Positions 1 to 64,000 of a stretch of 64,000 nt of DNA are shown piece after piece; position 1 is the stretch's first letter, and each line of letters opens with the position of its first letter. Position numbers and translations under genes: made by a program. The DNA comes from Pseudoduganella dura (GTDB taxonomy: Bacteria > Pseudomonadota > Gammaproteobacteria > Burkholderiales > Burkholderiaceae_D): assembly GCF_009727155.1 (NCBI RefSeq), contig NZ_WNWM01000002.1, positions 5,704,001-5,768,000 of the forward strand, given 5' to 3'. The notes beneath the pieces were generated by a model. The model was given only the letters and a program-made list of their open reading frames with translations. It did no database searches and was not told where the DNA came from.

Positions 1-46
1 CATTGCCACGCCAGCGCCCAAAAGCGGACTTAAGGGTGTTGATCAC
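1..46 (-). CDS. fliF: possible start of fliF (MS-ring protein), cut by window edge
   Basis: Downstream of fliE on the minus strand a GTG at 46 opens a frame reading V-I-N-T-L-K-S-A-F-G-R-W-R-G-N to the window edge without a stop. In many flagellar loci fliE is followed by fliF, and a short cytoplasmic N terminus like this is compatible with FliF. The ribosome binding site is weak (GAAAG) and only 15 codons are visible, so the call rests mostly on position. Confidence 0.35.
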   Translation of the reverse strand, partial: MINTLKSAFGRWRGN

Positions 47-86
47 GTCGGACTTTCAGCAGTGAAGATGGGGTGATGCGGCAAAA

Positions 87-455
87 TTACAGCGGCAGCT
101 TGATGAGCTCGTCGACAGCGCCCATCACCTTGTTGCGCACCTGCATCAGCATCGAGAAGGACAGGCTCGCTTCCTGGCTGGCCAGCATGGCCCCGACCAG
201 GTCGTCGCTGCGGCCGGCGTCGACATCGGCCATCTTTTCGCCCGCGGCCCGGTCGGCCGCGTTCACGCCCGAGACCGCGCTCATCATGGCCTGGGCGAAT
301 GAACCGCCGGATTGCCCGGCGGCGGTGTGGGCGCCGAATTCGGCGCCGAATTGCGCGGCAGGCGCGATCGAGCCAGCCTGATGCGCCAGGTCGGAAGCGG
401 CATTGGTCAGTGCCGCGAGGTCCGCCTTGATCATGCCGGCGATTTCATTTGCCAT
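87..455 (-). CDS. fliE: flagellar hook-basal body protein FliE
   Basis: 122 residues, close to the usual FliE length of about 100-110. FliE joins the MS ring to the proximal rod and is exported by the flagellar type III machine. The C-terminal half carries the family pattern: a run SQEASLSFSMLMQVRNK followed by a short amphipathic helix ending in DELIKLPL. The N-terminal half is alanine/glycine rich. It lies divergent from fliM across a 539-bp gap and probably heads a leftward fliEF... operon that leaves the window. Confidence 0.9.
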   Translation of the reverse strand: MANEIAGMIKADLAALTNAASDLAHQAGSIAPAAQFGAEFGAHTAAGQSGGSFAQAMMSAVSGVNAADRAAGEKMADVDAGRSDDLVGAMLASQEASLSFSMLMQVRNKVMGAVDELIKLPL

Positions 456-994
456 GTGCCATCTCCACTTTCATGCAACGTTGAATGTCGTCCTGCCGGC
501 GGCTGCGAGCGATCACGAATTTCCGTGATTCAATAAAGCTTGCTGCCGGCTTGCTTATGGGTATCGGTTACCAGCGCTGCAACTTGATACTCACACGTAA
601 AAACTTCCGATTTTTTCCGATTCCCGTCGAGGGAATGGAAAGGGTGGCCGTTAAATATGGTCACACGGTCGTTATTGGCCAGGTACGAATGGTTGCGCTG
701 CATTGTTTCTTATGTAAGAAACTTGAATTCGTGGCAAAACTCGTTAAAAATCATGCACTAAGCGCCGATGGAGTAATTGCTGCCCATTTACTGGATTATT
801 GCTGAGAAACAGCAGTAATTGGCGCCCGATAGAAAGAAGCTTACTGGGTGGCAACACCTCTGTAAAGGGGAATTTCAATCGTGTGCGGTATTGTTGCATG
901 GCAATAGCTACGGAATTCGGGTATCCTGTGACGCCTGAACCGCTCCCTCGTACCGTTTGCGTTACGATGTGGCGTGCAGAGGGAAAACAACACA
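456..994. promoter_or_regulatory. divergent fliE/fliM control region
   Basis: A 539-bp stretch without a convincing gene, clearly more AT-rich than its neighbours, between divergent fliE and fliM. It holds two inverted repeats: 512-529 (ATCACG, 6-bp spacer, CGTGAT), about 57-74 bp upstream of fliE, and 795-819 (ATTATTGCTG, AGAAA, CAGCAGTAAT, one mismatch). A weak sigma-54-like -12 element (TTGCA at 893-897) lies about 100 bp before fliM, but its -24 half does not fit well. Lateral flagellar loci are often controlled by a sigma-54 activator; no such regulator gene is present here. Confidence 0.5.
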
Positions 995-1837
995 ATGACC
1001 ATGCTAACCACCACCGCACCGCACCAGGTACTGGACCCGAGCCTGCTGGGCCGCCCGGTCCACCGGCTGCCGCAGTTCGCGGCGCAGCTGCGCGACGATC
1101 TCGTTGCCGCGCTGCGCCTGCCTGCGAGCCGGCGTTACTGGGGCGGTTCCGAGCTTGAACAGGTAGGCTTCTCGCAGCTGAGCGGCAACGAGGCCCGCAT
1201 GCGCTGGCAACATTTCGCCGCCGCCGGCGGCACGATCGGTTTCGCGATCGAGCGCCGGATGCTGCTGGCGGTACTGGACCAGCGCTACGGCGCCACCAAG
1301 CCCGCCGAACCGGCCGCCGACGAGAGCACGGTGCGTGTCACCGCCACGGAAGAGCGGTTGAGTGTTGCGTTGGGACAACAGCTGGCGGCGATCGTGGCTT
1401 CCCGCATCGCCGTCAACCTGGGCGGCCAGGCGGTGAGCGGGCCGCTGCCGGCCGTGCCCGGAACCCAGCCGGGCAAGGGCACCTGGATCGTCACGATGAA
1501 TGTGCGCGCCGGAGATACCGCAGGCAAGGTATTGTTTGCACTGGATAAGGATTTGATATCCGAGGTGCTGCGCGCGCTGGCGCCGGAGCGCGACGTGCGC
1601 CCGAAGGGGCACAAGCCGGCGGCGCCGCTGGCGCAACGGCTGCAGGTCGCGCTGAACGGCCGGCTGGTGAGCAAGGAAGTCACGCTCGGCACGCTGTTCG
1701 ACCTGAGGATAGGAGACGTGATACCGATCAGCCTGCACAGGGCGGATGTAATGCTCGAAGATTCCCGGCTGTACACCGCCGTGGTCACGGAGCACAACGG
1801 AAAACTGTGCCTGACCTCTTTTGAAGACATCGAATGA
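995..1837 (+). CDS. fliM: flagellar motor switch protein FliM-like
   Basis: 280 residues from ATG 995 (AGAGGG about 9 bp upstream; an in-frame GTG at 974 lacks such a site). The C-terminal 75 residues are a SpoA/FliN-type domain ending LCLTSFEDIE, and the centre fits the FliM middle domain. FliM forms the switch C ring with FliN and FliG. The protein is shorter than typical FliM (about 330) and its N terminus (MTMLTTTAPHQVLDPSLLGR) lacks the acidic EIDALL-type motif that binds CheY-P in chemotactic FliM. It overlaps fliN by 4 bp and heads the fliMNPQR-flhBA operon. Confidence 0.85.
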   Translation: MTMLTTTAPHQVLDPSLLGRPVHRLPQFAAQLRDDLVAALRLPASRRYWGGSELEQVGFSQLSGNEARMRWQHFAAAGGTIGFAIERRMLLAVLDQRYGATKPAEPAADESTVRVTATEERLSVALGQQLAAIVASRIAVNLGGQAVSGPLPAVPGTQPGKGTWIVTMNVRAGDTAGKVLFALDKDLISEVLRALAPERDVRPKGHKPAAPLAQRLQVALNGRLVSKEVTLGTLFDLRIGDVIPISLHRADVMLEDSRLYTAVVTEHNGKLCLTSFEDIE

Positions 1838-2223
1838 CTATGATGAACGTGAACGCAAACGGCACCAGCGATGCGCTGCTCGACGAAATGACGGACGAGA
1901 TGATCATCGAGCCGGTGGCCAGCGACCTGGCCGGCGACTTTGCCAATGCGCCGCGCGCCCCGCGCCGCGATTTGCCGCAGATGATGCGCAAGATTCCCGT
2001 GACCCTGACGCTGGAAGTGGGTTCGGCCCGCATCTCGCTGCAGGACCTGATGAATATCGGCCCCGACAGCGTGGTGGAGCTCGATGCGCTGGCTGGCGAA
2101 CCGCTGGTGATCAAGGTGAACGGTACCGCGATCGGCCGCGCCGAAGTGGTGGTGGCGGGCGAGAACTACGGCTTGAAGGTGATCGACCTGGACGGACTCA
2201 ATCTCGACATGATGACGTCATGA
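1834..2223 (+). CDS. fliN: flagellar motor switch protein FliN
   Basis: 129 residues. The last 75 residues form a SpoA domain (IPVTLTLEVGSARISLQDL ... GTAIGRAEVVVAGENYGLKV), the part of FliN that builds the bottom of the C ring and docks the FliH-FliI export complex. The first 50 residues are acidic and variable, as usual. Its ATGA start overlaps the fliM stop and its stop overlaps the fliP start, so translation is probably coupled. Confidence 0.93.
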   Translation: MTMMNVNANGTSDALLDEMTDEMIIEPVASDLAGDFANAPRAPRRDLPQMMRKIPVTLTLEVGSARISLQDLMNIGPDSVVELDALAGEPLVIKVNGTAIGRAEVVVAGENYGLKVIDLDGLNLDMMTS

Positions 2224-3047
2224 TGCCGGGCTGTGCGGCAGTGGCCGGTGCCTGCGCCGGAACATCGCGCCGGCTGGCCGCAGTGAAGCCGGTGCCGTTC
2301 GCCGGCATGGTTGCCGCCGTGGTTGCCACATTGCTCCTGCCTGCGCTGGCGTTCGCCCAGCAGCAAACCAATTCTCCCGACCTGCTGGCCGGCGTGGTAC
2401 CCGGCGCCAGCACCGACCTGTCGGTGAAGATGCAGATCCTCGTCATCATGACCCTGCTGGGCCTGCTGCCCGTGATGGTCATGATGATGACGAGCTTTAC
2501 CCGCTTCGTCATCGTGCTGTCGCTGCTGCGTTCCGCGCTGGGCCTGCAGCAGGGCCTACCGAACCGCATCATCACCGGCATCGCGCTGATCCTCACGCTG
2601 CTGGTCATGAAGCCGGTCGGCGACCAGATCTGGCGCGACGCCTTCGTGCCCTACGACCAGGACCGGATCGGCCTGCAGGATGCGTTGCGCATCGCCGAGC
2701 AGCCGGTATCGCGCTTCATGCTGGCGCAGACCAGCAAGGCGGCGCTGCGCCAGATCGCCACGCTGGCCGGCGAGCAGAACGTGGCCAATCCGATGCAGCA
2801 CGGCTTTCCTGTGAAACTGGCGGCGTTCGTGCTGTCCGAACTGAAGACGGCCTTCCAGATCGGCTGCATGCTGTTCATTCCGTTCCTGATCATCGACCTG
2901 GTGGTGTCGTCGGTGCTGATGGCGATGGGCATGATGATGCTGTCGCCGCTGGTGATCTCGCTGCCCTTCAAGTTGCTGCTGTTCGTGCTGGTGGATGGCT
3001 GGACGCTGACCGTGAATACCCTGGTCACCAGCATCCAGGCGTATTAG
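2220..3047 (+). CDS. fliP: flagellar type III export gate protein FliP
   Basis: 275 residues from ATG 2220, which overlaps the fliN stop as ATGATG; a longer open frame starting at 1821 is an artefact running through fliN. A cleavable signal peptide ends near LALAFA, as in other FliP proteins. The family signature is clear: MTSFTRFVIVLSLLRSALG and, near the C terminus, FLIIDLVVSSVLMAMGMMML. FliP with FliQ and FliR forms the export gate core in the MS ring. No fliO lies between fliN and fliP; FliO is an assembly helper of FliP in primary flagella. Confidence 0.95.
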   Translation: MMPGCAAVAGACAGTSRRLAAVKPVPFAGMVAAVVATLLLPALAFAQQQTNSPDLLAGVVPGASTDLSVKMQILVIMTLLGLLPVMVMMMTSFTRFVIVLSLLRSALGLQQGLPNRIITGIALILTLLVMKPVGDQIWRDAFVPYDQDRIGLQDALRIAEQPVSRFMLAQTSKAALRQIATLAGEQNVANPMQHGFPVKLAAFVLSELKTAFQIGCMLFIPFLIIDLVVSSVLMAMGMMMLSPLVISLPFKLLLFVLVDGWTLTVNTLVTSIQAY

Positions 3048-3062
3048 GTATCGAGTAAACAC

Positions 3063-3335
3063 ATGCTGACTCCCGACGTGGCCGTCGACCTCGTGGTCGA
3101 GGCCCTCAATATCGTGATGGTCCTGGTACTGGTGCTGGTCGTGCCGGGGCTGGCCATGGGCCTGGTGGTGGCCCTGTTCCAGGCCGCCACGCAGATCAAC
3201 GAACAGACGCTGTCATTCCTGCCGCGCCTGCTGATCACGCTGCTGGCGATCATCATCACCGGGCGCTGGATGGCCGGCTACCTGATGGACTATTGCGTGT
3301 CGATCTTTACCCGCGCGGCCACGCTGGTCGGCTGA
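3063..3335 (+). CDS. fliQ: flagellar type III export gate protein FliQ
   Basis: 90 residues with two membrane hairpin helices (residues about 15-40 and 52-72) and the family segment ALFQAATQINEQTLSFLPRL. FliQ packs around FliP-FliR in a P5Q4R1 assembly that opens the export channel. It follows fliP by 15 bp and precedes fliR by 9 bp. Confidence 0.95.
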   Translation: MLTPDVAVDLVVEALNIVMVLVLVLVVPGLAMGLVVALFQAATQINEQTLSFLPRLLITLLAIIITGRWMAGYLMDYCVSIFTRAATLVG

Positions 3336-3344
3336 CCGAGCCGG

Positions 3345-4139
3345 ATGGAACAGGTCCTCGCCAACCTGCTGCCGATGCTCAATGCGTTATGGTGGCCGTT
3401 CGTGCGCGCGATGGCGCTGCTGTCGGCCGCGCCGGTGCTGGGCGAGGCGATGGTGCCGGTGACGATCCGCGTGCTCGTGTCGGTGACGATCGCCGTGCTG
3501 ATGCTGCCGGTGACCGGGCAGGCGCAACTTGTCCAGGATCCGTTTTCGCTGGCGATGGCGGTGGCCACGGCCGAGCAGGCGATCATCGGCTTCGTGCTGG
3601 GGCTGGCGTTCTATTTCGCCATGTCCGTGATCGGCGTGCTGGGTTTCGTCGTCTCGTCGCAGGTGGGTTTCTCGATGGCGGTGATGAACGATCCGCTGAA
3701 CGGTTCGTCGTCCGACGTGATCTCCACGCTGTTGTCGATGCTGTCGATCATCGTCTTCTTCGCCATCGACGGGCACCTGGTGCTCGTCAATGTGATCGGC
3801 GCCAGCTTCAAGGCCTGGCCGCCCGGCGAGGGCCTCGGGCTGCTGCTGCTGCAGACCGTGGCATGGAACGTGGCGTGGATCTTTTCGGCGGCGATGCTGC
3901 TGGCGATTCCGGTGGTGTTCTCGACGGTCGTCGTGCAGATCGGCTTCGGCTTCCTGAACCGCGTGGCGCCGTCGCTGAACCTGTTTTCGCTGGGCTTCTC
4001 GGTGATCACGCTGTTCGGCCTGTTGATGCTGGGGCAGCTGGTGCGGTTTATTCCCGACCATTACACGCGGATGTCGGGGCAGGTGCTGGAAATGATCCGG
4101 CAGCAGATGGAGGCGGAAGGGGTGCGGCGCAATGGCTGA
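3345..4139 (+). CDS. fliR: flagellar type III export gate protein FliR
   Basis: 264 residues, the normal FliR length, very hydrophobic with about six membrane helices. The region NALWWPFVRAMALLSAAPVL at the start and the central VGFSMAVMNDPLNG are typical of FliR, which is the single-copy subunit of the FliPQR gate and contacts FlhB. The 3' end overlaps flhB by 8 bp, so the two are probably coupled. Confidence 0.94.
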   Translation: MEQVLANLLPMLNALWWPFVRAMALLSAAPVLGEAMVPVTIRVLVSVTIAVLMLPVTGQAQLVQDPFSLAMAVATAEQAIIGFVLGLAFYFAMSVIGVLGFVVSSQVGFSMAVMNDPLNGSSSDVISTLLSMLSIIVFFAIDGHLVLVNVIGASFKAWPPGEGLGLLLLQTVAWNVAWIFSAAMLLAIPVVFSTVVVQIGFGFLNRVAPSLNLFSLGFSVITLFGLLMLGQLVRFIPDHYTRMSGQVLEMIRQQMEAEGVRRNG

Positions 4140-5265
4140 AGGCGGCGATAAAACCGAAAAGGCCTCGCAGCAGAAGCTGCGCAAGGCGCGCGAGGAAGGC
4201 CAGGTCACCCGCTCGAAGGACCTGGCGACCGCGATCGGCATCCTGGTCAGCCTGAAGCTGCTCGTGTTCCTGCTGCCCGATTACCTGGTGCACTTCCGCA
4301 CGATCTTCGCCGCCAGCTTCATTCCGCTGGAGGGCGGCGATGTGCTGATGAACGCGATGTCCGACGTGTTCTACGAAGCCAGCATCCTGCTGGTGAAGAT
4401 GGTGGCGCCGCTGTTCGTGGTGCCCTTCTTTATCGTGCTGACCTCGATGGTGCCGGGCGGCTGGCTGTTCAGCGGCAAGAACCTGATGCCCAAGTTCTCC
4501 AAGATGAATCCGGTATCGAACCTGGGCCGGCTGTTCTCCGGCAAGCACCTGTTCGAGCTGGTGGTATCGATCGCCAAGGCGTCGGTGCTGATCGCGGTGC
4601 TGGTGCACATGGCCCGCTCGACGCTGAACCAATATACGCATTTGCAATCGATGCCGCTGTCGCTGGCGATGGCCGACGGCGCCGCGCTGATGCTCGATGG
4701 CATCATGTCGCTGGTGATGATCTTCGTGCTGTTCGCCGTGATCGACGTGCCGGCGCAGGCGTTCTTCTATGCCCGCAACCAGCGCATGAGCAAGCAGGAC
4801 CTGAAGGAAGAGCACAAGAGCAGCGAAGGGCGGCCCGAAGTGAAGGGCCGGATCCGGCAGCTGCAGCGCGCGATGTCGCAGCGCGCAGCCCGCAAGACGG
4901 TGCCCACCGCGGACGTGGTGGTCGTCAACCCCGAACACTATGCCGTGGCCCTGAAGTACGACGACAAGCGCGCCGAGGCGCCGTTCGTGGTGGCCAAGGG
5001 GGTCGACGAACTGGCCCTGTACATCCGGCAGATCGCCGAGGAGCACGATATCGAGGTGCTGCGCCTGGCCCCGCTGGCACGCGCCATCTACAATACCGCG
5101 CAGGTCAACCAGCAGATTCCGGTGCCGCTTTACCAGGCGGTCTCCCAGGTGCTGCACTACGTGCTGCAGATGAAGGCGTTCCGTACCGGTGGCCGGTCCG
5201 CGCAACCGCCGTTCCCCGACCAGATTGTGGTACCAACTTCGATGAGTGAGGCTTCGACGACATGA
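4132..5265 (+). CDS. flhB: flagellar export switch protein FlhB
   Basis: 377 residues: short cytoplasmic N terminus (MAEGGDKTEKASQQKLRKAR), four membrane helices to about residue 210, a linker helix and the cytoplasmic autocleavage domain. The cleavage loop reads N266-P267-E268-H269 instead of the common NPTH; the N-P cleavage pair and His are kept. Cleavage switches export from rod/hook to filament substrates. The last 30 residues (from about RTGGRSAQPP) are low-complexity. It overlaps fliR and flhA by 8 and 4 bp. Confidence 0.94.
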   Translation: MAEGGDKTEKASQQKLRKAREEGQVTRSKDLATAIGILVSLKLLVFLLPDYLVHFRTIFAASFIPLEGGDVLMNAMSDVFYEASILLVKMVAPLFVVPFFIVLTSMVPGGWLFSGKNLMPKFSKMNPVSNLGRLFSGKHLFELVVSIAKASVLIAVLVHMARSTLNQYTHLQSMPLSLAMADGAALMLDGIMSLVMIFVLFAVIDVPAQAFFYARNQRMSKQDLKEEHKSSEGRPEVKGRIRQLQRAMSQRAARKTVPTADVVVVNPEHYAVALKYDDKRAEAPFVVAKGVDELALYIRQIAEEHDIEVLRLAPLARAIYNTAQVNQQIPVPLYQAVSQVLHYVLQMKAFRTGGRSAQPPFPDQIVVPTSMSEASTT

Positions 5266-7352
5266 ATTTCCTGAACTCCCTGGTGGCCGAACTGCGCCGC
5301 CACAAGTTCGCCACGCCGCTGTTCGTGATGTCCATCCTCGCGATGATCATCCTGCCGCTGCCGCCGATCCTGCTCGACGTGCTGTTCACGTTCAACATCG
5401 TGCTGTCTCTGATCGTGATCCTGGTGTCGGTGGGCGCCAAGCGCCCGCTGGACTTCTCCGTGTTCCCCACGGTGATCCTCACCACGACGATGCTCAGGCT
5501 GACGCTGAACGTGGCGTCCACCCGGGTGGTGCTGCTGCACGGGCACGAAGGCACGCATGCCGCGGGGCAGGTGATCGAATCGTTCGGTAACGTCGTCATC
5601 GGCGGCAACTTCGTCGTCGGCCTCGTGGTGTTCGTGATCCTGATGATCATCAACTTCGCCGTCGTGACCAAGGGCGCGGAGCGCATCGCGGAAGTCTCGG
5701 CGCGGTTCACGCTCGATGCGCTGCCCGGCAAGCAGATGGCGATCGATGCCGACCTCAACGCGGGCCTGATCAACCAGGAAAAGGCCCAGTTGCGCCGCAA
5801 GGAAGTGGCGACGGAGGCGGACTTCTACGGCGCCATGGACGGCGCCTCGAAGTTCGTGCGCGGCGATGCGATCGCCTCGATCCTGATCCTGATCATCAAC
5901 CTGGTCGGCGGCGTGGCGATCGGTTCGATCATGCAGGACATGAACTTCGGCGACGCGTTCCGCCAGTACGCGCTGCTGACGATCGGCGATGGCCTGGTGG
6001 CGCAGATCCCGGCGCTGCTGCTGTCGGCGGCGGCGGCGATCATCGTCACGCGCGTGTCCGATTCGGGCGACTTCGAGAACCAGATCAGCGACCAGATGCT
6101 GGCCAATCCGAGCGTGCTGTATTCGGCCGCCGGCCTGATGGTGATCATGGGGCTGGTGCCGGGCATGCCGTGGCTGCCTTTCCTGTCGTTCGGCGGCGCG
6201 CTCGCCTATGTGGGCTGGCGCATGCAGCAGCGCGGCGTGGCGCCGCCCGACACGCGGCAGATCGAAGCCATCGAGGCCGTGCTGCGCGACGAGAAGGCGC
6301 CGGAACTGGAGTGGCAGAGCCTGCCGGTGGTGCATCCGCTGCAGATCCTGCTGGGGTACAAGCTGGTCGGCCTGGTCGACAAGGCGCATGGCGAGGTGCT
6401 GACCAAGCGCGTGCGCGGTGTGCGGCAAAGCCTGTCCGAGGCGATGGGCCTGGTGCTGCCGCCGATCGGCGTGCGCGACGACCTGGGGTTGAAGCCGTCG
6501 CAGTATTCGGTGGTGCTGGGCGGCGCGGTGATCGCCCAGGCCGAAGTGTTCGCCGACCGCCTGATGGCGATCCCGTCGCCGAACCTGTATGGCCAGATCG
6601 ACGGCATTCCCGGCGTCGAACCGGCCTATGGCATGCCGGTGGTGTGGATCGAACCGGGCGACAAGGCGCAGGCGCTGGGCCTGGGCTACCAGGTGATCGA
6701 GGCGCCGAGCGCGATCGCCACGCACCTGTCGAAACTGATTCGCGAATATTTGCCGGAGCTGTTCCGGCACGACGACGTGGCCGCATTGATGGAACGCCTG
6801 AATGCGCTGGCGCCGAAGCTGGCCTCGTCGCTGGACAAGTCGCTGTCGCACACCCAGCTGCTGCGCGTGTTCCGCGTGCTGCTGGCGGAGAACGTGTCGC
6901 TGAAGGACATCGTGCCGATCGCCACCACGCTGCTCGACAGCTCGGAAACCACCAAGGACCCGATCCTGCTGGCGGCCGAGGTGCGCTGCGCGCTGCGGCG
7001 CCAGATCGTGGCCGGCCTGTTCGGGCAGCGCAAGGAAATGCTGGCGTTTAACCTGGGCGGCGAACTGGAGAATATGCTGCTGGGCTCGCTGAACCAGGCG
7101 CGGCAGTCCGGCAAGGTGGTACTCGACAACTACCCGATCGACCCGCACCTGCTGGCCCAGCTGCAGGTGAACATGCCGGTCGCGCGCGAGCAGATGAAAC
7201 AGCAGGCCACGCCGCCGCTGCTGCTCGTGCTGCCGCAGATCCGGCCGCTGCTGGCCCGCTACGCCCGGCTGTTCGCTCCCGGGCTGCATGTGCTGTCGTA
7301 TAACGAAGTGCCCGAAAACCGCGAAGTCTCGATCATCGGCACGGTGGGGTGA
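5262..7352 (+). CDS. flhA: flagellar export protein FlhA
   Basis: 696 residues, full length. About eight membrane helices lie in residues 1-320, interrupted by the cytoplasmic FHIPEP signature RFTLDALPGKQMAIDAD near residue 147; the rest is the cytoplasmic FlhA-C domain that forms the nonameric export ring and binds chaperone-substrate complexes. It is the last gene of the fliMNPQR-flhBA operon; directly after its stop lie hairpin repeats that could end the transcript. Confidence 0.96.
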   Translation: MNFLNSLVAELRRHKFATPLFVMSILAMIILPLPPILLDVLFTFNIVLSLIVILVSVGAKRPLDFSVFPTVILTTTMLRLTLNVASTRVVLLHGHEGTHAAGQVIESFGNVVIGGNFVVGLVVFVILMIINFAVVTKGAERIAEVSARFTLDALPGKQMAIDADLNAGLINQEKAQLRRKEVATEADFYGAMDGASKFVRGDAIASILILIINLVGGVAIGSIMQDMNFGDAFRQYALLTIGDGLVAQIPALLLSAAAAIIVTRVSDSGDFENQISDQMLANPSVLYSAAGLMVIMGLVPGMPWLPFLSFGGALAYVGWRMQQRGVAPPDTRQIEAIEAVLRDEKAPELEWQSLPVVHPLQILLGYKLVGLVDKAHGEVLTKRVRGVRQSLSEAMGLVLPPIGVRDDLGLKPSQYSVVLGGAVIAQAEVFADRLMAIPSPNLYGQIDGIPGVEPAYGMPVVWIEPGDKAQALGLGYQVIEAPSAIATHLSKLIREYLPELFRHDDVAALMERLNALAPKLASSLDKSLSHTQLLRVFRVLLAENVSLKDIVPIATTLLDSSETTKDPILLAAEVRCALRRQIVAGLFGQRKEMLAFNLGGELENMLLGSLNQARQSGKVVLDNYPIDPHLLAQLQVNMPVAREQMKQQATPPLLLVLPQIRPLLARYARLFAPGLHVLSYNEVPENREVSIIGTVG

Positions 7353-7360
7353 CACAGGGG

Positions 7361-7520
7361 TTTCGCGAAGCACTGCTTCGCGCCTGTGTCACGGTCCTGG
7401 CCTGCAGGCCAGGACCTGGGGTGCTTGCGTACCCGCTCGCAATGGTAGTTTCGCGAAGCACTGCTTCGCGCCCGCGTTACGGTCCCGGCTTGCAAGCCGG
7501 ACCTGGGGCTCGCGTACCCG
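7361..7520. repeat. two copies of a REP-like double hairpin
   Basis: Two copies (about 7361-7435 and 7449-7520) of a unit that begins TTTCGCGAAGCACTGCTTCG. Each copy contains two hairpins: GCGAAGCACTGCTTCGC and a GGTCC...GGACC stem, followed by ACCTGGGG and GCGTACCCGCT. The second copy differs at several positions, some of them paired changes that keep the stems (CCTGCAGG to CTTGCAAG). It fills the gap between convergent flhA and the fliK-like gene and may act as a bidirectional terminator or transcript-end stabiliser. Confidence 0.8.
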
Positions 7521-7521
7521 C

Positions 7522-8508
7522 TTACTCCACTGGGGCCGGCTGCGACAGCCGCACCGCCACTTCGGCCATCGCCTTGAACAGCGGCGGCGTCAGCATGGCG
7601 ACCTGGATGCGGGTCGGCTGGCCCGTGCCCGGAGCGGGCAGCTCGCGCATCAGCCGCACGCGCAGGATGCGCACGCCGCAGCGCCGAGCGATATCGCCGA
7701 TCTCCGGCAGCACGGCGCGCATGTGCTGCATGGCGCCTGCCTGCGCGGCGCCGATTTCCAGCACCGCGCCGCCTTCGGCCGCCTCCAGTTGCAGCACCAC
7801 CTTGCCCAGGCCGGGCAGGTGGATCTCGAGCCGCAACGCGACGTGCGGCAGCCGGCGGCCGGACGAAGCGCCTTCCTGTCCTTCATCGGCATCGCGCGCA
7901 GGGTCGCGCACTACAACGCGCAACACGAGTTTTTCGGCGCCCCATGCATACACGGCGAAGCGCCACGCATCGAGTTCGGAAACCAGTTGCGGCGGCACGC
8001 GGCCGTCGCGCAGCACGTGCCGCGCCCCGTCGGAAAGGAATACGCTGGCCGGCACGTGCCGCCCTTGCGCCTGCGCGAGCAACGCGGTGCGTTGTTCGGC
8101 ATAGGTACGCACCATCGCCATCCACGATGCCGCCATCGCCGATGGCTCGGGCGGGTGCCAGGCCAGCTGGCGCGACATGAACAGCTGGTTCGGCTGCATC
8201 GATGCGGCGTCCGCGAGCAGCGCTTCGGCCGCGAGCGCGCCCGCCAGAGTGGCGGACGGGCGCGGTCCGCCCGGCAACGGGCCTTCCATCGCCTCCAGCA
8301 GGGCGCCGACGGCGCCGTGTACGCCGGGTTCGGCTGCCAGCTGCCCGGCGACGGATTGCTCCGCGACGAATCTGGGGGGTGTGAACTGCGTGCCGTCCTG
8401 CGGCCTGGCAGGCAACAGCATCGTTTGCGACTGGCCCGGGCGTTCGCGCACGAACCGTTCCGGGATGGTCAGCGCCGCACTGGACGGCGTCACTCGGTCA
8501 ATGGCCAT
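7522..8508 (-). CDS. FliK-like flagellar hook-length control family protein
   Basis: 328 residues. The N-terminal 100 residues are proline/alanine-rich and unordered-looking; the C-terminal part (ALRLEIHLPGLGKVVLQLEA ... VRILRVRLMRELP) fits the globular FliK C-terminal (Flg_hook) domain, which touches FlhB to change export specificity when the hook reaches length. Position between flhA and the flagellin supports a flagellar role. The N terminus is diverged and shorter than in many FliK proteins, so exact orthology is not certain. Confidence 0.65.
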   Translation of the reverse strand: MAIDRVTPSSAALTIPERFVRERPGQSQTMLLPARPQDGTQFTPPRFVAEQSVAGQLAAEPGVHGAVGALLEAMEGPLPGGPRPSATLAGALAAEALLADAASMQPNQLFMSRQLAWHPPEPSAMAASWMAMVRTYAEQRTALLAQAQGRHVPASVFLSDGARHVLRDGRVPPQLVSELDAWRFAVYAWGAEKLVLRVVVRDPARDADEGQEGASSGRRLPHVALRLEIHLPGLGKVVLQLEAAEGGAVLEIGAAQAGAMQHMRAVLPEIGDIARRCGVRILRVRLMRELPAPGTGQPTRIQVAMLTPPLFKAMAEVAVRLSQPAPVE

Positions 8509-8532
8509 GGCACCAGCTTATCATGCGTGGAT

Positions 8533-8564
8533 AAAAAAAAGCCAACCGGGAAGTACGGTTGGCT
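8533..8564 (-). terminator. rho-independent terminator of the flagellin gene
   Basis: On the minus strand AGCCAACC, an 8-nt loop and GGTTGGCT are followed by a run of eight T. It lies about 40 bp after the flagellin stop. Confidence 0.88.
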
Positions 8565-8604
8565 CCATCGTTGCCGGCCGCGGGCGGCCGGCTTGCTGCG
8601 AAGA

Positions 8605-9477
8605 TTACTGCAGCAGGGACATGACGAGCGACGACTGGCTGTTCGACTGCTTCAGCATCGCGGTGCCGGCTTGCAGCAGCATCTGGTTCGAGGTCATCGA
8701 AGCCGATTCCGTCGCGAAGTCGACGTCCATGATACGGCCGGTAGCGGCCTTGGTGTTGGTCGAGATGTTCGACAGGTTGCTGTTGACGTGATCCAGGCGG
8801 TTCGACACGGCACCCAGTTGCGAACGCAGTGCGGCGACATCGTTGATCGCGGTCGTCAGGTTGTCGATCGCCGTGTTGGCCGTGCCGTCGGCGGTCAGTT
8901 CCGTGCCGGCCACGCCAGCCGAACCGTCGTCCTTGAACATCGCGGTTGCGGTCGTGATCGAGGTGCTTGCGGTGCTTTGCTTGGTGCTGAAATCGGCGCC
9001 CAGGGTTTCCGACTTGTCGGCACCGATCTGGAACGTGATTTCCTTGCTCAGCTTGCCATCTTTGCTCAGCAGTGCGGTACCGCCGAACTTGGTGTTGCTG
9101 AAGATGTTGCCCAGTTCAGCGCCCAGCGAGTCGAATTCGGCTTGCATTGCCGTCTTGTCTTCGTCGGTCGAGGAGCCGTCGGCTGCCTGGGTTGCCAGAT
9201 CCTTCATGCGGTTCAGGATGTTGCTCGATTCGTCCAGCGCGCCTTCGGCGGTCTGCAGCATGGAGATCGAGTTCTGCGTGTTGCGCATGGCGACTTGCAT
9301 GCCGCTGGTCTGGGTCTTCAGACGGGTTGCGATCTGCAGGCCGGCGGAGTCGTCCATTGCGGAATTGATGCGATAGCCGGTCGACAGGCGGGTCATCGAG
9401 GTCGACAGGGTCGACTGGGTGTTCGACAGCGATTTTTGTGCGGACAGGGCAGCGACGTTGGTGTGAAGGCTCAGCAT
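8605..9477 (-). CDS. fliC: flagellin (filament protein), lateral-like
   Basis: 290 residues, a compact flagellin. The N-terminal D0/D1 segment (MLSLHTNVAALSAQKSLSNT, RLSTGYRINSAMDDSAGLQI) and the C-terminal D1/D0 segment (LGAVSNRLDHVNSNLSNIST, ending SNSQSSLVMSLLQ) are intact; the variable middle is only about 100 residues. A ribosome binding site CTGGAG precedes ATG 9477. The upstream 280 bp are AT-rich; no clear sigma-28 promoter was found. Close linkage to the export genes suggests it is the filament of this system. Confidence 0.92.
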   Translation of the reverse strand: MLSLHTNVAALSAQKSLSNTQSTLSTSMTRLSTGYRINSAMDDSAGLQIATRLKTQTSGMQVAMRNTQNSISMLQTAEGALDESSNILNRMKDLATQAADGSSTDEDKTAMQAEFDSLGAELGNIFSNTKFGGTALLSKDGKLSKEITFQIGADKSETLGADFSTKQSTASTSITTATAMFKDDGSAGVAGTELTADGTANTAIDNLTTAINDVAALRSQLGAVSNRLDHVNSNLSNISTNTKAATGRIMDVDFATESASMTSNQMLLQAGTAMLKQSNSQSSLVMSLLQ

Positions 9478-9705
9478 GTTAGTTACTCCAGTTGGGTTTG
9501 TCGGTTAGAGCAGCTTTCTGCGCTCTCATAGGTACAAGACGACCGTTCCCGCACGGACATTAAATTCCACATGGAAATTTTTAAGATTTTTTTGAAGTTT
9601 TTTTTCGAGGTCAAAAAGCCTAGATTTTTTGTCTTCATGTCCAGGCCATGATGGCGGCACGATTCCGTACGTGAAGAAACTGCAGCTTGCGCGAACGGCG
9701 CCCAT

Positions 9706-9730
9706 GAAAAAGCCGGGACGAGCCCGGCTT
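9706..9730 (-). terminator. rho-independent terminator after etfQO
   Basis: Minus strand AAGCCGGG-CTCG-TCCCGGCTT-like stem (9710-9730) followed by TTTTT, about 30 bp after the ETF-QO stop. Confidence 0.8.
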
Positions 9731-9758
9731 CGGTGTTGCGCTTGTTTGCGGTTGCTGA

Positions 9759-11426
9759 TTACATGTTCGGATAGTTCGGCCCGCCGCCGCCCTCCGGCGT
9801 GACCCACACGATGTTCTGCGTGGGATCCTTGATGTCGCACGTCTTGCAGTGCACGCAGTTCTGCGCGTTGATCTGCAGGCGGTCGGCGCCATCGTCGTTC
9901 TTCACGAACTCGTATACACCGGCCGGGCAGTAGCGCTGCTCGGGGCCGGCGTACTGGGCCAGGTTCACGTCCACCGGCACCGACGGGTTCTTCAGCGTCA
10001 GGTGGATCGGCTGGTCTTCGGCGTGGTTCGTGTTGGAGATGAATACCGACGACAGCTTGTCGAACGTGAGCTTGCCGTCCGGTTTTGGATAGACGATCGG
10101 CCGGTAGTTCGCGGCCGGCTTCAGGCATTCATGGTCGGCGTGGGAATGGTGCAGCGTCCACGGCGCCTTGCCGCGGAACACGATCTGGTCGATGCCGGTC
10201 ATGATCGAGCCGAACACCAGCCCCTTGTTCAGGTACTGCTTGACGTTGCGCGCCACGTGCAGTTCCTCGTGCAGCCAGGAATTCTCGAACGCGGCGGGGT
10301 AGGCCGCCAGTTCGTCGTGCTGCCGATTCGACGCCAGCGCGTCGACCAGCGCTTCGGCGGCCAGCATGCCGGACTTGATCGCCGTGTGGCTGCCCTTGAT
10401 GCGGCTCATGTTCAGGAAGCCGGCATCGCAGCCGATCAGCGCGCCGCCCGGGAAGACCAGCTTCGGCAGCGACTGCAGGCCGCCCGCCGTGATCGCGCGC
10501 GCGCCGTACGAAATGCGCTTGCCGCCTTCGAAGAAGGTGCGGATGGCCGGATGCGTCTTGTAGCGCTGGAACTCTTCGAAGGGCGACAGGTACGGGTTCT
10601 GGTAATTGAGTCCCACCACGTAGCCGACGACGACCTGGTTGTTTTCCAGGTGATACAGGAACGAGCCGCCGTACACATCGTGCGCCAGCGGCCAGCCGGA
10701 TGTGTGGATCACCAGGCCTGGCTGGTGCTTCGCCGGATCGATTTCCCACAGTTCCTTGATGCCGATGCCGTACGCCTGCGGGTCCTTGCCCTTGTTCAGG
10801 TCGTATTTCGCCATCAGCGTCTTGCCCAGGTGGCCGCGCGAGCCTTCGGCGAACAGCGTGTATTTGCCGTGCAGTTCCATGCCGAGCTGGAAATCGGCGC
10901 CCGGCTCGCCATCCCGCTTCACGCCCATGTTGCCGGTGGCCACGCCCTTGACGGAACCGTCCTCGTTGTACAGCACTTCGGCGGCGGGGAAGCCGGGGAA
11001 GATCTCGACTCCCAGCGCTTCGGCCTGCTGACCCAGCCAGCGCACCACGTTGCCGAGCGAAATGACGTAGTTGCCGTGGTTTTCCAGGCATTTCGGGATC
11101 GCGAAATTCGGCGTCCTGTAGGCACGGGTTTCGGACAGGAACAGCACCCGGTCCTCGGTCACGGGCGTATTGAGCGGCGCGCCGAGCGCTTTCCAGTCGG
11201 GAATCAGCTCGGTCAGCGCGCGCGGGTCCATCACGGCGCCCGACAGGATGTGCGCGCCGAGCTCGCCGCCTTTTTCCAGCACGACCACCGAAATCTCCTG
11301 GCCTTTCGCCTGGGCCAGCTGCTTGATGCGGATCGCGGCGGACAGGCCGGCCGGGCCGCCGCCGACGATCACCACGTCATACTCCATCGCTTCGCGTGGG
11401 CCGTACTGTTCAACGAGATTCGTCAT
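9759..11426 (-). CDS. etfQO: electron transfer flavoprotein-ubiquinone oxidoreductase
   Basis: 555 residues, the standard length. It passes electrons from reduced ETF (acyl-CoA and amino-acid dehydrogenases) to ubiquinone at the inner membrane. The FAD-binding Rossmann motif is DVVIVGGGPAGLSAAI at residues 17-32; the C-terminal 4Fe-4S domain has CPAGVYEF and CVHCKTCDIKDP. It is monocistronic here, with its own terminator. The residues before MEYDVV agree with the family, so ATG 11426 is kept although its ribosome binding site is weak. Confidence 0.96.
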   Translation of the reverse strand: MTNLVEQYGPREAMEYDVVIVGGGPAGLSAAIRIKQLAQAKGQEISVVVLEKGGELGAHILSGAVMDPRALTELIPDWKALGAPLNTPVTEDRVLFLSETRAYRTPNFAIPKCLENHGNYVISLGNVVRWLGQQAEALGVEIFPGFPAAEVLYNEDGSVKGVATGNMGVKRDGEPGADFQLGMELHGKYTLFAEGSRGHLGKTLMAKYDLNKGKDPQAYGIGIKELWEIDPAKHQPGLVIHTSGWPLAHDVYGGSFLYHLENNQVVVGYVVGLNYQNPYLSPFEEFQRYKTHPAIRTFFEGGKRISYGARAITAGGLQSLPKLVFPGGALIGCDAGFLNMSRIKGSHTAIKSGMLAAEALVDALASNRQHDELAAYPAAFENSWLHEELHVARNVKQYLNKGLVFGSIMTGIDQIVFRGKAPWTLHHSHADHECLKPAANYRPIVYPKPDGKLTFDKLSSVFISNTNHAEDQPIHLTLKNPSVPVDVNLAQYAGPEQRYCPAGVYEFVKNDDGADRLQINAQNCVHCKTCDIKDPTQNIVWVTPEGGGGPNYPNM

Positions 11427-11547
11427 AAGATTTTTATAGGAATTTGAAAACGGGAAAAATTAGCACGAGTGTGCTCTTTTTCCGCCGCAAATGCAACGGC
11501 ATTGTAGTAGATGTTCCCGTCTAATATGGGCGAATTGTGTAAGATAC

Positions 11548-11613
11548 GAGCAACACCGGAGCAACACCGGAGCAACACCGGAGCAACACCGGAGCAACAC
11601 CGGAGCAACACCA
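11548..11613. repeat. six tandem copies of an 11-bp unit
   Basis: GAGCAACACCG is repeated five times without change and a sixth time with the last base altered, between etfQO and the SDR gene, 94 bp before the SDR start. A period of 11 bp puts each copy on nearly the same face of the helix. No function can be read directly; slippage-prone array or protein-binding array are both possible. Confidence 0.9.
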
Positions 11614-11706
11614 TAGCAACGCCGAAGCGAACCTGGAACCGTCCCGAAGCGGGCGGGCCGTGAATGGCAATCGAGCGCGCAGTCGAACGAGAACAAGGAG
11701 CAAGCC

Positions 11707-12483
11707 GTGGGTATCGAAGTCAATTTTGAAGGCAAGATCGCACTCGTGACGGGCGCTTCCAGCGGCCTGGGGGCACGCTTCGCGAAGGTGCTGGCCAGCG
11801 CCGGCGCGCAGGTGGTACTGGCCTCGCGCCGCACCGAGCGCCTGAAGGAATTGCGCGCCGAGATCGAGGCCGATGGCGGCGCCGCCCACGTGGTGGCACT
11901 GGATGTGACGGACTACGCCAGCATCAAGTCGGCGATCGCGCACGCGGAGACGGAGGCGGGGCCGATCGACATCCTCGTCAACAACTCCGGCGTATCGACT
12001 ACCCAGCGGCTGGTGGACGTGACGCCGGAAGACTACAACTTCGTCATGGACACCAACCTGCGCGGCGCGTTCTTCGTGGCCCAGGAGGCGGCAAAGCGGA
12101 TGATCGCGCGCGCCAAGGGCGACCCGAAAAAGCAGCACCGGATCATCAACATCGCCTCCGTGGCCGGGCAGCGCGTGCTGCCGCAGATCGGCGTGTATTG
12201 CATGAGCAAGGCCGGCGTGATCCACATGACGAAGGCGATGGCGGTCGAATGGGGCCGCTACGGCATCAATACCAACGCGATCTGCCCCGGCTACATCTCC
12301 ACGGAGATCAACGAGGATTATTTCGCCAGCGAGCAGGGCAGGCGGCTGATCGAAATGCTGCCCCGCAAGCGGCCGGGCAAGCCGGAAGACCTCGATGGCC
12401 TGCTGCTGCTGCTGGCCGGCGAGGATGCGCACTTCATCAACGGCGCGGTGATATCGGCCGATGACGGGATGACGGCGCAGTGA
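11707..12483 (+). CDS. short-chain dehydrogenase/reductase (SDR)
   Basis: 258 residues from GTG 11707, with AAGGAG 8 bp upstream. Classical SDR: NAD(P) motif TGASSGLG (residues 16-23), NNSG in place of the common NNAG, catalytic serine in NIASVAG and Y-C-M-S-K (YxxxK). Arg at ASRR after beta-2 suggests NADP(H) preference. The substrate is not determinable; distant resemblance to FabG/gluconate-5-dehydrogenase type enzymes. It is convergent with the LysR gene and stands alone. Confidence 0.85.
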   Translation: MGIEVNFEGKIALVTGASSGLGARFAKVLASAGAQVVLASRRTERLKELRAEIEADGGAAHVVALDVTDYASIKSAIAHAETEAGPIDILVNNSGVSTTQRLVDVTPEDYNFVMDTNLRGAFFVAQEAAKRMIARAKGDPKKQHRIINIASVAGQRVLPQIGVYCMSKAGVIHMTKAMAVEWGRYGINTNAICPGYISTEINEDYFASEQGRRLIEMLPRKRPGKPEDLDGLLLLLAGEDAHFINGAVISADDGMTAQ

Positions 12484-12495
12484 CGGGCCGGCAGC

Positions 12496-13428
12496 CTACG
12501 GCTGCCCCGGGGCTTGCGCGCTTCGTGAAGAGTGCCGGGCCATCACGTCGACGATCCAGTCGATGAATACCCGCAGTTTCCGGCTCACGTGCCGGTTCGG
12601 CGGCCAGGCGACATAGAGCGGCATCGGGTCGATGTGCCAGGCTTCGAGCAGCGGCACCAGTTCGCCACGGGCCTGGTGCGCGCGCGCCATGTAGTCCGGC
12701 AGCCACAGCACTCCCAGCCCCGCCACGCCGGCCGCAAGGTAGGCATTGCCGTCGTCGATCCTCAGCATGTGGCGGCCCGCCACGCGCGCGGTCTCGCCGC
12801 CGTTGCGCATGAGGTAGGGAAGGGTGCCGCTGTCGGCGGACCAGCGGAACGCAACGATGCGGTGATGCGGCGCGCACAGTTCTTCCGGGTGCGCGGGCGT
12901 GCCCGCGCGTGCCAGGTAGGACGGGGCGGCATACACGCCAAGGCGCAGGTCGGCCACGCGGCGGGCCGTCAGCGAGCCATCCGCCAGTTCGCCGCCGCGC
13001 ACCACGCAATCGACGCTTTCGCCGATCAGGTCGACCTTGCGGTCGCTGGCGCCCATGTCGATCTCGATGTCGGGATACATGGCGTAGAAGCGTGGCAGTT
13101 CCGGCACCAGGACCAGCGTCGCCAGCGGGCTGGGCACATCCACGCGCAGGCGGCCTTTCGGCACCGCGGCCGCGCCGGGCAAGCCGTTTTCGATGTCGTC
13201 GAGTTCGGCGAGCAGGCGCACGGCGCGCTCGTAATAGGCCGCGCCGTCGGCCGTCACGTTGACCTGGCGGGTGGTGCGGTTCAGCAGCCGCACGCGCAGC
13301 CGCGCCTCGAGCTGCTGTACCAGTTGCGTCACCGTGGCCCGGCTCATGTGCAGTGTCTGCGCCGCTTTCGTGAAGCTGCCCGCCTCGACCACGCGCACGA
13401 AGGCCGTCATCGCATCAAACCGGTCCAT
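12496..13428 (-). CDS. LysR-family transcriptional regulator
   Basis: 310 residues. N-terminal winged helix-turn-helix (MDRFDAMTAFVRVVEAGSFT ... LHMSRATVTQLVQQLEARL) followed by the periplasmic-binding-like effector domain from about residue 90. The sequence style (one-gene LysR, RTTRQVNVTADG) fits the subgroup of the AaeR/DmlR type. It is divergent from a RidA gene across 121 bp that contains a dyad, so it probably controls that gene and itself. Confidence 0.92.
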   Translation of the reverse strand: MDRFDAMTAFVRVVEAGSFTKAAQTLHMSRATVTQLVQQLEARLRVRLLNRTTRQVNVTADGAAYYERAVRLLAELDDIENGLPGAAAVPKGRLRVDVPSPLATLVLVPELPRFYAMYPDIEIDMGASDRKVDLIGESVDCVVRGGELADGSLTARRVADLRLGVYAAPSYLARAGTPAHPEELCAPHHRIVAFRWSADSGTLPYLMRNGGETARVAGRHMLRIDDGNAYLAAGVAGLGVLWLPDYMARAHQARGELVPLLEAWHIDPMPLYVAWPPNRHVSRKLRVFIDWIVDVMARHSSRSAQAPGQP

Positions 13429-13444
13429 CCATTCTCCTCGACAT

Positions 13445-13463
13445 TGTTTGGATTATACAAACA
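13445..13463. promoter_or_regulatory. probable LysR-binding dyad
   Basis: Perfect inverted repeat TGTTTG, 7-bp spacer, CAAACA. The arms contain the T-N11-A core typical of LysR sites. It lies 17 bp before the LysR start and 87 bp before the RidA gene, the usual place for a shared autoregulatory site. Confidence 0.65.
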
Positions 13464-13549
13464 GACTTGTGTGAACCAGCCTGTTTATCCGCCCCGCGCG
13501 CGGCGGTACAGTCCCGTTGTCCCAAGCCGGGATTTCCAGGAGAGTCGTG

Positions 13550-13954
13550 ATGACTGTACGTGATGTCGTGTTTCCAGCGGGCCGCCAGGCCCTGTATGAA
13601 AAAAACCGCTATTCGCCGGCGGTCCGTTCGGGCGGATTCCTGTTCGTGTCGGGGCAGGTGGGCAGCCGCGAGGACGGTTCGCCCGAACCCGATCCGGACG
13701 CGCAGGTGCGCCGCGCGTTCGACAACCTGAACGCGGTGCTGCATGCGGCCGGGTGCGCGTTCGAGGACGTGGTGGACGTGACGTTGTTCATCGTCGATCC
13801 CGAAACGCATTTCGAGCGCATCTGGGGCGTGGCGCAGCAATACTGGGGCGCGGCGCCGTATCCCAACGCGACCGCCGTGGGCGTCACCTGGCTGTATGGT
13901 TTCCAGTTCGAGATCAAGGTGATCGCCAGGATTCCCGGCGATACCCCGGACTGA
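13550..13954 (+). CDS. RidA family protein
   Basis: 134 residues from ATG 13550, preceded by CAGGAGAG; upstream in-frame starts lack such a site. RidA/YjgF trimers hydrolyse reactive enamines/imines or act on related small substrates. The fold segments RSGGFLFVSGQVG and the C-terminal EIKVIARIP are typical. The position of the arginine seen in active imine deaminases cannot be assigned with certainty, so the exact activity is open. Divergent from and probably controlled by the LysR gene. Confidence 0.85.
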   Translation: MTVRDVVFPAGRQALYEKNRYSPAVRSGGFLFVSGQVGSREDGSPEPDPDAQVRRAFDNLNAVLHAAGCAFEDVVDVTLFIVDPETHFERIWGVAQQYWGAAPYPNATAVGVTWLYGFQFEIKVIARIPGDTPD

Positions 13955-13978
13955 CGCGGGCGCGCTGCGGCAAGCGGA

Positions 13979-14539
13979 TCAGCGCGTCATGCCTACCAGC
14001 TTGTGCACCAGCTCCGACGAGGTCGCGGCCGCGAACTTGCGCATCAGCTTCGCGCGGTGCATCTCCACCGTGCGCGGCGACAGCCCCGTTTCGCGGGCGA
14101 TCATCTTGCTCGTCTTGCCCTCGACGAGGAAGGCGGCGATCTCGCGTTCGCGCGGCGTGAGTTCGGCCGAGACGGGGCGCTTTTCGGACACATCCTCGAA
14201 CGTCCACACGCCGGCGCCGAGCGGGTCGGCGCAGTCGAGCGCGCGGCCGGTGACGTGGCACCAGAACAGCTCGCCGCTGGCGCGGCGCATGATGCGTTCG
14301 TCGGAGTAGCGGCCACGCGCGTTCATGATCGGAATGATGCGGTGGCCCGTGCGCAGGAATTCATCCATCGTGGGGTACAGCACGCAGAAGGACTGGCCGT
14401 CGAGCGTGCCGTGGGCATAGCCGAACATCTGCGTCAGCGCGTCGTTGCTGGACTGGATCACGCGGTTCACGGAAATGCACATACCCACCGGCGCGAACCG
14501 GAAGATGGTTTCATAATCGATCTCGTACGGGGCATTCAT
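13979..14539 (-). CDS. PAS-LuxR transcriptional regulator
   Basis: 186 residues. An N-terminal PAS domain (about 10-115: FRFAPVGMCISVNRVIQSSN, RRASGELFWCHVTGRAL) is joined to a C-terminal LuxR/GerE helix-turn-helix (LTPREREIAAFLVEGKTSKM ... GLSPRTVEMHRAKLMRKF). There is no receiver domain, so it senses a ligand or redox state directly. It is divergent from the CoA-transferase genes over 141 bp and may regulate them; that link is inference. Confidence 0.85.
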   Translation of the reverse strand: MNAPYEIDYETIFRFAPVGMCISVNRVIQSSNDALTQMFGYAHGTLDGQSFCVLYPTMDEFLRTGHRIIPIMNARGRYSDERIMRRASGELFWCHVTGRALDCADPLGAGVWTFEDVSEKRPVSAELTPREREIAAFLVEGKTSKMIARETGLSPRTVEMHRAKLMRKFAAATSSELVHKLVGMTR

Positions 14540-14680
14540 CGGGCTGTCTCGTGTCTTTTCTTGTGTGCAGGCGGTTACGTTACGGCCGTATTTCTACTGT
14601 ATTGTACTTTCCTTGCTGGTAACCTATTCTGGAACGCCACGTAGGCGGATGCCTAGCTTATCAAATATGGAGGGGGCACA

Positions 14681-15379
14681 ATGAACAAAGTATATCCGGA
14701 CGCGCAGTCCGCCTTGGCCGGCGTCGTGCAGGACGGGCAGACGATCGCCGTCGGCGGCTTCGGCCTGTGCGGCATTCCCGAGGCGCTGATCCTCGCGCTG
14801 CGCGACTCCGGCGTCAAGGGCCTGACCGCGATCTCGAACAATGCCGGCGTCGACGGCTTCGGCCTCGGCCAGCTGCTCGAAACGCGCCAGATCAGGAAGA
14901 TGATCGCCTCGTACGTCGGCGAGAACAAGGAATTCGCGCGCCAGTACCTGGCCGGCGAACTGGAACTGGAATTCACGCCGCAGGGCACGCTGGCCGAGAA
15001 GCTGCGCGCCGGCGGCGCCGGCATTCCGGCGTTCTTCACGAAGACCGGCGTGGGCACCATCGTTGCCGACGGCAAGGAAATCCGTGAATTCGACGGCGAG
15101 CAGTATGTGATGGAACGCAGCCTGGTGGCCGACGTGGCGCTGGTGAAGGCGTGGAAGGCCGACAAGGCGGGCAACCTCATCTTCCGCAAGACGGCCCGCA
15201 ACTTCAATCCGAACGTGGCCGCCTCCGGCAAGATCACGATCGTCGAAGTGGAGGAACTGGTGGAAATTGGCGAGATCGATCCGGACGCCGTGCATACCCC
15301 CGGCATCTTCGTGCACCGCATCGTGCACAACCCCCATCCGGAAAAACGCATCGAACAGCGCACCGTGCGCACCGCCTGA
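14681..15379 (+). CDS. scoA: 3-oxoacid CoA-transferase subunit A
   Basis: 232 residues with strong Shine-Dalgarno GGAGGGGG. Alpha subunit of a succinyl-CoA:3-ketoacid (or acetate-type) CoA transferase: glycine-rich [14 protein letters not shown] near residue 25 and [13 protein letters not shown] are family hallmarks. With subunit B it transfers CoA to acetoacetate or a related acid, giving the entry into the acetoacetyl-CoA pool. Subunit B begins 11 bp after its stop. Confidence 0.9.
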
Positions 15380-15389
15380 GGAGAAGAAC

Positions 15390-16040
15390 ATGGCATGGAC
15401 TCGTGATCAAATGGCCGCGCGCGCGGCCAAGGAGCTGCAGGACGGCTTCTACGTCAACCTGGGCATCGGCCTGCCCACGCTGGTGGCCAACTATGTGCCC
15501 ACCGATATCGAAGTATTCCTGCAATCGGAAAACGGCCTGCTCGGCATCGGCCCGTTCCCGACGGACGATGAAGTGGACGCCGACCTGATCAACGCCGGCA
15601 AGCAGACCGTGACGGCGCTGCCCGGCTCGGCGTATTTCAGCTCGGCCGATTCGTTCGGCATGATCCGCGGCGGCAAGATCAATCTCGCCATCCTGGGCGC
15701 GATGCAGGTGTCCGAGAAGGGCGACCTGGCGAACTGGATGATCCCCGGGAAGATGGTCAAGGGCATGGGCGGCGCGATGGACCTGGTGGCCGGCGTGAAG
15801 AAAGTGGTGGTGCTGATGGAACACGTGGCCACCGCGAAGGACGGCACCACGTCCCACAAGCTGCTCAAGCAGTGCGACCTGCCGCTGACGGGCGTGGGTG
15901 TCGTGGACCTGGTCATCACCGATCTGGGCGTGCTGGCGGTGACGGATACGGGCCTGAAGGTCATCGAACTGGCGCCGGACGTGACGAAGGAGCAGATCGC
16001 CGCGGCCACCGGCGTGGAGCTGGACCTGTCGGCCGTTTGA
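15390..16040 (+). CDS. scoB: 3-oxoacid CoA-transferase subunit B
   Basis: 216 residues from ATG 15390, preceded by GAGGAGAAG; the open frame reaching further upstream lies inside scoA. The catalytic glutamate that forms the glutamyl-CoA thioester is in [11 protein letters not shown] (about residue 46-56). G-I-G-L-P near residue 28 and [10 protein letters not shown] near the end are conserved. Pairs with scoA; a hydroxybutyrate dehydrogenase 4.6 kb away would supply acetoacetate. Confidence 0.92.
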
Positions 16041-16086
16041 CGGCGCGCCCGCCGCGCAGCGGCGGTCGATGAGGGGGCGATAAAAC

Positions 16087-16117
16087 AGCCTTCCGGGTAC
16101 ATGCCCGGGAGGCTTTT
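16087..16117 (+). terminator. rho-independent terminator after scoAB
   Basis: AGCCTTCCGGG, loop TACATG, CCCGGGAGGCT then TTTTT. It lies between convergent scoB and the 726-residue gene and ends the scoAB transcript. Confidence 0.88.
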
Positions 16118-16143
16118 TCATTGGCGCCGGGGTTGGCGCCGGG

Positions 16144-18324
16144 CTAGTAGAAATACGGCGTCCGCCTGGCCCATTCGCTGTCCGGATAACGTCGGTGCAG
16201 CACCGTGAATGCCTTGCGCGACAACCGCTTCGCATCCGCGTCGAGGCAACCGCCGCGGGTGGACATCACCACGACATGCAGCAGCCATGGCAGTTCCGGA
16301 TCGTCCGGATGGCTGGCCGCCCGTTCGATGATGTCGTCGCCGAGCATGCCCGTGGCGGTCTTGAGCGGCGCCAGGCGCTCCGCCTCCTTGCGTTGCGCCG
16401 GCGTGCCGCCCGGCGCAGGCGGTCCGGGCAGGCGCCATGGGAAGGCCACGGCCGCGGTGCGCGCCGGCCGGAACGAGCACCAGCCGGAAGCCGTGACGTC
16501 GCCCGGCGCGACGGCGGCGACCGGTTCCGCTGTCATCGTCAGCTGTGCGCCGAGGCCGAAGCGCATGGCTTCGACCAGCATGACGTGGCGCGCCTGGCCG
16601 GCCGGTGCGGCGGACGCCGCGCGGGTGTAGCGCGCCACCGCCTGCGCCATCGGCGGCGCCAGTTGCGCCAGCAGCGCGGCCGCCCGCTTGCCGTCTTGCA
16701 CGTTGCCGAGCAGGCCGGCACGGATCCACGCCGCGCCGGCGATGCGGGCCCGCAATCCGGCCGGCAATGCGTCGTCGCCCGCCAGCCCGACCAGGTCCGC
16801 CACCGCCAGGCGCTCGTTGAGCCAGCGCAGGCCATCGTCGTTGATGGCATCTTCCCGCACGACGCCCCGTTCGCCCCAGTCGATGTTGGTGCGCAGCAGG
16901 TACCGGGCCGCGTCGCGTACCGACGTGGCGGTGGCGAAGCGCTCTTCGCGCAGCAGGTTGCGGGTGCCTGGCGAAAGCTGGCGCCGCAGTACGCCGTCGG
17001 CCACCGCGCGGGCTTCGGCACGCCGCCCGGCCAGGCGCAGCAGGCGCGCCAGGTGATAGCGCACCGTCAGGTACGCAGGCTCGCCCGGTGCCACCACCAT
17101 GGCGGCGCGCTCCAGCTCCGGCGGCATGGCGGTGGCCAGCATCAGTGCCGCTACGAGCCACGGCCGGCCCGAAGTGGCGCGCCAGCGTTCCAGCGCATGC
17201 GCGGCTTGCGCGGCGCAGTCCTTCCTGCCGGCGCATTCCCGCACGGTTTCGATCCAGTCGATGAAATCGTGCCGGGACCGCAGCGCGGCGGCCTGGCCGC
17301 CGTCCGCCAGCAGGCCCCAGTCGCCCAGCCGGTCCAGCGCGAAGGGATCGGCGGCCGGATCGGCAAGGTGGCGGCTCAATGCCGCGAGGCGGCTCTCCGG
17401 CGTGAGTGCCACGCGCATCGCGCGCAATGCCGCCCGCGTCGCTTCGTGCATCGGCGCCAGCGACGTATCGGCGACGATCCGTGCGCCCCGGCCCTCGAGC
17501 TGCAGTGCCAGCTGTTCGCGCCGCGCCGGCTCCGCGCCTTTCGCCGTGGCGACGGCGTCGCGGATCGCCGCGCGCAGGGCCAGGTACTGGCCGAGCTGGC
17601 GCATCGCATGGCCGAGCGTGGCGCCGATGCGGTCGAACAGGGCTGCGCTGTCGGCATGGCGTTCGACGTGGAAGTACCATGCCGCGCGCTGGTATTCGCG
17701 GGCGTGCCGCCAGAATGCCGGTTCGCCGTCGGGCAGCGGTGGCGGCGGGGCGCCGGCATGCACGGCCTTGCCGTCGCCGAACCGGTAGCGTGCATCCTGC
17801 GCCGCCTGGCACGCCGCGCCGACCTGCTGCTGCGCGACCACCCAGGCATCGAGCCGGGCCGGCGTGGCGTCCGGCCGCGCAGAGGCAAGGTCCAGCGTGC
17901 GCACCGCGAAGGTGGTCGCCGTGGCGGGGCAGGCGGCGATCGTGCGCACCTGCTCGTCGTCGCCGTCCAGGTGCAGCGCGGCGGCAAGGCGGCTGATCAG
18001 CGGGTACGGTGCCGTTTCATCCGGTTCGGACCAGCCGTAGCCGAACGCGCTGCCGTCGGCGCGCGCCAGGCCGCCATCCAGGCCGGGCAGTTGCGCCGCC
18101 CGCGGGCCCAGCGCGATCGCGCGCCAGGCGGTGTACAGGTAGACGCGCCGCATGCCGGGCTGCACGATGCCCAGTTCGCCGGCCTGGAAGCGCGGCAGCG
18201 CGATGTCCGGCGCCGTCCAGGCGCGGAACTGCGTGTAGCTGGGGCCATGGTCGCCGCTGGCGCCGGCCAGCGGCGGCACCATGCACAGCATCGCGGCCAG
18301 TACCCGCTCGAGCACTCGTTTCAC
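16144..18324 (-). CDS. exported helical-repeat protein of unknown function
   Basis: 726 residues from GTG 18324; GGAAGGA sits 7 bp upstream and the GTGA overlaps the stop of the preceding gene. An alternative ATG at 18339 lacks a ribosome binding site. Residues 1-22 form a signal peptide (V-K-R-V-L-E-R-V-L-A-A-M then P-P-L-A-G-A-S-G). The rest is alanine/arginine-rich and predicted by eye as long helical repeats, similar in feel to TPR/Sel1-type solenoids, with cysteines that could pair in the periplasm. No catalytic motif was recognised. It forms a coupled pair with the DUF3142 gene. Confidence 0.7.
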   Translation of the reverse strand: MKRVLERVLAAMLCMVPPLAGASGDHGPSYTQFRAWTAPDIALPRFQAGELGIVQPGMRRVYLYTAWRAIALGPRAAQLPGLDGGLARADGSAFGYGWSEPDETAPYPLISRLAAALHLDGDDEQVRTIAACPATATTFAVRTLDLASARPDATPARLDAWVVAQQQVGAACQAAQDARYRFGDGKAVHAGAPPPPLPDGEPAFWRHAREYQRAAWYFHVERHADSAALFDRIGATLGHAMRQLGQYLALRAAIRDAVATAKGAEPARREQLALQLEGRGARIVADTSLAPMHEATRAALRAMRVALTPESRLAALSRHLADPAADPFALDRLGDWGLLADGGQAAALRSRHDFIDWIETVRECAGRKDCAAQAAHALERWRATSGRPWLVAALMLATAMPPELERAAMVVAPGEPAYLTVRYHLARLLRLAGRRAEARAVADGVLRRQLSPGTRNLLREERFATATSVRDAARYLLRTNIDWGERGVVREDAINDDGLRWLNERLAVADLVGLAGDDALPAGLRARIAGAAWIRAGLLGNVQDGKRAAALLAQLAPPMAQAVARYTRAASAAPAGQARHVMLVEAMRFGLGAQLTMTAEPVAAVAPGDVTASGWCSFRPARTAAVAFPWRLPGPPAPGGTPAQRKEAERLAPLKTATGMLGDDIIERAASHPDDPELPWLLHVVVMSTRGGCLDADAKRLSRKAFTVLHRRYPDSEWARRTPYFY

Positions 18325-19043
18325 TGATGATCCTTCCATGCCGTTTCATCGAACCAGTAAGTGCGCCGGTAACGCACGGTCACGTGGCGGGGGTAGGGCT
18401 CCTGGCGGGAGAACCCGGCCGCGGACGCGCGGCACGCCGGATGCAGCACCGCCGGCCGCGTGGCGACGATGTCGCGCAGCGCCGCGTTGTCGCGCCCCAT
18501 CCGGAAGAACATCGGCACCACTTCGTCGGCGGCCAGGCCGTCGAGCCAGGCGCCGGAGCGGCACCACCAGCCGAGCGCGGTCACGCTGAGCCTGATGTCG
18601 GCCGGCAGCGCGGCGCGCACGTGCCGGACCAGCGCGCGGTAGTCGGCGCGGTGCGACGGCCGTGCTTCCAGGTCCAGCTGCACCCAGCCCGACGTGGTGG
18701 CGCGCGCGGCCGAACGCATCGCATCGAGCACGGCAGCCTCGGCGTGGCGCAACGCGCGGGGCGGCCGCAGCGGGTCGATCTCCACGTGCACCACGGGAAT
18801 CACGGCCGTTGAGGCAGGCAGTTGCCGGGGCCGCGCGCCGGGCCGCACCAGCACCTTGTCCCCGGCGAGCCAGATGTGGCGGTCGACGACGGCGACGGTG
18901 GCCTGCGACCAGGCCGGCACGGGCGCGTCGCGCCACAGCCAGACGATGGCGGCGGGCGGCGGATCGGGCGGTACGAAGAACATGGAATGGCTGGGTCGGG
19001 GCGGGCCCGCAGCATAGCAGGCCGGCGCCTGTGGAAAACTCAC
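18321..19043 (-). CDS. DUF3142-like protein
   Basis: 240 residues from GTG 19043; a later ATG at 18983 is the other reasonable start (220 residues) and neither has a good ribosome binding site. The stretch GWVQLDLEARPSHRADYRAL, then LPADIRLSVTALGWWC and ADEVVPMFFRMG is the pattern of DUF3142 proteins, which look like beta/alpha barrels of the glycosidase type (inference). The D-x-E pair in QLDLEA is a plausible active site. The downstream exported protein begins inside its stop codon. Confidence 0.65.
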   Translation of the reverse strand: MSFPQAPACYAAGPPRPSHSMFFVPPDPPPAAIVWLWRDAPVPAWSQATVAVVDRHIWLAGDKVLVRPGARPRQLPASTAVIPVVHVEIDPLRPPRALRHAEAAVLDAMRSAARATTSGWVQLDLEARPSHRADYRALVRHVRAALPADIRLSVTALGWWCRSGAWLDGLAADEVVPMFFRMGRDNAALRDIVATRPAVLHPACRASAAGFSRQEPYPRHVTVRYRRTYWFDETAWKDHQ

Positions 19044-19110
19044 ACTTTGTCACGGGCGCCGCACCACGGCTCCCGCATTGCAACGCCGCATGACAGTCCG
19101 TAAACGAACG

Positions 19111-19133
19111 ACGGCCCCGCGATGCGGGGCCGT
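19111..19133 (-). terminator. hairpin terminator after dctA
   Basis: Perfect stem ACGGCCCCGC / GCGGGGCCGT with a 3-nt loop, 30 bp after the dctA stop. The T-run on the minus strand is interrupted (TCGTTCGTTT), so termination may be moderate. Confidence 0.6.
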
Positions 19134-19163
19134 TGTCATTCAAACGCCAGGGTCAGGGTTGAT

Positions 19164-20486
19164 TCAGGCCTGTTTCGGCTGCGCCGGCATGTCTTCGCCG
19201 TGCTTGGTTTCTTCCAGCGGCTCGTGCGGAGCGGACGGATGGGCCAGTTCGCGCTTCATGGTATCCATGTTCAGCTCGCCTTCCCATTTGGCCACCACCA
19301 GGGCGGCCACGCCGTTGCCGATGAAGTTCGTCAGGGCGCGCGCTTCGCTCATGAAGCGGTCGATGCCCAGGATCAGCGCCATGCCGGCCACCGGGATCGT
19401 CGGCACCACGGCCAGTGTCGCGGCCAGCGTGATGAAGCCGGCGCCGGTGATGCCCGACGCGCCCTTCGAGGTCAGCATCGCCACGCCGAGGATCGTCAAT
19501 TCCTGCATCAGCGTCAGCTCGGTGTTGGTGGCCTGCGCCACGAACAGGGCCGCCATCGTCATGTAGATGTTGGTGCCGTCCAGGTTGAACGAGTAGCCGG
19601 TCGGGACAACCAGGCCGACGACGGGCTTCGACGCGCCCAGCTTCTCGAGTTTCTTCATCAGCGACGGCAGCGCGCTTTCCGACGAACTGGTGCCCAGCAC
19701 GATCAGCAGCTCTTCCTTGATATATCCGATGAAGCGCGCGATCGAGAAGCCGGTGAAGCGGGCGATCGAACCGAGGATGATGAAGATGAACAGCAGGCAG
19801 GTCAGGTAAAACGAACCCATCAGCTTGGCCAGCGGCAGCAGCGAATCGATGCCGTACTTGCCGATGGTGAACGCCATCGCGCCGAACGCGCCGATCGGGG
19901 CGACCTTCATGACGATGTTGACCATGCCGAAGATGACGCCGCCCACCTCTTCGATGATGTGGACCAGCGGCTTGCCGCGTTCACCCAGCAGCGACAGGGC
20001 GAAACCGAACAGGATGGAGATCAGCAGCACCTGCAGGATGTCGCCCTTGGCGAAGGCATCGACCATCGTGTTCGGGATGATGTGCAGCAGGAAGTCGGTG
20101 GTCGTCTGGTGCGAGGCCTTCTCGGTGTACTGCGCGATCGCCTTGGTGTCGAGCGTGGCCGGATCGGCATTGAAGCCGGCGCCGGGCTTGACGATATTGG
20201 CAACGAACAGGCCGATCACCAGTGCGAACGTGGAAACCACCTCGAAGTACAGCAGCGCCTTGCCGCCCACGCGGCCGATTTTCTTGATGTCCTGCATGCC
20301 GGCGATACCGGCGACGATGGTACAGAAGATCACCGGTGCGATGATCATCTTGATCAGCTTGATGAAGCCGTCGCCCAGCGGCTTCATCGCCACGGCGTCG
20401 GCCGGCAGGAAAATGCCCAGCATTACGCCAACGAAGATGGCGAACAGTACCTGCACGTACAAGATTTTGTAAAACGGTTTTTTCAT
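19164..20486 (-). CDS. dctA: C4-dicarboxylate transporter DctA
   Basis: 440 residues from ATG 20486 ([12 protein letters not shown]), preceded by GGAG; 12 extra codons upstream are not needed. Sodium/proton-coupled importer of succinate, fumarate and malate in the inner membrane, SLC1 family. Hallmarks: serine-rich hairpin [33 protein letters not shown] and the re-entrant [15 protein letters not shown]. Eight membrane segments and a charged C-terminal tail are present. It follows the hydroxybutyrate dehydrogenase gene on the same strand, with an operator-like repeat between them. Confidence 0.95.
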
Positions 20487-20544
20487 GATGGAGTCTCCGT
20501 GGCTTCCCAAGGCTTCCATCATCGCAAACCATCTCAGATATCAC

Positions 20545-20594
20545 CATTGTGATTATCCGCATTGTGGTTTCCCCTATCAGGGATAACCACAATG
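20545..20594. promoter_or_regulatory. three related half-sites upstream of dctA
   Basis: A perfect inverted repeat CATTGTGGTT (20560-20569) and AACCACAATG (20585-20594) with smaller TCCC/GGGA arms inside. A third half-site CATTGTGATTATCC at 20545-20558 is the complement of GGATAACCACAATG with one mismatch. The group begins 59 bp before the dctA start. It looks like a regulator binding site; it could also form a hairpin that ends the upstream transcript, but no T-run follows. Confidence 0.65.
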
Positions 20595-20617
20595 TGGCTA
20601 CTACGTAGAGCCGGGCC

Positions 20618-21427
20618 TTATTGGGCGACCCAGCCGCCGTCCACGTTCCACGCCGCGCCGCGCACCTGGATGGCCAGGTCGCTGCACAGGAACACCGCCA
20701 GGGCGCCCAGCTGCTCGGGTGTGACGAAGTCGCCGGACGGCTGCTTGTCGGCCAGCAGCGCCCGCTTGGCATCATCGTTGGCCAGGCCGTCGCGCGCGGC
20801 GCGGTCGTCGACCTGCTTCTGGACCAGCGGCGTCAGTACGAAGCCGGGGCAGATCGCGTTGGCGGTGATGCCGGTCTGCGCGGTTTCCAGCGCCGTCACC
20901 TTGGTGAAGCCCACCAGGCCGTGCTTGGCGGCCACGTAGGCCGACTTGCCGGCCGAGCCCACCAGGCCGTGTGCCGAGGCCAGGTTGATGATGCGACCCC
21001 AGTTTTGCTGCCGCATCCGCGGCAGCGCCAGGCGCGTGGTATGGAAGGCCGACGTCAGGTTGATGGCGATGATGGCATCCCATTTCTCGACCGGGAAATC
21101 TTCCACGTTGGCCACGAACTGGATGCCGGCATTGTTGACCAGCACGTCGATGCCGCCGAACTGCTGGGCGGCGTAAGCGAACAGCGCCTCGATTTCGGCC
21201 GGCTTGCTCATGTCGGCATTGTGGTGTACGGTCTGCACGCCGAATTCCTGCGCGGTCGAGGACAGCAGGGCGCTGATGTCGTCGGCGTTGCCGAACCCGT
21301 TGAACACGATGTTGGCGCCCTCCGCGGCCAGCGCGCGGGCGATGCCCAGGCCGATGCCGGAGGTCGATCCCGTTACCAGGGCCGTTTTGCCGGACAGGAT
21401 CTGCCCGTTCGATGGTGTGCTGCTCAT
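20618..21427 (-). CDS. 3-hydroxybutyrate dehydrogenase
   Basis: 269 residues from ATG 21427 with GGAG 7 bp upstream; an ATG 12 bp earlier is possible. SDR enzyme oxidising (R)-3-hydroxybutyrate to acetoacetate with NAD: TGSTSGIG at 20-27, NNAGIQFVANVEDFP, catalytic INLASAHGLVGS and Y-V-A-A-K. The signature GIQFV.. and the stretch ICPGFVLTPLVQKQ match bacterial 3-HBDH. The context fits polyhydroxybutyrate or ketone use: scoAB would activate the product. Confidence 0.9.
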   Translation of the reverse strand: MSSTPSNGQILSGKTALVTGSTSGIGLGIARALAAEGANIVFNGFGNADDISALLSSTAQEFGVQTVHHNADMSKPAEIEALFAYAAQQFGGIDVLVNNAGIQFVANVEDFPVEKWDAIIAINLTSAFHTTRLALPRMRQQNWGRIINLASAHGLVGSAGKSAYVAAKHGLVGFTKVTALETAQTGITANAICPGFVLTPLVQKQVDDRAARDGLANDDAKRALLADKQPSGDFVTPEQLGALAVFLCSDLAIQVRGAAWNVDGGWVAQ

Positions 21428-21577
21428 GGTCTGCTCCATAGTTGATGACGGCTCGCCGCCGCCGATGCAAGTTGCGATTCCCGGCTGCTTTCTTCGCTGC
21501 GCTACACTTGCAGGGGATTTTAGCGGCAACGCACGGTAGAATGTAGCCCAAAAACCAATATCCGGCAGGAGGCCAGG

Positions 21578-22498
21578 ATGGTCCAAGCAGCGAGCATGGC
21601 GTCGAACAAGCCGGCGATCAGGTCCGTGATCAAGTCCGTGCAGTGCATCTCCCCGGCGGGTTTGCACCGGATGGCGTACCAGGAATGGGGCGATCCGGCC
21701 AACCCGAGGGTGCTGGTGTGCGTGCACGGCGTGACGCGGGTTTCCGACGATTTCGACGACCTGGCGCGCGCGCTGGCCGATACCTACCGGGTGGTGTGCC
21801 CCGACGTGGTGGGCCGCGGCCGTTCCGGCCGGCTGCGCAATCCGGACCTGTACCGGGTGCCGCAATACGTCAGCGACATGGTCACGCTGCTGGCGCGGGT
21901 ATGCGCCGGTGGCGGCGCAGACACGCGGGTGGCCTGGTTCGGCACGTCCATGGGCGGGCTGATCGGCATGGGCCTGGCATCGCTGCCGGACAGCCCGATC
22001 GGCCGCCTGGTATTGAACGACATCGGCCCGGTGCTGGACCCGGCGGCGCTGCGCCGCATCGGCGACTACATCGGCCAGGATGTGCGCTTTGCCAGCTTCG
22101 CGGAAGGCGCGCGCTTCGTGCGCGACGTTTCCGCATCGTTCGGGCCGCACACCGAAGCGCAATGGGAAAAGATGGCGCGCGACGTGCTGCGCCAGGAGGC
22201 CGACGGCAGCTGGGTGCGGCACTACGACCTGGCCCTGGCGCAGCCGTTCCGCGCGGCCACGCCGGAATCGGTGGCCGCCGACGAGCACGTGCTGTGGGCC
22301 GCGTACGATGCGATCCGCTGTCCGACGCTGCTGGTGCGCGGCGCGGCCTCCGACCTGCTGTCGCACGCGACGGCGCAGGCGATGACGCAGCGCGGGCCGC
22401 GCGCGCGGCTGGTGGAGATCGCCGGCGTGGGCCATGCGCCCACGTTCGTGCACGACGACCAGATCGCGATCGCAAGGGAATTCTTGCTGGAGCTGTAA
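21578..22498 (+). CDS. alpha/beta-hydrolase
   Basis: 306 residues. Alpha/beta-hydrolase fold with CVHGVTR (oxyanion HG), nucleophile elbow G-T-S-M-G near residue 127, and the catalytic histidine in GVGHAPTF near the C terminus; the acid is probably the Asp in GAASDLLS. Substrate unknown. It is divergent from the hydroxybutyrate dehydrogenase over 150 bp and followed after 43 bp by a RidA gene, likely in one transcript. Confidence 0.88.
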   Translation: MVQAASMASNKPAIRSVIKSVQCISPAGLHRMAYQEWGDPANPRVLVCVHGVTRVSDDFDDLARALADTYRVVCPDVVGRGRSGRLRNPDLYRVPQYVSDMVTLLARVCAGGGADTRVAWFGTSMGGLIGMGLASLPDSPIGRLVLNDIGPVLDPAALRRIGDYIGQDVRFASFAEGARFVRDVSASFGPHTEAQWEKMARDVLRQEADGSWVRHYDLALAQPFRAATPESVAADEHVLWAAYDAIRCPTLLVRGAASDLLSHATAQAMTQRGPRARLVEIAGVGHAPTFVHDDQIAIAREFLLEL

Positions 22499-22541
22499 AT
22501 TTGTTGAACCCGTTTTGTTGAACCTGTAGAAAAGAGAAGAA

Positions 22542-22895
22542 ATGGAAATCAAACGACTATATGTAGGCAAGCGGATGTCCGAAGTGGCGATCCATAACAA
22601 CACCGTGTACCTGGCTGGCCAGGTCGCCGCCAGTGACCCGGGCGCCGATATCCAGGGCCAGACCCGCGAAGTGCTGGCGGCGATCGACAAGCTGCTGGCC
22701 GAAGCCGGCAGCGACAAGAGCTGCATCCTGTCCACCCAGATCTTCATCGCCGACATCGCGCTGTTCCCGGCCATGAACGAAGTGTGGGACGAGTGGGTGG
22801 CGCAGGGCCACACCCCGCCGCGCGCCACCGTCGAGGCCAAGCTGGCCAACCCGGCCTGGCTGGTCGAGATCGTCGTCGTCGCCGCCCAGCGTTGA
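22542..22895 (+). CDS. RidA family protein
   Basis: 117 residues with AAGAGAAG just before ATG 22542. Shorter RidA/YjgF subtype (MEIKRLYVGKRMSEVAIHNN, TVYLAGQVAASDPGADI) that ends ATVEAKLANPAWLVEIVVV. It lacks the usual arginine in the R-x-x-V-E segment at the place where imine deaminases have it (VEAKLANP), so its activity may differ. It sits between the hydrolase and relA. Confidence 0.82.
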   Translation: MEIKRLYVGKRMSEVAIHNNTVYLAGQVAASDPGADIQGQTREVLAAIDKLLAEAGSDKSCILSTQIFIADIALFPAMNEVWDEWVAQGHTPPRATVEAKLANPAWLVEIVVVAAQR

Positions 22896-23037
22896 TCGCG
22901 GCATCGCCGGCTCGATGAGCCGGCGTATCGGCCGGCGTATCCAGCCGCCGTATTCAGCTGGCCATGCGCGGGTAACCGGCGTTCCGGCTTCCGCTTTCCC
23001 CGGCAGTTTGCAGAACACGCAGTAAATAAGGTTTGTC

Positions 23038-25281
23038 ATGGTCTCCATCGCGGCGCTGAACAGCGCAACGTCCGAACAGCTGGTGATGGGCTTGTCCGCC
23101 GAAGACGGCGCACGGGTTCTCGCCGCGCTCGATTTCGCCGGCACGGCCTACACCGGCAAGCAATGCACCAGCGGCCAGCCGGCCTTCGATTTCGCCGTTG
23201 GCGCAGCCGGCACGCTGGCGCTGCTCAACACCGACGCGGCCACCCGCATCGCCGCGCTGCTGTTCGAGCTGTGCCTGCTCGATCCGGCGCAGGGCATCGC
23301 GATCGAGCCGAAGTTCGGCAGGGAAGTGGCGGACCTCGTCACCGGCGTGCACCAGCTGATCCGGCTGCGCGAGCTCACGCAGGGTTCGCCCGCCGCCACC
23401 CGCGGCAAGAACGCGGCCCAGCAGGCGGTGGCGCAGATGGAAACGCTGCGCAAGATGCTGCTGGCCATGGCCACCGACATGCGCGTGGTGCTGGTGCGGC
23501 TGGCCTCGTGCTGCAGCACGCTGCGCTGGTTCGCCGACCAGAAGATCTTCAACGACATGACGCGCGCCTACGGCCGCGAAACGCTCGACCTGTATGCGCC
23601 GCTGGCCAATCGCCTCGGCATCTGGCAGATCAAGTGGGAGCTGGAAGACCTGTCGTTCCGCTTCATCGAACCCGAGAACTACAAGCGCATCGCCAAGATG
23701 CTCGAAGAAAAGCGCATGATGCGCGAAAGCTTCGTCACCCAGTCGATCACGCGGCTGCAGTCGGAGCTGGCCGCGGCCGGCATCGGCGCCGAGGTGTTCG
23801 GCCGGCCGAAGCATATCTACAGCATCTGGAACAAGATGCGCGGCAAGGAGCTCGATTTCACCGAGCTGTACGACGTGCGCGCGTTCCGCGTGATCGTCGC
23901 CGATGTGAAGACCTGCTACGCGGTGCTCGGCCTGGTGCACAACATCTGGACGCCGATCCCGAAGGAATTCGACGATTACATCTCGCGCCCCAAGCCGAAC
24001 GGCTACCAGTCGCTGCACACGGTGGTGATGGCGGACGACGGCCGGCCGCTCGAGGTGCAGATCCGCACGCAGGAAATGCACAACTTCGCCGAATACGGCG
24101 TGGCGGCGCACTGGCGCTACAAGGAAGAGGGCAATTCCAGCTTCCAGGGCCAGAAATACGACGAGAAGATCGCCTGGCTGCGCCAGCTGCTGGCGTGGAA
24201 GACCGACGTGGCCGATGCCGTCGTCGGCCAGGAAGAGCTGCAGCGCGAATGGGTGGAGAAGCTCAAGGAAGCAACGCTCGACGACCGCATCTTCGTGCTC
24301 ACGCCGCAGGCGCGCGTGCTCGAACTGCCGGTCGGCGCGACGCCGATCGATTTCGCCTACCACCTGCACAGCGACGTGGGCCACCGCTGCCGCGGCGCCC
24401 GCGTGGACGGCGTGATGGTGCCGCTCAACACGCAGTTGAAAAGCGGGCAGACGTGCGAGATCATCACGGCGAAAGGGGCGCCCGGCACGGCCGGCCCGTC
24501 GCGCGACTGGCTGAGCGCCGGCTATGCGGTGAGCGCGCGCACGCGCGCCAAGGTGCGTGCCTGGTTCCATGCGATCGACGTGCAGGAAACGCTGTCCCAT
24601 GGCCGCTCCCTGGTGGAAAAAACGCTGCAGCGCGAGGGCAAGACCGCCGTCAACCTGGAAGCGCTCGCGCAGAAGCTGGGCTTCCCGAAGGTGGACGACC
24701 TGTTCCTGGCGGTGGGCAAGGATGAATTCAGCCTGCGCCACGTGGAGCATGCGCTGCACGAAAGTGCCGAACCGGCGGCGCCCGAAGAAGAAATGGTGGC
24801 CAACAAGAGCCGCGCTTCGTCGACCGAGCAGGGCGCCAAGTCCGGCGTGCTGGTGGTGGGCACCGAAGGCCTGATGACGCAGCTGGCCAGGTGCTGCAAG
24901 CCGGCACCGCCGGACCCGATCGTGGGTTTCGTCACCCGCGGCAAGGGTGTGTCGATCCACCGGCTCTCCTGCAAGAACTTCGCCGAGATGCGCGCCAAGG
25001 CGCCGGAACGCGTGATCGTCACCGACTGGGGCGACGGCCGCGGCGACACCGTCTACCCGGTCGACCTGTTCGTGCTGGCGGGCGACCGCCAGGGCCTGTT
25101 GCGCGATATCTCGGAAGTGTTCTCGCGCGAAAAGATCAATGTGATCGGCGTGAACACGCAAAGCGCGAAAGGACAGGCGCGCATGACATTCACGGCGGAG
25201 ATCGGCGCCACGGCGCAATTGCACAAGGCACTGGTGGCGATCGGCGAAGTGCCCGGCGTGCTGGAAGCGCGGCGGGCGTGA
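23038..25281 (+). CDS. relA: GTP pyrophosphokinase RelA
   Basis: 747 residues. Ribosome-linked synthetase of (p)ppGpp in amino-acid starvation. Order: degraded HD hydrolase domain (the metal-binding HD pair is lost, FELCLLDP near residue 80), synthetase domain (YDVRAFRVIV, FDDYISRPKPNGYQSLHT near 308-325, EVQIRTQEMHNFAEYGVAAH), TGS (about 405-465), zinc-finger/CC region with CCKPAPPDPIVGF and C-terminal ACT. Loss of the HD residues separates it from bifunctional SpoT. Confidence 0.95.
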   Translation: MVSIAALNSATSEQLVMGLSAEDGARVLAALDFAGTAYTGKQCTSGQPAFDFAVGAAGTLALLNTDAATRIAALLFELCLLDPAQGIAIEPKFGREVADLVTGVHQLIRLRELTQGSPAATRGKNAAQQAVAQMETLRKMLLAMATDMRVVLVRLASCCSTLRWFADQKIFNDMTRAYGRETLDLYAPLANRLGIWQIKWELEDLSFRFIEPENYKRIAKMLEEKRMMRESFVTQSITRLQSELAAAGIGAEVFGRPKHIYSIWNKMRGKELDFTELYDVRAFRVIVADVKTCYAVLGLVHNIWTPIPKEFDDYISRPKPNGYQSLHTVVMADDGRPLEVQIRTQEMHNFAEYGVAAHWRYKEEGNSSFQGQKYDEKIAWLRQLLAWKTDVADAVVGQEELQREWVEKLKEATLDDRIFVLTPQARVLELPVGATPIDFAYHLHSDVGHRCRGARVDGVMVPLNTQLKSGQTCEIITAKGAPGTAGPSRDWLSAGYAVSARTRAKVRAWFHAIDVQETLSHGRSLVEKTLQREGKTAVNLEALAQKLGFPKVDDLFLAVGKDEFSLRHVEHALHESAEPAAPEEEMVANKSRASSTEQGAKSGVLVVGTEGLMTQLARCCKPAPPDPIVGFVTRGKGVSIHRLSCKNFAEMRAKAPERVIVTDWGDGRGDTVYPVDLFVLAGDRQGLLRDISEVFSREKINVIGVNTQSAKGQARMTFTAEIGATAQLHKALVAIGEVPGVLEARRA

Positions 25282-25324
25282 TGCCGCAGCAGCAGGAATG
25301 CCGTTCATTGGAAAGCCGCTGATT

Positions 25325-25430
25325 TAGAGCCGCGAACAAGGGCCTCAGGGCAAGGCGCATCGTCGAAGACAGTACTTTAGTACGGCGAGACGAATGCAAC
25401 GCCGCCATGGGGCCTGTGTTCGCGGCTCTA
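25325..25430. repeat. 106-bp palindromic intergenic repeat
   Basis: Outer perfect arms TAGAGCCGCGAACA (25325-25338) and TGTTCGCGGCTCTA (25417-25430), then a partly paired GGGCC, and a central GTACTTTAGTAC hairpin. The right arm supplies the stop codon of the cation efflux gene. A second element of the same size and plan lies at 29492-29596. Confidence 0.75.
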
Positions 25431-26333
25431 CTGTCGGCCCGCGAGCTCGGCCTGAAGCGTGACGTGGTCGATGCCGTGCCTTTCCAGCAGCATCGCGCGG
25501 ATCGCCTTCAGTACGGCGGGCCAGTGCTGCAGGTCGTGCACTTCCACGTGGCCGATCAGCGCCGGCTGCCCCGGCGCCATGTCCCATACATGCAGGTCGT
25601 GCACCGAGGCCACGCCGTCGACGCCTTCGAGGTCGTTGCCCACCTTTTCATATTCGATATCGTCGGGCACGCCTTCCATCAGGTGGTGGCCCGATTCGCG
25701 CAGGATGCCGACGGTGGATTTCAGCAGCAGCAGCGACACCAGCAGCGACAGCAGCGGGTCGATCTGCATCCAGCCCGTGTAGTAGATGACGATACCGGCG
25801 GCCAGCGCGGCCACCGAGCCGAGCATGTCGCCCAGTACATGCACCAGCGCCGCGCGCGTATTCATGCTTTCGCGGTCCCGCGACAGCACGAACGCGACGA
25901 GCACGTTCACCACCAGCCCGATGGCGGCAACGCCGGCAACCGTGCCGCCCTGCACGGCCTGGGGCTGGGCGAACCGGTGCACGGCTTCGAACACGATCCA
26001 GCCGATCACCAGCAGCATGACCAGCCCGTTGACGAAGGCGGCCAGCGCCTCCGCGCGGCCAAAACCGAACGAATAGCGCGACGACGGCGGCCGCTTGGCG
26101 ATCAGCTGCGCGAACAGCGCCAGCCCGAGCGACGCGGCATCGGTGACCATGTGGCCGGCATCGGAAATCAGCGCAAGGGAATTGGCCATGAAGCCGGCCA
26201 CAACTTCGACACAGGCAAACACCAGCGTCAGGCCCACGGCCCAGGCAAGGATCGACTGGCTGCGGTCGGCGCGCTGGTGCTTGTACTTGGCGTCGCCCTT
26301 CAGGTGGGCGTGCAGGTGGCTGGTGGCGTTCAT
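25428..26333 (-). CDS. cation diffusion facilitator transporter
   Basis: 301 residues from ATG 26333 (MNATSHLHAHLKGD). Proton-coupled metal efflux protein of the inner membrane with six membrane helices (about 30-215) and a C-terminal cytoplasmic metal domain. Metal site residues are in DAGHMVTDA (helix 2) and HVLGDMLGS (helix 5); the H/D pattern is that of Zn/Co/Cd exporters. The N terminus has a short His cluster. The last codons overlap an intergenic palindromic repeat. Confidence 0.92.
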   Translation of the reverse strand: MNATSHLHAHLKGDAKYKHQRADRSQSILAWAVGLTLVFACVEVVAGFMANSLALISDAGHMVTDAASLGLALFAQLIAKRPPSSRYSFGFGRAEALAAFVNGLVMLLVIGWIVFEAVHRFAQPQAVQGGTVAGVAAIGLVVNVLVAFVLSRDRESMNTRAALVHVLGDMLGSVAALAAGIVIYYTGWMQIDPLLSLLVSLLLLKSTVGILRESGHHLMEGVPDDIEYEKVGNDLEGVDGVASVHDLHVWDMAPGQPALIGHVEVHDLQHWPAVLKAIRAMLLERHGIDHVTLQAELAGRQ

Positions 26334-26460
26334 TATTGTCCGGTCGGGTGTGTCGCAAAAATATAGCACGCGTGCCGGGCGCGCATGATTTCGCATGGAC
26401 GGCAGAGGGCGGTCCGGATGACGCCTCGCATGCCGGCAGTGAACGGATCAAATTTGACCC

Positions 26461-26489
26461 TTGTCATATTCGCGAGTCGTCCCTATAAT
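26461..26489 (+). promoter_or_regulatory. sigma-70 promoter of the tRNA-Val genes
   Basis: TTGTCA at 26461-26466, a 17-bp spacer and TATAAT at 26484-26489, ending 10 bp before the first tRNA. Very near to consensus. Confidence 0.88.
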
Positions 26490-26499
26490 GCTCGGCATT

Positions 26500-26576
26500 G
26501 GGCGGTTAGTTCAGCTGGTTAGAATACTTGGTCGACATCCAAGGGGTCGGGGATTCGAATTCCTCACCGCCCACCA
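26500..26576 (+). tRNA. tRNA-Val(GAC), copy 1
   Basis: 77-nt cloverleaf with encoded CCA. Acceptor GGGCGGT/ACCGCCC, D stem GTTC/GAAT, anticodon stem CTTGG/CCAAG around TCGACAT, T stem GGGGA/TCCTC. Anticodon GAC reads GUC/GUU. Position 33 is C instead of the nearly invariant U, in both copies. Confidence 0.93.
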
Positions 26577-26668
26577 GAATGCGAAGAGGTGCTCCACGGT
26601 GTGGGGCGGCCTCATCGAATTCAGGACAGCAAGGCAGTATGGTAGTGGAAGTGCAACGCAGTACAAGA

Positions 26669-26745
26669 GGGCGGTTAGTTCAGCTGGTTAGAATACTTGG
26701 TCGACATCCAAGGGGTCGGGGATTCGAATTCCTCACCGCCCACCA
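26669..26745 (+). tRNA. tRNA-Val(GAC), copy 2
   Basis: Identical over all 77 nt to copy 1, 92 bp downstream, with CCA encoded. No separate promoter is evident in the spacer, so both are probably cut from one precursor starting at the promoter before copy 1. The spacer does not resemble a tRNA. Confidence 0.93.
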
Positions 26746-26899
26746 GAATTCGGTAGCAACTTGGCCGGCGCGGCAGTGCTGGCACATCAATATAAGAGCG
26801 AGAAAGGCAATCCGGTTATGACACCGCGAACTACAACCGTAAGGTTTGGTGAGTGACGCTAGTCGATCGGCTTTCTTTTGCTTTTTCAAATTGAAAGAT

Positions 26900-26925
26900 A
26901 ACGCGGCTAGTCCGCGTTTTTTTTC
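26900..26925 (+). terminator. rho-independent terminator before thrS
   Basis: AACGCGG, loop CTAGT, CCGCGTT followed by eight T. It ends the tRNA-Val transcript or may attenuate reading into thrS, whose start is 60 bp further on. Confidence 0.85.
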
Positions 26926-26984
26926 GTCCCCGTTTTCCCTTATTTTCAGTTGCGTTATTACGGCCCCGTGCCGATTGGAGATCA

Positions 26985-28895
26985 ATGATGGTATCAGTCC
27001 GACTTCCCGATGGGTCCGTGCGCCAGTTCGACGCACCGGTTACTGTGGCCCAGGTGGCCTCCAACATCAGCACGAGCCTGGCCAAGGTCGCGCTCGCAGG
27101 CAAGGTCGACGGCAAGGTCGTCGATACCTCGTTCCTGATCGAGCAGGATGCGGACGTGGCGATCGTCACCGACAAGGATCCCGAGGGCCTGGACGTGATT
27201 CGCCACTCGGCCGCCCACCTGCTGGCCTACGCCGTCAAGGAGCTGTTCCCCGACGCGCAGGTGACGATCGGCCCGACGATCGAAAACGGTTTCTATTACG
27301 ACTTCTCGTACAAGCGCCCGTTCACGCCGGATGACCTGGTGGCGATCGAGAAAAAGATGGCCGAGCTGGCCAAGAAGGACGAGCCGGTCACCCGCAAGGT
27401 GCTGCCGCGCGACGAGGCCGTGGCGTACTTCAAGTCGATCGGCGAACACTACAAGGCTGAAATCATCAGCTCGATCCCGGCCGGCGAAGACGTGTCGCTG
27501 TACAGCGAAGGCAAGTTCACCGACCTGTGCCGCGGCCCGCACGTGCCCTCGACCGGCAAGCTGAAAGTGTTCAAGCTGATGAAGCTGGCCGGCGCGTACT
27601 GGCGCGGCGACTCGAAGAACGAGATGCTGCAGCGCGTGTACGGCACCGCGTGGGCGAAAAAGGAAGACCAGGAGCAGTACCTGCACATGCTGGAGGAGGC
27701 GGAAAAGCGCGACCACCGGAAGCTGGGCAAGCAGCTGGACTTCTTCCACTTCCAGGACGAGGCGCCGGGCCTGGTGTTCTGGCACCCGAAGGGCTGGACG
27801 ATCTGGCAGCAGGTCGAGCAGTACATGCGCAAGAAATACCAGGACAACGGCTACCAGGAAGTGAAGGCGCCGCAGATCCTGGATGCGAGCCTGTGGGCCA
27901 AGACCGGTCACTGGGATAACTACCGCGAAAACATGTTCGTCACGGAATCGGAAAACCGTTCGTATGCGCTCAAGCCGATGAACTGCCCGGGCCACGTGCA
28001 GATCTTCAATTCGGGCATGCGCTCGTACCGCGACCTGCCGCTGCGCTACGGCGAATTCGGCCAGTGCCACCGCAACGAACCGTCCGGCGCGCTGCACGGC
28101 ATCATGCGCGTGCGCGGCTTTACCCAGGACGATGGCCACATCTTCTGCACGCACGAGCAGATCGAGCCGGAAGTGGTGGCGTTCCACCAGCAGGCGATGG
28201 AAGTCTACGAGGATTTCGACTTCACCAACATCGAGGTCAAGCTGGCGCTGCGTCCGGATAACCGGATCGGCACCGACGAAGTCTGGAACGATGCCGAGGA
28301 AGCGCTGCGCCAGGGCCTGCGCGCCTGCGGCGTGACGTGGACGGAGCTGCCGGGCGAGGGCGCGTTCTACGGTCCGAAGATCGAGTACCACCTGAAGGAT
28401 TCGCTGGGCCGCCCATGGCAGGTCGGCACGATGCAGGTCGACTTCTTCATGCCGGAGCGCCTGGGCGCCGAGTACGTGGCGGTCGACAACTCGCGCAAGG
28501 TGCCGGTGATGCTGCACCGCGCGATCGTCGGTTCGATGGAGCGCTTCATCGGCATCCTGATCGAAAACTATGCCGGCGCGTTGCCGATGTGGCTGGCGCC
28601 GGTGCAGGTCGCCATCCTGAACATCTCCGACGGACAGGCCGAATATGCGACAGAACTGGCCGCCAGGCTGCGCAAGCTGGGCTACCGCGTCACGGCTGAT
28701 TTGCGCAACGAGAAGATCACGTATAAAATACGTGAACATTCCGTCCAAAAATTGCCTTACATCCTGGTTATCGGGGATAAGGAGCGGGATGCCAATACCG
28801 TGGCCGTGCGTGCGCGGGGCAATGTCGATCTGGGTGTAATGTCCATCGATGCCCTGGTAGAGCGACTCTCTGATGATGTCGCCAACAAAGCCTGA
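26985..28895 (+). CDS. thrS: threonyl-tRNA synthetase
   Basis: 636 residues, full class II enzyme. TGS domain at 1-61, editing domain with [11 protein letters not shown] (about 75), catalytic core from 240 (motif 2 [14 protein letters not shown]; zinc ligands include the Cys in MNCPGHV), and anticodon-binding domain at the C terminus. GGAG lies 6 bp before the first of two adjacent ATGs. It leads the thrS-infC-rpmI-rplT-pheST-ihfA block. Confidence 0.97.
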
Positions 28896-28956
28896 CGGGG
28901 CTTTCTAACGAAGCTCCGTAACCGGCCACCACATCAAATTTTTAAAGGAAACTGCA

Positions 28957-29490
28957 ATAGCTACTGACAAGTCGCAGCATCGCATCAATGGCGAAATCAC
29001 GGCACCGGAAATGCGTCTTTCCGGTGTCAATAATGAGCCGCTGGGCATCGTGAGCCTGGCCGAAGCCTTCCGCCTTGCGGAAGAAGCGAACGTGGACCTC
29101 GTGGAAATTGCGCCGACCGCGCAGCCACCGGTTTGCCGTCTGATGGATTACGGTAAGTTCAAGTACTCCGAGCAGAAGAAGGCGCACGAAGCCAAATTGA
29201 AGCAGAAAGTCATTTCGGTGAAGGAAGTCAAATTCCGCCCCGGTACTGACGATGGCGACTACAGCATCAAGCTGCGTAACCTGATCAAGTTCCTGGAGGA
29301 TGGTGACAAGACGAAGATCACCCTCCGTTACCGTGGGCGCGAGATGGCCCACCAGGATATCGGCATGCGCATGCTGGAACGCCTGAAGGTGGATCTGGAG
29401 GAATTCGGCCAGGTCGAGCAGTTCCCCAAGATGGAAGGGCGTCAAATGATCATGATCATTGCCCCCAAGAAAAAAAATCCGCCGCGGTAA
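28957..29490 (+). CDS. infC: translation initiation factor IF-3 with AUA start
   Basis: 178 residues when read from ATA 28957, preceded by AAAGGA at a 7-bp distance. The first ATG (29011) is codon 19 and would remove the conserved start [21 protein letters not shown]-3 N domain (to about 80), linker helix and C domain ([36 protein letters not shown]) are complete. IF-3 rejects non-canonical starts, and infC genes commonly use AUU or similar for self-control; AUA here would serve the same feedback. Confidence 0.93.
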
Positions 29491-29491
29491 T

Positions 29492-29596
29492 CCTGCAAAG
29501 CGGGCGCATTTCGGGTCCACCGTGCTCCGCATCGGCGGACCGACCGTACTCAAGTACGGTTCCGCGCGCTAGACCCGAACTGCATCCCGCTGCAGG
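29492..29596. repeat. 105-bp palindromic intergenic repeat
   Basis: Starts 2 bp after infC. Arms CCTGCAAAGCGGG...TTCGGGTC and GACCCGAA...CCCGCTGCAGG pair imperfectly; the centre has GTACTCAAGTAC. Same length and layout as the element at 25325-25430, but the arm sequences differ. Confidence 0.7.
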
Positions 29597-29656
29597 TTAC
29601 CGGGGCGGATTTCAACTATGCATCCGGCAATGATGGTGCGCAGTTGAAAAATTCGG

Positions 29657-29732
29657 TATAATTGCCGGCTGCCGATCAGCTGGTGTCGGACGCCTCGGGT
29701 CGGTCCGCCGCCGCGGTCGGACACCGGTTTTT
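29657..29732 (+). promoter_or_regulatory. rpmI-rplT leader with possible promoter and attenuator
   Basis: TATAAT at 29657-29662 with no good -35. Downstream GGTGTC (29682-29687) pairs with GACACC (29720-29725) ahead of a TTTTT run (29728-29732), a terminator-like hairpin in a 295-bp leader. In E. coli, L20 represses this operon through its leader; whether the same holds here is inference. Confidence 0.35.
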
Positions 29733-29891
29733 GCTTCCGAAGCCGGCGAAAAGAATTTGCGGGATCAAATCCGCAACATGTAGTGGCCCCGCAGCCGCTG
29801 CATCAACAAGTGAAAGCAGGCACCCAAGCGCAACGTGTTGTTGCCACCTGCGATCCTGTTATTTGGAGCTGTCCGCGAGGACAGATGTGTT

Positions 29892-30089
29892 ATGCCAAAA
29901 ATGAAGACCAAAAGCTCTGCGAAGAAGCGTTTTCGCGTGCGTCCGGGTGGTACCGTCAAATCGGGTATGGCGTTCAAGCGTCACATCCTGACCAAGAAAA
30001 CCACCAAAAACAAGCGTCAGCTGCGTGGCACCCGTAACATCAATGCGTCCGACGTCACCAGCGTCCTGCGCATGATGCCGTCCGCTTAA
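29892..30089 (+). CDS. rpmI: ribosomal protein L35
   Basis: 65 residues from ATG 29892 ([20 protein letters not shown]), the normal length. Very basic 50S protein. Precedes rplT by 24 bp, as in most bacteria; a longer frame starting at 29835 lies in the leader. Confidence 0.97.
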
Positions 30090-30113
30090 TCTCACACTCA
30101 TTAAGGAGCTACT

Positions 30114-30476
30114 ATGCCTCGAGTAAAACGTGGGGTTACCGCGCGTGCCCGTCATAAAAAAGTATTAAACCAGGCCAAGGGTTACCGCGGTCGTCGCAGC
30201 AAGGTTTACCGTATTGCCAAGCAAGCAGTCATGCGCGCTGGCCAGTACGCCTACCGCGATCGTCGTAACAAGAAGCGCGTCTTCCGCGCACTGTGGATCA
30301 CCCGTATCAACGCGGCTTCGCGCGAACACGGCCTGACCTACAGCGTCTTCATGAACGGCCTGAAGAAAGCTGCTATCGAACTGGACCGTAAGGTCCTGGC
30401 CGATATGGCTGTGATGGACAAGCCGGCGTTTGCCGCGATTGTCAACGCCGTGAAAGCAAAGATCGCTGCTGCTTAA
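30114..30476 (+). CDS. rplT: ribosomal protein L20
   Basis: 120 residues, 50S assembly protein with the basic N-terminal helix ([20 protein letters not shown]) and globular C domain ([20 protein letters not shown]). Good AAGGAG before the start. L20 usually represses its own operon by binding the leader RNA. Confidence 0.97.
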
Positions 30477-30534
30477 TTATCACTAAGCAATAGCAATCGA
30501 TTGTTGCGTGCCGCCCGATGGGTGGTGCGAAGAG

Positions 30535-30567
30535 CGGGGCACGGGATAACGACCGGTGCCCCGTTTT
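30535..30567 (+). terminator. terminator/attenuator before pheS
   Basis: CGGGGCAC and GTGCCCCG with a 13-nt loop and TTTT, 29 bp before pheS. It could end the rplT transcript or control entry into pheST; no leader peptide rich in Phe was found. Confidence 0.7.
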
Positions 30568-30595
30568 ACATTTCCAGCATAGGAAAATCAGTCGG

Positions 30596-31612
30596 ATGAA
30601 CTCCCTCGAACAAATCGTTTCCGTCGCGCAGGCTGACTTCCTCGCCGCCGCGGATGCCGCCGCACTTGAAAACGCCAAAGCCAGGTACCTTGGCAAGACT
30701 GGCCAGATTACCGAACTGATGAAGGGCCTCGGCAAGCTCGCACCCGAGGAAAAGAAAGCGCAAGGCGCGCTGATCAACGCCGCCAAAGGGCAGATCGAAG
30801 CCGCGCTGACCGCGCGCCGCGATGCCCTGGCCGATGCGCAGCTGCAGCAGCGCCTGAACGCCGAAGCGATCGACGTGACCCTGCCCGGCCGCGGCCGCGC
30901 TCCCGGTGGCATCCATCCGGTGATGCGCACGTGGGAACGGGTGGAGGCGATCTTCCGCTCGATCGGCTTCGACGTGGCCGGCGGCCCCGAAATCGAAACC
31001 GACTGGACCAACTTCACGGCGCTCAACAGCCCGGAAAACCACCCGGCCCGCTCGATGCAGGACACGTTCTACATCGAAGGCAACGACAGTACCGGCAAGC
31101 CGCTGCTGCTGCGCACGCACACCAGCCCGATGCAGGTGCGCTACGCCCGCAGCCACCAGCCGCCGATCAAGGTGATCGCGCCGGGCCGCACCTACCGCGT
31201 CGACAGCGACGCCACCCACTCGCCGATGTTCCACCAGGTCGAAGGCCTGTGGATCGCCGAGAACATCAGCTTTGCCGACCTGAAGGGCGTCTACCTGAAC
31301 TTCGTGAAGGCCTTCTTCGAGACGGATGACCTGGAAGTGCGGTTCCGCCCGTCCTACTTCCCGTTCACCGAACCTTCGGCCGAGATCGATATCGCCTTCG
31401 GTTCCGGTCCGCTGAAGGGGCGCTGGCTGGAAGTATCCGGTTCGGGCCAGGTGCACCCGAGCGTGGTGCGCAATTTCGGGCTGGACCCGGAAAAATACAT
31501 CGGCTTCGCGTTCGGCTCCGGCCTCGAGCGCCTGACGATGCTGCGCTATGGCGTCAACGACCTGCGCCTGTTCTACGAAGGCGACCTGCGCTTCCTGAAG
31601 CAGTTCAATTAA
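30596..31612 (+). CDS. pheS: phenylalanyl-tRNA synthetase alpha subunit
   Basis: 338 residues from ATG 30596 ([10 protein letters not shown]). N-terminal coiled coil, then class II core: motif 2 [21 protein letters not shown] and motif 3 [17 protein letters not shown]. The Phe-binding pocket region is in FSAEID-like [10 protein letters not shown]. Works as an alpha2-beta2 tetramer with PheT, encoded 61 bp downstream. Confidence 0.97.
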
Positions 31613-31673
31613 TCGGCTCGATCCGTTCAAGCTGTCATTAATTTCGTTAACAAGAATTCAAGGCTGATCGATA

Positions 31674-34100
31674 ATGCAATTCTCCGAAAACTGGCTCCGT
31701 ACGATGGTCGATCCGAAGATGACTTCGGACGAGCTGTCCCACCTGCTGACGATGTCCGGCCTCGAAGTGGAAGAAGTGGAACCCGTCGCGCCGCCGTTCA
31801 CCAACGTGGTGGTCGGCCACGTGCGCGAAGTGCAGAAGCACCCGAACGCGGATCGCCTGAACGTGTGCCAGGTCGACGTGGGCACCGGCACGCTGCTCAA
31901 CATCGTGTGCGGCGCGCCGAACGTGCGCGAAGGCCTGCGCGTGGCATGCGCCACGGCCGGCGCCGTCCTGCCGCCGGGCGCGGACGGCAAGCCGTTCGAA
32001 ATCAAGGTCGGGAAACTGCGCGGCGTCGAATCGCAAGGCATGCTGTGCTCGGCACGCGAACTGAAGCTCTCCGAAGACCATGGCGGCTTGCTGGAACTGC
32101 CGGACGATGCGCCGGTGGGCACCAATTTCCGCGATTACTACGCGCTGAACGACCTGAAATTCACCATCAAGCTGACGCCGAACAAGGCCGACTGCCTGTC
32201 CGTGCTGGGTGTGGCGCGCGAAGTGTCGGCGCTGACCGGCACGCCGCTCAACGCCCCGCAAAGTGCCCCCGTGGCCGTGACGCTCGATGAAACGCTGCCG
32301 GTGAAAATCGGCGCGCCGGACCTGTGTGGCCGCTTTGCCGGCCGCGTCATCCGCAACCTGGATGCGAAAGCCGCCACGCCGGACTGGATGAAGCAGCGCC
32401 TCGAGCGCAGCGGGCAGCGTTCGCTGTCTGCGCTGGTCGACATCTCGAACTACGTGATGCTGGAGCTGGGCCGCCCGTCGCACGTGTTCGACCTGGACAA
32501 GATCCACGGCGGCCTCGAGGTGCGCTGGGGCAGGGCAGGCGAATCGCTGAAGCTGCTGAACGGCAATACGGTCTCCGTCGACGAGTGGGTCGGCGTGGTG
32601 GCCGACGAGCAGAATGTGGAATCGCTGGCCGGCATCATGGGCGGCGACGCCACCGCCGTGTCGCTCGACACGACCAACGTCTACGTCGAAGCGGCGTTCT
32701 GGTGGCCGAACGCCATCCAGGGCCGCGCCCGCAAGTACAATTTCTCCACCGACGCGGCGCACCGCTTCGAGCGTGGCGTCGACTATGCCACGATCCCCGA
32801 GCACATCGAGCGCATCACCGCGCTGATCCTCGAAATCTGCGGCACGGCGGAGACGAAGGTGGGTCCGGTCGACGACCAGGTCGTCAACCTGCCGCAGCGC
32901 CGGCCCGTGCAGCTGCGCACCGCGCGCGCCCAGAAAGTGATCGGCGTGCCGCTGACCGACGAGGTCATCGGCGACATCTTCACGCGCCTGGCGCTGCCGT
33001 TCACCGTTGAAAACGGCGTGTTCTCGGTAACGGCGCCCAGCTACCGTTTCGACATCGAGATCGAGGAAGACCTGATCGAGGAAGTGGCGCGCGTCTACGG
33101 CTTCGAGAATATCCCGACCCGCGCGCCGGTCGCCGAGAACACGATGCATATCGCGCCGGAAAATACCCGCTCGATCTTCGCCGTGCGGCACCAGCTGGCC
33201 GACCTGGGCTACCAGGAAGTGGTCAACATGAGTTTCGTGGAAGCACAATGGGAACTGGACTTCAACGGCAACGCGGAACCGATCAGGCTGCAAAACCCGA
33301 TCGCCAGCCAGTTGTCCGTGATGCGCTCGTCGCTGATCGGCAGCCTGGTGGCCAACGTGCGCTACAACGTCAACCGCAAGGCGCCGCGTGTGCGCGCGTT
33401 CGAGGTGGGCGCCGTGTACAGGCGCGATGCGACCGTCCAGGACGGCCCGCTGACGGTGGCCGGCTACGACCAGCCGCAGCGCGTGGGCGCGATCGCCTAC
33501 GGTCCGCAGGCCGACGAGCAATGGGGCCTGCCAACCCGCGACGCCGATTTCTTCGATGCCAAGGCCGACCTGGAGGCGCTGTTTGCGCCCGCCCAGTTGC
33601 GCTTCGCCAGGCTGGAGCACCCGGCCCTGCACCCGGGCCGTGCCGCTTCGGTGTCGCTGGACGGCAAGGTGATCGGCTTCATTGGCGAGCTGCACCCGCG
33701 TTGGCTGCAGAAATACGACCTGCCGAAAGCGCCGGTCGTGTTCGAGGTTGATGTCGCTGCTTTGCAGCAACGCAAAGTTCCCGTGCATACCGAGATTTCG
33801 AAGTTCCCGGGCACCAGTCGCGACCTTGCTCTGGTGGTGCCGAACACCGTGGCGGTGCAGGAACTGCTCGATGTCTTCCATGCCGCCGCGACCGCGAGCG
33901 AACATGGGCGCATCGTGCAAGCCATTGTTTTGTTTGATGAATACCGTGGCGTCGGCCTCGCGTCGGACGAGAAATCGCTTGCTTTCCGCTTTAGCTTGCA
34001 AGATACTCAAACAACCCTGCAGGACGAAATCGTCGATGCGTTGATGGGTTCGTTGGCCGATGCGGCAACGCAAAAGCTTGGCGCCCGGCTCCGCAAATAA
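31674..34100 (+). CDS. pheT: phenylalanyl-tRNA synthetase beta subunit
   Basis: 808 residues. Order: EMAP/tRNA-binding domain (about 40-150, [20 protein letters not shown]), B3/B4 editing domain, B5 domain, catalytic-like core and C-terminal ferredoxin-like anticodon domain ([20 protein letters not shown]). Full length for bacteria. Starts [10 protein letters not shown] at 31674. Confidence 0.97.
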
Positions 34101-34166
34101 CCGGAGCGCCGTGCGTCGAAGCGTTCGATTCGGTAGCGCCAGGCCGTGAACCGCTGCGTTAACACG

Positions 34167-34199
34167 GTGGTAACGCTGTTGTAACGTTGTGGTAACTTA
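34167..34199. repeat. three degenerate copies of an 11-bp unit
   Basis: GTGGTAACGCT, GTTGTAACGTT and GTGGTAACTTA follow each other without gap in the 308-bp space between pheT and ihfA. The shared core is GTAAC. Confidence 0.7.
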
Positions 34200-34281
34200 G
34201 CGACAGCTTAAGCGCGGCAGTAATTACCGGTGCGAGCCTTCCGCGCACTGCAGTATTGATTCAGAATAGTCAACATTCAGG

Positions 34282-34325
34282 TTGTACTCAGCTTGTACTC
34301 AGCTTGTACTCAGTTTGTATTCAGT
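34282..34325. repeat. four tandem copies of a second 11-bp unit
   Basis: TTGTACTCAGC twice, TTGTACTCAGT and TTGTATTCAGT, ending 83 bp before ihfA. The rest of this 308-bp space shows no gene and no strong promoter. Confidence 0.85.
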
Positions 34326-34408
34326 TCACATCAAGCGGGTCCGGCATGCCGGACCCACGTACTTTGTAAAGGCAGGGCAGCAAAATTAACAACAACGACA
34401 CCGCGGTT

Positions 34409-34792
34409 ATGCAATCTGCGCTGGATGCCGAGTTGCACAGCGCCATGCAGGTTGCAAAGGTACGCAAGGAAGCCGAACTGAGCTTGCCAACGCTGACGAA
34501 GGCCGAACTGGCCGAGCTGCTGTTCGAACAGGTCGGCCTGAACAAGCGCGAAGCCAAAGACATGGTCGAAACGTTTTTCGACGAAATTCGCAATGCGCTC
34601 GAGCGGGGCGAAGCTGTCAAGCTCTCCGGTTTCGGCAACTTCCAGCTGCGCGACAAGCCGCAGCGGCCGGGCCGTAACCCGAAAACGGGCGAAGAGATTC
34701 CGATCACGGCGCGCCGCGTCGTGACCTTCCATGCCAGCCAGAAGCTGAAGGGCATGGTGGAAGAAAGTGCCGCGCTGGCACGCGCAGCCTGA
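34409..34792 (+). CDS. ihfA: integration host factor alpha subunit
   Basis: 127 residues, longer than the usual 99-105 because of an N-terminal extension of about 22 residues before [14 protein letters not shown]; a start at ATG 34445 would shorten it. DNA-bending HU/IHF fold with the beta-arm [20 protein letters not shown]. Its place after pheT, before a MerR gene, is the conserved one. Confidence 0.93.
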
Positions 34793-34805
34793 TTAAAGGG
34801 AAGGC

Positions 34806-35192
34806 ATGAACGATCGCCTCAGCAAGACCGAACTGGTCAGCTTGCCGCCGATTCCGGCCAAGCGTTATTTCACGATCGGCGAGGTCAGCGAACTGTGCGG
34901 TGTGAAGCCGCACGTGCTGCGCTATTGGGAGCAGGAATTTACCCAACTCAAGCCAGTCAAGCGTCGCGGCAACCGCCGTTATTACCAGCACCACGAAGTA
35001 CTGTTGATCCGCCGTATCCGCGAACTGCTGTACGAGCAGGGCTTCACGATCAGTGGCGCGCGCAACAAGCTCGACAGTCGCGGCAGCGCCGGCCAGGAAG
35101 CGTATGATGACAACACGCCGCCGCCGCCGCCGCCGCTCGACCGGGAAATGATCCGCAGCGAACTGCTTGCGATCCTCAGCCTGTTGAAGTAA
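34806..35192 (+). CDS. MerR-family transcriptional regulator
   Basis: 128 residues. N-terminal MerR winged helix (YFTIGEVSELCGVKPHVLRY, WEQEFTQLKPVKRRGNRRYY), then a helix and a C-terminal tail with six consecutive prolines. No Cys cluster for metal sensing. This gene next to ihfA is common in beta- and gammaproteobacteria; its targets are unknown. It starts 13 bp after ihfA with GGGAAGG as binding site. Confidence 0.88.
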   Translation: MNDRLSKTELVSLPPIPAKRYFTIGEVSELCGVKPHVLRYWEQEFTQLKPVKRRGNRRYYQHHEVLLIRRIRELLYEQGFTISGARNKLDSRGSAGQEAYDDNTPPPPPPLDREMIRSELLAILSLLK

Positions 35193-35385
35193 ACGCAGCG
35201 CCGCCGGGCGCCGCCGGGGTCTATTATTTTGCAATCATTGTCTCTCCGTGTAGGCGCGACAATGGGTCAGAACGTTAAATGTTTGGTGTTACAATATCAA
35301 CGTTAAAATTCTGTTAGTGAAAATACAGACGCTCGGCGAGCGATCCAGTGCTAATTTCCCAAGCTAGGGATATACGAGGGAAACA

Positions 35386-36018
35386 ATGATACGCGTTGCC
35401 ATTTGTGACGATCACCAGATAGTACGAGCAGGCTTCAAACAGATCTTTTCGCAATCGGACGAGTTTTCGGTTGTGGCCGAAGGCAGTACCGGGCGCGAGG
35501 CACTGGACTTTGCGCGCCGTGAAATCTGCGACGTCCTGCTGCTCGATATCGCCATGCCCGACCAGAGTGGTATCGATACGCTGCGCACGATTCGCCAGGG
35601 CCAGCCGGACTTGCCGGTGCTGATCCTGTCCGGCTACCCGGCACAGCAATATGCACTCAATCTGTTCAAGATGGGCGCCAACGGCTACCTGAACAAGGAA
35701 TGCGAGGCGGACGAGCTGATCACCGCCGTGCGCACCGTGTTCCAGGGCCGTCGCTATGTGAGCTCCCAGGTCGGCGAACTGCTGGCGCAGAGCTTCGACC
35801 GCGATCCCAACACGGCCCTGCATACGGAACTTTCCGACCGCGAGTTCCAGGTATTCCTGCGGCTGGCGCGCGGCGCCACGGTGTCCGATATCGGTACCGC
35901 GCTCTCGCTCAGCATCAAGACCGTGAGCACCTACCGCACCCGGATCATGGAAAAGATGGGCTTGCAGTCGAACAGTGACCTGACCTACTATGCAATGAAG
36001 AACAACCTGCTGGACTGA
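35386..36018 (+). CDS. NarL/FixJ-type response regulator
   Basis: 210 residues. Receiver domain 1-120 (acidic pair D8-D9, phosphoacceptor D54 in LLLDIAMPDQSG, lysine in YLNKECEADE) and C-terminal LuxR helix-turn-helix (GTALSLSIKTVSTYRTRIME). GAGGGAAACA precedes the start. A terminator and the cognate-looking kinase gene follow, so the pair is adjacent but probably has two transcripts. Target genes not evident. Confidence 0.93.
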   Translation: MIRVAICDDHQIVRAGFKQIFSQSDEFSVVAEGSTGREALDFARREICDVLLLDIAMPDQSGIDTLRTIRQGQPDLPVLILSGYPAQQYALNLFKMGANGYLNKECEADELITAVRTVFQGRRYVSSQVGELLAQSFDRDPNTALHTELSDREFQVFLRLARGATVSDIGTALSLSIKTVSTYRTRIMEKMGLQSNSDLTYYAMKNNLLD

Positions 36019-36039
36019 CAGCGGTCCGCATTCATCGTC

Positions 36040-36085
36040 ACCGCCAGCACCGGTCCTTGCGGACCGGGTCTGGCGGTTTGTTTTT
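36040..36085 (+). terminator. rho-independent terminator after the response regulator
   Basis: ACCGCCAG ... CTGGCGGT outer stem with an inner CCGGTCC / GGACCGG stem, then TTTGTTTTT. Strong hairpin between response regulator and kinase. Confidence 0.85.
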
Positions 36086-36226
36086 ATGGGCGCTGCCGCC
36101 GCGGGTAGCATATTTGTTGTTCCTGAGAGCAATATTCCTGCGCTGCAGCATTTCCATGAGGCATTAAAGACGTGGCCCGGCTATAATGACCTGCCCGCCA
36201 TCCGCGTCAGCGAAGGATGCTTCAGG

Positions 36227-37753
36227 ATGTATTTCACAGCCAAGGCAGCGCCGCAACACCGGCTGCCCCTCTACAAGACCGTTCTGTGCGTCACGTGCGC
36301 ACTGATCCTCATCGTCAACGGCCTGTTCCTGTTCCACAATCTCGAGGCGTTGAAAAGCGCCAATGCGCAGGTGCTGCAAAGCTCGCGCGTGGCCGAACGC
36401 CTGCAGTACCTCGATGTGCTGGTGCAGGATGCCGAAAGCAGCATGCGCGGCTATTTCATTTCCGGTAACGAGGTGTACCTGGGCCCCACGCGCACGGTCC
36501 TGAACCAGACCGAAGCCGAAGTGCGCCAGCTGCAAAAGCTGCTGGCCGACAATCCCGCGCAGTTGAAGAACCTGGCGCAGCTGAACACGCTGGTGCGCCG
36601 CAAGCTGACGATGCTGAACCAGGCAGTCGAGGTCTACCACCATGGCGGGCTTGCCGAGATCGTCAATATCTCTCGCTACGGCGACGAGCGCAGCGGCATG
36701 GACGAGATCCGGCTGCAGACGGTCATCATGATCCAGGAGCAGAACGAAACGCTCGATGCCCGCAGTGCGCGTTTCTACGACGAGTACCACAAGGCGCTGA
36801 TGCTGGGCATGGTGATCAATGCGGGCGCGATCATCGTGCTGGTGATGTTCTACCAGCTGGTGCGCCGCAGCTACGTGCGGCAGGCCGCCGTGGAACATGC
36901 GCTCCAGCAATCGAATGAAAACCTCGAAGCCATGGTGGCGCAGCGTACCGAGCAGCTGTCGGTGCTGTCGCGCCACCTGATCACCATCAGCGAGGATGAA
37001 AAGTCGCGCCTGTCGCGCGAATTGCACGATGAAATGGGTGCCAACCTCACGTCGATCAGCATGGATATCGGCGCCGTCACCCAGCAATTGCAGAAAACGC
37101 ACCCGGAACTGGCGGCCCAGCTGAAGCGGGCGCGCGGCACGCTGGTCGAAACGGTGGAGCTGAAACGGCGCATCATCGAGGATCTGCGGCCGAGCCTGCT
37201 GGACAACCTGGGCCTGTGCGCCGCCCTCGACAGCTACACGGACGATTTCACCCGGATGACCAAGCTGCCGTGCGACACCGAAATCGGCGCAGAAGTGGAT
37301 GGCATCGTGCGCGCCGGCGACGCCAGCCTGTCGATCGCACTGTTCCGCATCGTGCAGGAATCGCTGACCAATATCCGCAAATACGCGCAGGCCAGCGAAG
37401 TGTCGGTCACGTTGAAGCAAACGGAGGAGGGGCTGGTGCTGCGCATCATCGACGACGGCATCGGCATCGCATCGGATACGCTTGCCAAGCCGATGTCGCA
37501 TGGCATCCTGGGCATGCGCGAACGGGCATTGCTGCTGGGGGGTACGCTGACGATCCGCCGCGGGCGCGGCGACAGGGGAACGTGCATCGAAGCGCGCATT
37601 CCGCTGGGGAATGGCGCCTCGGTGGAAGGAAGTCCGGTGAAACTGTCGCTCAGCAACCCGCTACGTCAACGAGCAGACGATCATATTCCGTCTTCGCCAC
37701 CTTGTAGCACTCGCCGGCATAGCGTTCCAGTCCAGCACGATCCAGTACAGTGA
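36227..37753 (+). CDS. sensor histidine kinase (NarX/DegS type)
   Basis: 508 residues from ATG 36227, with GAAGGA upstream; a longer frame from 36086 has no binding site. First membrane helix about 18-38, an extracytoplasmic helical CHASE3-like domain, second helix about 205-225, a coiled coil, then HisKA_3 with phospho-His H267 in RELHDEMGANL and HATPase_c (VQESLTNIRKYAQ, DDGIGI, GILGMRERALLLGG). The last 35 residues are low-complexity and overlap the convergent Crp-type gene by 104 bp. Likely partner of the response regulator just upstream. Confidence 0.9.
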   Translation: MYFTAKAAPQHRLPLYKTVLCVTCALILIVNGLFLFHNLEALKSANAQVLQSSRVAERLQYLDVLVQDAESSMRGYFISGNEVYLGPTRTVLNQTEAEVRQLQKLLADNPAQLKNLAQLNTLVRRKLTMLNQAVEVYHHGGLAEIVNISRYGDERSGMDEIRLQTVIMIQEQNETLDARSARFYDEYHKALMLGMVINAGAIIVLVMFYQLVRRSYVRQAAVEHALQQSNENLEAMVAQRTEQLSVLSRHLITISEDEKSRLSRELHDEMGANLTSISMDIGAVTQQLQKTHPELAAQLKRARGTLVETVELKRRIIEDLRPSLLDNLGLCAALDSYTDDFTRMTKLPCDTEIGAEVDGIVRAGDASLSIALFRIVQESLTNIRKYAQASEVSVTLKQTEEGLVLRIIDDGIGIASDTLAKPMSHGILGMRERALLLGGTLTIRRGRGDRGTCIEARIPLGNGASVEGSPVKLSLSNPLRQRADDHIPSSPPCSTRRHSVPVQHDPVQ

Positions 37754-38444
37754 TATTGCCGCGGCGGTAGGTGATCAGGCCATCGTCCTGCAGCTTGCCG
37801 GCGGCGGCGGTGATGCTCTCGCGGCGTACGCCCAGCATGATGGAGATCATTTCCTGCGTCACTTTCAGCTCGTTCGATGGCGAACGGTCCAGGCGATCGA
37901 GCAGCCAGCGGCACAGTTTCTGTTCGATCGAGCTGTGGCGGCCGCCCACGGCGTTCTGCGCCATCTGGGCGAACAGCGCGGTGTTGTAGCGCATCAACAG
38001 CTGCGGCAGGGCGCCGCCCTGGTTGAAGGCGTCGCGCAGCGCCTGCGCCTTCAGGCGGTAACCGTAACCGGCGCTTTGCACGACAGCCGTGCACATGGCC
38101 CGTTCGCCCGGGAACATTGACACGCCGACCACGCCTTCATGGCCGACGACCGCGATTTCCGTGGTGGCACCGTCTTCCATCACATACAGCAGCGACACGA
38201 TGGCGGTGGTGGGGAAGTACACGTTTTCGAGCTTGCTGCCGTATTCGAACAGCTCCTTGCCGAACGGCAGCTGCACCAGTTCCAGGTGTTCGAACAACGA
38301 CTCCAGCACGTCGCGCGGCAAGGCGGCCAGCAATTCGTTTTGCTGGGTACCGCTATAGCTGATGACAGGCCTGGTGGCTTCCCGCGCGCCGCCGACGAGC
38401 GGCATCGTGGATTTTTCGGAAATGCCAAATTGAGTGTTGTTCAT
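37650..38444 (-). CDS. Crp/Fnr-family transcriptional regulator
   Basis: 264 residues. cNMP-type beta-barrel (about 40-150: ELFEYGSKLENVYFPTTAIV, EIAVVGHEGVVGVSMFPGE) and a Crp-type helix-turn-helix (VTQEMISIMLGVRRESITAA). No Fnr cysteine cluster. The barrel motif VGHEGVVG is a subtype often found in several copies in Oxalobacteraceae (recalled, not searched). The 3' end overlaps the kinase gene in the opposite direction. Confidence 0.9.
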   Translation of the reverse strand: MNNTQFGISEKSTMPLVGGAREATRPVISYSGTQQNELLAALPRDVLESLFEHLELVQLPFGKELFEYGSKLENVYFPTTAIVSLLYVMEDGATTEIAVVGHEGVVGVSMFPGERAMCTAVVQSAGYGYRLKAQALRDAFNQGGALPQLLMRYNTALFAQMAQNAVGGRHSSIEQKLCRWLLDRLDRSPSNELKVTQEMISIMLGVRRESITAAAGKLQDDGLITYRRGNITVLDRAGLERYAGECYKVAKTEYDRLLVDVAGC

Positions 38445-39156
38445 TTTATCCTCACGAGCTTAAGTACAGGAGTGCGTGCCGGTCGCTTCATTTATCGTTT
38501 GCGGTCATCGGTTAGATGCCGCACGGCGCCGATCGCGTTGGTAGTACTTTAAGTTCTTATGTAGGTAACGAACATAAGACGGGTTTCCGCCGGGGTGTAG
38601 GCTCGTGTGATCACCCCATGTCAGCCTAGTCCTACGGCAACTATCTATTTTCATACCAAAATGCGCAACAGCCCGGCGCACGATTGCGAGGCACCCCCGT
38701 CTTGCTGGCTGGAGAGCGAGGCCCAGCCTTGGTTCCCCTGTATTTCCAGCTATCCGTACGGCAGCGAACATTGCTGTGGGAAATAGACAGCCTGACAGGC
38801 GAAAACGGTCGAGCAGAGCATCACGGATGAGCGATTCGTCCTGGACGAGGTGTCCTCCTACAGGGGCTTGAAGTCGTGGCTCGACAGTAGGCGTGTTCAT
38901 ATGGCCGGGAAGAAAATGGCATCGACGCCAATACACATGCAATACAAATAAGACCCTCTTGCCCTGGACTAGTTCAATCCGATGATGGACGGCCGGATTT
39001 CGTCATGTGTTTCCACTATTACCTGTTTCATTTAAGTAATTAATACCGCTGCGTTCCCACAACAAACATTTGGCGAACCTGATTTCAGTGACATTTCCCG
39101 GTGGAAAATCTCTTCAAAACGCACTAAACTTGCCGTACATCAATACGAGGTTCCCC
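38445..39156. other. 712-bp region without a recognised gene
   Basis: Between the divergent Crp-type gene and pilE. A 145-codon minus-strand frame (38505-38942) is present but has no family pattern, no good binding site and skewed composition, so it is not called. Stretches near 38560 and 39020-39060 are AT-rich and can hold promoters. A sigma-54-like pair (GCAC 39121-39124, TTGC 39130-39133) lies just before pilE, but with a C instead of G in the -24 GG it is only a candidate. Confidence 0.5.
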
Positions 39157-39579
39157 ATGACGCGTTCGCAAGCCGGTTTCACCCTGATCGAAGTGCTGGT
39201 CACCGTCGTGATCGTCGGCATACTGTCCGCCGTGGCGATCCCGGCATATTCGGGCCACGTCACGCGCTCGCGCACCGCCGAGGCGTTCACGGCGCTGGGT
39301 GCGGCGCAGGCGAATGCGGAACAGTTCTGGGGCAACAACCGCACGTATGCCGGGTACGACGGCGCCAGTGCCTTTCCCGCTGCTACGCCCAATTTCACCT
39401 ACGCGCTGAGCAACGCCACCGCGTCCACGTTCACGATCACCGCGACCGGCCGTGCCAGGATGACCGGTTTTACGTACACGATCGACCAGAACGGCACCCG
39501 CGCCACCACGGCCACGGCGGGCTGGGGCACCAACACGGCGTGCTGGGTCGACAAGAAGGGCGGTCAATGCTCCAGCTGA
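39157..39579 (+). CDS. pilE: type IV pilin (PilE-like)
   Basis: 140 residues from ATG 39157 with ACGAGG upstream. Class III signal: short basic leader MTRSQAG cut before F-T-L-I-E-V with Glu5, followed by the hydrophobic pilin helix. Two cysteines near the C terminus (NTACWVDKKGGQCSS) form the typical disulfide loop. It heads the minor pilin operon; it may be a minor pilin rather than the main subunit. The 3' end overlaps fimT by 13 bp. Confidence 0.88.
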   Translation: MTRSQAGFTLIEVLVTVVIVGILSAVAIPAYSGHVTRSRTAEAFTALGAAQANAEQFWGNNRTYAGYDGASAFPAATPNFTYALSNATASTFTITATGRARMTGFTYTIDQNGTRATTATAGWGTNTACWVDKKGGQCSS

Positions 39580-40199
39580 AGCCCCGGCTGCGCAAAGGCG
39601 GCTACACGCTGATCGAGGTGATGGTGGGTGTCGCCATCCTCGGCATCCTGCTGGCCGTGGGCATTCCCAACATGACGGACTGGATCGCCGCCAACAAGGC
39701 CCGCGCGGCCTCCGGGTTCTACCTGGACGGCCTGTCGATGGCCCGCCGCCAGGCCGTCGTACACAATGCGCGCAGCCGTTTCATACTCACGCCGGGCACC
39801 AACGGCCAATTCGACTGGCAGGTGGACCTGTGCTTCCCGGTGCCGGGCACCCCGTGCGCGGACGACGAGGGCAACTGGTCGACCACGGCCGCCGCATCGG
39901 CCGGCGATCCCGAGGGGACCGCCGGCTTCCGCTCGGTGTTCCGCTCCGCCGCATCGCTGCCGCCGTCGAGCGTGCTGGTGCCATCCGTGGCGCCGGCCGG
40001 GGCCAGCGCGGTGTATTTCACGGAGCTGGGCTGGGTCGATACGACGATCGCCGGCCGCCTGGCGCGGCTGCGCCTGGACCCGTCGGGCGCGCTGGCCGGC
40101 GATGTGCGCGCCGCCGCGGTGGCCGTCACGCTGGCCGGCATGGCCGCCCAGTGCAATCCGGCCGCAGCCGTACCCGATTCGCGGGCCTGTCCGCCATGA
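39567..40199 (+). CDS. fimT: GspH/FimT-family minor pseudopilin
   Basis: 210 residues from ATG 39567. Prepilin leader ending KGG before Y-T-L-I-E-V-M-V-G-V, then the GspH/FimT beta-domain (RRQAVVHNARSRFILTPGTN) and a Cys pair near the end. Minor pilin that helps start pilus assembly. The stop is inside the pilV start (ATGA). Confidence 0.87.
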   Translation: MLQLKPRLRKGGYTLIEVMVGVAILGILLAVGIPNMTDWIAANKARAASGFYLDGLSMARRQAVVHNARSRFILTPGTNGQFDWQVDLCFPVPGTPCADDEGNWSTTAAASAGDPEGTAGFRSVFRSAASLPPSSVLVPSVAPAGASAVYFTELGWVDTTIAGRLARLRLDPSGALAGDVRAAAVAVTLAGMAAQCNPAAAVPDSRACPP

Positions 40200-40606
40200 A
40201 CCGCATGATCCGCCGCCAGCAGGGCGTGGCGCTGCTCGAAGCGCTGGTCGCCGTCGTCATCCTGGCGCTCGGCCTGCTGGGCACGATCGGGCTGCAGGCG
40301 CGTTCGTACTCGGCCCTGGCCGATTCGGCGATGCGGGCCGAAGCCACGCTGGCGGCCGACCGCCTGGTCGGCATCATGAACAACGACGTGGCCAACCTTG
40401 CCGCCTACCAGGTGGCGCTCGACGCCACCGCGCCGGCGGCGCTGGCCGCGTGGGCAAGCGAAACGTCCGCCGCGATGCCCGGCGCGCGCTACAGTGTCGC
40501 CGTGGTGCCCGAGGCGGACCGCACCCGTGTCGAAGTCGCGCTCCACTGGCGCCGCAAGCAGGGCGATGCGGACAGCCGGCATCTCGTCACCGCCTACATA
40601 AGATGA
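40196..40606 (+). CDS. pilV: type IV minor pilin PilV
   Basis: 136 residues. Leader MNRMIRRQQG then V-A-L-L-E-A-L-V-A-V-V-I-L, the PilV form of the prepilin helix, with Glu5. Short globular part ending HWRRKQGDADSRHLVTAYIR. ATGA overlaps on both sides couple it to fimT and pilW. Confidence 0.87.
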   Translation: MNRMIRRQQGVALLEALVAVVILALGLLGTIGLQARSYSALADSAMRAEATLAADRLVGIMNNDVANLAAYQVALDATAPAALAAWASETSAAMPGARYSVAVVPEADRTRVEVALHWRRKQGDADSRHLVTAYIR

Positions 40607-41775
40607 AGCGGCCGATGCACACAGCACGGCCACGGCAGCGCGGCTTTTCGATCGTCGAGCTGATGGTCTCCGTCGTCATCGGGCTGCTGGCGGTGATGTT
40701 CGCCACGCGGCTGATGGTCAACGGCGAGCAGAGCAAGGCCGCCTCGGTCGGCGGCTCGGATGCCATGCAGAACGGCATGCTGGCGCTGTTCTCGATCACC
40801 ACCGATGCATCCCAGGCCGGCTGGGGCCTGAACGACGACCTGCTCAACGGCTGCAACACGCGCATGACGGATACACAAGGTTTCGCGCTGGCCGCCGCCA
40901 TGCGCGACGGCGCCGCGATCACGCCGCTGGCGCCGGCGGTGATCGCCGACGGCGGCCAGGGCTCCGATTCCCTGACACTGTATTCCGGCACCGGCCTGGC
41001 CGGCGTCGGCTCCACGCGCGTCTGGCAGAACTACATCGGCGGCACATCGATCGGCGTCGACAGCGTCGCGCCCTTCGGCTTCAACCAGGGCGACGTCATC
41101 GTCGTCGCGCCGGAGCCGGCCGGCGCCGGCTGCACGCTGGCGCAGATCTCGGCGGCGCCCGCCGCCAGCACGCTGCAGATCGCCGCCGGCGCCGCATACC
41201 GCTACAACACGGGCAACCTGGGCACCAACTACAACGGCGGGCAGGCGCGCGTGTTCAACCTCGGCGCGGCGGGCAAGCTGTCGTTCCACACCTGGTCGGT
41301 GGCGAACGGCGTGCTGCAACTGCGCGCCACCGACCTGGCGGGCACCGGCGGCCAGCCGCAGGCCGTGGTCGGCAACGTGGTCGCGCTGAAGGCGCAATAT
41401 GGTTTCGACACCCGCGCCGGCACCGCCTTCGCGCCGAAAGGCGGCATGAAGGTCGGGCGCTGGAGCGCGGCGATGATCGATGCGGACGGCGACGGCAGCA
41501 CCGGCGCGGCCGGCGACTGGCAGCGCATCGCCGCCCTGCGGATCGCCGTGATCGCCCGCAGCGCGGTGCCCGAGCGCCCCGCGACGCGGCAGGCCACCTG
41601 CACGGCCACCACCGCGCCGCTGACGGTGTTCGGCAGCGCCGTGCCGGCAGGCGTGAACGCCAGCCCGGCCCAGGTGGCGCTGGCGGTGCCGAACGATACC
41701 GTGAGCTGGACCTGTTACCGTTACCGCGTGTTCGAAACGATCGTGCCGATCCGTAACGCCGGGTGGCGGCCATGA
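40603..41775 (+). CDS. pilW: type IV minor pilin PilW
   Basis: 390 residues. Leader with RPRQRG before F-S-I-V-E-L-M-V-S-V-V-I-G, then a large beta-rich domain. PilW-family features include the stretch LFSITTDASQAGWGLNDDLL. Together with PilV, PilX and FimT it forms the priming complex for the pilus. ATGA overlap with pilX. Confidence 0.88.
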   Translation: MKRPMHTARPRQRGFSIVELMVSVVIGLLAVMFATRLMVNGEQSKAASVGGSDAMQNGMLALFSITTDASQAGWGLNDDLLNGCNTRMTDTQGFALAAAMRDGAAITPLAPAVIADGGQGSDSLTLYSGTGLAGVGSTRVWQNYIGGTSIGVDSVAPFGFNQGDVIVVAPEPAGAGCTLAQISAAPAASTLQIAAGAAYRYNTGNLGTNYNGGQARVFNLGAAGKLSFHTWSVANGVLQLRATDLAGTGGQPQAVVGNVVALKAQYGFDTRAGTAFAPKGGMKVGRWSAAMIDADGDGSTGAAGDWQRIAALRIAVIARSAVPERPATRQATCTATTAPLTVFGSAVPAGVNASPAQVALAVPNDTVSWTCYRYRVFETIVPIRNAGWRP

Positions 41776-42362
41776 GGCATGCGCACATCCAGCGCGGCAT
41801 CGCGCTCCCGGTCATGCTGATCATGCTCGTGGTGATGATGGTCAGCAGCATCTACCTGCTGCGCTCCACCAACTCGACGGCGCTGACGGCATCGAACCTG
41901 GCCTACGAGGATGCGCTGTCGAAAGCTGCCGACCTGGGCATCCATACGGCGTACAACTGGCTGAACAGCCTGCCGAACAAGAACGTGCTGTACAACGACG
42001 TACCCGCCGCCGGCTACGTAGCCACGGTCAACCCGGGGGCGGGGCAGGGCGTGTCCAATCCGGCATTCTGGAACGGCGCCGTCACCGTGTGGGATGCCGG
42101 CCGGCGCAACCAGGTGCAGTACGTGATCCACCGCATGTGCCAGTTCACCGGCGCCTACAATGCGGTCAATCCGGCCAACAACTGCACGCTCACGGCGGCG
42201 CGCCAGAACCTGCAGGCCAGAACACGGGCCGGCGACAGCCTGTCTTCCGATGCGCCGGCCTACCAGGGCAAGCCGCAGCTGCACTACCTGATCACCGCGC
42301 GGATCACCGGCGCGCGCGGCGGCAATGTGATGAACCAGGCCGTGGTCATGATGGGCCCGTAG
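41772..42362 (+). CDS. pilX: type IV pilus assembly protein PilX
   Basis: 196 residues from ATG 41772 (MRHAHIQRG then I-A-L-P-V-M-L-I-M-L-V-V-M-M), which overlaps the pilW stop; GTG 41763 is an alternative. PilX-type pilin with Pro instead of Glu at position 5 region and a cysteine pair. Acts with PilY1 at the pilus tip. pilY1 follows after 15 bp. Confidence 0.85.
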   Translation: MRHAHIQRGIALPVMLIMLVVMMVSSIYLLRSTNSTALTASNLAYEDALSKAADLGIHTAYNWLNSLPNKNVLYNDVPAAGYVATVNPGAGQGVSNPAFWNGAVTVWDAGRRNQVQYVIHRMCQFTGAYNAVNPANNCTLTAARQNLQARTRAGDSLSSDAPAYQGKPQLHYLITARITGARGGNVMNQAVVMMGP

Positions 42363-42377
42363 CAGGGATACGAAGCG

Positions 42378-45300
42378 ATGATGAATTATTTGACCCGACT
42401 GCTGTTGCTCGCGCTGGCGTGCCTGCCCGGCCTGCCGCAGGCCGCCACCACGAATATCGCCCAGGTGCCGCTGCTGAACATCGCCGGCACCGGCACCGTC
42501 AAGCCGAACCTGATGCTGCTGTTCGATAACTCCGGCTCGATGGACCAGACCTACACGCCGGACTACGTGAACGACAACCTGTGCCGCTCGCGCCTCACGC
42601 TGTCCGCCGGCATCACCTCGTGCAACGTCGGCCATCCGCCGTTCATGAGCCCGGACTTCAACCGCCAGTACTACAACCCGCGCATCCGCTACCAGGCGCC
42701 GATCCAGTGGGACGGCACGTATTACCCGGACATGACGGCCGCGCAGACGGCCAGCTGGACCAGCGTGCCCAGCGACGGCTTCGGCCGCAGCAACACCAAC
42801 CTGTATGGCGTTTCCGACAACGCCATCAACCTGGTCACGGGCTTTCCCGACCTGAAGTGGTGCAACGCCAGCGACGAAACGGATTGCCGCGTCAACACCG
42901 CCACCTACACTTACCCGGACAACAGCTTCTACAACGCGGCCGCCATCAGCGGCGGCCCGTACTACTACAACATCACCGTGTCCGAATACTGCCGCGACGA
43001 GCGGCTCACCTCGTGCACGTCGGTGGCGGCCGGTGCCGCCGCGCCGGCCGGCTACCCGGTGGCGGCCACCGTGCGCTGGTGCAGCAACCGCGCGCTGACC
43101 ACGTGCCAGGCCAAGCGGGTGGGCAGCTACGTGTATCCCAAGTATTCGACGCCGCCGTCGTCGGCCATCGCGCACGGCACGATCACGCTCGGTACCACGC
43201 TTTCCACGTCGGCGATGCAGATCGCCTCGGTCACCGTCATCAACCCGGCGGCGCCGGATTCGCCGATCACGATCAGCAACGGCACCGTCAACGCGGCGAA
43301 CGGCACCACCACGGCGGCGCGCCAGCAGGCACTGGCCATCCAAGTCGCGGCCGGCATCATCGCGCGTACCGGCCTGGGTGCCAACTCCTACTGGGCCTGC
43401 GTGCGCACGCCGACCGGCGCGCCGTCCGTGCCAGCCTGTTCATCGCTCGGCATCGCGCTCACATCGGACAACGTGGTGGCCGTCATCCCCGTCAATTGCG
43501 CGGGCAGCACCAAGTCGCTGACGAACTGCAGCACCATCCGCGAAGACTCCGCGCTGAACACGCGGCAGGGCTGGGGGCTGGAAGTGGATGCGCCTTCGGT
43601 GCAGACCACGCCGGCCACCACCGGCCAGCCGCCCACCGCGCTGCTGCGCATCGGCGGCAGCGGCTCGATGCGCAACAACGGCAGCATCACCAATATCAAG
43701 CTGGGTTCCACGCAAATCACAGGTACCGTGGCGCTGAAGAACATGTCGGCGGCGCAGTCGGCGGTGGCGATCGTGCAGGCGATCAATGCCTATGCCACAC
43801 GCGCCACGCACCGCGCCTACCTGGGCGGCGACGCCACCACCGGCGTGTGCGCCAACGAGCCGTCCACCACGGTGTGCGTGGTGAACATCAACGCCACGGC
43901 GAATGGCGCGGCGCTGACCGGCAGCGTGGCGAACAACAACAACGTGGCGTTCAGCACCGTCGCCGCCACCAGTATCGTCGAAGGCATTCCGGTCACGGCC
44001 ACCGCGCTGTCGTCGGCCCCGAATGCGTTCTCGCGCGTCAACATCGTGGCGGGCCGCACCTATCCGAAGGCGGCCGCGCGCGGCGACTGCGTGGCGCAGA
44101 CCTCGGTCTGCACCTACGACGAGGAAATGACCAACTTCGCCAACTGGTATGCGTATTACAAGAACCGGCTGCAGATGATGAAGACATCGGTCGGCATCGC
44201 CTTCGCCGCGATCAACGCCAACTACCGGGTCGGCTTCGTGCGGCTGTCGCAGGCGGGCGCCGGCAGCGCGATCGACCTGAAGCCGGCCGACTTCACCGGC
44301 ACCGCGCGCAGCACCTGGTACAGCACGCTGTACAACGTGACCAGCAGCGGCTCCACGCCGATCCGCACCGCGCTGGACAACGTGGGCCGCATGTTTTCCA
44401 ACAAGACTCCCTACAACTACGGCTCGGGGCAGGAAGTGGTGCAGTTCCCCTGCCAGCAGAATTTCACCATCCTCACCACCGACGGCTACTGGAACGGCAG
44501 CTCCACCGACAACGTGGAAAGCAACGACAACCAGGAAAACGCGGCGCGCTTCTGCACCTGGGGGCGGGGCTGCGTCGATACGCGCAGCCAGTCGCAGCCG
44601 TCGATCTCCGACGTGGCGCTGCACTGGTATAACGGCGGATCGTCGACGACGACCGTTTCGCTCCGCCCGGACCTGGAGCCGGACATGACGAAGCCCGGCC
44701 AGGTGCCGGCCGCCGAAGGCGAGAACACGCACCTGCACATGAACACCTACACGCTGGGCCTGGGCATGGATGGCGTGATGACCTACGAGGCGAACTACGA
44801 CACGGCGCCGAAGGCCGGCGGCGACTTCTACAACCTGATCACGCGCGTGCAGACCGGCTGTCCGTGGAACAACAACGGCCCGTACGTATGGCCGAACCCG
44901 GACGTGACGAACGCCGGCAACACCGTGCAGGAGCGGGTGGACGACCTGTGGCACGCGGCCATCAACGGCCACGGCAAGTACTTCAGCGCCAACGAGCCGC
45001 GCGAGGTGGTGGACGGCCTGTCGTCCGCGCTGGCGAACATGCAGGTCACGCTGGGCGCCGCCTCGGCCGCCGCCACGTCCACGCCAAACATCTCGCTGCA
45101 GGACAACGACATTTTCTCGGACACCTTCACCACCGTGAAATGGTATGGCGAGCTGTCGGACCGGAAGATCGATCCCACCACCGGGATCGTCGGCACCGGC
45201 ACGGTGTGGACGACGACGGACACGGTCGGCGAGAAGGTCGCCGCCGCCAGCGACACGCGCAGCATCTTCATGGCCGGCACCGGCGCCCTGAAGGCATTCC

Positions 45301-46973
45301 GCTACGACGGCATGACGGCGCAGGAAAAGGCGTGGTTCAACGGCCAGTGCCCGGACCTGCCGCAGTGCACGCTGCTGTCCACCGCCGACCGCGCGCTCGT
45401 CAACAGCGGCGACAACATGGTGAACTGGCTGCGCGGCCAGCAGCAGCACGCCAACGACCGCATCTTCCGCGCCTACTCGATGAGCAGCGACACGCCGTCG
45501 ATTCCCATCGTGCTGGGCGACATCGCCTCGTCGAAGCCGGCCTACGTGCGCGATCCCCGCAAGGCCTACACCGACAACGACTACAGCGCCTTCCGCGATG
45601 CGCAGACGGCGGCGCGTCCGGTGGCGACCGTGTACACCGCCGCCAACGACGGCATGCTGCATGCGTTTTCCGCCGCCGACGGCGAGGAAGTATGGGCCTA
45701 CGTGCCGCGCATCACGATGAAGAAGCTGCCGGCATTGTCCAGCACCACGTATGCGACGAACCACCAGTTCACCACGGACGGCTCGCCGGAGGTGGCGGAC
45801 GTGTACTTCAACGGCGCCTGGCGCACGGTGCTGGTGGCCGGCCTGAACGCCGGCGGCCGCGGCTACTATGCGCTGGACATCACCGATCCGCGCCAGCCGA
45901 AGCAGCTGTGGGAGCTGTGCGCCGATGCGGACGTGTGCGCCAACGCGGTGCCGAACCTGGGCCTGTCGTTCGGCAACCCGCAGTTCGGCACGTGGAAGGA
46001 CGGCTCGGGCGCCGCGCGCTGGGTGGTGTTCCTCACCTCCGGCTACAACAACGTGCCGGGCGTGGACGGCGTCGACACCGGCGACGGCAAGGGCTACCTG
46101 TTCATCGTCGACATCGCCACAGGCGCCGTGCTCAAGACCGTGACCACCAACAGCGGCGACACCGCCACGCCCTCGGGCCTGGCGAAGATCACCGCGATCA
46201 CGCCCGACCCGAACGGCGACCCGCTCGTCTCGTATATCTACGGCGGCGACAACCAGGGGCAGATGTGGCGCTTCGACCTGACCGCCACGAACGGCAGCGT
46301 GGGCGTGCTGAAGATGGGCGACGCGGGCGCCGCCCAGCCGGTGACCACGCGGCCCGACGTCACGCTGTGCGCCGTGGACGGCAGCACGGAGCCGCAGCGC
46401 GTGGTGCTGTTCGGTACCGGACGCCTGCTCGACGTGCCCGATACCACCAGCACCGACGTGCAGAGCCTGTACGCGCTGAAGGATACCGGCACCGCCGTCA
46501 ACGTGCGCGGCGCGGCGATGGAACAGCAAACGCTGAGCAACGCCGGCGCGGGTACCAACACCAGTTCCTACCAGATCACCGACGACGCGGCCGACCTGAA
46601 GCAGAAAAGCGGCTGGTTCTTCGACTGGCGGCTGAACCCTGGCGAGCGGATGAACATCGACCCGAAGATCGTCAGCGGCGTGGCCAACGTGGTCACGAAC
46701 CTGCCGACGTCGTCGTCGTCCTGCTCGGTGGGCGGCACCAGCAATGCGTACGCGGTGGACGTGTGCCGCGGCGTGGGCATCAACGGCCTGGTCGTCGGCA
46801 GCACGCTGTCGAACACTTCCGCGGCGGTCGGCTTCATCATCGTGCGGCTGCCGAGCGGCCAGCTGAAGATGATCGCCACCACGGCCAAGGGCGAAACGCT
46901 GACCCGGCCGATCGTCGAACTCGACTCCGAAGGCGCCCACCCGGTCGGCTGGCGCCGCGTCAAGGGCGATTGA
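42378..46973 (+). CDS. pilY1: type IV pilus tip adhesin/assembly protein PilY1
   Basis: 1531 residues, larger than the Pseudomonas protein (about 1160). Signal peptide 1-24 (...GLPQAA). A MIDAS-like D-N-S-G-S-M at about 50-55 begins a von Willebrand A-like part, in which long insertions rich in Thr/Ala/Asn lie (about 200-560). From about 1060 the PilY1 beta-propeller (VYTAANDGMLHAFSAADGEE) with a Ca-binding loop DGVDTGDGKG near 1230. PilY1 opposes PilT-driven retraction and binds surfaces. Last gene of the operon; a perfect palindrome follows right after the stop. Confidence 0.93.
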   Translation: MMNYLTRLLLLALACLPGLPQAATTNIAQVPLLNIAGTGTVKPNLMLLFDNSGSMDQTYTPDYVNDNLCRSRLTLSAGITSCNVGHPPFMSPDFNRQYYNPRIRYQAPIQWDGTYYPDMTAAQTASWTSVPSDGFGRSNTNLYGVSDNAINLVTGFPDLKWCNASDETDCRVNTATYTYPDNSFYNAAAISGGPYYYNITVSEYCRDERLTSCTSVAAGAAAPAGYPVAATVRWCSNRALTTCQAKRVGSYVYPKYSTPPSSAIAHGTITLGTTLSTSAMQIASVTVINPAAPDSPITISNGTVNAANGTTTAARQQALAIQVAAGIIARTGLGANSYWACVRTPTGAPSVPACSSLGIALTSDNVVAVIPVNCAGSTKSLTNCSTIREDSALNTRQGWGLEVDAPSVQTTPATTGQPPTALLRIGGSGSMRNNGSITNIKLGSTQITGTVALKNMSAAQSAVAIVQAINAYATRATHRAYLGGDATTGVCANEPSTTVCVVNINATANGAALTGSVANNNNVAFSTVAATSIVEGIPVTATALSSAPNAFSRVNIVAGRTYPKAAARGDCVAQTSVCTYDEEMTNFANWYAYYKNRLQMMKTSVGIAFAAINANYRVGFVRLSQAGAGSAIDLKPADFTGTARSTWYSTLYNVTSSGSTPIRTALDNVGRMFSNKTPYNYGSGQEVVQFPCQQNFTILTTDGYWNGSSTDNVESNDNQENAARFCTWGRGCVDTRSQSQPSISDVALHWYNGGSSTTTVSLRPDLEPDMTKPGQVPAAEGENTHLHMNTYTLGLGMDGVMTYEANYDTAPKAGGDFYNLITRVQTGCPWNNNGPYVWPNPDVTNAGNTVQERVDDLWHAAINGHGKYFSANEPREVVDGLSSALANMQVTLGAASAAATSTPNISLQDNDIFSDTFTTVKWYGELSDRKIDPTTGIVGTGTVWTTTDTVGEKVAAASDTRSIFMAGTGALKAFRYDGMTAQEKAWFNGQCPDLPQCTLLSTADRALVNSGDNMVNWLRGQQQHANDRIFRAYSMSSDTPSIPIVLGDIASSKPAYVRDPRKAYTDNDYSAFRDAQTAARPVATVYTAANDGMLHAFSAADGEEVWAYVPRITMKKLPALSSTTYATNHQFTTDGSPEVADVYFNGAWRTVLVAGLNAGGRGYYALDITDPRQPKQLWELCADADVCANAVPNLGLSFGNPQFGTWKDGSGAARWVVFLTSGYNNVPGVDGVDTGDGKGYLFIVDIATGAVLKTVTTNSGDTATPSGLAKITAITPDPNGDPLVSYIYGGDNQGQMWRFDLTATNGSVGVLKMGDAGAAQPVTTRPDVTLCAVDGSTEPQRVVLFGTGRLLDVPDTTSTDVQSLYALKDTGTAVNVRGAAMEQQTLSNAGAGTNTSSYQITDDAADLKQKSGWFFDWRLNPGERMNIDPKIVSGVANVVTNLPTSSSSCSVGGTSNAYAVDVCRGVGINGLVVGSTLSNTSAAVGFIIVRLPSGQLKMIATTAKGETLTRPIVELDSEGAHPVGWRRVKGD

Positions 46974-47030
46974 ATGGCTGAGCCTGTGTCACTTTGGTGC
47001 CAGGCACCAAAGTGACACAGGCTCAGCCAT
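46974..47030. repeat. perfect palindrome with 28-bp arms after pilY1
   Basis: Arms 46974-47001 and 47003-47030 are fully complementary around one unpaired A; the core reads CTTTGGTGCCAGGCACCAAAG. It starts 1 bp after the pilY1 stop and can act as a strong hairpin, though no T-run follows. Confidence 0.95.
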
Positions 47031-47122
47031 GAACGGATGTTCTCCTGACGGCGTTCTCTCCGTGTCACGGGAGTCTGCGGATCGATCTGCATTGCCGAGT
47101 TCGTGTCACATCGGTGCCTGTC

Positions 47123-47223
47123 ACATCGGTGCCTGGCACCAATGTGACACGGGCTCGGCTGTACTGGCCTTGACACATCGGTGCCTGGCACCAATGTGAC
47201 ACGGGCTCGGCTGTACTGGCCTT
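47123..47223. repeat. 49-bp unit twice in tandem, same palindrome family
   Basis: Copies at 47123-47171 and 47175-47223, each starting ACATCGGTGCCTGGCACC and ending CTGTACTGGCCTT. Each holds a GGTGCC-T-GGCACC hairpin flanked by GTGTCAC/GTGACAC-like arms, a variant of the palindrome at 46974. A partial copy is at 47103-47119. Fills the space before prfC. Confidence 0.9.
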
Positions 47224-47296
47224 AAAATCGCCCGGTGCAGGCCAAAAAACGGTAAAATCTCCGGTTTTCCGTCGAGCCGAACCGTTGGCCGCCACC

Positions 47297-48940
<1,644 letters not shown>

Positions 48941-48961
48941 CCAGCCCGAAACACCATCCCG

Positions 48962-48985
48962 AACCGCGCCCAGTGCGCGGTTTTT
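48962..48985 (+). terminator. rho-independent terminator after prfC
   Basis: AACCGCGC, loop CCAGT, GCGCGGTT followed by TTT. About 20 bp after the prfC stop. Confidence 0.88.
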
Positions 48986-49014
48986 CGTTGTAATCCCCCA
49001 ACGGGGACAGTCCC

Positions 49015-50348
49015 TGAGCCTACCCCTCGAATTCCCAAGTGCGGACCATCGAAACGAGTTCGATAAATGCATATTTGATGGCCGATGGGGAGAGCCTGGG
49101 TCGACGATAGTCGTCGACCCAGTGCATTGCCAACGAGAAGATTGAAAGGCAGCTGCCTGCCTTGGGATGGCTGCCGTAGTGGACTTCATAGCCAGCCGCT
49201 CGTGCCGCTAAGCCGATCAGCCATAAGGCATAAGTGAGCAATGCACCGATTAGTAAAAGTGCCGCCAGACGAAGCAGGCTTGTAGTCTGGCTATGTCGCA
49301 GTGCCATTCCCCATTTGGCATTCTTCAGGTCGCGGAAAGTCTGCTCGATTTGCATGCGCCCAGAGTAAATTTTGATGATGTCGTCTGCACGAAGCTGTGC
49401 CAGTGCTGGCGAAACGGCGAGTAGCCAAGGCTCACATTGGGCAGCGCTGTTTTTCTTGCTGTGGTGCGCGCGCGCAGGTTGACCGGATTTCGTCAAGCAA
49501 TGCCGTCCTTTCGATTTGGACTTGTACAGCACTAATCGGCAGTCGACAGGGTTGGAGCGGACATGAAAAAAATAGCCCAAATCGCGCGCTTTTGCGGTAG
49601 CTCTTGAGTACAAGCTTTTGCAGCCGAACCAGTCGTTGCCGTTCTGTTGGCACACCAAATCACGGTTGCGTATCCGTCCGACCCAGCCAAAGCCGAGCTG
49701 ATTGAGCGTTTTAAACCACGTAGCACGAAATCCTGCATCGGTGATGATGATGGCGCGACAGTGCGCTGGCAGGATGGTTTTCAGGGTCTTCATGAAGCAC
49801 TTATGGACCAAAGATGCCGCGAGCCTCTCCTGAGGGTGGACCTCCTCGTAGAGCGTAAAGGCGCGTCCTTCGATGATGGCTGCTGCACGCAGCAATTGAG
49901 CACTGCCATCTGCGCGAATTTCTGACCAATCTACTGCTACCTGCACGTATTGCCTGGATTGAAGAAGGCGTTGGCTCATTGCTCGGTATATCTGCACCCG
50001 CTCTTTGGCCAGATGGGGATTGCTCAGCAAACGGTCACAGCACTTGATGCGATGCCGAAGACTTGTTTGTGACCTGAGCTGCTTACCGATGCGTACAACG
50101 CCCAGCCCGGCACGAGCTGCAGCTTGCACAATTTGAGCTAGGCAAGCTCGGCGTTTAGCGTGAATTGATGGGCACTCCTGCCCCAACAATCGTTGTATGA
50201 TTTGGCGTGCATGCATGGTCCGTGCCTTTCATTTGCAGTTTGGTCGCTACGAATGAAAGGGCTAACACGGCCATGCATGTGCCGTTTTTGGGATTGAAGT
50301 TAACAGCTTCCCATATGGTTTACAACAAAAATTTGAGGGGTAGGCTCA
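49015..50348 (-). mobile_element. IS4-family insertion sequence, intact
   Basis: 1334 bp. Terminal inverted repeats TGAGCCTACCCCTC are perfect (49015-49028 and 50335-50348) and continue imperfectly for about 5 bp. Both ends are flanked by the same 11 bp, GGGACAGTCCC (49004-49014 and 50349-50359), a target duplication of the length usual for this family. The single transposase gene is intact, and its stop lies in the left terminal repeat. GC is lower and codon use is less biased than in neighbours. Confidence 0.9.
49020..50216 (-). CDS. IS4-family transposase
   Basis: 398 residues. DDE catalytic residues: first Asp in VAVDWSEIRADG, second in IIITDAGFRATWF, and the IS4 signature Y-(2)-R-(3)-E-(6)-K in YSGRMQIEQTFRDLK. 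It cuts and pastes the element. A hydrophobic stretch near LALLLIGALLTYALWLIG lies in the C-terminal helix region. The frame is complete, so the element may be active. Confidence 0.93.
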   Translation of the reverse strand: MHARQIIQRLLGQECPSIHAKRRACLAQIVQAAARAGLGVVRIGKQLRSQTSLRHRIKCCDRLLSNPHLAKERVQIYRAMSQRLLQSRQYVQVAVDWSEIRADGSAQLLRAAAIIEGRAFTLYEEVHPQERLAASLVHKCFMKTLKTILPAHCRAIIITDAGFRATWFKTLNQLGFGWVGRIRNRDLVCQQNGNDWFGCKSLYSRATAKARDLGYFFHVRSNPVDCRLVLYKSKSKGRHCLTKSGQPARAHHSKKNSAAQCEPWLLAVSPALAQLRADDIIKIYSGRMQIEQTFRDLKNAKWGMALRHSQTTSLLRLAALLLIGALLTYALWLIGLAARAAGYEVHYGSHPKAGSCLSIFSLAMHWVDDYRRPRLSPSAIKYAFIELVSMVRTWEFEG

Positions 50349-50399
50349 GGGACAGTCCCCGATTTTTTTCAACAGTGGCGTTGCCGCCAGTATTCCCTG

Positions 50400-50447
50400 T
50401 TGACAGGTCCGGTGTCTATGTATACTGTATTAGTCACTTAATACAGT
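50400..50447 (+). promoter_or_regulatory. promoter and operator of the gntR-ABC operon
   Basis: A consensus -35 TTGACA (50400-50405) is followed by -10 candidates TATACT (15-bp spacer) or TACTGT (17-bp). Over the -10 lies a perfect dyad ACTGTATTA, 6-bp spacer, TAATACAGT (50424-50447), 11 bp before the gntR start. Placement fits self-repression by the GntR protein. Confidence 0.8.
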
Positions 50448-50458
50448 TATACACAACC

Positions 50459-50851
50459 ATGACCGGGCATACCGCACTGCTTTTTTCCATCACCACCGGA
50501 TCGCCGGAGCCGATCTATCGCCAGCTCATGGAGCAGGTCAGGCGGCTCGCCGCGGCCGGGGTGCTGGCGCCGGGCGACACGCTGCCGTCCGTGCGCGAAG
50601 TGGCGGGCGCACTTGCCGTCAATCCGATGACGGTCTCCAAGGCATACAACCTGCTGGAAATGGAAGGCGTGCTGGAGCGCATCCGCGGCCAGGGCATGCA
50701 GGTGGCGCAACGCCCGGCCGCCGGTCGAGGCGGGCGCGAAGCACTGCTGCGGCCGGCGCTGGAGCGCGCCGCCCGCGAAGCACGCCAGCTGGAGCTGGAC
50801 GATCACACGATCCTCGAACTGTTCAAACAAGTCCTGAAGGAAGCGAAATGA
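50459..50851 (+). CDS. GntR-family regulator, YtrA subfamily
   Basis: 130 residues from ATG 50459, which lies just after the operator. N-terminal GntR winged helix (PIYRQLMEQVRRLAAAGVLA, LPSVREVAGALAVNPMTVSK) and a short helical C terminus with no large effector domain, as in YtrA-type regulators that sit before ABC transporters. It overlaps the ATPase gene by 4 bp and probably represses the whole operon. Confidence 0.92.
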   Translation: MTGHTALLFSITTGSPEPIYRQLMEQVRRLAAAGVLAPGDTLPSVREVAGALAVNPMTVSKAYNLLEMEGVLERIRGQGMQVAQRPAAGRGGREALLRPALERAAREARQLELDDHTILELFKQVLKEAK

Positions 50852-51723
50852 CAACACCGGTGGTGGCAATGAAGGGAATCACACGCACGTTCGGCAGCCG
50901 TTCCGTGCTGCGCGGCGTCGACTGGCAGATCGACAGCGGCGAAGTGATCGGCCTGCTGGGCCGCAACGGCGCCGGCAAGTCCACGCTGATCGAGTGCATG
51001 CTGGGGCTGCGTGAAATGGATCCCGGCACCGTCATGCTGTTCGGCGAGCCGGCCGGCGACCTGTCCGAGGCGGCACGCGCCCGCATCGGCTACGTGCCGC
51101 AAAAATCCGACCTGTTCGACTGGCTCACGCCCGACCAGCTGCTGGCATACTTCCGCACGCTGTACCCGCGCTGGAACGAGCACAAGGTGGAACACCTGCT
51201 GGGGCGCTGGGGCTTCGATGCGCAGGCGCGGCGGCAGCGCATCGCCGACCTGTCCGGCGGCCAGCAGCAGCGCCTGTCGATCATCCGCGCGCTGGCGCCG
51301 GAGCCGGACCTGCTGGTGCTGGACGAGCCGGTGGCCAGCCTCGACCCGGTCGGCCGGCGCGACTTCCTGCGCGAGCTGGTCGACGACGTGATCGAGCGCG
51401 GCACCACGGTGCTGTTCTCGACGCACATCCTGTCCGATCTCGAAAGGATCGCGGTGGACGTGGCATTCCTGAAGGAGGGCCGCATCGCGCTGCAGGCACC
51501 GCTCGACGACCTGCTCGAAAGCACCCGCCGCGTCACCGGAGACCCGGACGCACTGGCCACGCTGCGGCTCGACCAGGAACTGGGCCGCGTGCGCCACCAG
51601 GATGGCGCGTTCAGCATCGTGGCGCGGCTGACCCCGCAGGAATCGGCGAGGCTGCATGCGGCGCCCGGCGTGCGCATCGATCCCGTATCGCTGGAAGACC
51701 TGTTCGAAGAGGTGACGCGATGA
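50848..51723 (+). CDS. ABC transporter ATP-binding protein
   Basis: 291 residues. Walker A GRNGAGKS (about 38-45), Q-loop, signature LSGGQQQR, Walker B LLVLDEPVASLDP, and H-loop STHILSDLE. The type is that of export/drug or bacitracin-like transporters (CcmA group). The last 80 residues are the variable C-terminal extension of that group. Coupled by 4-bp overlaps to both neighbours. Confidence 0.93.
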   Translation: MTTPVVAMKGITRTFGSRSVLRGVDWQIDSGEVIGLLGRNGAGKSTLIECMLGLREMDPGTVMLFGEPAGDLSEAARARIGYVPQKSDLFDWLTPDQLLAYFRTLYPRWNEHKVEHLLGRWGFDAQARRQRIADLSGGQQQRLSIIRALAPEPDLLVLDEPVASLDPVGRRDFLRELVDDVIERGTTVLFSTHILSDLERIAVDVAFLKEGRIALQAPLDDLLESTRRVTGDPDALATLRLDQELGRVRHQDGAFSIVARLTPQESARLHAAPGVRIDPVSLEDLFEEVTR

Positions 51724-53099
51724 ACGCCTGGCGCCAGTTGCTGGTCCAGACAGTATTGCGCCACCGGGCGCAGGGCCCGCTGTGGCAGACGTGGAGCCTG
51801 CTGGGGGCGCTGCTGCTGACGCTGGCAGGACTGTTGTCGGGCGTTTTGCCGCCGCAGGTTGCGGCAATCCTGGCGGGCGTGCTGGTGTTTGCCGTCACGC
51901 TGTGGTGGTGGGCCCTGTTCCTGCAGACGGCGATGCGCCTGAACACGCCGGCGGCGGCCTGCCTGGTGCCGGGCATGCGCCGCCGGCTGATGACGCTGAC
52001 AGCGGCGCTCTGGATCATCGGCAGCCTGCCGCAGGCTGCGCTGTTCGGCGCCGCGAGCGGCCATTTCGGTTACGGATGGCTGCTTTCCACCGCACTACTG
52101 CTGTTCATTGCGATCTGCTGCCGTTACCTGTGGCTCGCGTTCCTGCCGTCGCCGCTGTGGCTGGTCAACCAGGCAAGCGGCAACCCGGCGATGGTGATGG
52201 TTGCCTCGCTCAGGAGCGCGGGTGAAGCGGTCGTGGTGTCCGCCGGCATGCTGCTGCTCGTGGTGCTGGGTGGCATGGTGCTGCGCCTCGTATTTCCGCG
52301 CGGCGGCGACGCCCACCACCGGATCGGCGAATGCATCGAGCGGCGCACGCGCAACCTGAAGCAGGGCGGCCTGGTGCCGGCCGATGGCGGGATGTCGCGG
52401 ATGCTTGGCATTGTCTATCGCGCACGGCTGACGGCCCGGGGCAGCGCCGGCGCACGCCTGCTCGATGCGCTGGGCGCGCGTGCCCATTGGGGCTGGCCGG
52501 TGATGGGCATCGCCGCGATCGCTGCCGCCGCGCTGGCGTGGCGCGCCCTGGCCGAGCCGGCCACGATGCGGATCTTCATGCCGATGGTGCTGATGGCCAT
52601 GCTGCTGCTGGTTATCACGCATGTCGAGGCGGTGCTCGCCGCCCTGAAAGGTTCGGCGGTCGAGCAGGGCATCCTGCGGCTCGTACCTGCCGCACCGCCA
52701 GTGCGCGACCTGAACCGGCAACTGGCGCTGGCGCTGCTGGCGCGCTTCGGTATCGTCTGGTGTGCCTACCTGGCCTGCAGCATCGTGGTGGTCGTCACCA
52801 CCACGCAACCCTGGGGCGCATGGCTGTGCTGCACCGCGATGTCGGTGGCGATCGCGCCGGCGCTATTGCGCGACCATGCACGGCATCCCGGCTGGCCTTT
52901 GTCGCAATGGACGGCCGGTGCCGTGATGCTCGTGATGCTGTCGTTGGGCGGCATGGTGGAGCATGGGGCAATAGCCATCGGATTGGTGACTGCGGTTGCT
53001 ACGGCGCTGCTGGCAGGTACCGCCATCGCGCTGGCCTGGCGCTGGCGCCGCGCCATCGCCGCCGCGCCGGCGTTCCCGGCCGGGCGGCTCGCTGCCTGA
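51720..53099 (+). CDS. ABC transporter membrane protein
   Basis: 459 residues, about 10 membrane segments in two groups separated by a charged loop (HRIGECIERRTRNLKQGGLV). No family was recognised with certainty; position after the ATPase and coupling make it the permease. YtrA-type operons often respond to cell-wall drugs; the substrate here is unknown. Confidence 0.8.
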   Translation: MNAWRQLLVQTVLRHRAQGPLWQTWSLLGALLLTLAGLLSGVLPPQVAAILAGVLVFAVTLWWWALFLQTAMRLNTPAAACLVPGMRRRLMTLTAALWIIGSLPQAALFGAASGHFGYGWLLSTALLLFIAICCRYLWLAFLPSPLWLVNQASGNPAMVMVASLRSAGEAVVVSAGMLLLVVLGGMVLRLVFPRGGDAHHRIGECIERRTRNLKQGGLVPADGGMSRMLGIVYRARLTARGSAGARLLDALGARAHWGWPVMGIAAIAAAALAWRALAEPATMRIFMPMVLMAMLLLVITHVEAVLAALKGSAVEQGILRLVPAAPPVRDLNRQLALALLARFGIVWCAYLACSIVVVVTTTQPWGAWLCCTAMSVAIAPALLRDHARHPGWPLSQWTAGAVMLVMLSLGGMVEHGAIAIGLVTAVATALLAGTAIALAWRWRRAIAAAPAFPAGRLAA

Positions 53100-53498
53100 T
53101 CACCTGGCCGGCGTGGCCAGCGGCTGCCCCTTCTCGACGACATACACGCCCACCAGCTTCGTGGTGGTGCTGCCCGGATTGCGCGCATCGTGCACGACGC
53201 CGGCGGGGATGATGATGGCCTCGCCGGCCTTGACCCGGCGCGGCGGCGCGCCGTCGACCAGCAGTTCGCCTTCGCCATCGAGGAAATAGGTGATCTCGTC
53301 GCCGGGATGCGTGTGGCGGCCGGCGGTGGCGCCCGGCGCCAGTTCGACATGGGCGACGACGGCTTCGCGATTGGGCACCGACACATCACCGCGGGTAATG
53401 ACGGTGCGCTTGATGCCGCCCGGCTGGGCGAGGGCGCCGGCGGCGGCCGCCAGGCAGATCAGGAACATGGCCGCGCGGGCCCGGTCAGGAAATTTCAT
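53100..53498 (-). CDS. exported cupin-domain protein
   Basis: 132 residues. Signal peptide about 1-24 (...AAAGALAQ). One cupin barrel with metal ligands in H-T-H-P-G-D-E (motif 1, GRHTHPGDEITYFLDGEG) and VVHDARN (motif 2). Acts in the periplasm; substrate unknown. Its stop abuts the stop of the convergent permease gene, separated by no spacer. Confidence 0.88.
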   Translation of the reverse strand: MKFPDRARAAMFLICLAAAAGALAQPGGIKRTVITRGDVSVPNREAVVAHVELAPGATAGRHTHPGDEITYFLDGEGELLVDGAPPRRVKAGEAIIIPAGVVHDARNPGSTTTKLVGVYVVEKGQPLATPAR

Positions 53499-53643
53499 TC
53501 GCTACTCCCCAGTCTCGATCCACACCGGGCCGGACGGCCGGCGCACGCCGCGAGGCGCAAGCCATGTTACCGCGTCCGGATGCGCGACAGGGAAGATCGA
53601 TGGCATGCCGGCGCAAGCTTTCCCGCCATGCCATCGCGCCGCA

Positions 53644-53988
53644 TCAGCGCTTGGGCCGGCTTACCTGGTCGGCTACGCTGCGCATCATTTGCGCCGCTTC
53701 CGGTTCGGTATCGAACTGCGGTGTCGCCTCGAAGTCGGCCTGCGCGGCATTCACGTCATCCGCACTGACGGCCGGCGGGTCGTTTGGCGTTCCGGCCGCC
53801 GCGCCGGCGGATTCCGGTTCGGCAGGAGGCTGGTCGGCCAGCTCGTAACCGGCGCTCGCGTCCTGATCGGTTACCGTCGGCGGCGACTGATCGGGCGTGC
53901 CGCCGGTGCCGGCTTCGCCGGATACCGGGTCCGCTTGCGGCATCGAGGTGACGTCGCTGTTCTTCAAGGAGTTCGTTTCGTTGGACAT
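53644..53988 (-). CDS. small acidic, disordered hypothetical protein
   Basis: 114 residues, rich in Asp, Glu, Pro, Ala and Ser, with no signal peptide or hydrophobic segment. It ends EAAQMMRSVADQVSRPKR, a short basic/amphipathic tail. No family was recognised. It lies 26 bp after the nSTAND regulator gene, on the same strand, so it may be co-transcribed. Codon positions look real (GC-rich third bases). Confidence 0.5.
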   Translation of the reverse strand: MSNETNSLKNSDVTSMPQADPVSGEAGTGGTPDQSPPTVTDQDASAGYELADQPPAEPESAGAAAGTPNDPPAVSADDVNAAQADFEATPQFDTEPEAAQMMRSVADQVSRPKR

Positions 53989-54014
53989 GGACTATCTTTC
54001 TTATTTATAGGAAT

Positions 54015-56888
54015 TCAGCGGGATGACACTGCCGCCCGGACGCCCGCCATGCCGTCCCGGAGCTGTCCGACGAGCTCGCGAAGCTCCGGATTGTCCGGAT
54101 CGGCCGTGCTCATCGCGGTGCCTTGCCTTTGCAGGTCTTCGAGCACCCGCACGACTTGCGGCGTTGCCGGCTGGGCTTCGAGCTCGCGCAGCCGCAGCCG
54201 CATCAGGTCCACCTGCCACTGCTGGTTAGTGGGGTCGCGCGTGGTCAGGTCGGCTGCCAGTTCCCGTGCACGGGTGTAGGCAGCCAGCGCGGCCGGCCGC
54301 CTGCCTTCGTCGAGCCGCGCATTGCCCTGATGCCATAACGCATAAACGAGCCGGCTACGCCACAGCAATTCGTCCGGCGCGGATCGGTGCAATGCTTCGA
54401 GCAGCGTGCCTTCCTCGGCATGGCAGCGTGCCGCATCGGCGTGGCGTCCCGAGCCCGTCATCGCCTCGCCCAGCCACTGCAGGCTGTTTGCCAGTCCGCC
54501 GGCATATTTCCGCTCGTCGGGCCGGCTTGCCGCCGCGCGCCGGTTCAGCGCCACCGACTTCTCGAAGTGTCCCGCTGCCTTGTCATATTCCTTGCGCGCC
54601 ATTGCCACGGCGCCCAGGCTGTTGTGCAGGTTCGCCACCTGGTTCCAGTGGTTCGCGTCGTCGAACCGTTTCGCCAGCAGGGTGACGAGCGCCAGGCTTT
54701 GCCGGAAATGACGTTCGGCGGAATCATGCTCCCCGCGCTCCAGGTGCAGCTTGCCGAGGTCTGACGCGGTGACGCTCATCGTTTCCAGCGCGCCCGGATC
54801 GTCGGTGCTGCCCGCATGTGGAGCCAGCGACACTTGCGCAGCCTCCAGCGCCTGCCTGGCCTTGTCCGGCTGGCCGCGCGCCGTCGCGACTTCGGCGATC
54901 AGGTTCAGCGTGCCGGCCCGCTGTACCCGCGCGGTCAGGCTGTCGCGTTCGCCCGCCGCGGCCAGGTACGCCAGCGCCTTGCCGCTCACGCTGTCGAGCA
55001 GGTCGAGCCGGCCCAGCGGCCGCAGCCTGTCGGCAAAGTCGCCGAGCATGAAGCCCATCAGGCTCTCGGCCTCGGTACGGTGCCGCTCGGCCTCGTGCTG
55101 CGCGGTGCGCGCACGCAGGCCCAGCACGCCGGCCAGCACCGCCAGCAGCATGAACAGCATCATGACGACGATCACGATGCGCTGGCCCAGCTTCACGCGG
55201 TTCACCGACCGCTGCACGAATTCGCGCGCCACCGGCGTGAGCGTGACTTCGCCGGCCGCCAGCAGGCCGCGACCGCCGTTCACCTGGCTGCCGCGCGGCA
55301 GCAGCAGGTCTTTCGGCTTGCCGCCCGCGGCCCAGCGCTCGGCCTGCGCCGTCACGCGCGTGCGCACCTGCAGGTCTTGCCGGTGCCGTTCGATCCAGTC
55401 CGCCACGCGCGGCCAGCGCCGCAGCAGGGCTTCATGGGCCACGCCGAAGCAGGGCACTTCGCCGCTCAGTTCACTGACGAGCAGCCGTGCGTCCACCAGC
55501 GCCCGCACCAGTTCGCGCTGCGGTTCCGTCGCCAGGGCTTCCCAGGCGGGGCGCCGCGCGGTCACGGCATGCTGCTCGTCGCCCACGGCCACCAGCAGCG
55601 ACAGCACGTGCGGCAGCGCGGCCTGCTGCGCGGCGGGGAGCGCGGCCACCACCTGTTCGGCGCGCACGCCCAGCGCGCCTTCGATGCCGCCCAGCCGGCG
55701 GAACACATCGAAGCGCAGCAGGCCATCGTCGCCGCGCTGGCGATACAGCTCGTCCAGGCAGTACTGCAGCAGCGGCAGCACGTCCGGGCTGGCGCGGGCG
55801 GCGTCGCACAGCACATCGTCCAGCGCGGCGCCGGTGCCGGCATCGCGCTCGAACGTCAGGCGGGCGGCGCGGGCCGGTTCGCGCACCATCTGGGCGATGC
55901 CGGCGCCATCCGGCGGGTCGATGTCGAAATGGCCGCCGCGCGTCTTCAGCGCCATCATTTCCGGCACGGCCATCAATTGCGGATAAAAATCGTTGCGGCA
56001 GGCCAGCAGCACCAGCACGTTGGCACGCGCCAGGCGGTCCAGCGCGTGGAAGAACGCCGCGCGTTCGGCATCGCCGGCAGCGGCGCGGAACACCGCTTCG
56101 AGCCGGTCGACGAACACGGCCAGCCGGGTGGGGCCTGGCGGAGACAGCGCCGCGGCGACGGCGGCCGGCTCGTCGCGCAGCCGCCGGCCCAGCGACACGG
56201 CATCCACGCCGTCGAACAGCGGCGCGCCATCGCGTTCGGCATCGAGCAATACCGCCGCCAGGGCACCGAGCAGGCCACTGCCGCCCAGGTCCGCGCAATC
56301 CATGTGCAGCGGGCAGTCGACGGCGACCAGGCCGCCGTTCGCGACCATCAGCTGAGGCAGCAGGCCGGCACGCACCAGCGAAGTCTTGCCGGAGCCGGAA
56401 GCGCCCAGCACGAGCGCCATCGCGCAGCCGCCGCTGACCTGGTCGAGCACCGTCTGGCGCAGGCGCGTGGCCGCCTGCACGCGCCCGAAGAAGATCGCCG
56501 CGTGGCTTTCCTCGAACGCGGCCAGGCCGCGGAACGGCGAGCCGCCGTCCCAGGCATCGGGGCGCGGCGCTTCTTCCACCACCTCGGCGATGGCCCGGTA
56601 ACCCCGCTTGCGCACCGTTTCGATATAGCGCGGGTCTGTGCTGGAATCGCCGAGCGCCTTGCGCAATTGCGCGATCGCCTTGTGCACCGGGTTGTCGCCC
56701 AGCTCGGTGGAACCCCAGCACTTTTCCAGCAGTTCCTCGGCAGGAACCACCGCGTGCGGATGGCGGCACAGATAGCGCAACACGTCCATCGCGCGCGGTT
56801 CCAATGCCACGCGCGTCTCGCCCATGCGCAAGGCGTTGCCTGCCACTTCCACATGCCACTCGCCGAAGCGAAACCCGCGGTGATTCAT
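54015..56888 (-). CDS. membrane-anchored winged-helix/nSTAND ATPase/TPR regulator
   Basis: 957 residues. Order: OmpR/CadC-type winged helix (1-103: LEPRAMDVLRYLCRHPHAVV ... IETVRKRGYRAI), an nSTAND NTPase (PFRGLAAFEESHAAIFFGR; Walker A GASGSGKT at 162-169; Walker B-like LAVFVDRLEAVF), winged-helix-like linker, one membrane helix near 570-592 (IVIVVMMLFMLLAVLAGVLG) and a C-terminal TPR solenoid (about 650-930). The plan suggests cytoplasmic DNA-binding and NTPase domains with a periplasmic TPR sensor. It is divergent from two unknown genes over 146 bp that contain spaced repeats. Family relatives with this plan exist, but no role is established here. Confidence 0.85.
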   Translation of the reverse strand: MNHRGFRFGEWHVEVAGNALRMGETRVALEPRAMDVLRYLCRHPHAVVPAEELLEKCWGSTELGDNPVHKAIAQLRKALGDSSTDPRYIETVRKRGYRAIAEVVEEAPRPDAWDGGSPFRGLAAFEESHAAIFFGRVQAATRLRQTVLDQVSGGCAMALVLGASGSGKTSLVRAGLLPQLMVANGGLVAVDCPLHMDCADLGGSGLLGALAAVLLDAERDGAPLFDGVDAVSLGRRLRDEPAAVAAALSPPGPTRLAVFVDRLEAVFRAAAGDAERAAFFHALDRLARANVLVLLACRNDFYPQLMAVPEMMALKTRGGHFDIDPPDGAGIAQMVREPARAARLTFERDAGTGAALDDVLCDAARASPDVLPLLQYCLDELYRQRGDDGLLRFDVFRRLGGIEGALGVRAEQVVAALPAAQQAALPHVLSLLVAVGDEQHAVTARRPAWEALATEPQRELVRALVDARLLVSELSGEVPCFGVAHEALLRRWPRVADWIERHRQDLQVRTRVTAQAERWAAGGKPKDLLLPRGSQVNGGRGLLAAGEVTLTPVAREFVQRSVNRVKLGQRIVIVVMMLFMLLAVLAGVLGLRARTAQHEAERHRTEAESLMGFMLGDFADRLRPLGRLDLLDSVSGKALAYLAAAGERDSLTARVQRAGTLNLIAEVATARGQPDKARQALEAAQVSLAPHAGSTDDPGALETMSVTASDLGKLHLERGEHDSAERHFRQSLALVTLLAKRFDDANHWNQVANLHNSLGAVAMARKEYDKAAGHFEKSVALNRRAAASRPDERKYAGGLANSLQWLGEAMTGSGRHADAARCHAEEGTLLEALHRSAPDELLWRSRLVYALWHQGNARLDEGRRPAALAAYTRARELAADLTTRDPTNQQWQVDLMRLRLRELEAQPATPQVVRVLEDLQRQGTAMSTADPDNPELRELVGQLRDGMAGVRAAVSSR

Positions 56889-56941
56889 CCGATCGCCAAC
56901 CCTGAAAATTATTTTCTTTTTAAATCAGTAACTTGGCTATT

Positions 56942-56970
56942 CCGGAAGGTTTCCGGAAGGCGCCGGAAGG
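56942..56970. promoter_or_regulatory. three spaced CCGGAAGG repeats in a divergent promoter
   Basis: CCGGAAGG at 56942-56949, 56953-56960 and 56963-56970, so with steps of 11 and 10 bp. It lies 54-82 bp before the regulator start and 65-93 bp before the first divergent gene. Direct repeats at about one helix turn are the usual targets of OmpR/PhoB-type winged helices, the type carried by the regulator. Confidence 0.7.
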
Positions 56971-57034
56971 CGGCCCTGAGTAAAGTGCACTTGACTGATC
57001 AACATCAATCTTAACATTTCTTCAAATCAAATAG

Positions 57035-57790
57035 ATGCCGAACCATATTGCTTTTGCCGACCTCGAGGAATTCTCGCGGCACTACCTGAAACCGCTGCTG
57101 ATCGATGCGCTGCAGGTCCGGCTGGACGCATGGCCGGTCGCGCTGGCATTGCCGCCGGATGCCATCGTCGACCGTGCCGGTAGCGCTGGGCAACGCTCCG
57201 GCGTACCTGACGGAACGATCGGCGACCCATGCTTCGTCCGCACGGCGCGTGGCTGGACGTGGCGCGATCATGCTTTGCTGCAATGGCGAACGGGCGGGAC
57301 GGTGGCCCATCGCCGCATTTCCGAACAGGAACACCGGTATGACGTGTTCCTGTCCGAGCAGCCGGACATGGCCGGCGTGCCGCGCCCGACCGTCGACCTG
57401 CACGCGGTGCGTACCCGTTACGAGCGCGACGCCGTTATCCAGCTCGGCGCGGACAACGCCGCCTGCGACCTCGGCGCCGGCTGGGCCAGGCTGACGCTGC
57501 GCTGGTCGCTGCGGCTGCAACTGGTGGCAACGGCCGTCGGCCGGGTCAATGTGGTGACACGCGCAAAACGCCCGGCACCGCATTCCGACGCTGGCCGTAC
57601 CGGGCCCTATGTCACCGCCGATCCGCTGGCGCACCTGCTGAACGTGCGCCGGCTGGCGCGCGACTGGGAGCGGGGCGGCGCGAGCCTCGGCGCCGTGCAG
57701 GACCAGCTGGTGAGCCGGCTGGCCGCGGCGATCGAGCCGCCGCTGGCGCAGCATGCCGCATCCCATGCCGCACTCCGGGCCTGGGGCTGA
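57035..57790 (+). CDS. hypothetical protein, first gene of the divergent pair
   Basis: 251 residues, start MPNHIAFADLEEFSRHYLKP. No signal peptide or membrane helix was seen, so it should stay in the cytoplasm unless exported by a special route. The centre has alternating hydrophobic beta-type strands (RYDVFLSEQPDMAG, RLTLRWSLRLQLVATAVG), the last third is helical. No family was recognised. It precedes the next gene by 5 bp and is divergent from the nSTAND regulator. Confidence 0.6.
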   Translation: MPNHIAFADLEEFSRHYLKPLLIDALQVRLDAWPVALALPPDAIVDRAGSAGQRSGVPDGTIGDPCFVRTARGWTWRDHALLQWRTGGTVAHRRISEQEHRYDVFLSEQPDMAGVPRPTVDLHAVRTRYERDAVIQLGADNAACDLGAGWARLTLRWSLRLQLVATAVGRVNVVTRAKRPAPHSDAGRTGPYVTADPLAHLLNVRRLARDWERGGASLGAVQDQLVSRLAAAIEPPLAQHAASHAALRAWG

Positions 57791-57795
57791 ACACG

Positions 57796-58827
57796 ATGGT
57801 CAACCTGATCCTGCATCCAGGGGCGGCGCGCCGCCCGCTGTTCATCGTCCGCGACGGCAATCTTCCGCTCTTGTTCGGCGTGGACGGCGCCGGACGCCTG
57901 CGCATGCTGCAGCACATGGGCGCCGGCGCCTGGTCGGATACCGATCTTTCGGCAGCGCTGCCCGCCGCGGCGAGGGTGTGTTGCGCCGATGTGCGGCAGG
58001 CGCCCGACGGCACGATCGGCATCGCGCTGGCCATACGGCACGGCGCCGGCGACTGCACGCTGCATATCGCGACCGGGCTCGCGGCCGGGCAGGACGAAGC
58101 CGGCTGGCTGGAAGCGATGCGGCAACTGGCGCCCGTGCCGGGCCTGCCCGCCGGCACGCAGGTGACCCGCCTGGCATTCGGGCCGCTGCAGGCCGGGGCG
58201 CCGCCGCTGCTCCTGATTACCGCGGGCTCCGCCTCCTGGTACTGCAATGCCGCCGCACCGATGCACACCCTGCGTACGCTCCATTTGCCGGCGGCGCAGG
58301 CCTACGCCATCGGCAACTACCGGCAGCCGGGGATCTGGGCGCTGCACCCGTACGGGAAGGGCAGCGCACTGCGCTTCACGCCGTTGCGCGACCCGTTCGG
58401 CTGGTATGTGGCGCTCGATTATCCCGAGGTGCCGGCGCACACGCATAGCGTGCTGCTGGCACCGGGCTCGATGCCGAACGTGCCGGACCTGTACGCGGCG
58501 GGCGACCGCATCGTGGTCTACCGCGGCGGCAACACGCAGCCGCAAACGGTGGCCCAGGTGGCGGGCGCGCGCCTGGTATGGAGCCATGCACGCGAAGGCG
58601 CCGAATACCTGGCCTTCGCGGATGCGGATGGCGCCTTGTGGATGGTGATCCGGCCGTACCGTGGCACCTGGAACCCGCCGTTCCTGCTGACGCGCCGGCG
58701 CGCGGTGCTGGCGGTGGCGGGCCAGTTCATCCATGCGGCCGTGATCGAGGAGGGCCGCCTCCAGGTGCAGCGCTTCACGATGGACGGGCTTCTGTACAGC
58801 AGCGAGATCGTGACGGTGGACTGGTGA
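57796..58827 (+). CDS. hypothetical beta-propeller-like protein
   Basis: 343 residues, no signal peptide. Repeating blocks of four strands with W/G turns, for example PLLFGVDGAGRLRMLQHMG, PLLLITAGSASWYCN, DRIVVYRGGNTQPQTVA and YLAFADADGALWMVIRP, look like blades of a beta-propeller. No catalytic motif was recognised. Tight spacing to the previous gene (5 bp) means they are co-expressed and likely act together. Confidence 0.6.
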   Translation: MVNLILHPGAARRPLFIVRDGNLPLLFGVDGAGRLRMLQHMGAGAWSDTDLSAALPAAARVCCADVRQAPDGTIGIALAIRHGAGDCTLHIATGLAAGQDEAGWLEAMRQLAPVPGLPAGTQVTRLAFGPLQAGAPPLLLITAGSASWYCNAAAPMHTLRTLHLPAAQAYAIGNYRQPGIWALHPYGKGSALRFTPLRDPFGWYVALDYPEVPAHTHSVLLAPGSMPNVPDLYAAGDRIVVYRGGNTQPQTVAQVAGARLVWSHAREGAEYLAFADADGALWMVIRPYRGTWNPPFLLTRRRAVLAVAGQFIHAAVIEEGRLQVQRFTMDGLLYSSEIVTVDW

Positions 58828-58834
58828 TATCCGC

Positions 58835-58873
58835 ATAAAAAAACGCCGCCAGCCTTGCGGCGGACGGCGTTTC
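58835..58873 (-). terminator. rho-independent terminator after gcvP
   Basis: On the minus strand AAACGCCG ... CGGCGTTT with an inner CCGC/GCGG stem, followed by seven T. It ends the gcv transcript and may also serve the convergent operon. Confidence 0.85.
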
Positions 58874-58897
58874 CGGTCAACACGGAGCGCTTGCGGA

Positions 58898-61792
<2,895 letters not shown>

Positions 61793-61851
61793 GAAGGATC
61801 TCTTGGGCCAAAAGGAAAAGGGCCGGCGCGCCGGCCCTGGTGCGGCATGAA

Positions 61852-62235
61852 TTACGAGGCGGTGTTCTTGCCGTACGTATCGGCGTCCAGCAGGCCGTCG
61901 ATGGCGGCGACGTCGGCCGGCTTCATCTTGAACAGCCAGGCGTCATAGGCGTTGGCGTTGATCGATTCCGGGGAACCGGCCACCGCGTCGTTGACGGCGG
62001 TGATTTCGCCCGACACCGGCGCATAGATGTCGGAGGCGGCTTTCACCGATTCCACCACGGCCGCATCGTCGCCGGCGGTGTAGGTATTGCCGACCTTCGG
62101 CAGTTCGACGAACACGATGTCGCCCAGCGCGTCCTGTGCGAATTCGGTGATGCCGACCGTGATCGTGCCGTCGGCTTCCTTGCGGATCCACTCGTGGGAT
62201 TCGGTGTACTTCAGCTCTGCCGGGATATTGCTCAT
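61852..62235 (-). CDS. gcvH: glycine cleavage system H protein
   Basis: 127 residues, normal length. Lipoyl domain: the lipoylated lysine is in VESVKAASD (about residue 64). Shuttles the aminomethyl intermediate between P, T and L proteins. GGAG before ATG 62235. The L protein (lipoamide dehydrogenase) is not in this window. Confidence 0.97.
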
Positions 62236-62269
62236 GTGTTGCTCCAGATTGGTGATGTTATTGGGGAGG

Positions 62270-63400
62270 TCAGGCGACCAGGATTTTACCGTTGCGCACG
62301 AAAGGCAGCTTCACGACCGTGGCGGCCAGCTTCTTGTCGCGGATTTCCACGTGCACGGTGTCGCCCACCTGCACGCCCATCGGCACGCGCGCCAGGGCGA
62401 TCGCCTGCTGCATCGTCGGGCTGAAGGTGCCGGACGTGATCTCGCCGGTGGCGCCATCCGCGGCGATGACTTTCTGGTGCGCGCGCAGCACGCCGCCTTT
62501 TTCGCGCAGGATCAGGCCCACGAACTGGGCATTCTGCCCGGCGGCCTGCAGGGCGGCCTTGCCGACGAAATCGCGCTCGGCGACCAGGTCGATCGTCCAT
62601 GCCAGGCCCGCGTCCAGCGGGTTCACGGTTTCGTCCATGTCCTGGCCGTACAGGTTCATGCCCGCTTCCAGGCGCAGCGTATCGCGCGCGCCGAGGCCGG
62701 CCGGCTTCACGCCGCTTGCCGCCAGCGCGTTCCACAGCGCCTCGGCCTGCGTGGCGGCCACGCCGATCTCGAAGCCGTCTTCGCCGGTGTAGCCGGTACG
62801 CGCCACCATGGCTTCGCCGAACGCGGTGTCCTTGACGATGGCGACGTTGAACGGCTTCATGTCGGCCGTGGCTTCCTTTGCCTGCGGAATCAGTTCCCAC
62901 ACCTTGGCGCGGGCGTTCGGGCCCTGCACGGCGATCAGGGCCATGGCATCGTTGTTGTCGCGACGCTCCGTGATCGTCAGGCCGGCGTTCCACTCGGCGT
63001 TCTTCGCCTGCATCCATGCCACGTCCTTCTCCGCGGTACCGGCGTTCACGACCAGGCGGAACCAGTTCTCGGTGAAGAAGTAGACGATCAGGTCGTCGAT
63101 GACGGTGCCTTCGGGATTGAGCATGCACGAGTACAGCGCCTTGCCGGAAACCTGCAGCTTGTCGACGTTGTTGGCCAGCAGGCGGCGCAGGAAATCACGT
63201 ACATTCGCGCGCCCATCCGTGCTTTTGATGTCGACGACGCACATATGGGCCACGTCGAACATGCCGGCATCGCTGCGCACGGCGTGGTGTTCCTCGATCT
63301 GCGAACCGTAGTTGACGGGCATGTCCCAGCCGCCGAAATCGACCATGCGGGCGCCGAGGGCGCGGTGGGCTGCGTTGAGTGGGGTGGCTTTGAGCGTCAT
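62270..63400 (-). CDS. gcvT: aminomethyltransferase, T protein
   Basis: 376 residues from ATG 63400 ([16 protein letters not shown]), with AAGG upstream; the 26 codons further up lie in the riboswitch leader. Tetrahydrofolate-dependent release of ammonia and methylene-THF. GcvT fold features: [30 protein letters not shown], and [15 protein letters not shown]. First gene of gcvT-gcvH-gcvP. Confidence 0.97.
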
Positions 63401-63489
63401 GGGACCTTGGACTTCGGTTGGGGTTAACAGCACAACAGCCAAGCACAGGCACGGAAGGCGCGGACAGCACTTTTCCACTGTTGTTCGTT

Positions 63490-63705
63490 ACCCCTCTGTC
63501 CTCGGTACCTGAGAGATAGCGGTTCGATGGTTCGACTCCGCACGCCCCTTCGGTGGGCAAGCTTACCGGTTACCGTATAAGCGTGCCGCTCTCCAGAGTT
63601 TCGGCCACCTGCTGGCGGCCCCTGACCGGTCCTTTGTGCCTGAGAGTTTTTGGGTGATGCCCCTTCGGCGGCAGCTGGCGCTGCGCTCTCCCGGTCGAGG
63701 ATCGG
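63490..63705 (-). ncRNA. tandem glycine riboswitch in the gcv leader
   Basis: Two aptamers read on the minus strand. Aptamer 1 (about 63705-63615): GGGAGAGCGC, GCCGAAGGGGCA, ACTCTCAGGCACAAAGGACC. Aptamer 2 (about 63600-63490): CTGGAGAGCGG, CACCGAAGGGGCG, TCTCTCAGGTACCGAGGACA. The linker is short, as in known cooperative tandem glycine riboswitches. It begins about 90 bp before gcvT and should turn the operon on when glycine is in excess. Confidence 0.95.
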
Positions 63706-63949
63706 GACTATATGTTAAGTGGAAGGGGGTGTCAATCTTGTAGGGGTAGAGGTGCGGCAGGGGGCTGGCAGGATGCGCAAAGCTGGGGCACTCCGTTTGC
63801 TGTCTCATTTGGCTGACCCGTGATGAGAAGCGAGTTTTCAATAAAAAGGCAAGTGTCAAAAAATATAAAGTGACAATGCGTGAATATTTCTGATGCATGG
63901 TTATGCTATATTGCTTAATTGCAATACAAATTTATTTGCAGTGGCTGAT

Positions 63950-64000
63950 ATGGTCATGCAATCAAAACTATCAAGGCGATCTATGTTGTTGGAATTGAAT
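63950..64000 (+). CDS. possible start of a gene cut by the window edge
   Basis: ATG 63950 opens M-V-M-Q-S-K-L-S-R-R-S-M-L-L-E-L-N without a stop to the edge. The preceding 230 bp (63720-63949) are AT-rich with a possible promoter (TATGCTATA near 63903) and hold no called gene. No good ribosome binding site is seen, and ATG 63956 is equally possible. The family cannot be told from 17 codons. Confidence 0.25.
   Translation, partial: MVMQSKLSRRSMLLELN

Follow-up and report, generated by a model that had tools for sequence, protein, structure and literature searches.

A membrane-anchored nSTAND regulator and its divergent gene pair in Pseudoduganella dura: a probable transmembrane transcription switch

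In a 64,000-nt stretch of the Pseudoduganella dura genome (the window), a gene for a large regulator and a pair of closely spaced genes are divergently oriented, and a small gene trails the regulator. This arrangement raises the question of whether these genes form one regulatory unit and, if so, what the regulator reads and what it controls. It probably turns on a gene pair of lipid- and sugar-binding type in this bacterium of the Pseudoduganella/Massilia group. The features of the locus are as follows (window positions):

53644..53988, minus strand: decayed DP-EP-type tail gene, 114 aa, 26 nt past the regulator stop
54015..56888, minus strand: membrane-anchored regulator, 957 aa (ORF listing, domain search, hydropathy)
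regulator residues about 1-105: OmpR/CadC-type winged helix, DNA-binding domain
regulator residues 118-526: nSTAND1 NTPase, P-loop GASGSGKT
regulator residues 571-589: membrane helix (hydropathy)
regulator residues about 600-957: TPR region
56942..56949, plus strand: operator repeat 1, CCGGAAGG
56953..56960, plus strand: operator repeat 2, CCGGAAGG, 11 bp from repeat 1
56963..56970, plus strand: third CCGGAAGG copy, 10 bp after repeat 2, present in only some relatives
56981..56986, plus strand: TAAAGT, predicted to be the -10 hexamer for the partner operon; its distance from repeat 2 is exactly 20 nt
57035..57790, plus strand: partner 1, 251 aa, predicted TULIP-like fold, without sequence family
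57796..58827, plus strand: partner 2, 343 aa, predicted PLL-type (seven-bladed) beta-propeller lectin fold

The regulator and its divergent partners

The initial annotation, made from the sequence alone, had placed an OmpR/CadC-type domain, an nSTAND NTPase, one membrane helix and TPRs in a single 957-residue protein. Domain search and hydropathy confirmed this layout and thereby the architecture of a one-protein, membrane-anchored regulator. Trans_reg_C was matched at residues 25-98 (E 1.1e-19) and nSTAND1 (PF20703) at residues 118-526 (E 1.6e-87); TPRs were matched too, and hydropathy gave a single hydrophobic helix. In the wide set of relatives (the best 80 of 303 matches), a helix lies somewhere within 567-621 in all 80 proteins; in some of them, residues 141-162 or 277-309 form another, less strongly hydrophobic stretch. 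Given the single helix and the cytoplasmic N-terminal domains, the TPR region would be periplasmic. The protein thus shares with ToxR/CadC-type regulators an N-terminal OmpR-type winged helix, one membrane helix and a domain beyond the membrane, and has the nSTAND1 domain, P-loop and repeat superstructure of STAND NTPases. Unlike ToxR/CadC-type regulators, it carries an ATPase of about 400 residues between the DNA-binding domain and the membrane, and its distal part is TPR. On residues 1-105, the CadC model reached 73 bits, short of the 400 that it requires. A survey of ToxR/CadC-type regulators (PMC10269533) uses none of the words 'TPR', 'NTPase' or 'tetratricopeptide' in its main text.

The open reading frames are arranged as first described, with 5 nt between the stop of partner 1 and the start of partner 2. 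A neighbour search of partner homologues found partner 1 beside the regulator, and divergent from it, in all 30 relatives fetched, and the position of the locus on the chromosome, close to gcvP, was the same in each; partners scattered without the regulator were not encountered. The linkage with the regulator holds for partner 1, but partner 2 is not obligatory, being kept in 27 of these relatives and missing from three. Loci of this kind (type A) occur in 31 of 74 genomes, all from one genus-level group. The same layout recurs at 28 further loci, which pair a sister regulator with different partner genes; there, the same operator precedes a different divergent operon at another chromosomal place. 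The regulator type is thus not exclusive to the partner pair.

The initial annotation also regarded both partners as lacking a recognised family, and one of them as beta-propeller-like. Pfam searches indeed gave no family for either protein, and neither profile retrieved anything from PDB sequences at E up to 10, but both have recognisable predicted folds. For partner 2, structure prediction by AlphaFold2 (pLDDT 88.3) gave a PLL-type seven-bladed lectin propeller, and the top 19 structural rows were all PLL kin. Partner 2 resembles PLL-family lectins (Photorhabdus PLL/PHL; CV39L, BP39L) in this predicted fold; in contrast, its sequence identity is 11%, and its sole NCBIfam match, to the beta-propeller lectin model NF052348, was weak (E 0.002) and at 17.2 bits fell far under the family cut-off of 200. 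Some relatives encode a longer partner 2 (506-556 aa). A by-eye assignment of its N-terminal extension to DUF4214 found no Pfam match in the three proteins tested.

Moderate support was obtained for a predicted TULIP-like (lipid-binding) fold in partner 1, which is less sure than the fold of partner 2. In 18 of the 30 relatives, partner 1 is longer (446-572 aa, as called by the ORF finder) and carries additional sequence at its N-terminus. The by-eye idea that this part is a second TULIP domain was abandoned because its hhalign comparison with the C-terminal part gave a probability of 0.1%. Membership in the P47 family was rejected as well: the Clostridium_P47 model matched neither partner 1 of the window nor any protein in 195 family genomes. 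Bacterial TULIP proteins of this kind also differ in layout, since P47, OrfX2 and OrfX3 are described as having two TULIP domains each (PMC6791001), versus one such predicted domain in partner 1, and OrfX-like neighbours of partner 1 were not seen. Within the order sample of 399 genomes, partner 1 was present in the window's own genome and absent from the other 398. Genome G004 gave a partial match that contains one stop (23 bits, E 7.1e-5); it is probably unrelated and was not counted.

The divergent promoter

The initial annotation had listed three repeats one helix turn apart between the divergent genes. All three are real; CCGGAAGG starts at 56942, 56953 and 56963, which gives spacings of 11 and 10 bp. 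In relatives, the first two are conserved, while the third is found in some only. The pair with 11-bp spacing was held in every one of the 31 type-A loci, with at least 13 of 16 letters kept, and no locus without the repeat was met among them. A -10-like hexamer lies exactly 20 nt beyond repeat 2 in all 31. This distance is exact in 59 loci despite differing spacer sequence; 58 of their hexamers fit the pattern and one is TAGAGT. Together with this conserved repeat/-10 spacing, the shared layout of the 28 sister loci argues for a dedicated site, positioned like that of an activator.

The repeat pattern is not due to chance, since TCCGGAAGGNTTCCGGAAGG has a single mismatch-free occurrence in the whole genome and none of 1,599,078 control positions matched the tandem consensus at 16/16. 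With 3 mismatches, TCCGGAAGGNTTCCGGAAGG gave 4 further genome sites versus 3 for the reversed control; a genome-wide search for a regulon thus yielded no second operator site above control level.

The small tail gene and the DP-EP family

The small gene behind the regulator was correctly described as to position and acidity (acidic residues exceed basic ones by 15), but it is actually a decayed member of the most widely conserved partner of such regulators. Its product is homologous to that of the tail gene at a Pseudoduganella lurida locus, L047 (32% over 118 aa; tblastn E 4e-7 with composition correction on). In relatives, the tail genes fall within the DP-EP family (PF08985; DUF1888) or are similar to it: PF08985 was matched by 10 of 18 members at an E-value of 1 or less, 1.6e-6 being the lowest, and the tail-gene profile matched 3njh at E 4.6e-9. 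The window protein, in contrast, gave no match to PF08985, was assigned no family, and ends in ...VADQVSRPKR without the DPxxxN signature. Judged by its sequence, it is a decayed copy of the DP-EP protein that accompanies these regulators in many Proteobacteria.

The wide scan gave 303 regulator matches in all; of the best 80, on which the tail-gene counts rest, 73 have a DP-EP gene as the next gene downstream. The wider core is therefore the regulator plus the DP-EP gene, and the divergent operon is interchangeable. The tail HMM identified 77 genes, every one of which keeps the C-terminal PxxxN (at the Shewanella positions: P 77/77, N 77/77, D 73/77).

Solved DP-EP structures (e.g. PDB 3n55, 3njf-3njn) were deposited as 'Peptidase', and Osipiuk et al. 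reportedly described, in 2012, self-cleavage of a Shewanella DP-EP protein at Asp-Pro. The 3n55 chain, with an intact site, is listed with 119 residues; chains changed at or near the site have 128. Just 10 of the 77 tails have D at the position of the Asp that is altered in 3njh, a chain of 128 residues, and 21 have K at that of the KFQF Lys. Self-cleavage is therefore unlikely to be a common feature and was rejected as a general mechanism. Two further ideas were dropped. Coupling of signature loss to a shortened regulator (957 aa in the window, 965 aa in L047) is contradicted by locus L051, where the regulator has 964 residues and the tail signature is still present as PDIENRP. A Hint domain replacing the tail gene in L169 had E 3.5e-5 but 24.7 bits, below the Pfam cut-off of 28.4.

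Proposed mechanism and alternatives

We consider it fairly probable that the locus encodes a self-contained transmembrane transcription switch with a dedicated target operon. The cytoplasmic winged helix would bind the 11-bp-spaced direct repeats, with the end of repeat 2 at the expected -35 position, an arrangement like that of OmpR/PhoB-type proteins in class II activation, and the bound regulator would switch on the TULIP-like/PLL-lectin-like pair. As the likely trigger, the nSTAND module would open in an ATP-dependent manner under the control of the TPR region on the far side of the membrane helix. The DP-EP gene product may act as a cognate modulator of the regulator, decayed in the lineage of the window. 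The pair could serve as glycan- and lipid-contacting effectors directed at the surface of other cells.

The same promoter might instead be repressed, the repeats between the divergent promoters blocking RNA polymerase from both the partner operon and the regulator gene until a signal arrives. The location of the site between two divergent genes and the end of repeat 2 at the expected -35 are compatible with such occlusion. However, the spacing of exactly 20 nt between repeat 2 and the -10-like hexamer in 59 loci better fits polymerase recruitment, and OmpR/CadC-type proteins are mostly activators, which makes repression unlikely. It is still harder to see the regulator as a bystander's neighbour that controls something else, with the pair merely inherited near the gcv genes. 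The restriction of type-A loci to one genus-level group and the absence of partner 1 from 398 genomes of the order sample would agree with this, but the tandem site occurs only once in the genome and faces the pair, and the same operator is retained with a different divergent operon elsewhere on the chromosome; we regard this explanation as most improbable.

Anti-phage defence, in which an NLR-like (nSTAND) regulator would detect a phage protein and its partner pair would bring about killing or protection, deserves consideration because nSTAND proteins have known roles in defence and because TULIP-like and lectin-like proteins could act on membranes. The PADLOC component search of the locus, however, gave no convincing match, the best (E 0.021) covering only 36 residues around the P-loop. 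The fixed place near gcvP in 30/30 relatives is also unlike that of defence islands, and the DNA-binding domain of the regulator, together with its conserved operator, speaks against this reading too. Identity with a defence system was rejected on the P-loop-only matches and the fixed gcv neighbourhood, and a defence role appears very unlikely.

Activation of a dedicated operon thus remains our preferred reading. A literature search found no description of this widely spread regulatory unit, an NLR-like membrane ATPase with its own DNA-binding domain, accompanied by one small protein family. It suggests that bacterial STAND switches can act directly on DNA from the membrane, and it places the DP-EP structures in a genomic context. 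With a conserved operator, a fixed distance to the -10-like hexamer and interchangeable target operons, the unit is directly testable.

Eukaryotic TPRs read C-terminal peptides. Drawing on the invariance of P and N in the 77 tail genes, we tentatively suggest, as a rather doubtful extension, that the regulator and tail gene form a Proteobacteria-wide self-peptide module, in which the DP-EP protein would offer its C-terminal D-P-x-x-x-N tail as the TPR ligand. The tail could be presented intracellularly or exported by a Sec-like signal; alternatively, a leader peptide exported with a C39 transporter could take its place; the divergent operons would be plug-in outputs of very different content. 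If true, this would provide a biological role for a family known from solved structures. Second DP-EP copies with a Sec-like signal were observed in Rheinheimera and in relatives of the window. The divergent operons contain genes for a TULIP-like plus a lectin-like protein, a glycosidase-like module or, at a small number of loci, type VI secretion genes.

Locus architecture and conservation of the regulator–partner unit

The genome holding the window (G000:C2:5704001-5768000) is 6.95 Mb in size. The locus is flanked by a cupin/ABC-transporter stretch on one side and, as read from the products, by gcvP-gcvH-gcvT (glycine cleavage) on the other. The ORFs, domains and repeats reported in the initial annotation were all recovered as described; the features discussed here are:

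53644-53988 (-), tail gene, the small gene directly downstream of the regulator, 114 aa
54015-56888 (-), regulator, 957 aa
56942, 56953 and 56963, starts of three CCGGAAGG copies, from reading of the sequence
56981-56986 (+), predicted -10 hexamer TAAAGT
57035-57790 (+), partner 1, predicted TULIP-like
57796-58827 (+), partner 2, predicted PLL-type lectin propeller

As judged from its sequence, the regulator combines an OmpR/CadC-type winged helix, an nSTAND1 domain with a P-loop, one hydrophobic helix (residues 571-589) and TPRs; the TPR part would face the periplasm. The folds of both partners are model predictions, and the binding targets of these effectors are likewise putative. Two tRNA-Val (gac) genes are located in tandem at 26500-26745 of the window.

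A profile search identified partner 1 in 31 of 74 genus genomes, with a stop flagged inside the match in one of them (G155). It was not found beyond the genus in a sample of 399 genomes of the order, the only match being the window's own. Named partner homologues belong to Pseudoduganella, Massilia and Duganella. The regions of all 30 partner-1 loci besides that of the window were fetched; these and the window are referred to as type-A loci. Since ORF calling missed partner 1 in several of the 30 relatives, its presence and orientation were checked by tblastn. Regulator and partner 1 were divergent in all 30, with match starts 146-224 nt apart, and partner 1 was 446-572 aa long in 18. Past partner 1 comes a convergent gcvP gene, at a distance of 0.1-2 kb in 26 loci and, with two extra genes intervening, of 5.6-5.7 kb in four (L063, L065-L067). 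The regulator frame is just 622 aa in L040 and is cut off by the contig end in L066. Linkage of the regulator to partner 1 is apparent across these loci. The previously proposed unit of one regulator and two partners holds for partner 1 and, less strictly, for partner 2, which was present in 27 of the 30 relatives and absent from L052-L054.

The literature searched, with subscription papers mostly outside it, yielded no description of a transmembrane regulator combining nSTAND, winged-helix and tetratricopeptide parts, an absence that is no proof of novelty. Transmembrane transcription regulators in general are covered by one survey (PMC10269533), the main text of which contains neither 'TPR' nor 'NTPase'.

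Operator, promoter and alternative outputs

Three repeats had been proposed in the promoter region. All three CCGGAAGG copies are present, but the part conserved in relatives includes the first two only, 11 bp apart. This putative operator was scored as the match to CGGAAGGTTNNCGGAAGG (16 fixed letters) in a stretch of 200-260 bp ahead of the regulator. The scores were 16 (20 loci), 15 (seven), 14 (two) and 13 (two), so that the repeat spacing is conserved, at 13 or more of 16, in all 31 type-A loci. Among 1,599,078 control positions on both strands elsewhere in 50 loci, 13 matches scored at least 13, four at least 14 and none 16. The tandem site without mismatch is unique in the window's genome. 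In 31/31 loci, the second repeat is followed at precisely 20 nt by the start of a hexamer TA[ACT][ACT][AGT]T, compared to a chance expectation of 0.7 loci for a hexamer within 18-21 nt; the loci are mutually related, and the operator and hexamer counts are therefore not independent trials. If a 17-nt spacer is assumed, the second repeat ends approximately where a -35 element would begin. This is the geometry of class II activation as known for PhoB/OmpR proteins, and the regulator probably acts as an activator.

In one clade (L055-L057, L059-L062), which has an expanded promoter region, the stretch from operator to regulator contains additional CCGGAAGG copies in inverted and direct orientation. 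Many type-A loci share the block AATCTTAACATTTC, which lies at 57000-57034 of the window, downstream of the -10-like hexamer and ahead of partner 1; AAATATTAACATT or similar is its counterpart in the type-B loci described below.

Regulator homologues (E <= 1e-60) were detected in 63 of the 74 genus genomes, with 81 places listed. Of the 50 places unlinked to partner 1, 40 were fetched and ten left out (two of these being pieces of one gene). The divergent genes of 28 fetched loci (L070-L077, L095-L114; type B, the same layout with another operon) include at least one member of a module that encodes an Rv2525c-like protein of glycosidase type (PF08924, E 2.2e-28) and a 97-aa protein without family assignment, often together with an acyltransferase (PF01757). 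The 28 type-B genomes and the 31 partner-1 genomes do not overlap. All 28 type-B loci carry an operator scoring 14-16 of 16, and 27 the hexamer at offset 20, the remaining one reading TAGAGT. The other 12 loci scored at least 14 in three cases (L078, L079, L082) and 8-13 in nine, L085 and L086 among them. In the wider set, comprising the best 80 of 303 regulator relatives, no gamma- or alphaproteobacterial locus scored above 10 of 16. The site accordingly goes with the more closely related regulators and not with their output genes; it is no general feature of the architecture. Distant regulators of the same architecture in L085, L086 and L172 are located near type VI secretion genes resembling tssB/tssC by eye.

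A DP-EP-type gene behind the regulator

Many regulators are followed by a gene for 120-150 aa, often with a 4-nt overlap. Tblastn revealed this tail gene in 22 of the 30 type-A relatives (L044-L046, L049 and L052-L054 being without it, and the region missing in L066) and in 18 of the 20 loci L070-L089; L095-L114 were outside this count, their regions being too short. Pfam DP-EP (PF08985) was matched by 10 of 18 aligned tail members at E up to 1 (best 1.6e-6), and the tail profile matched PDB 3njh and kin (E 4.6e-9). In the phylum, PF08985 occurred in 6 of 398 genomes (7 genes). At each of the six corresponding loci (L122-L127), such a gene immediately follows a regulator with this architecture, and these regulators share 31-40% identity with that of the window.

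When species genomes were scanned with the regulator alignment, 303 relatives were found; the analysis covered the best 80 (L128-L207). Most belong to the Oxalobacteraceae, including several that the first set already contained. Genera represented are, among others, Shewanella, Rheinheimera, Dyella, Collimonas, Janthinobacterium, Roseateles and Nitrospirillum. The tail HMM detected 77 genes in the 80 loci. A tail gene was directly behind the regulator in 73: 70 satisfied a strict gap rule, L164 and L195 had overlong ORF calls, and in L184 the gap was 247 nt. The other matches were second copies just downstream. The linkage is evident at the level of gene order, and the tail protein may modulate the regulator. 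DP-EP genes thus adjoin winged-helix/nSTAND1/TPR regulators in many Proteobacteria. The literature searched (mostly without subscription papers) yielded no relevant description of the DP-EP family, DUF1888 or SO1698.

Tail signature, exceptions and second copies

All 77 tail genes have the P and N of the C-terminal signature, and 73 also have its D. Asp occurs in 10 of the 77 at the position changed in the 128-residue 3njh chain, and the Lys of KFQF in 21. This Asp and Lys are implicated in the self-cleavage reported for the Shewanella DP-EP protein; what is conserved is thus the signature, not this chemistry.

The window's tail protein is 32% identical over 118 aa to that of L047 (P. lurida; E 4e-7 with composition correction), in which IPDLENRP replaces DP. 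The window's copy has lost the signature and most hydrophobic positions. The small acidic gene of the initial annotation is accounted for as a decayed tail gene.

Seven of the best 80 loci gave no tail-HMM match (L185, L200, L202, L131, L133, L134, L169). By eye, the downstream protein ends in DPQxxN or DPExxN in L185 and L200; a short acidic ORF with the ending PEEPN is present in L202, and L169 encodes a protein that matches Hint below threshold. L131, L133 and L134 lie on contigs equal in length to those of L053, L052 and L054, respectively; there the DP-EP gene is replaced by a short peptide with a double-glycine-like leader (..EVxxVAGA/PELGHD.., by eye), accompanied by an HlyD protein and an ABC exporter of the C39 type. 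The peptide/HlyD/C39-peptidase exporter set of L052-L054 resembles a bacteriocin export set. In these three loci, its presence coincides with the absence of partner 2.

Inspection by eye showed further tail copies that begin with a Sec-like N-terminus and keep this ending: in Rheinheimera (L183, L193, L199), in L123 and, as short ORFs, in L044-L046. The C-terminal PExxN tail is doubled, in one protein or in two adjoining ORFs, in L042, L057, L059, L041 and L044-L046. Where two ORFs are involved, one of them starts signal-peptide-like. In either arrangement, the two copies are alike within a species.
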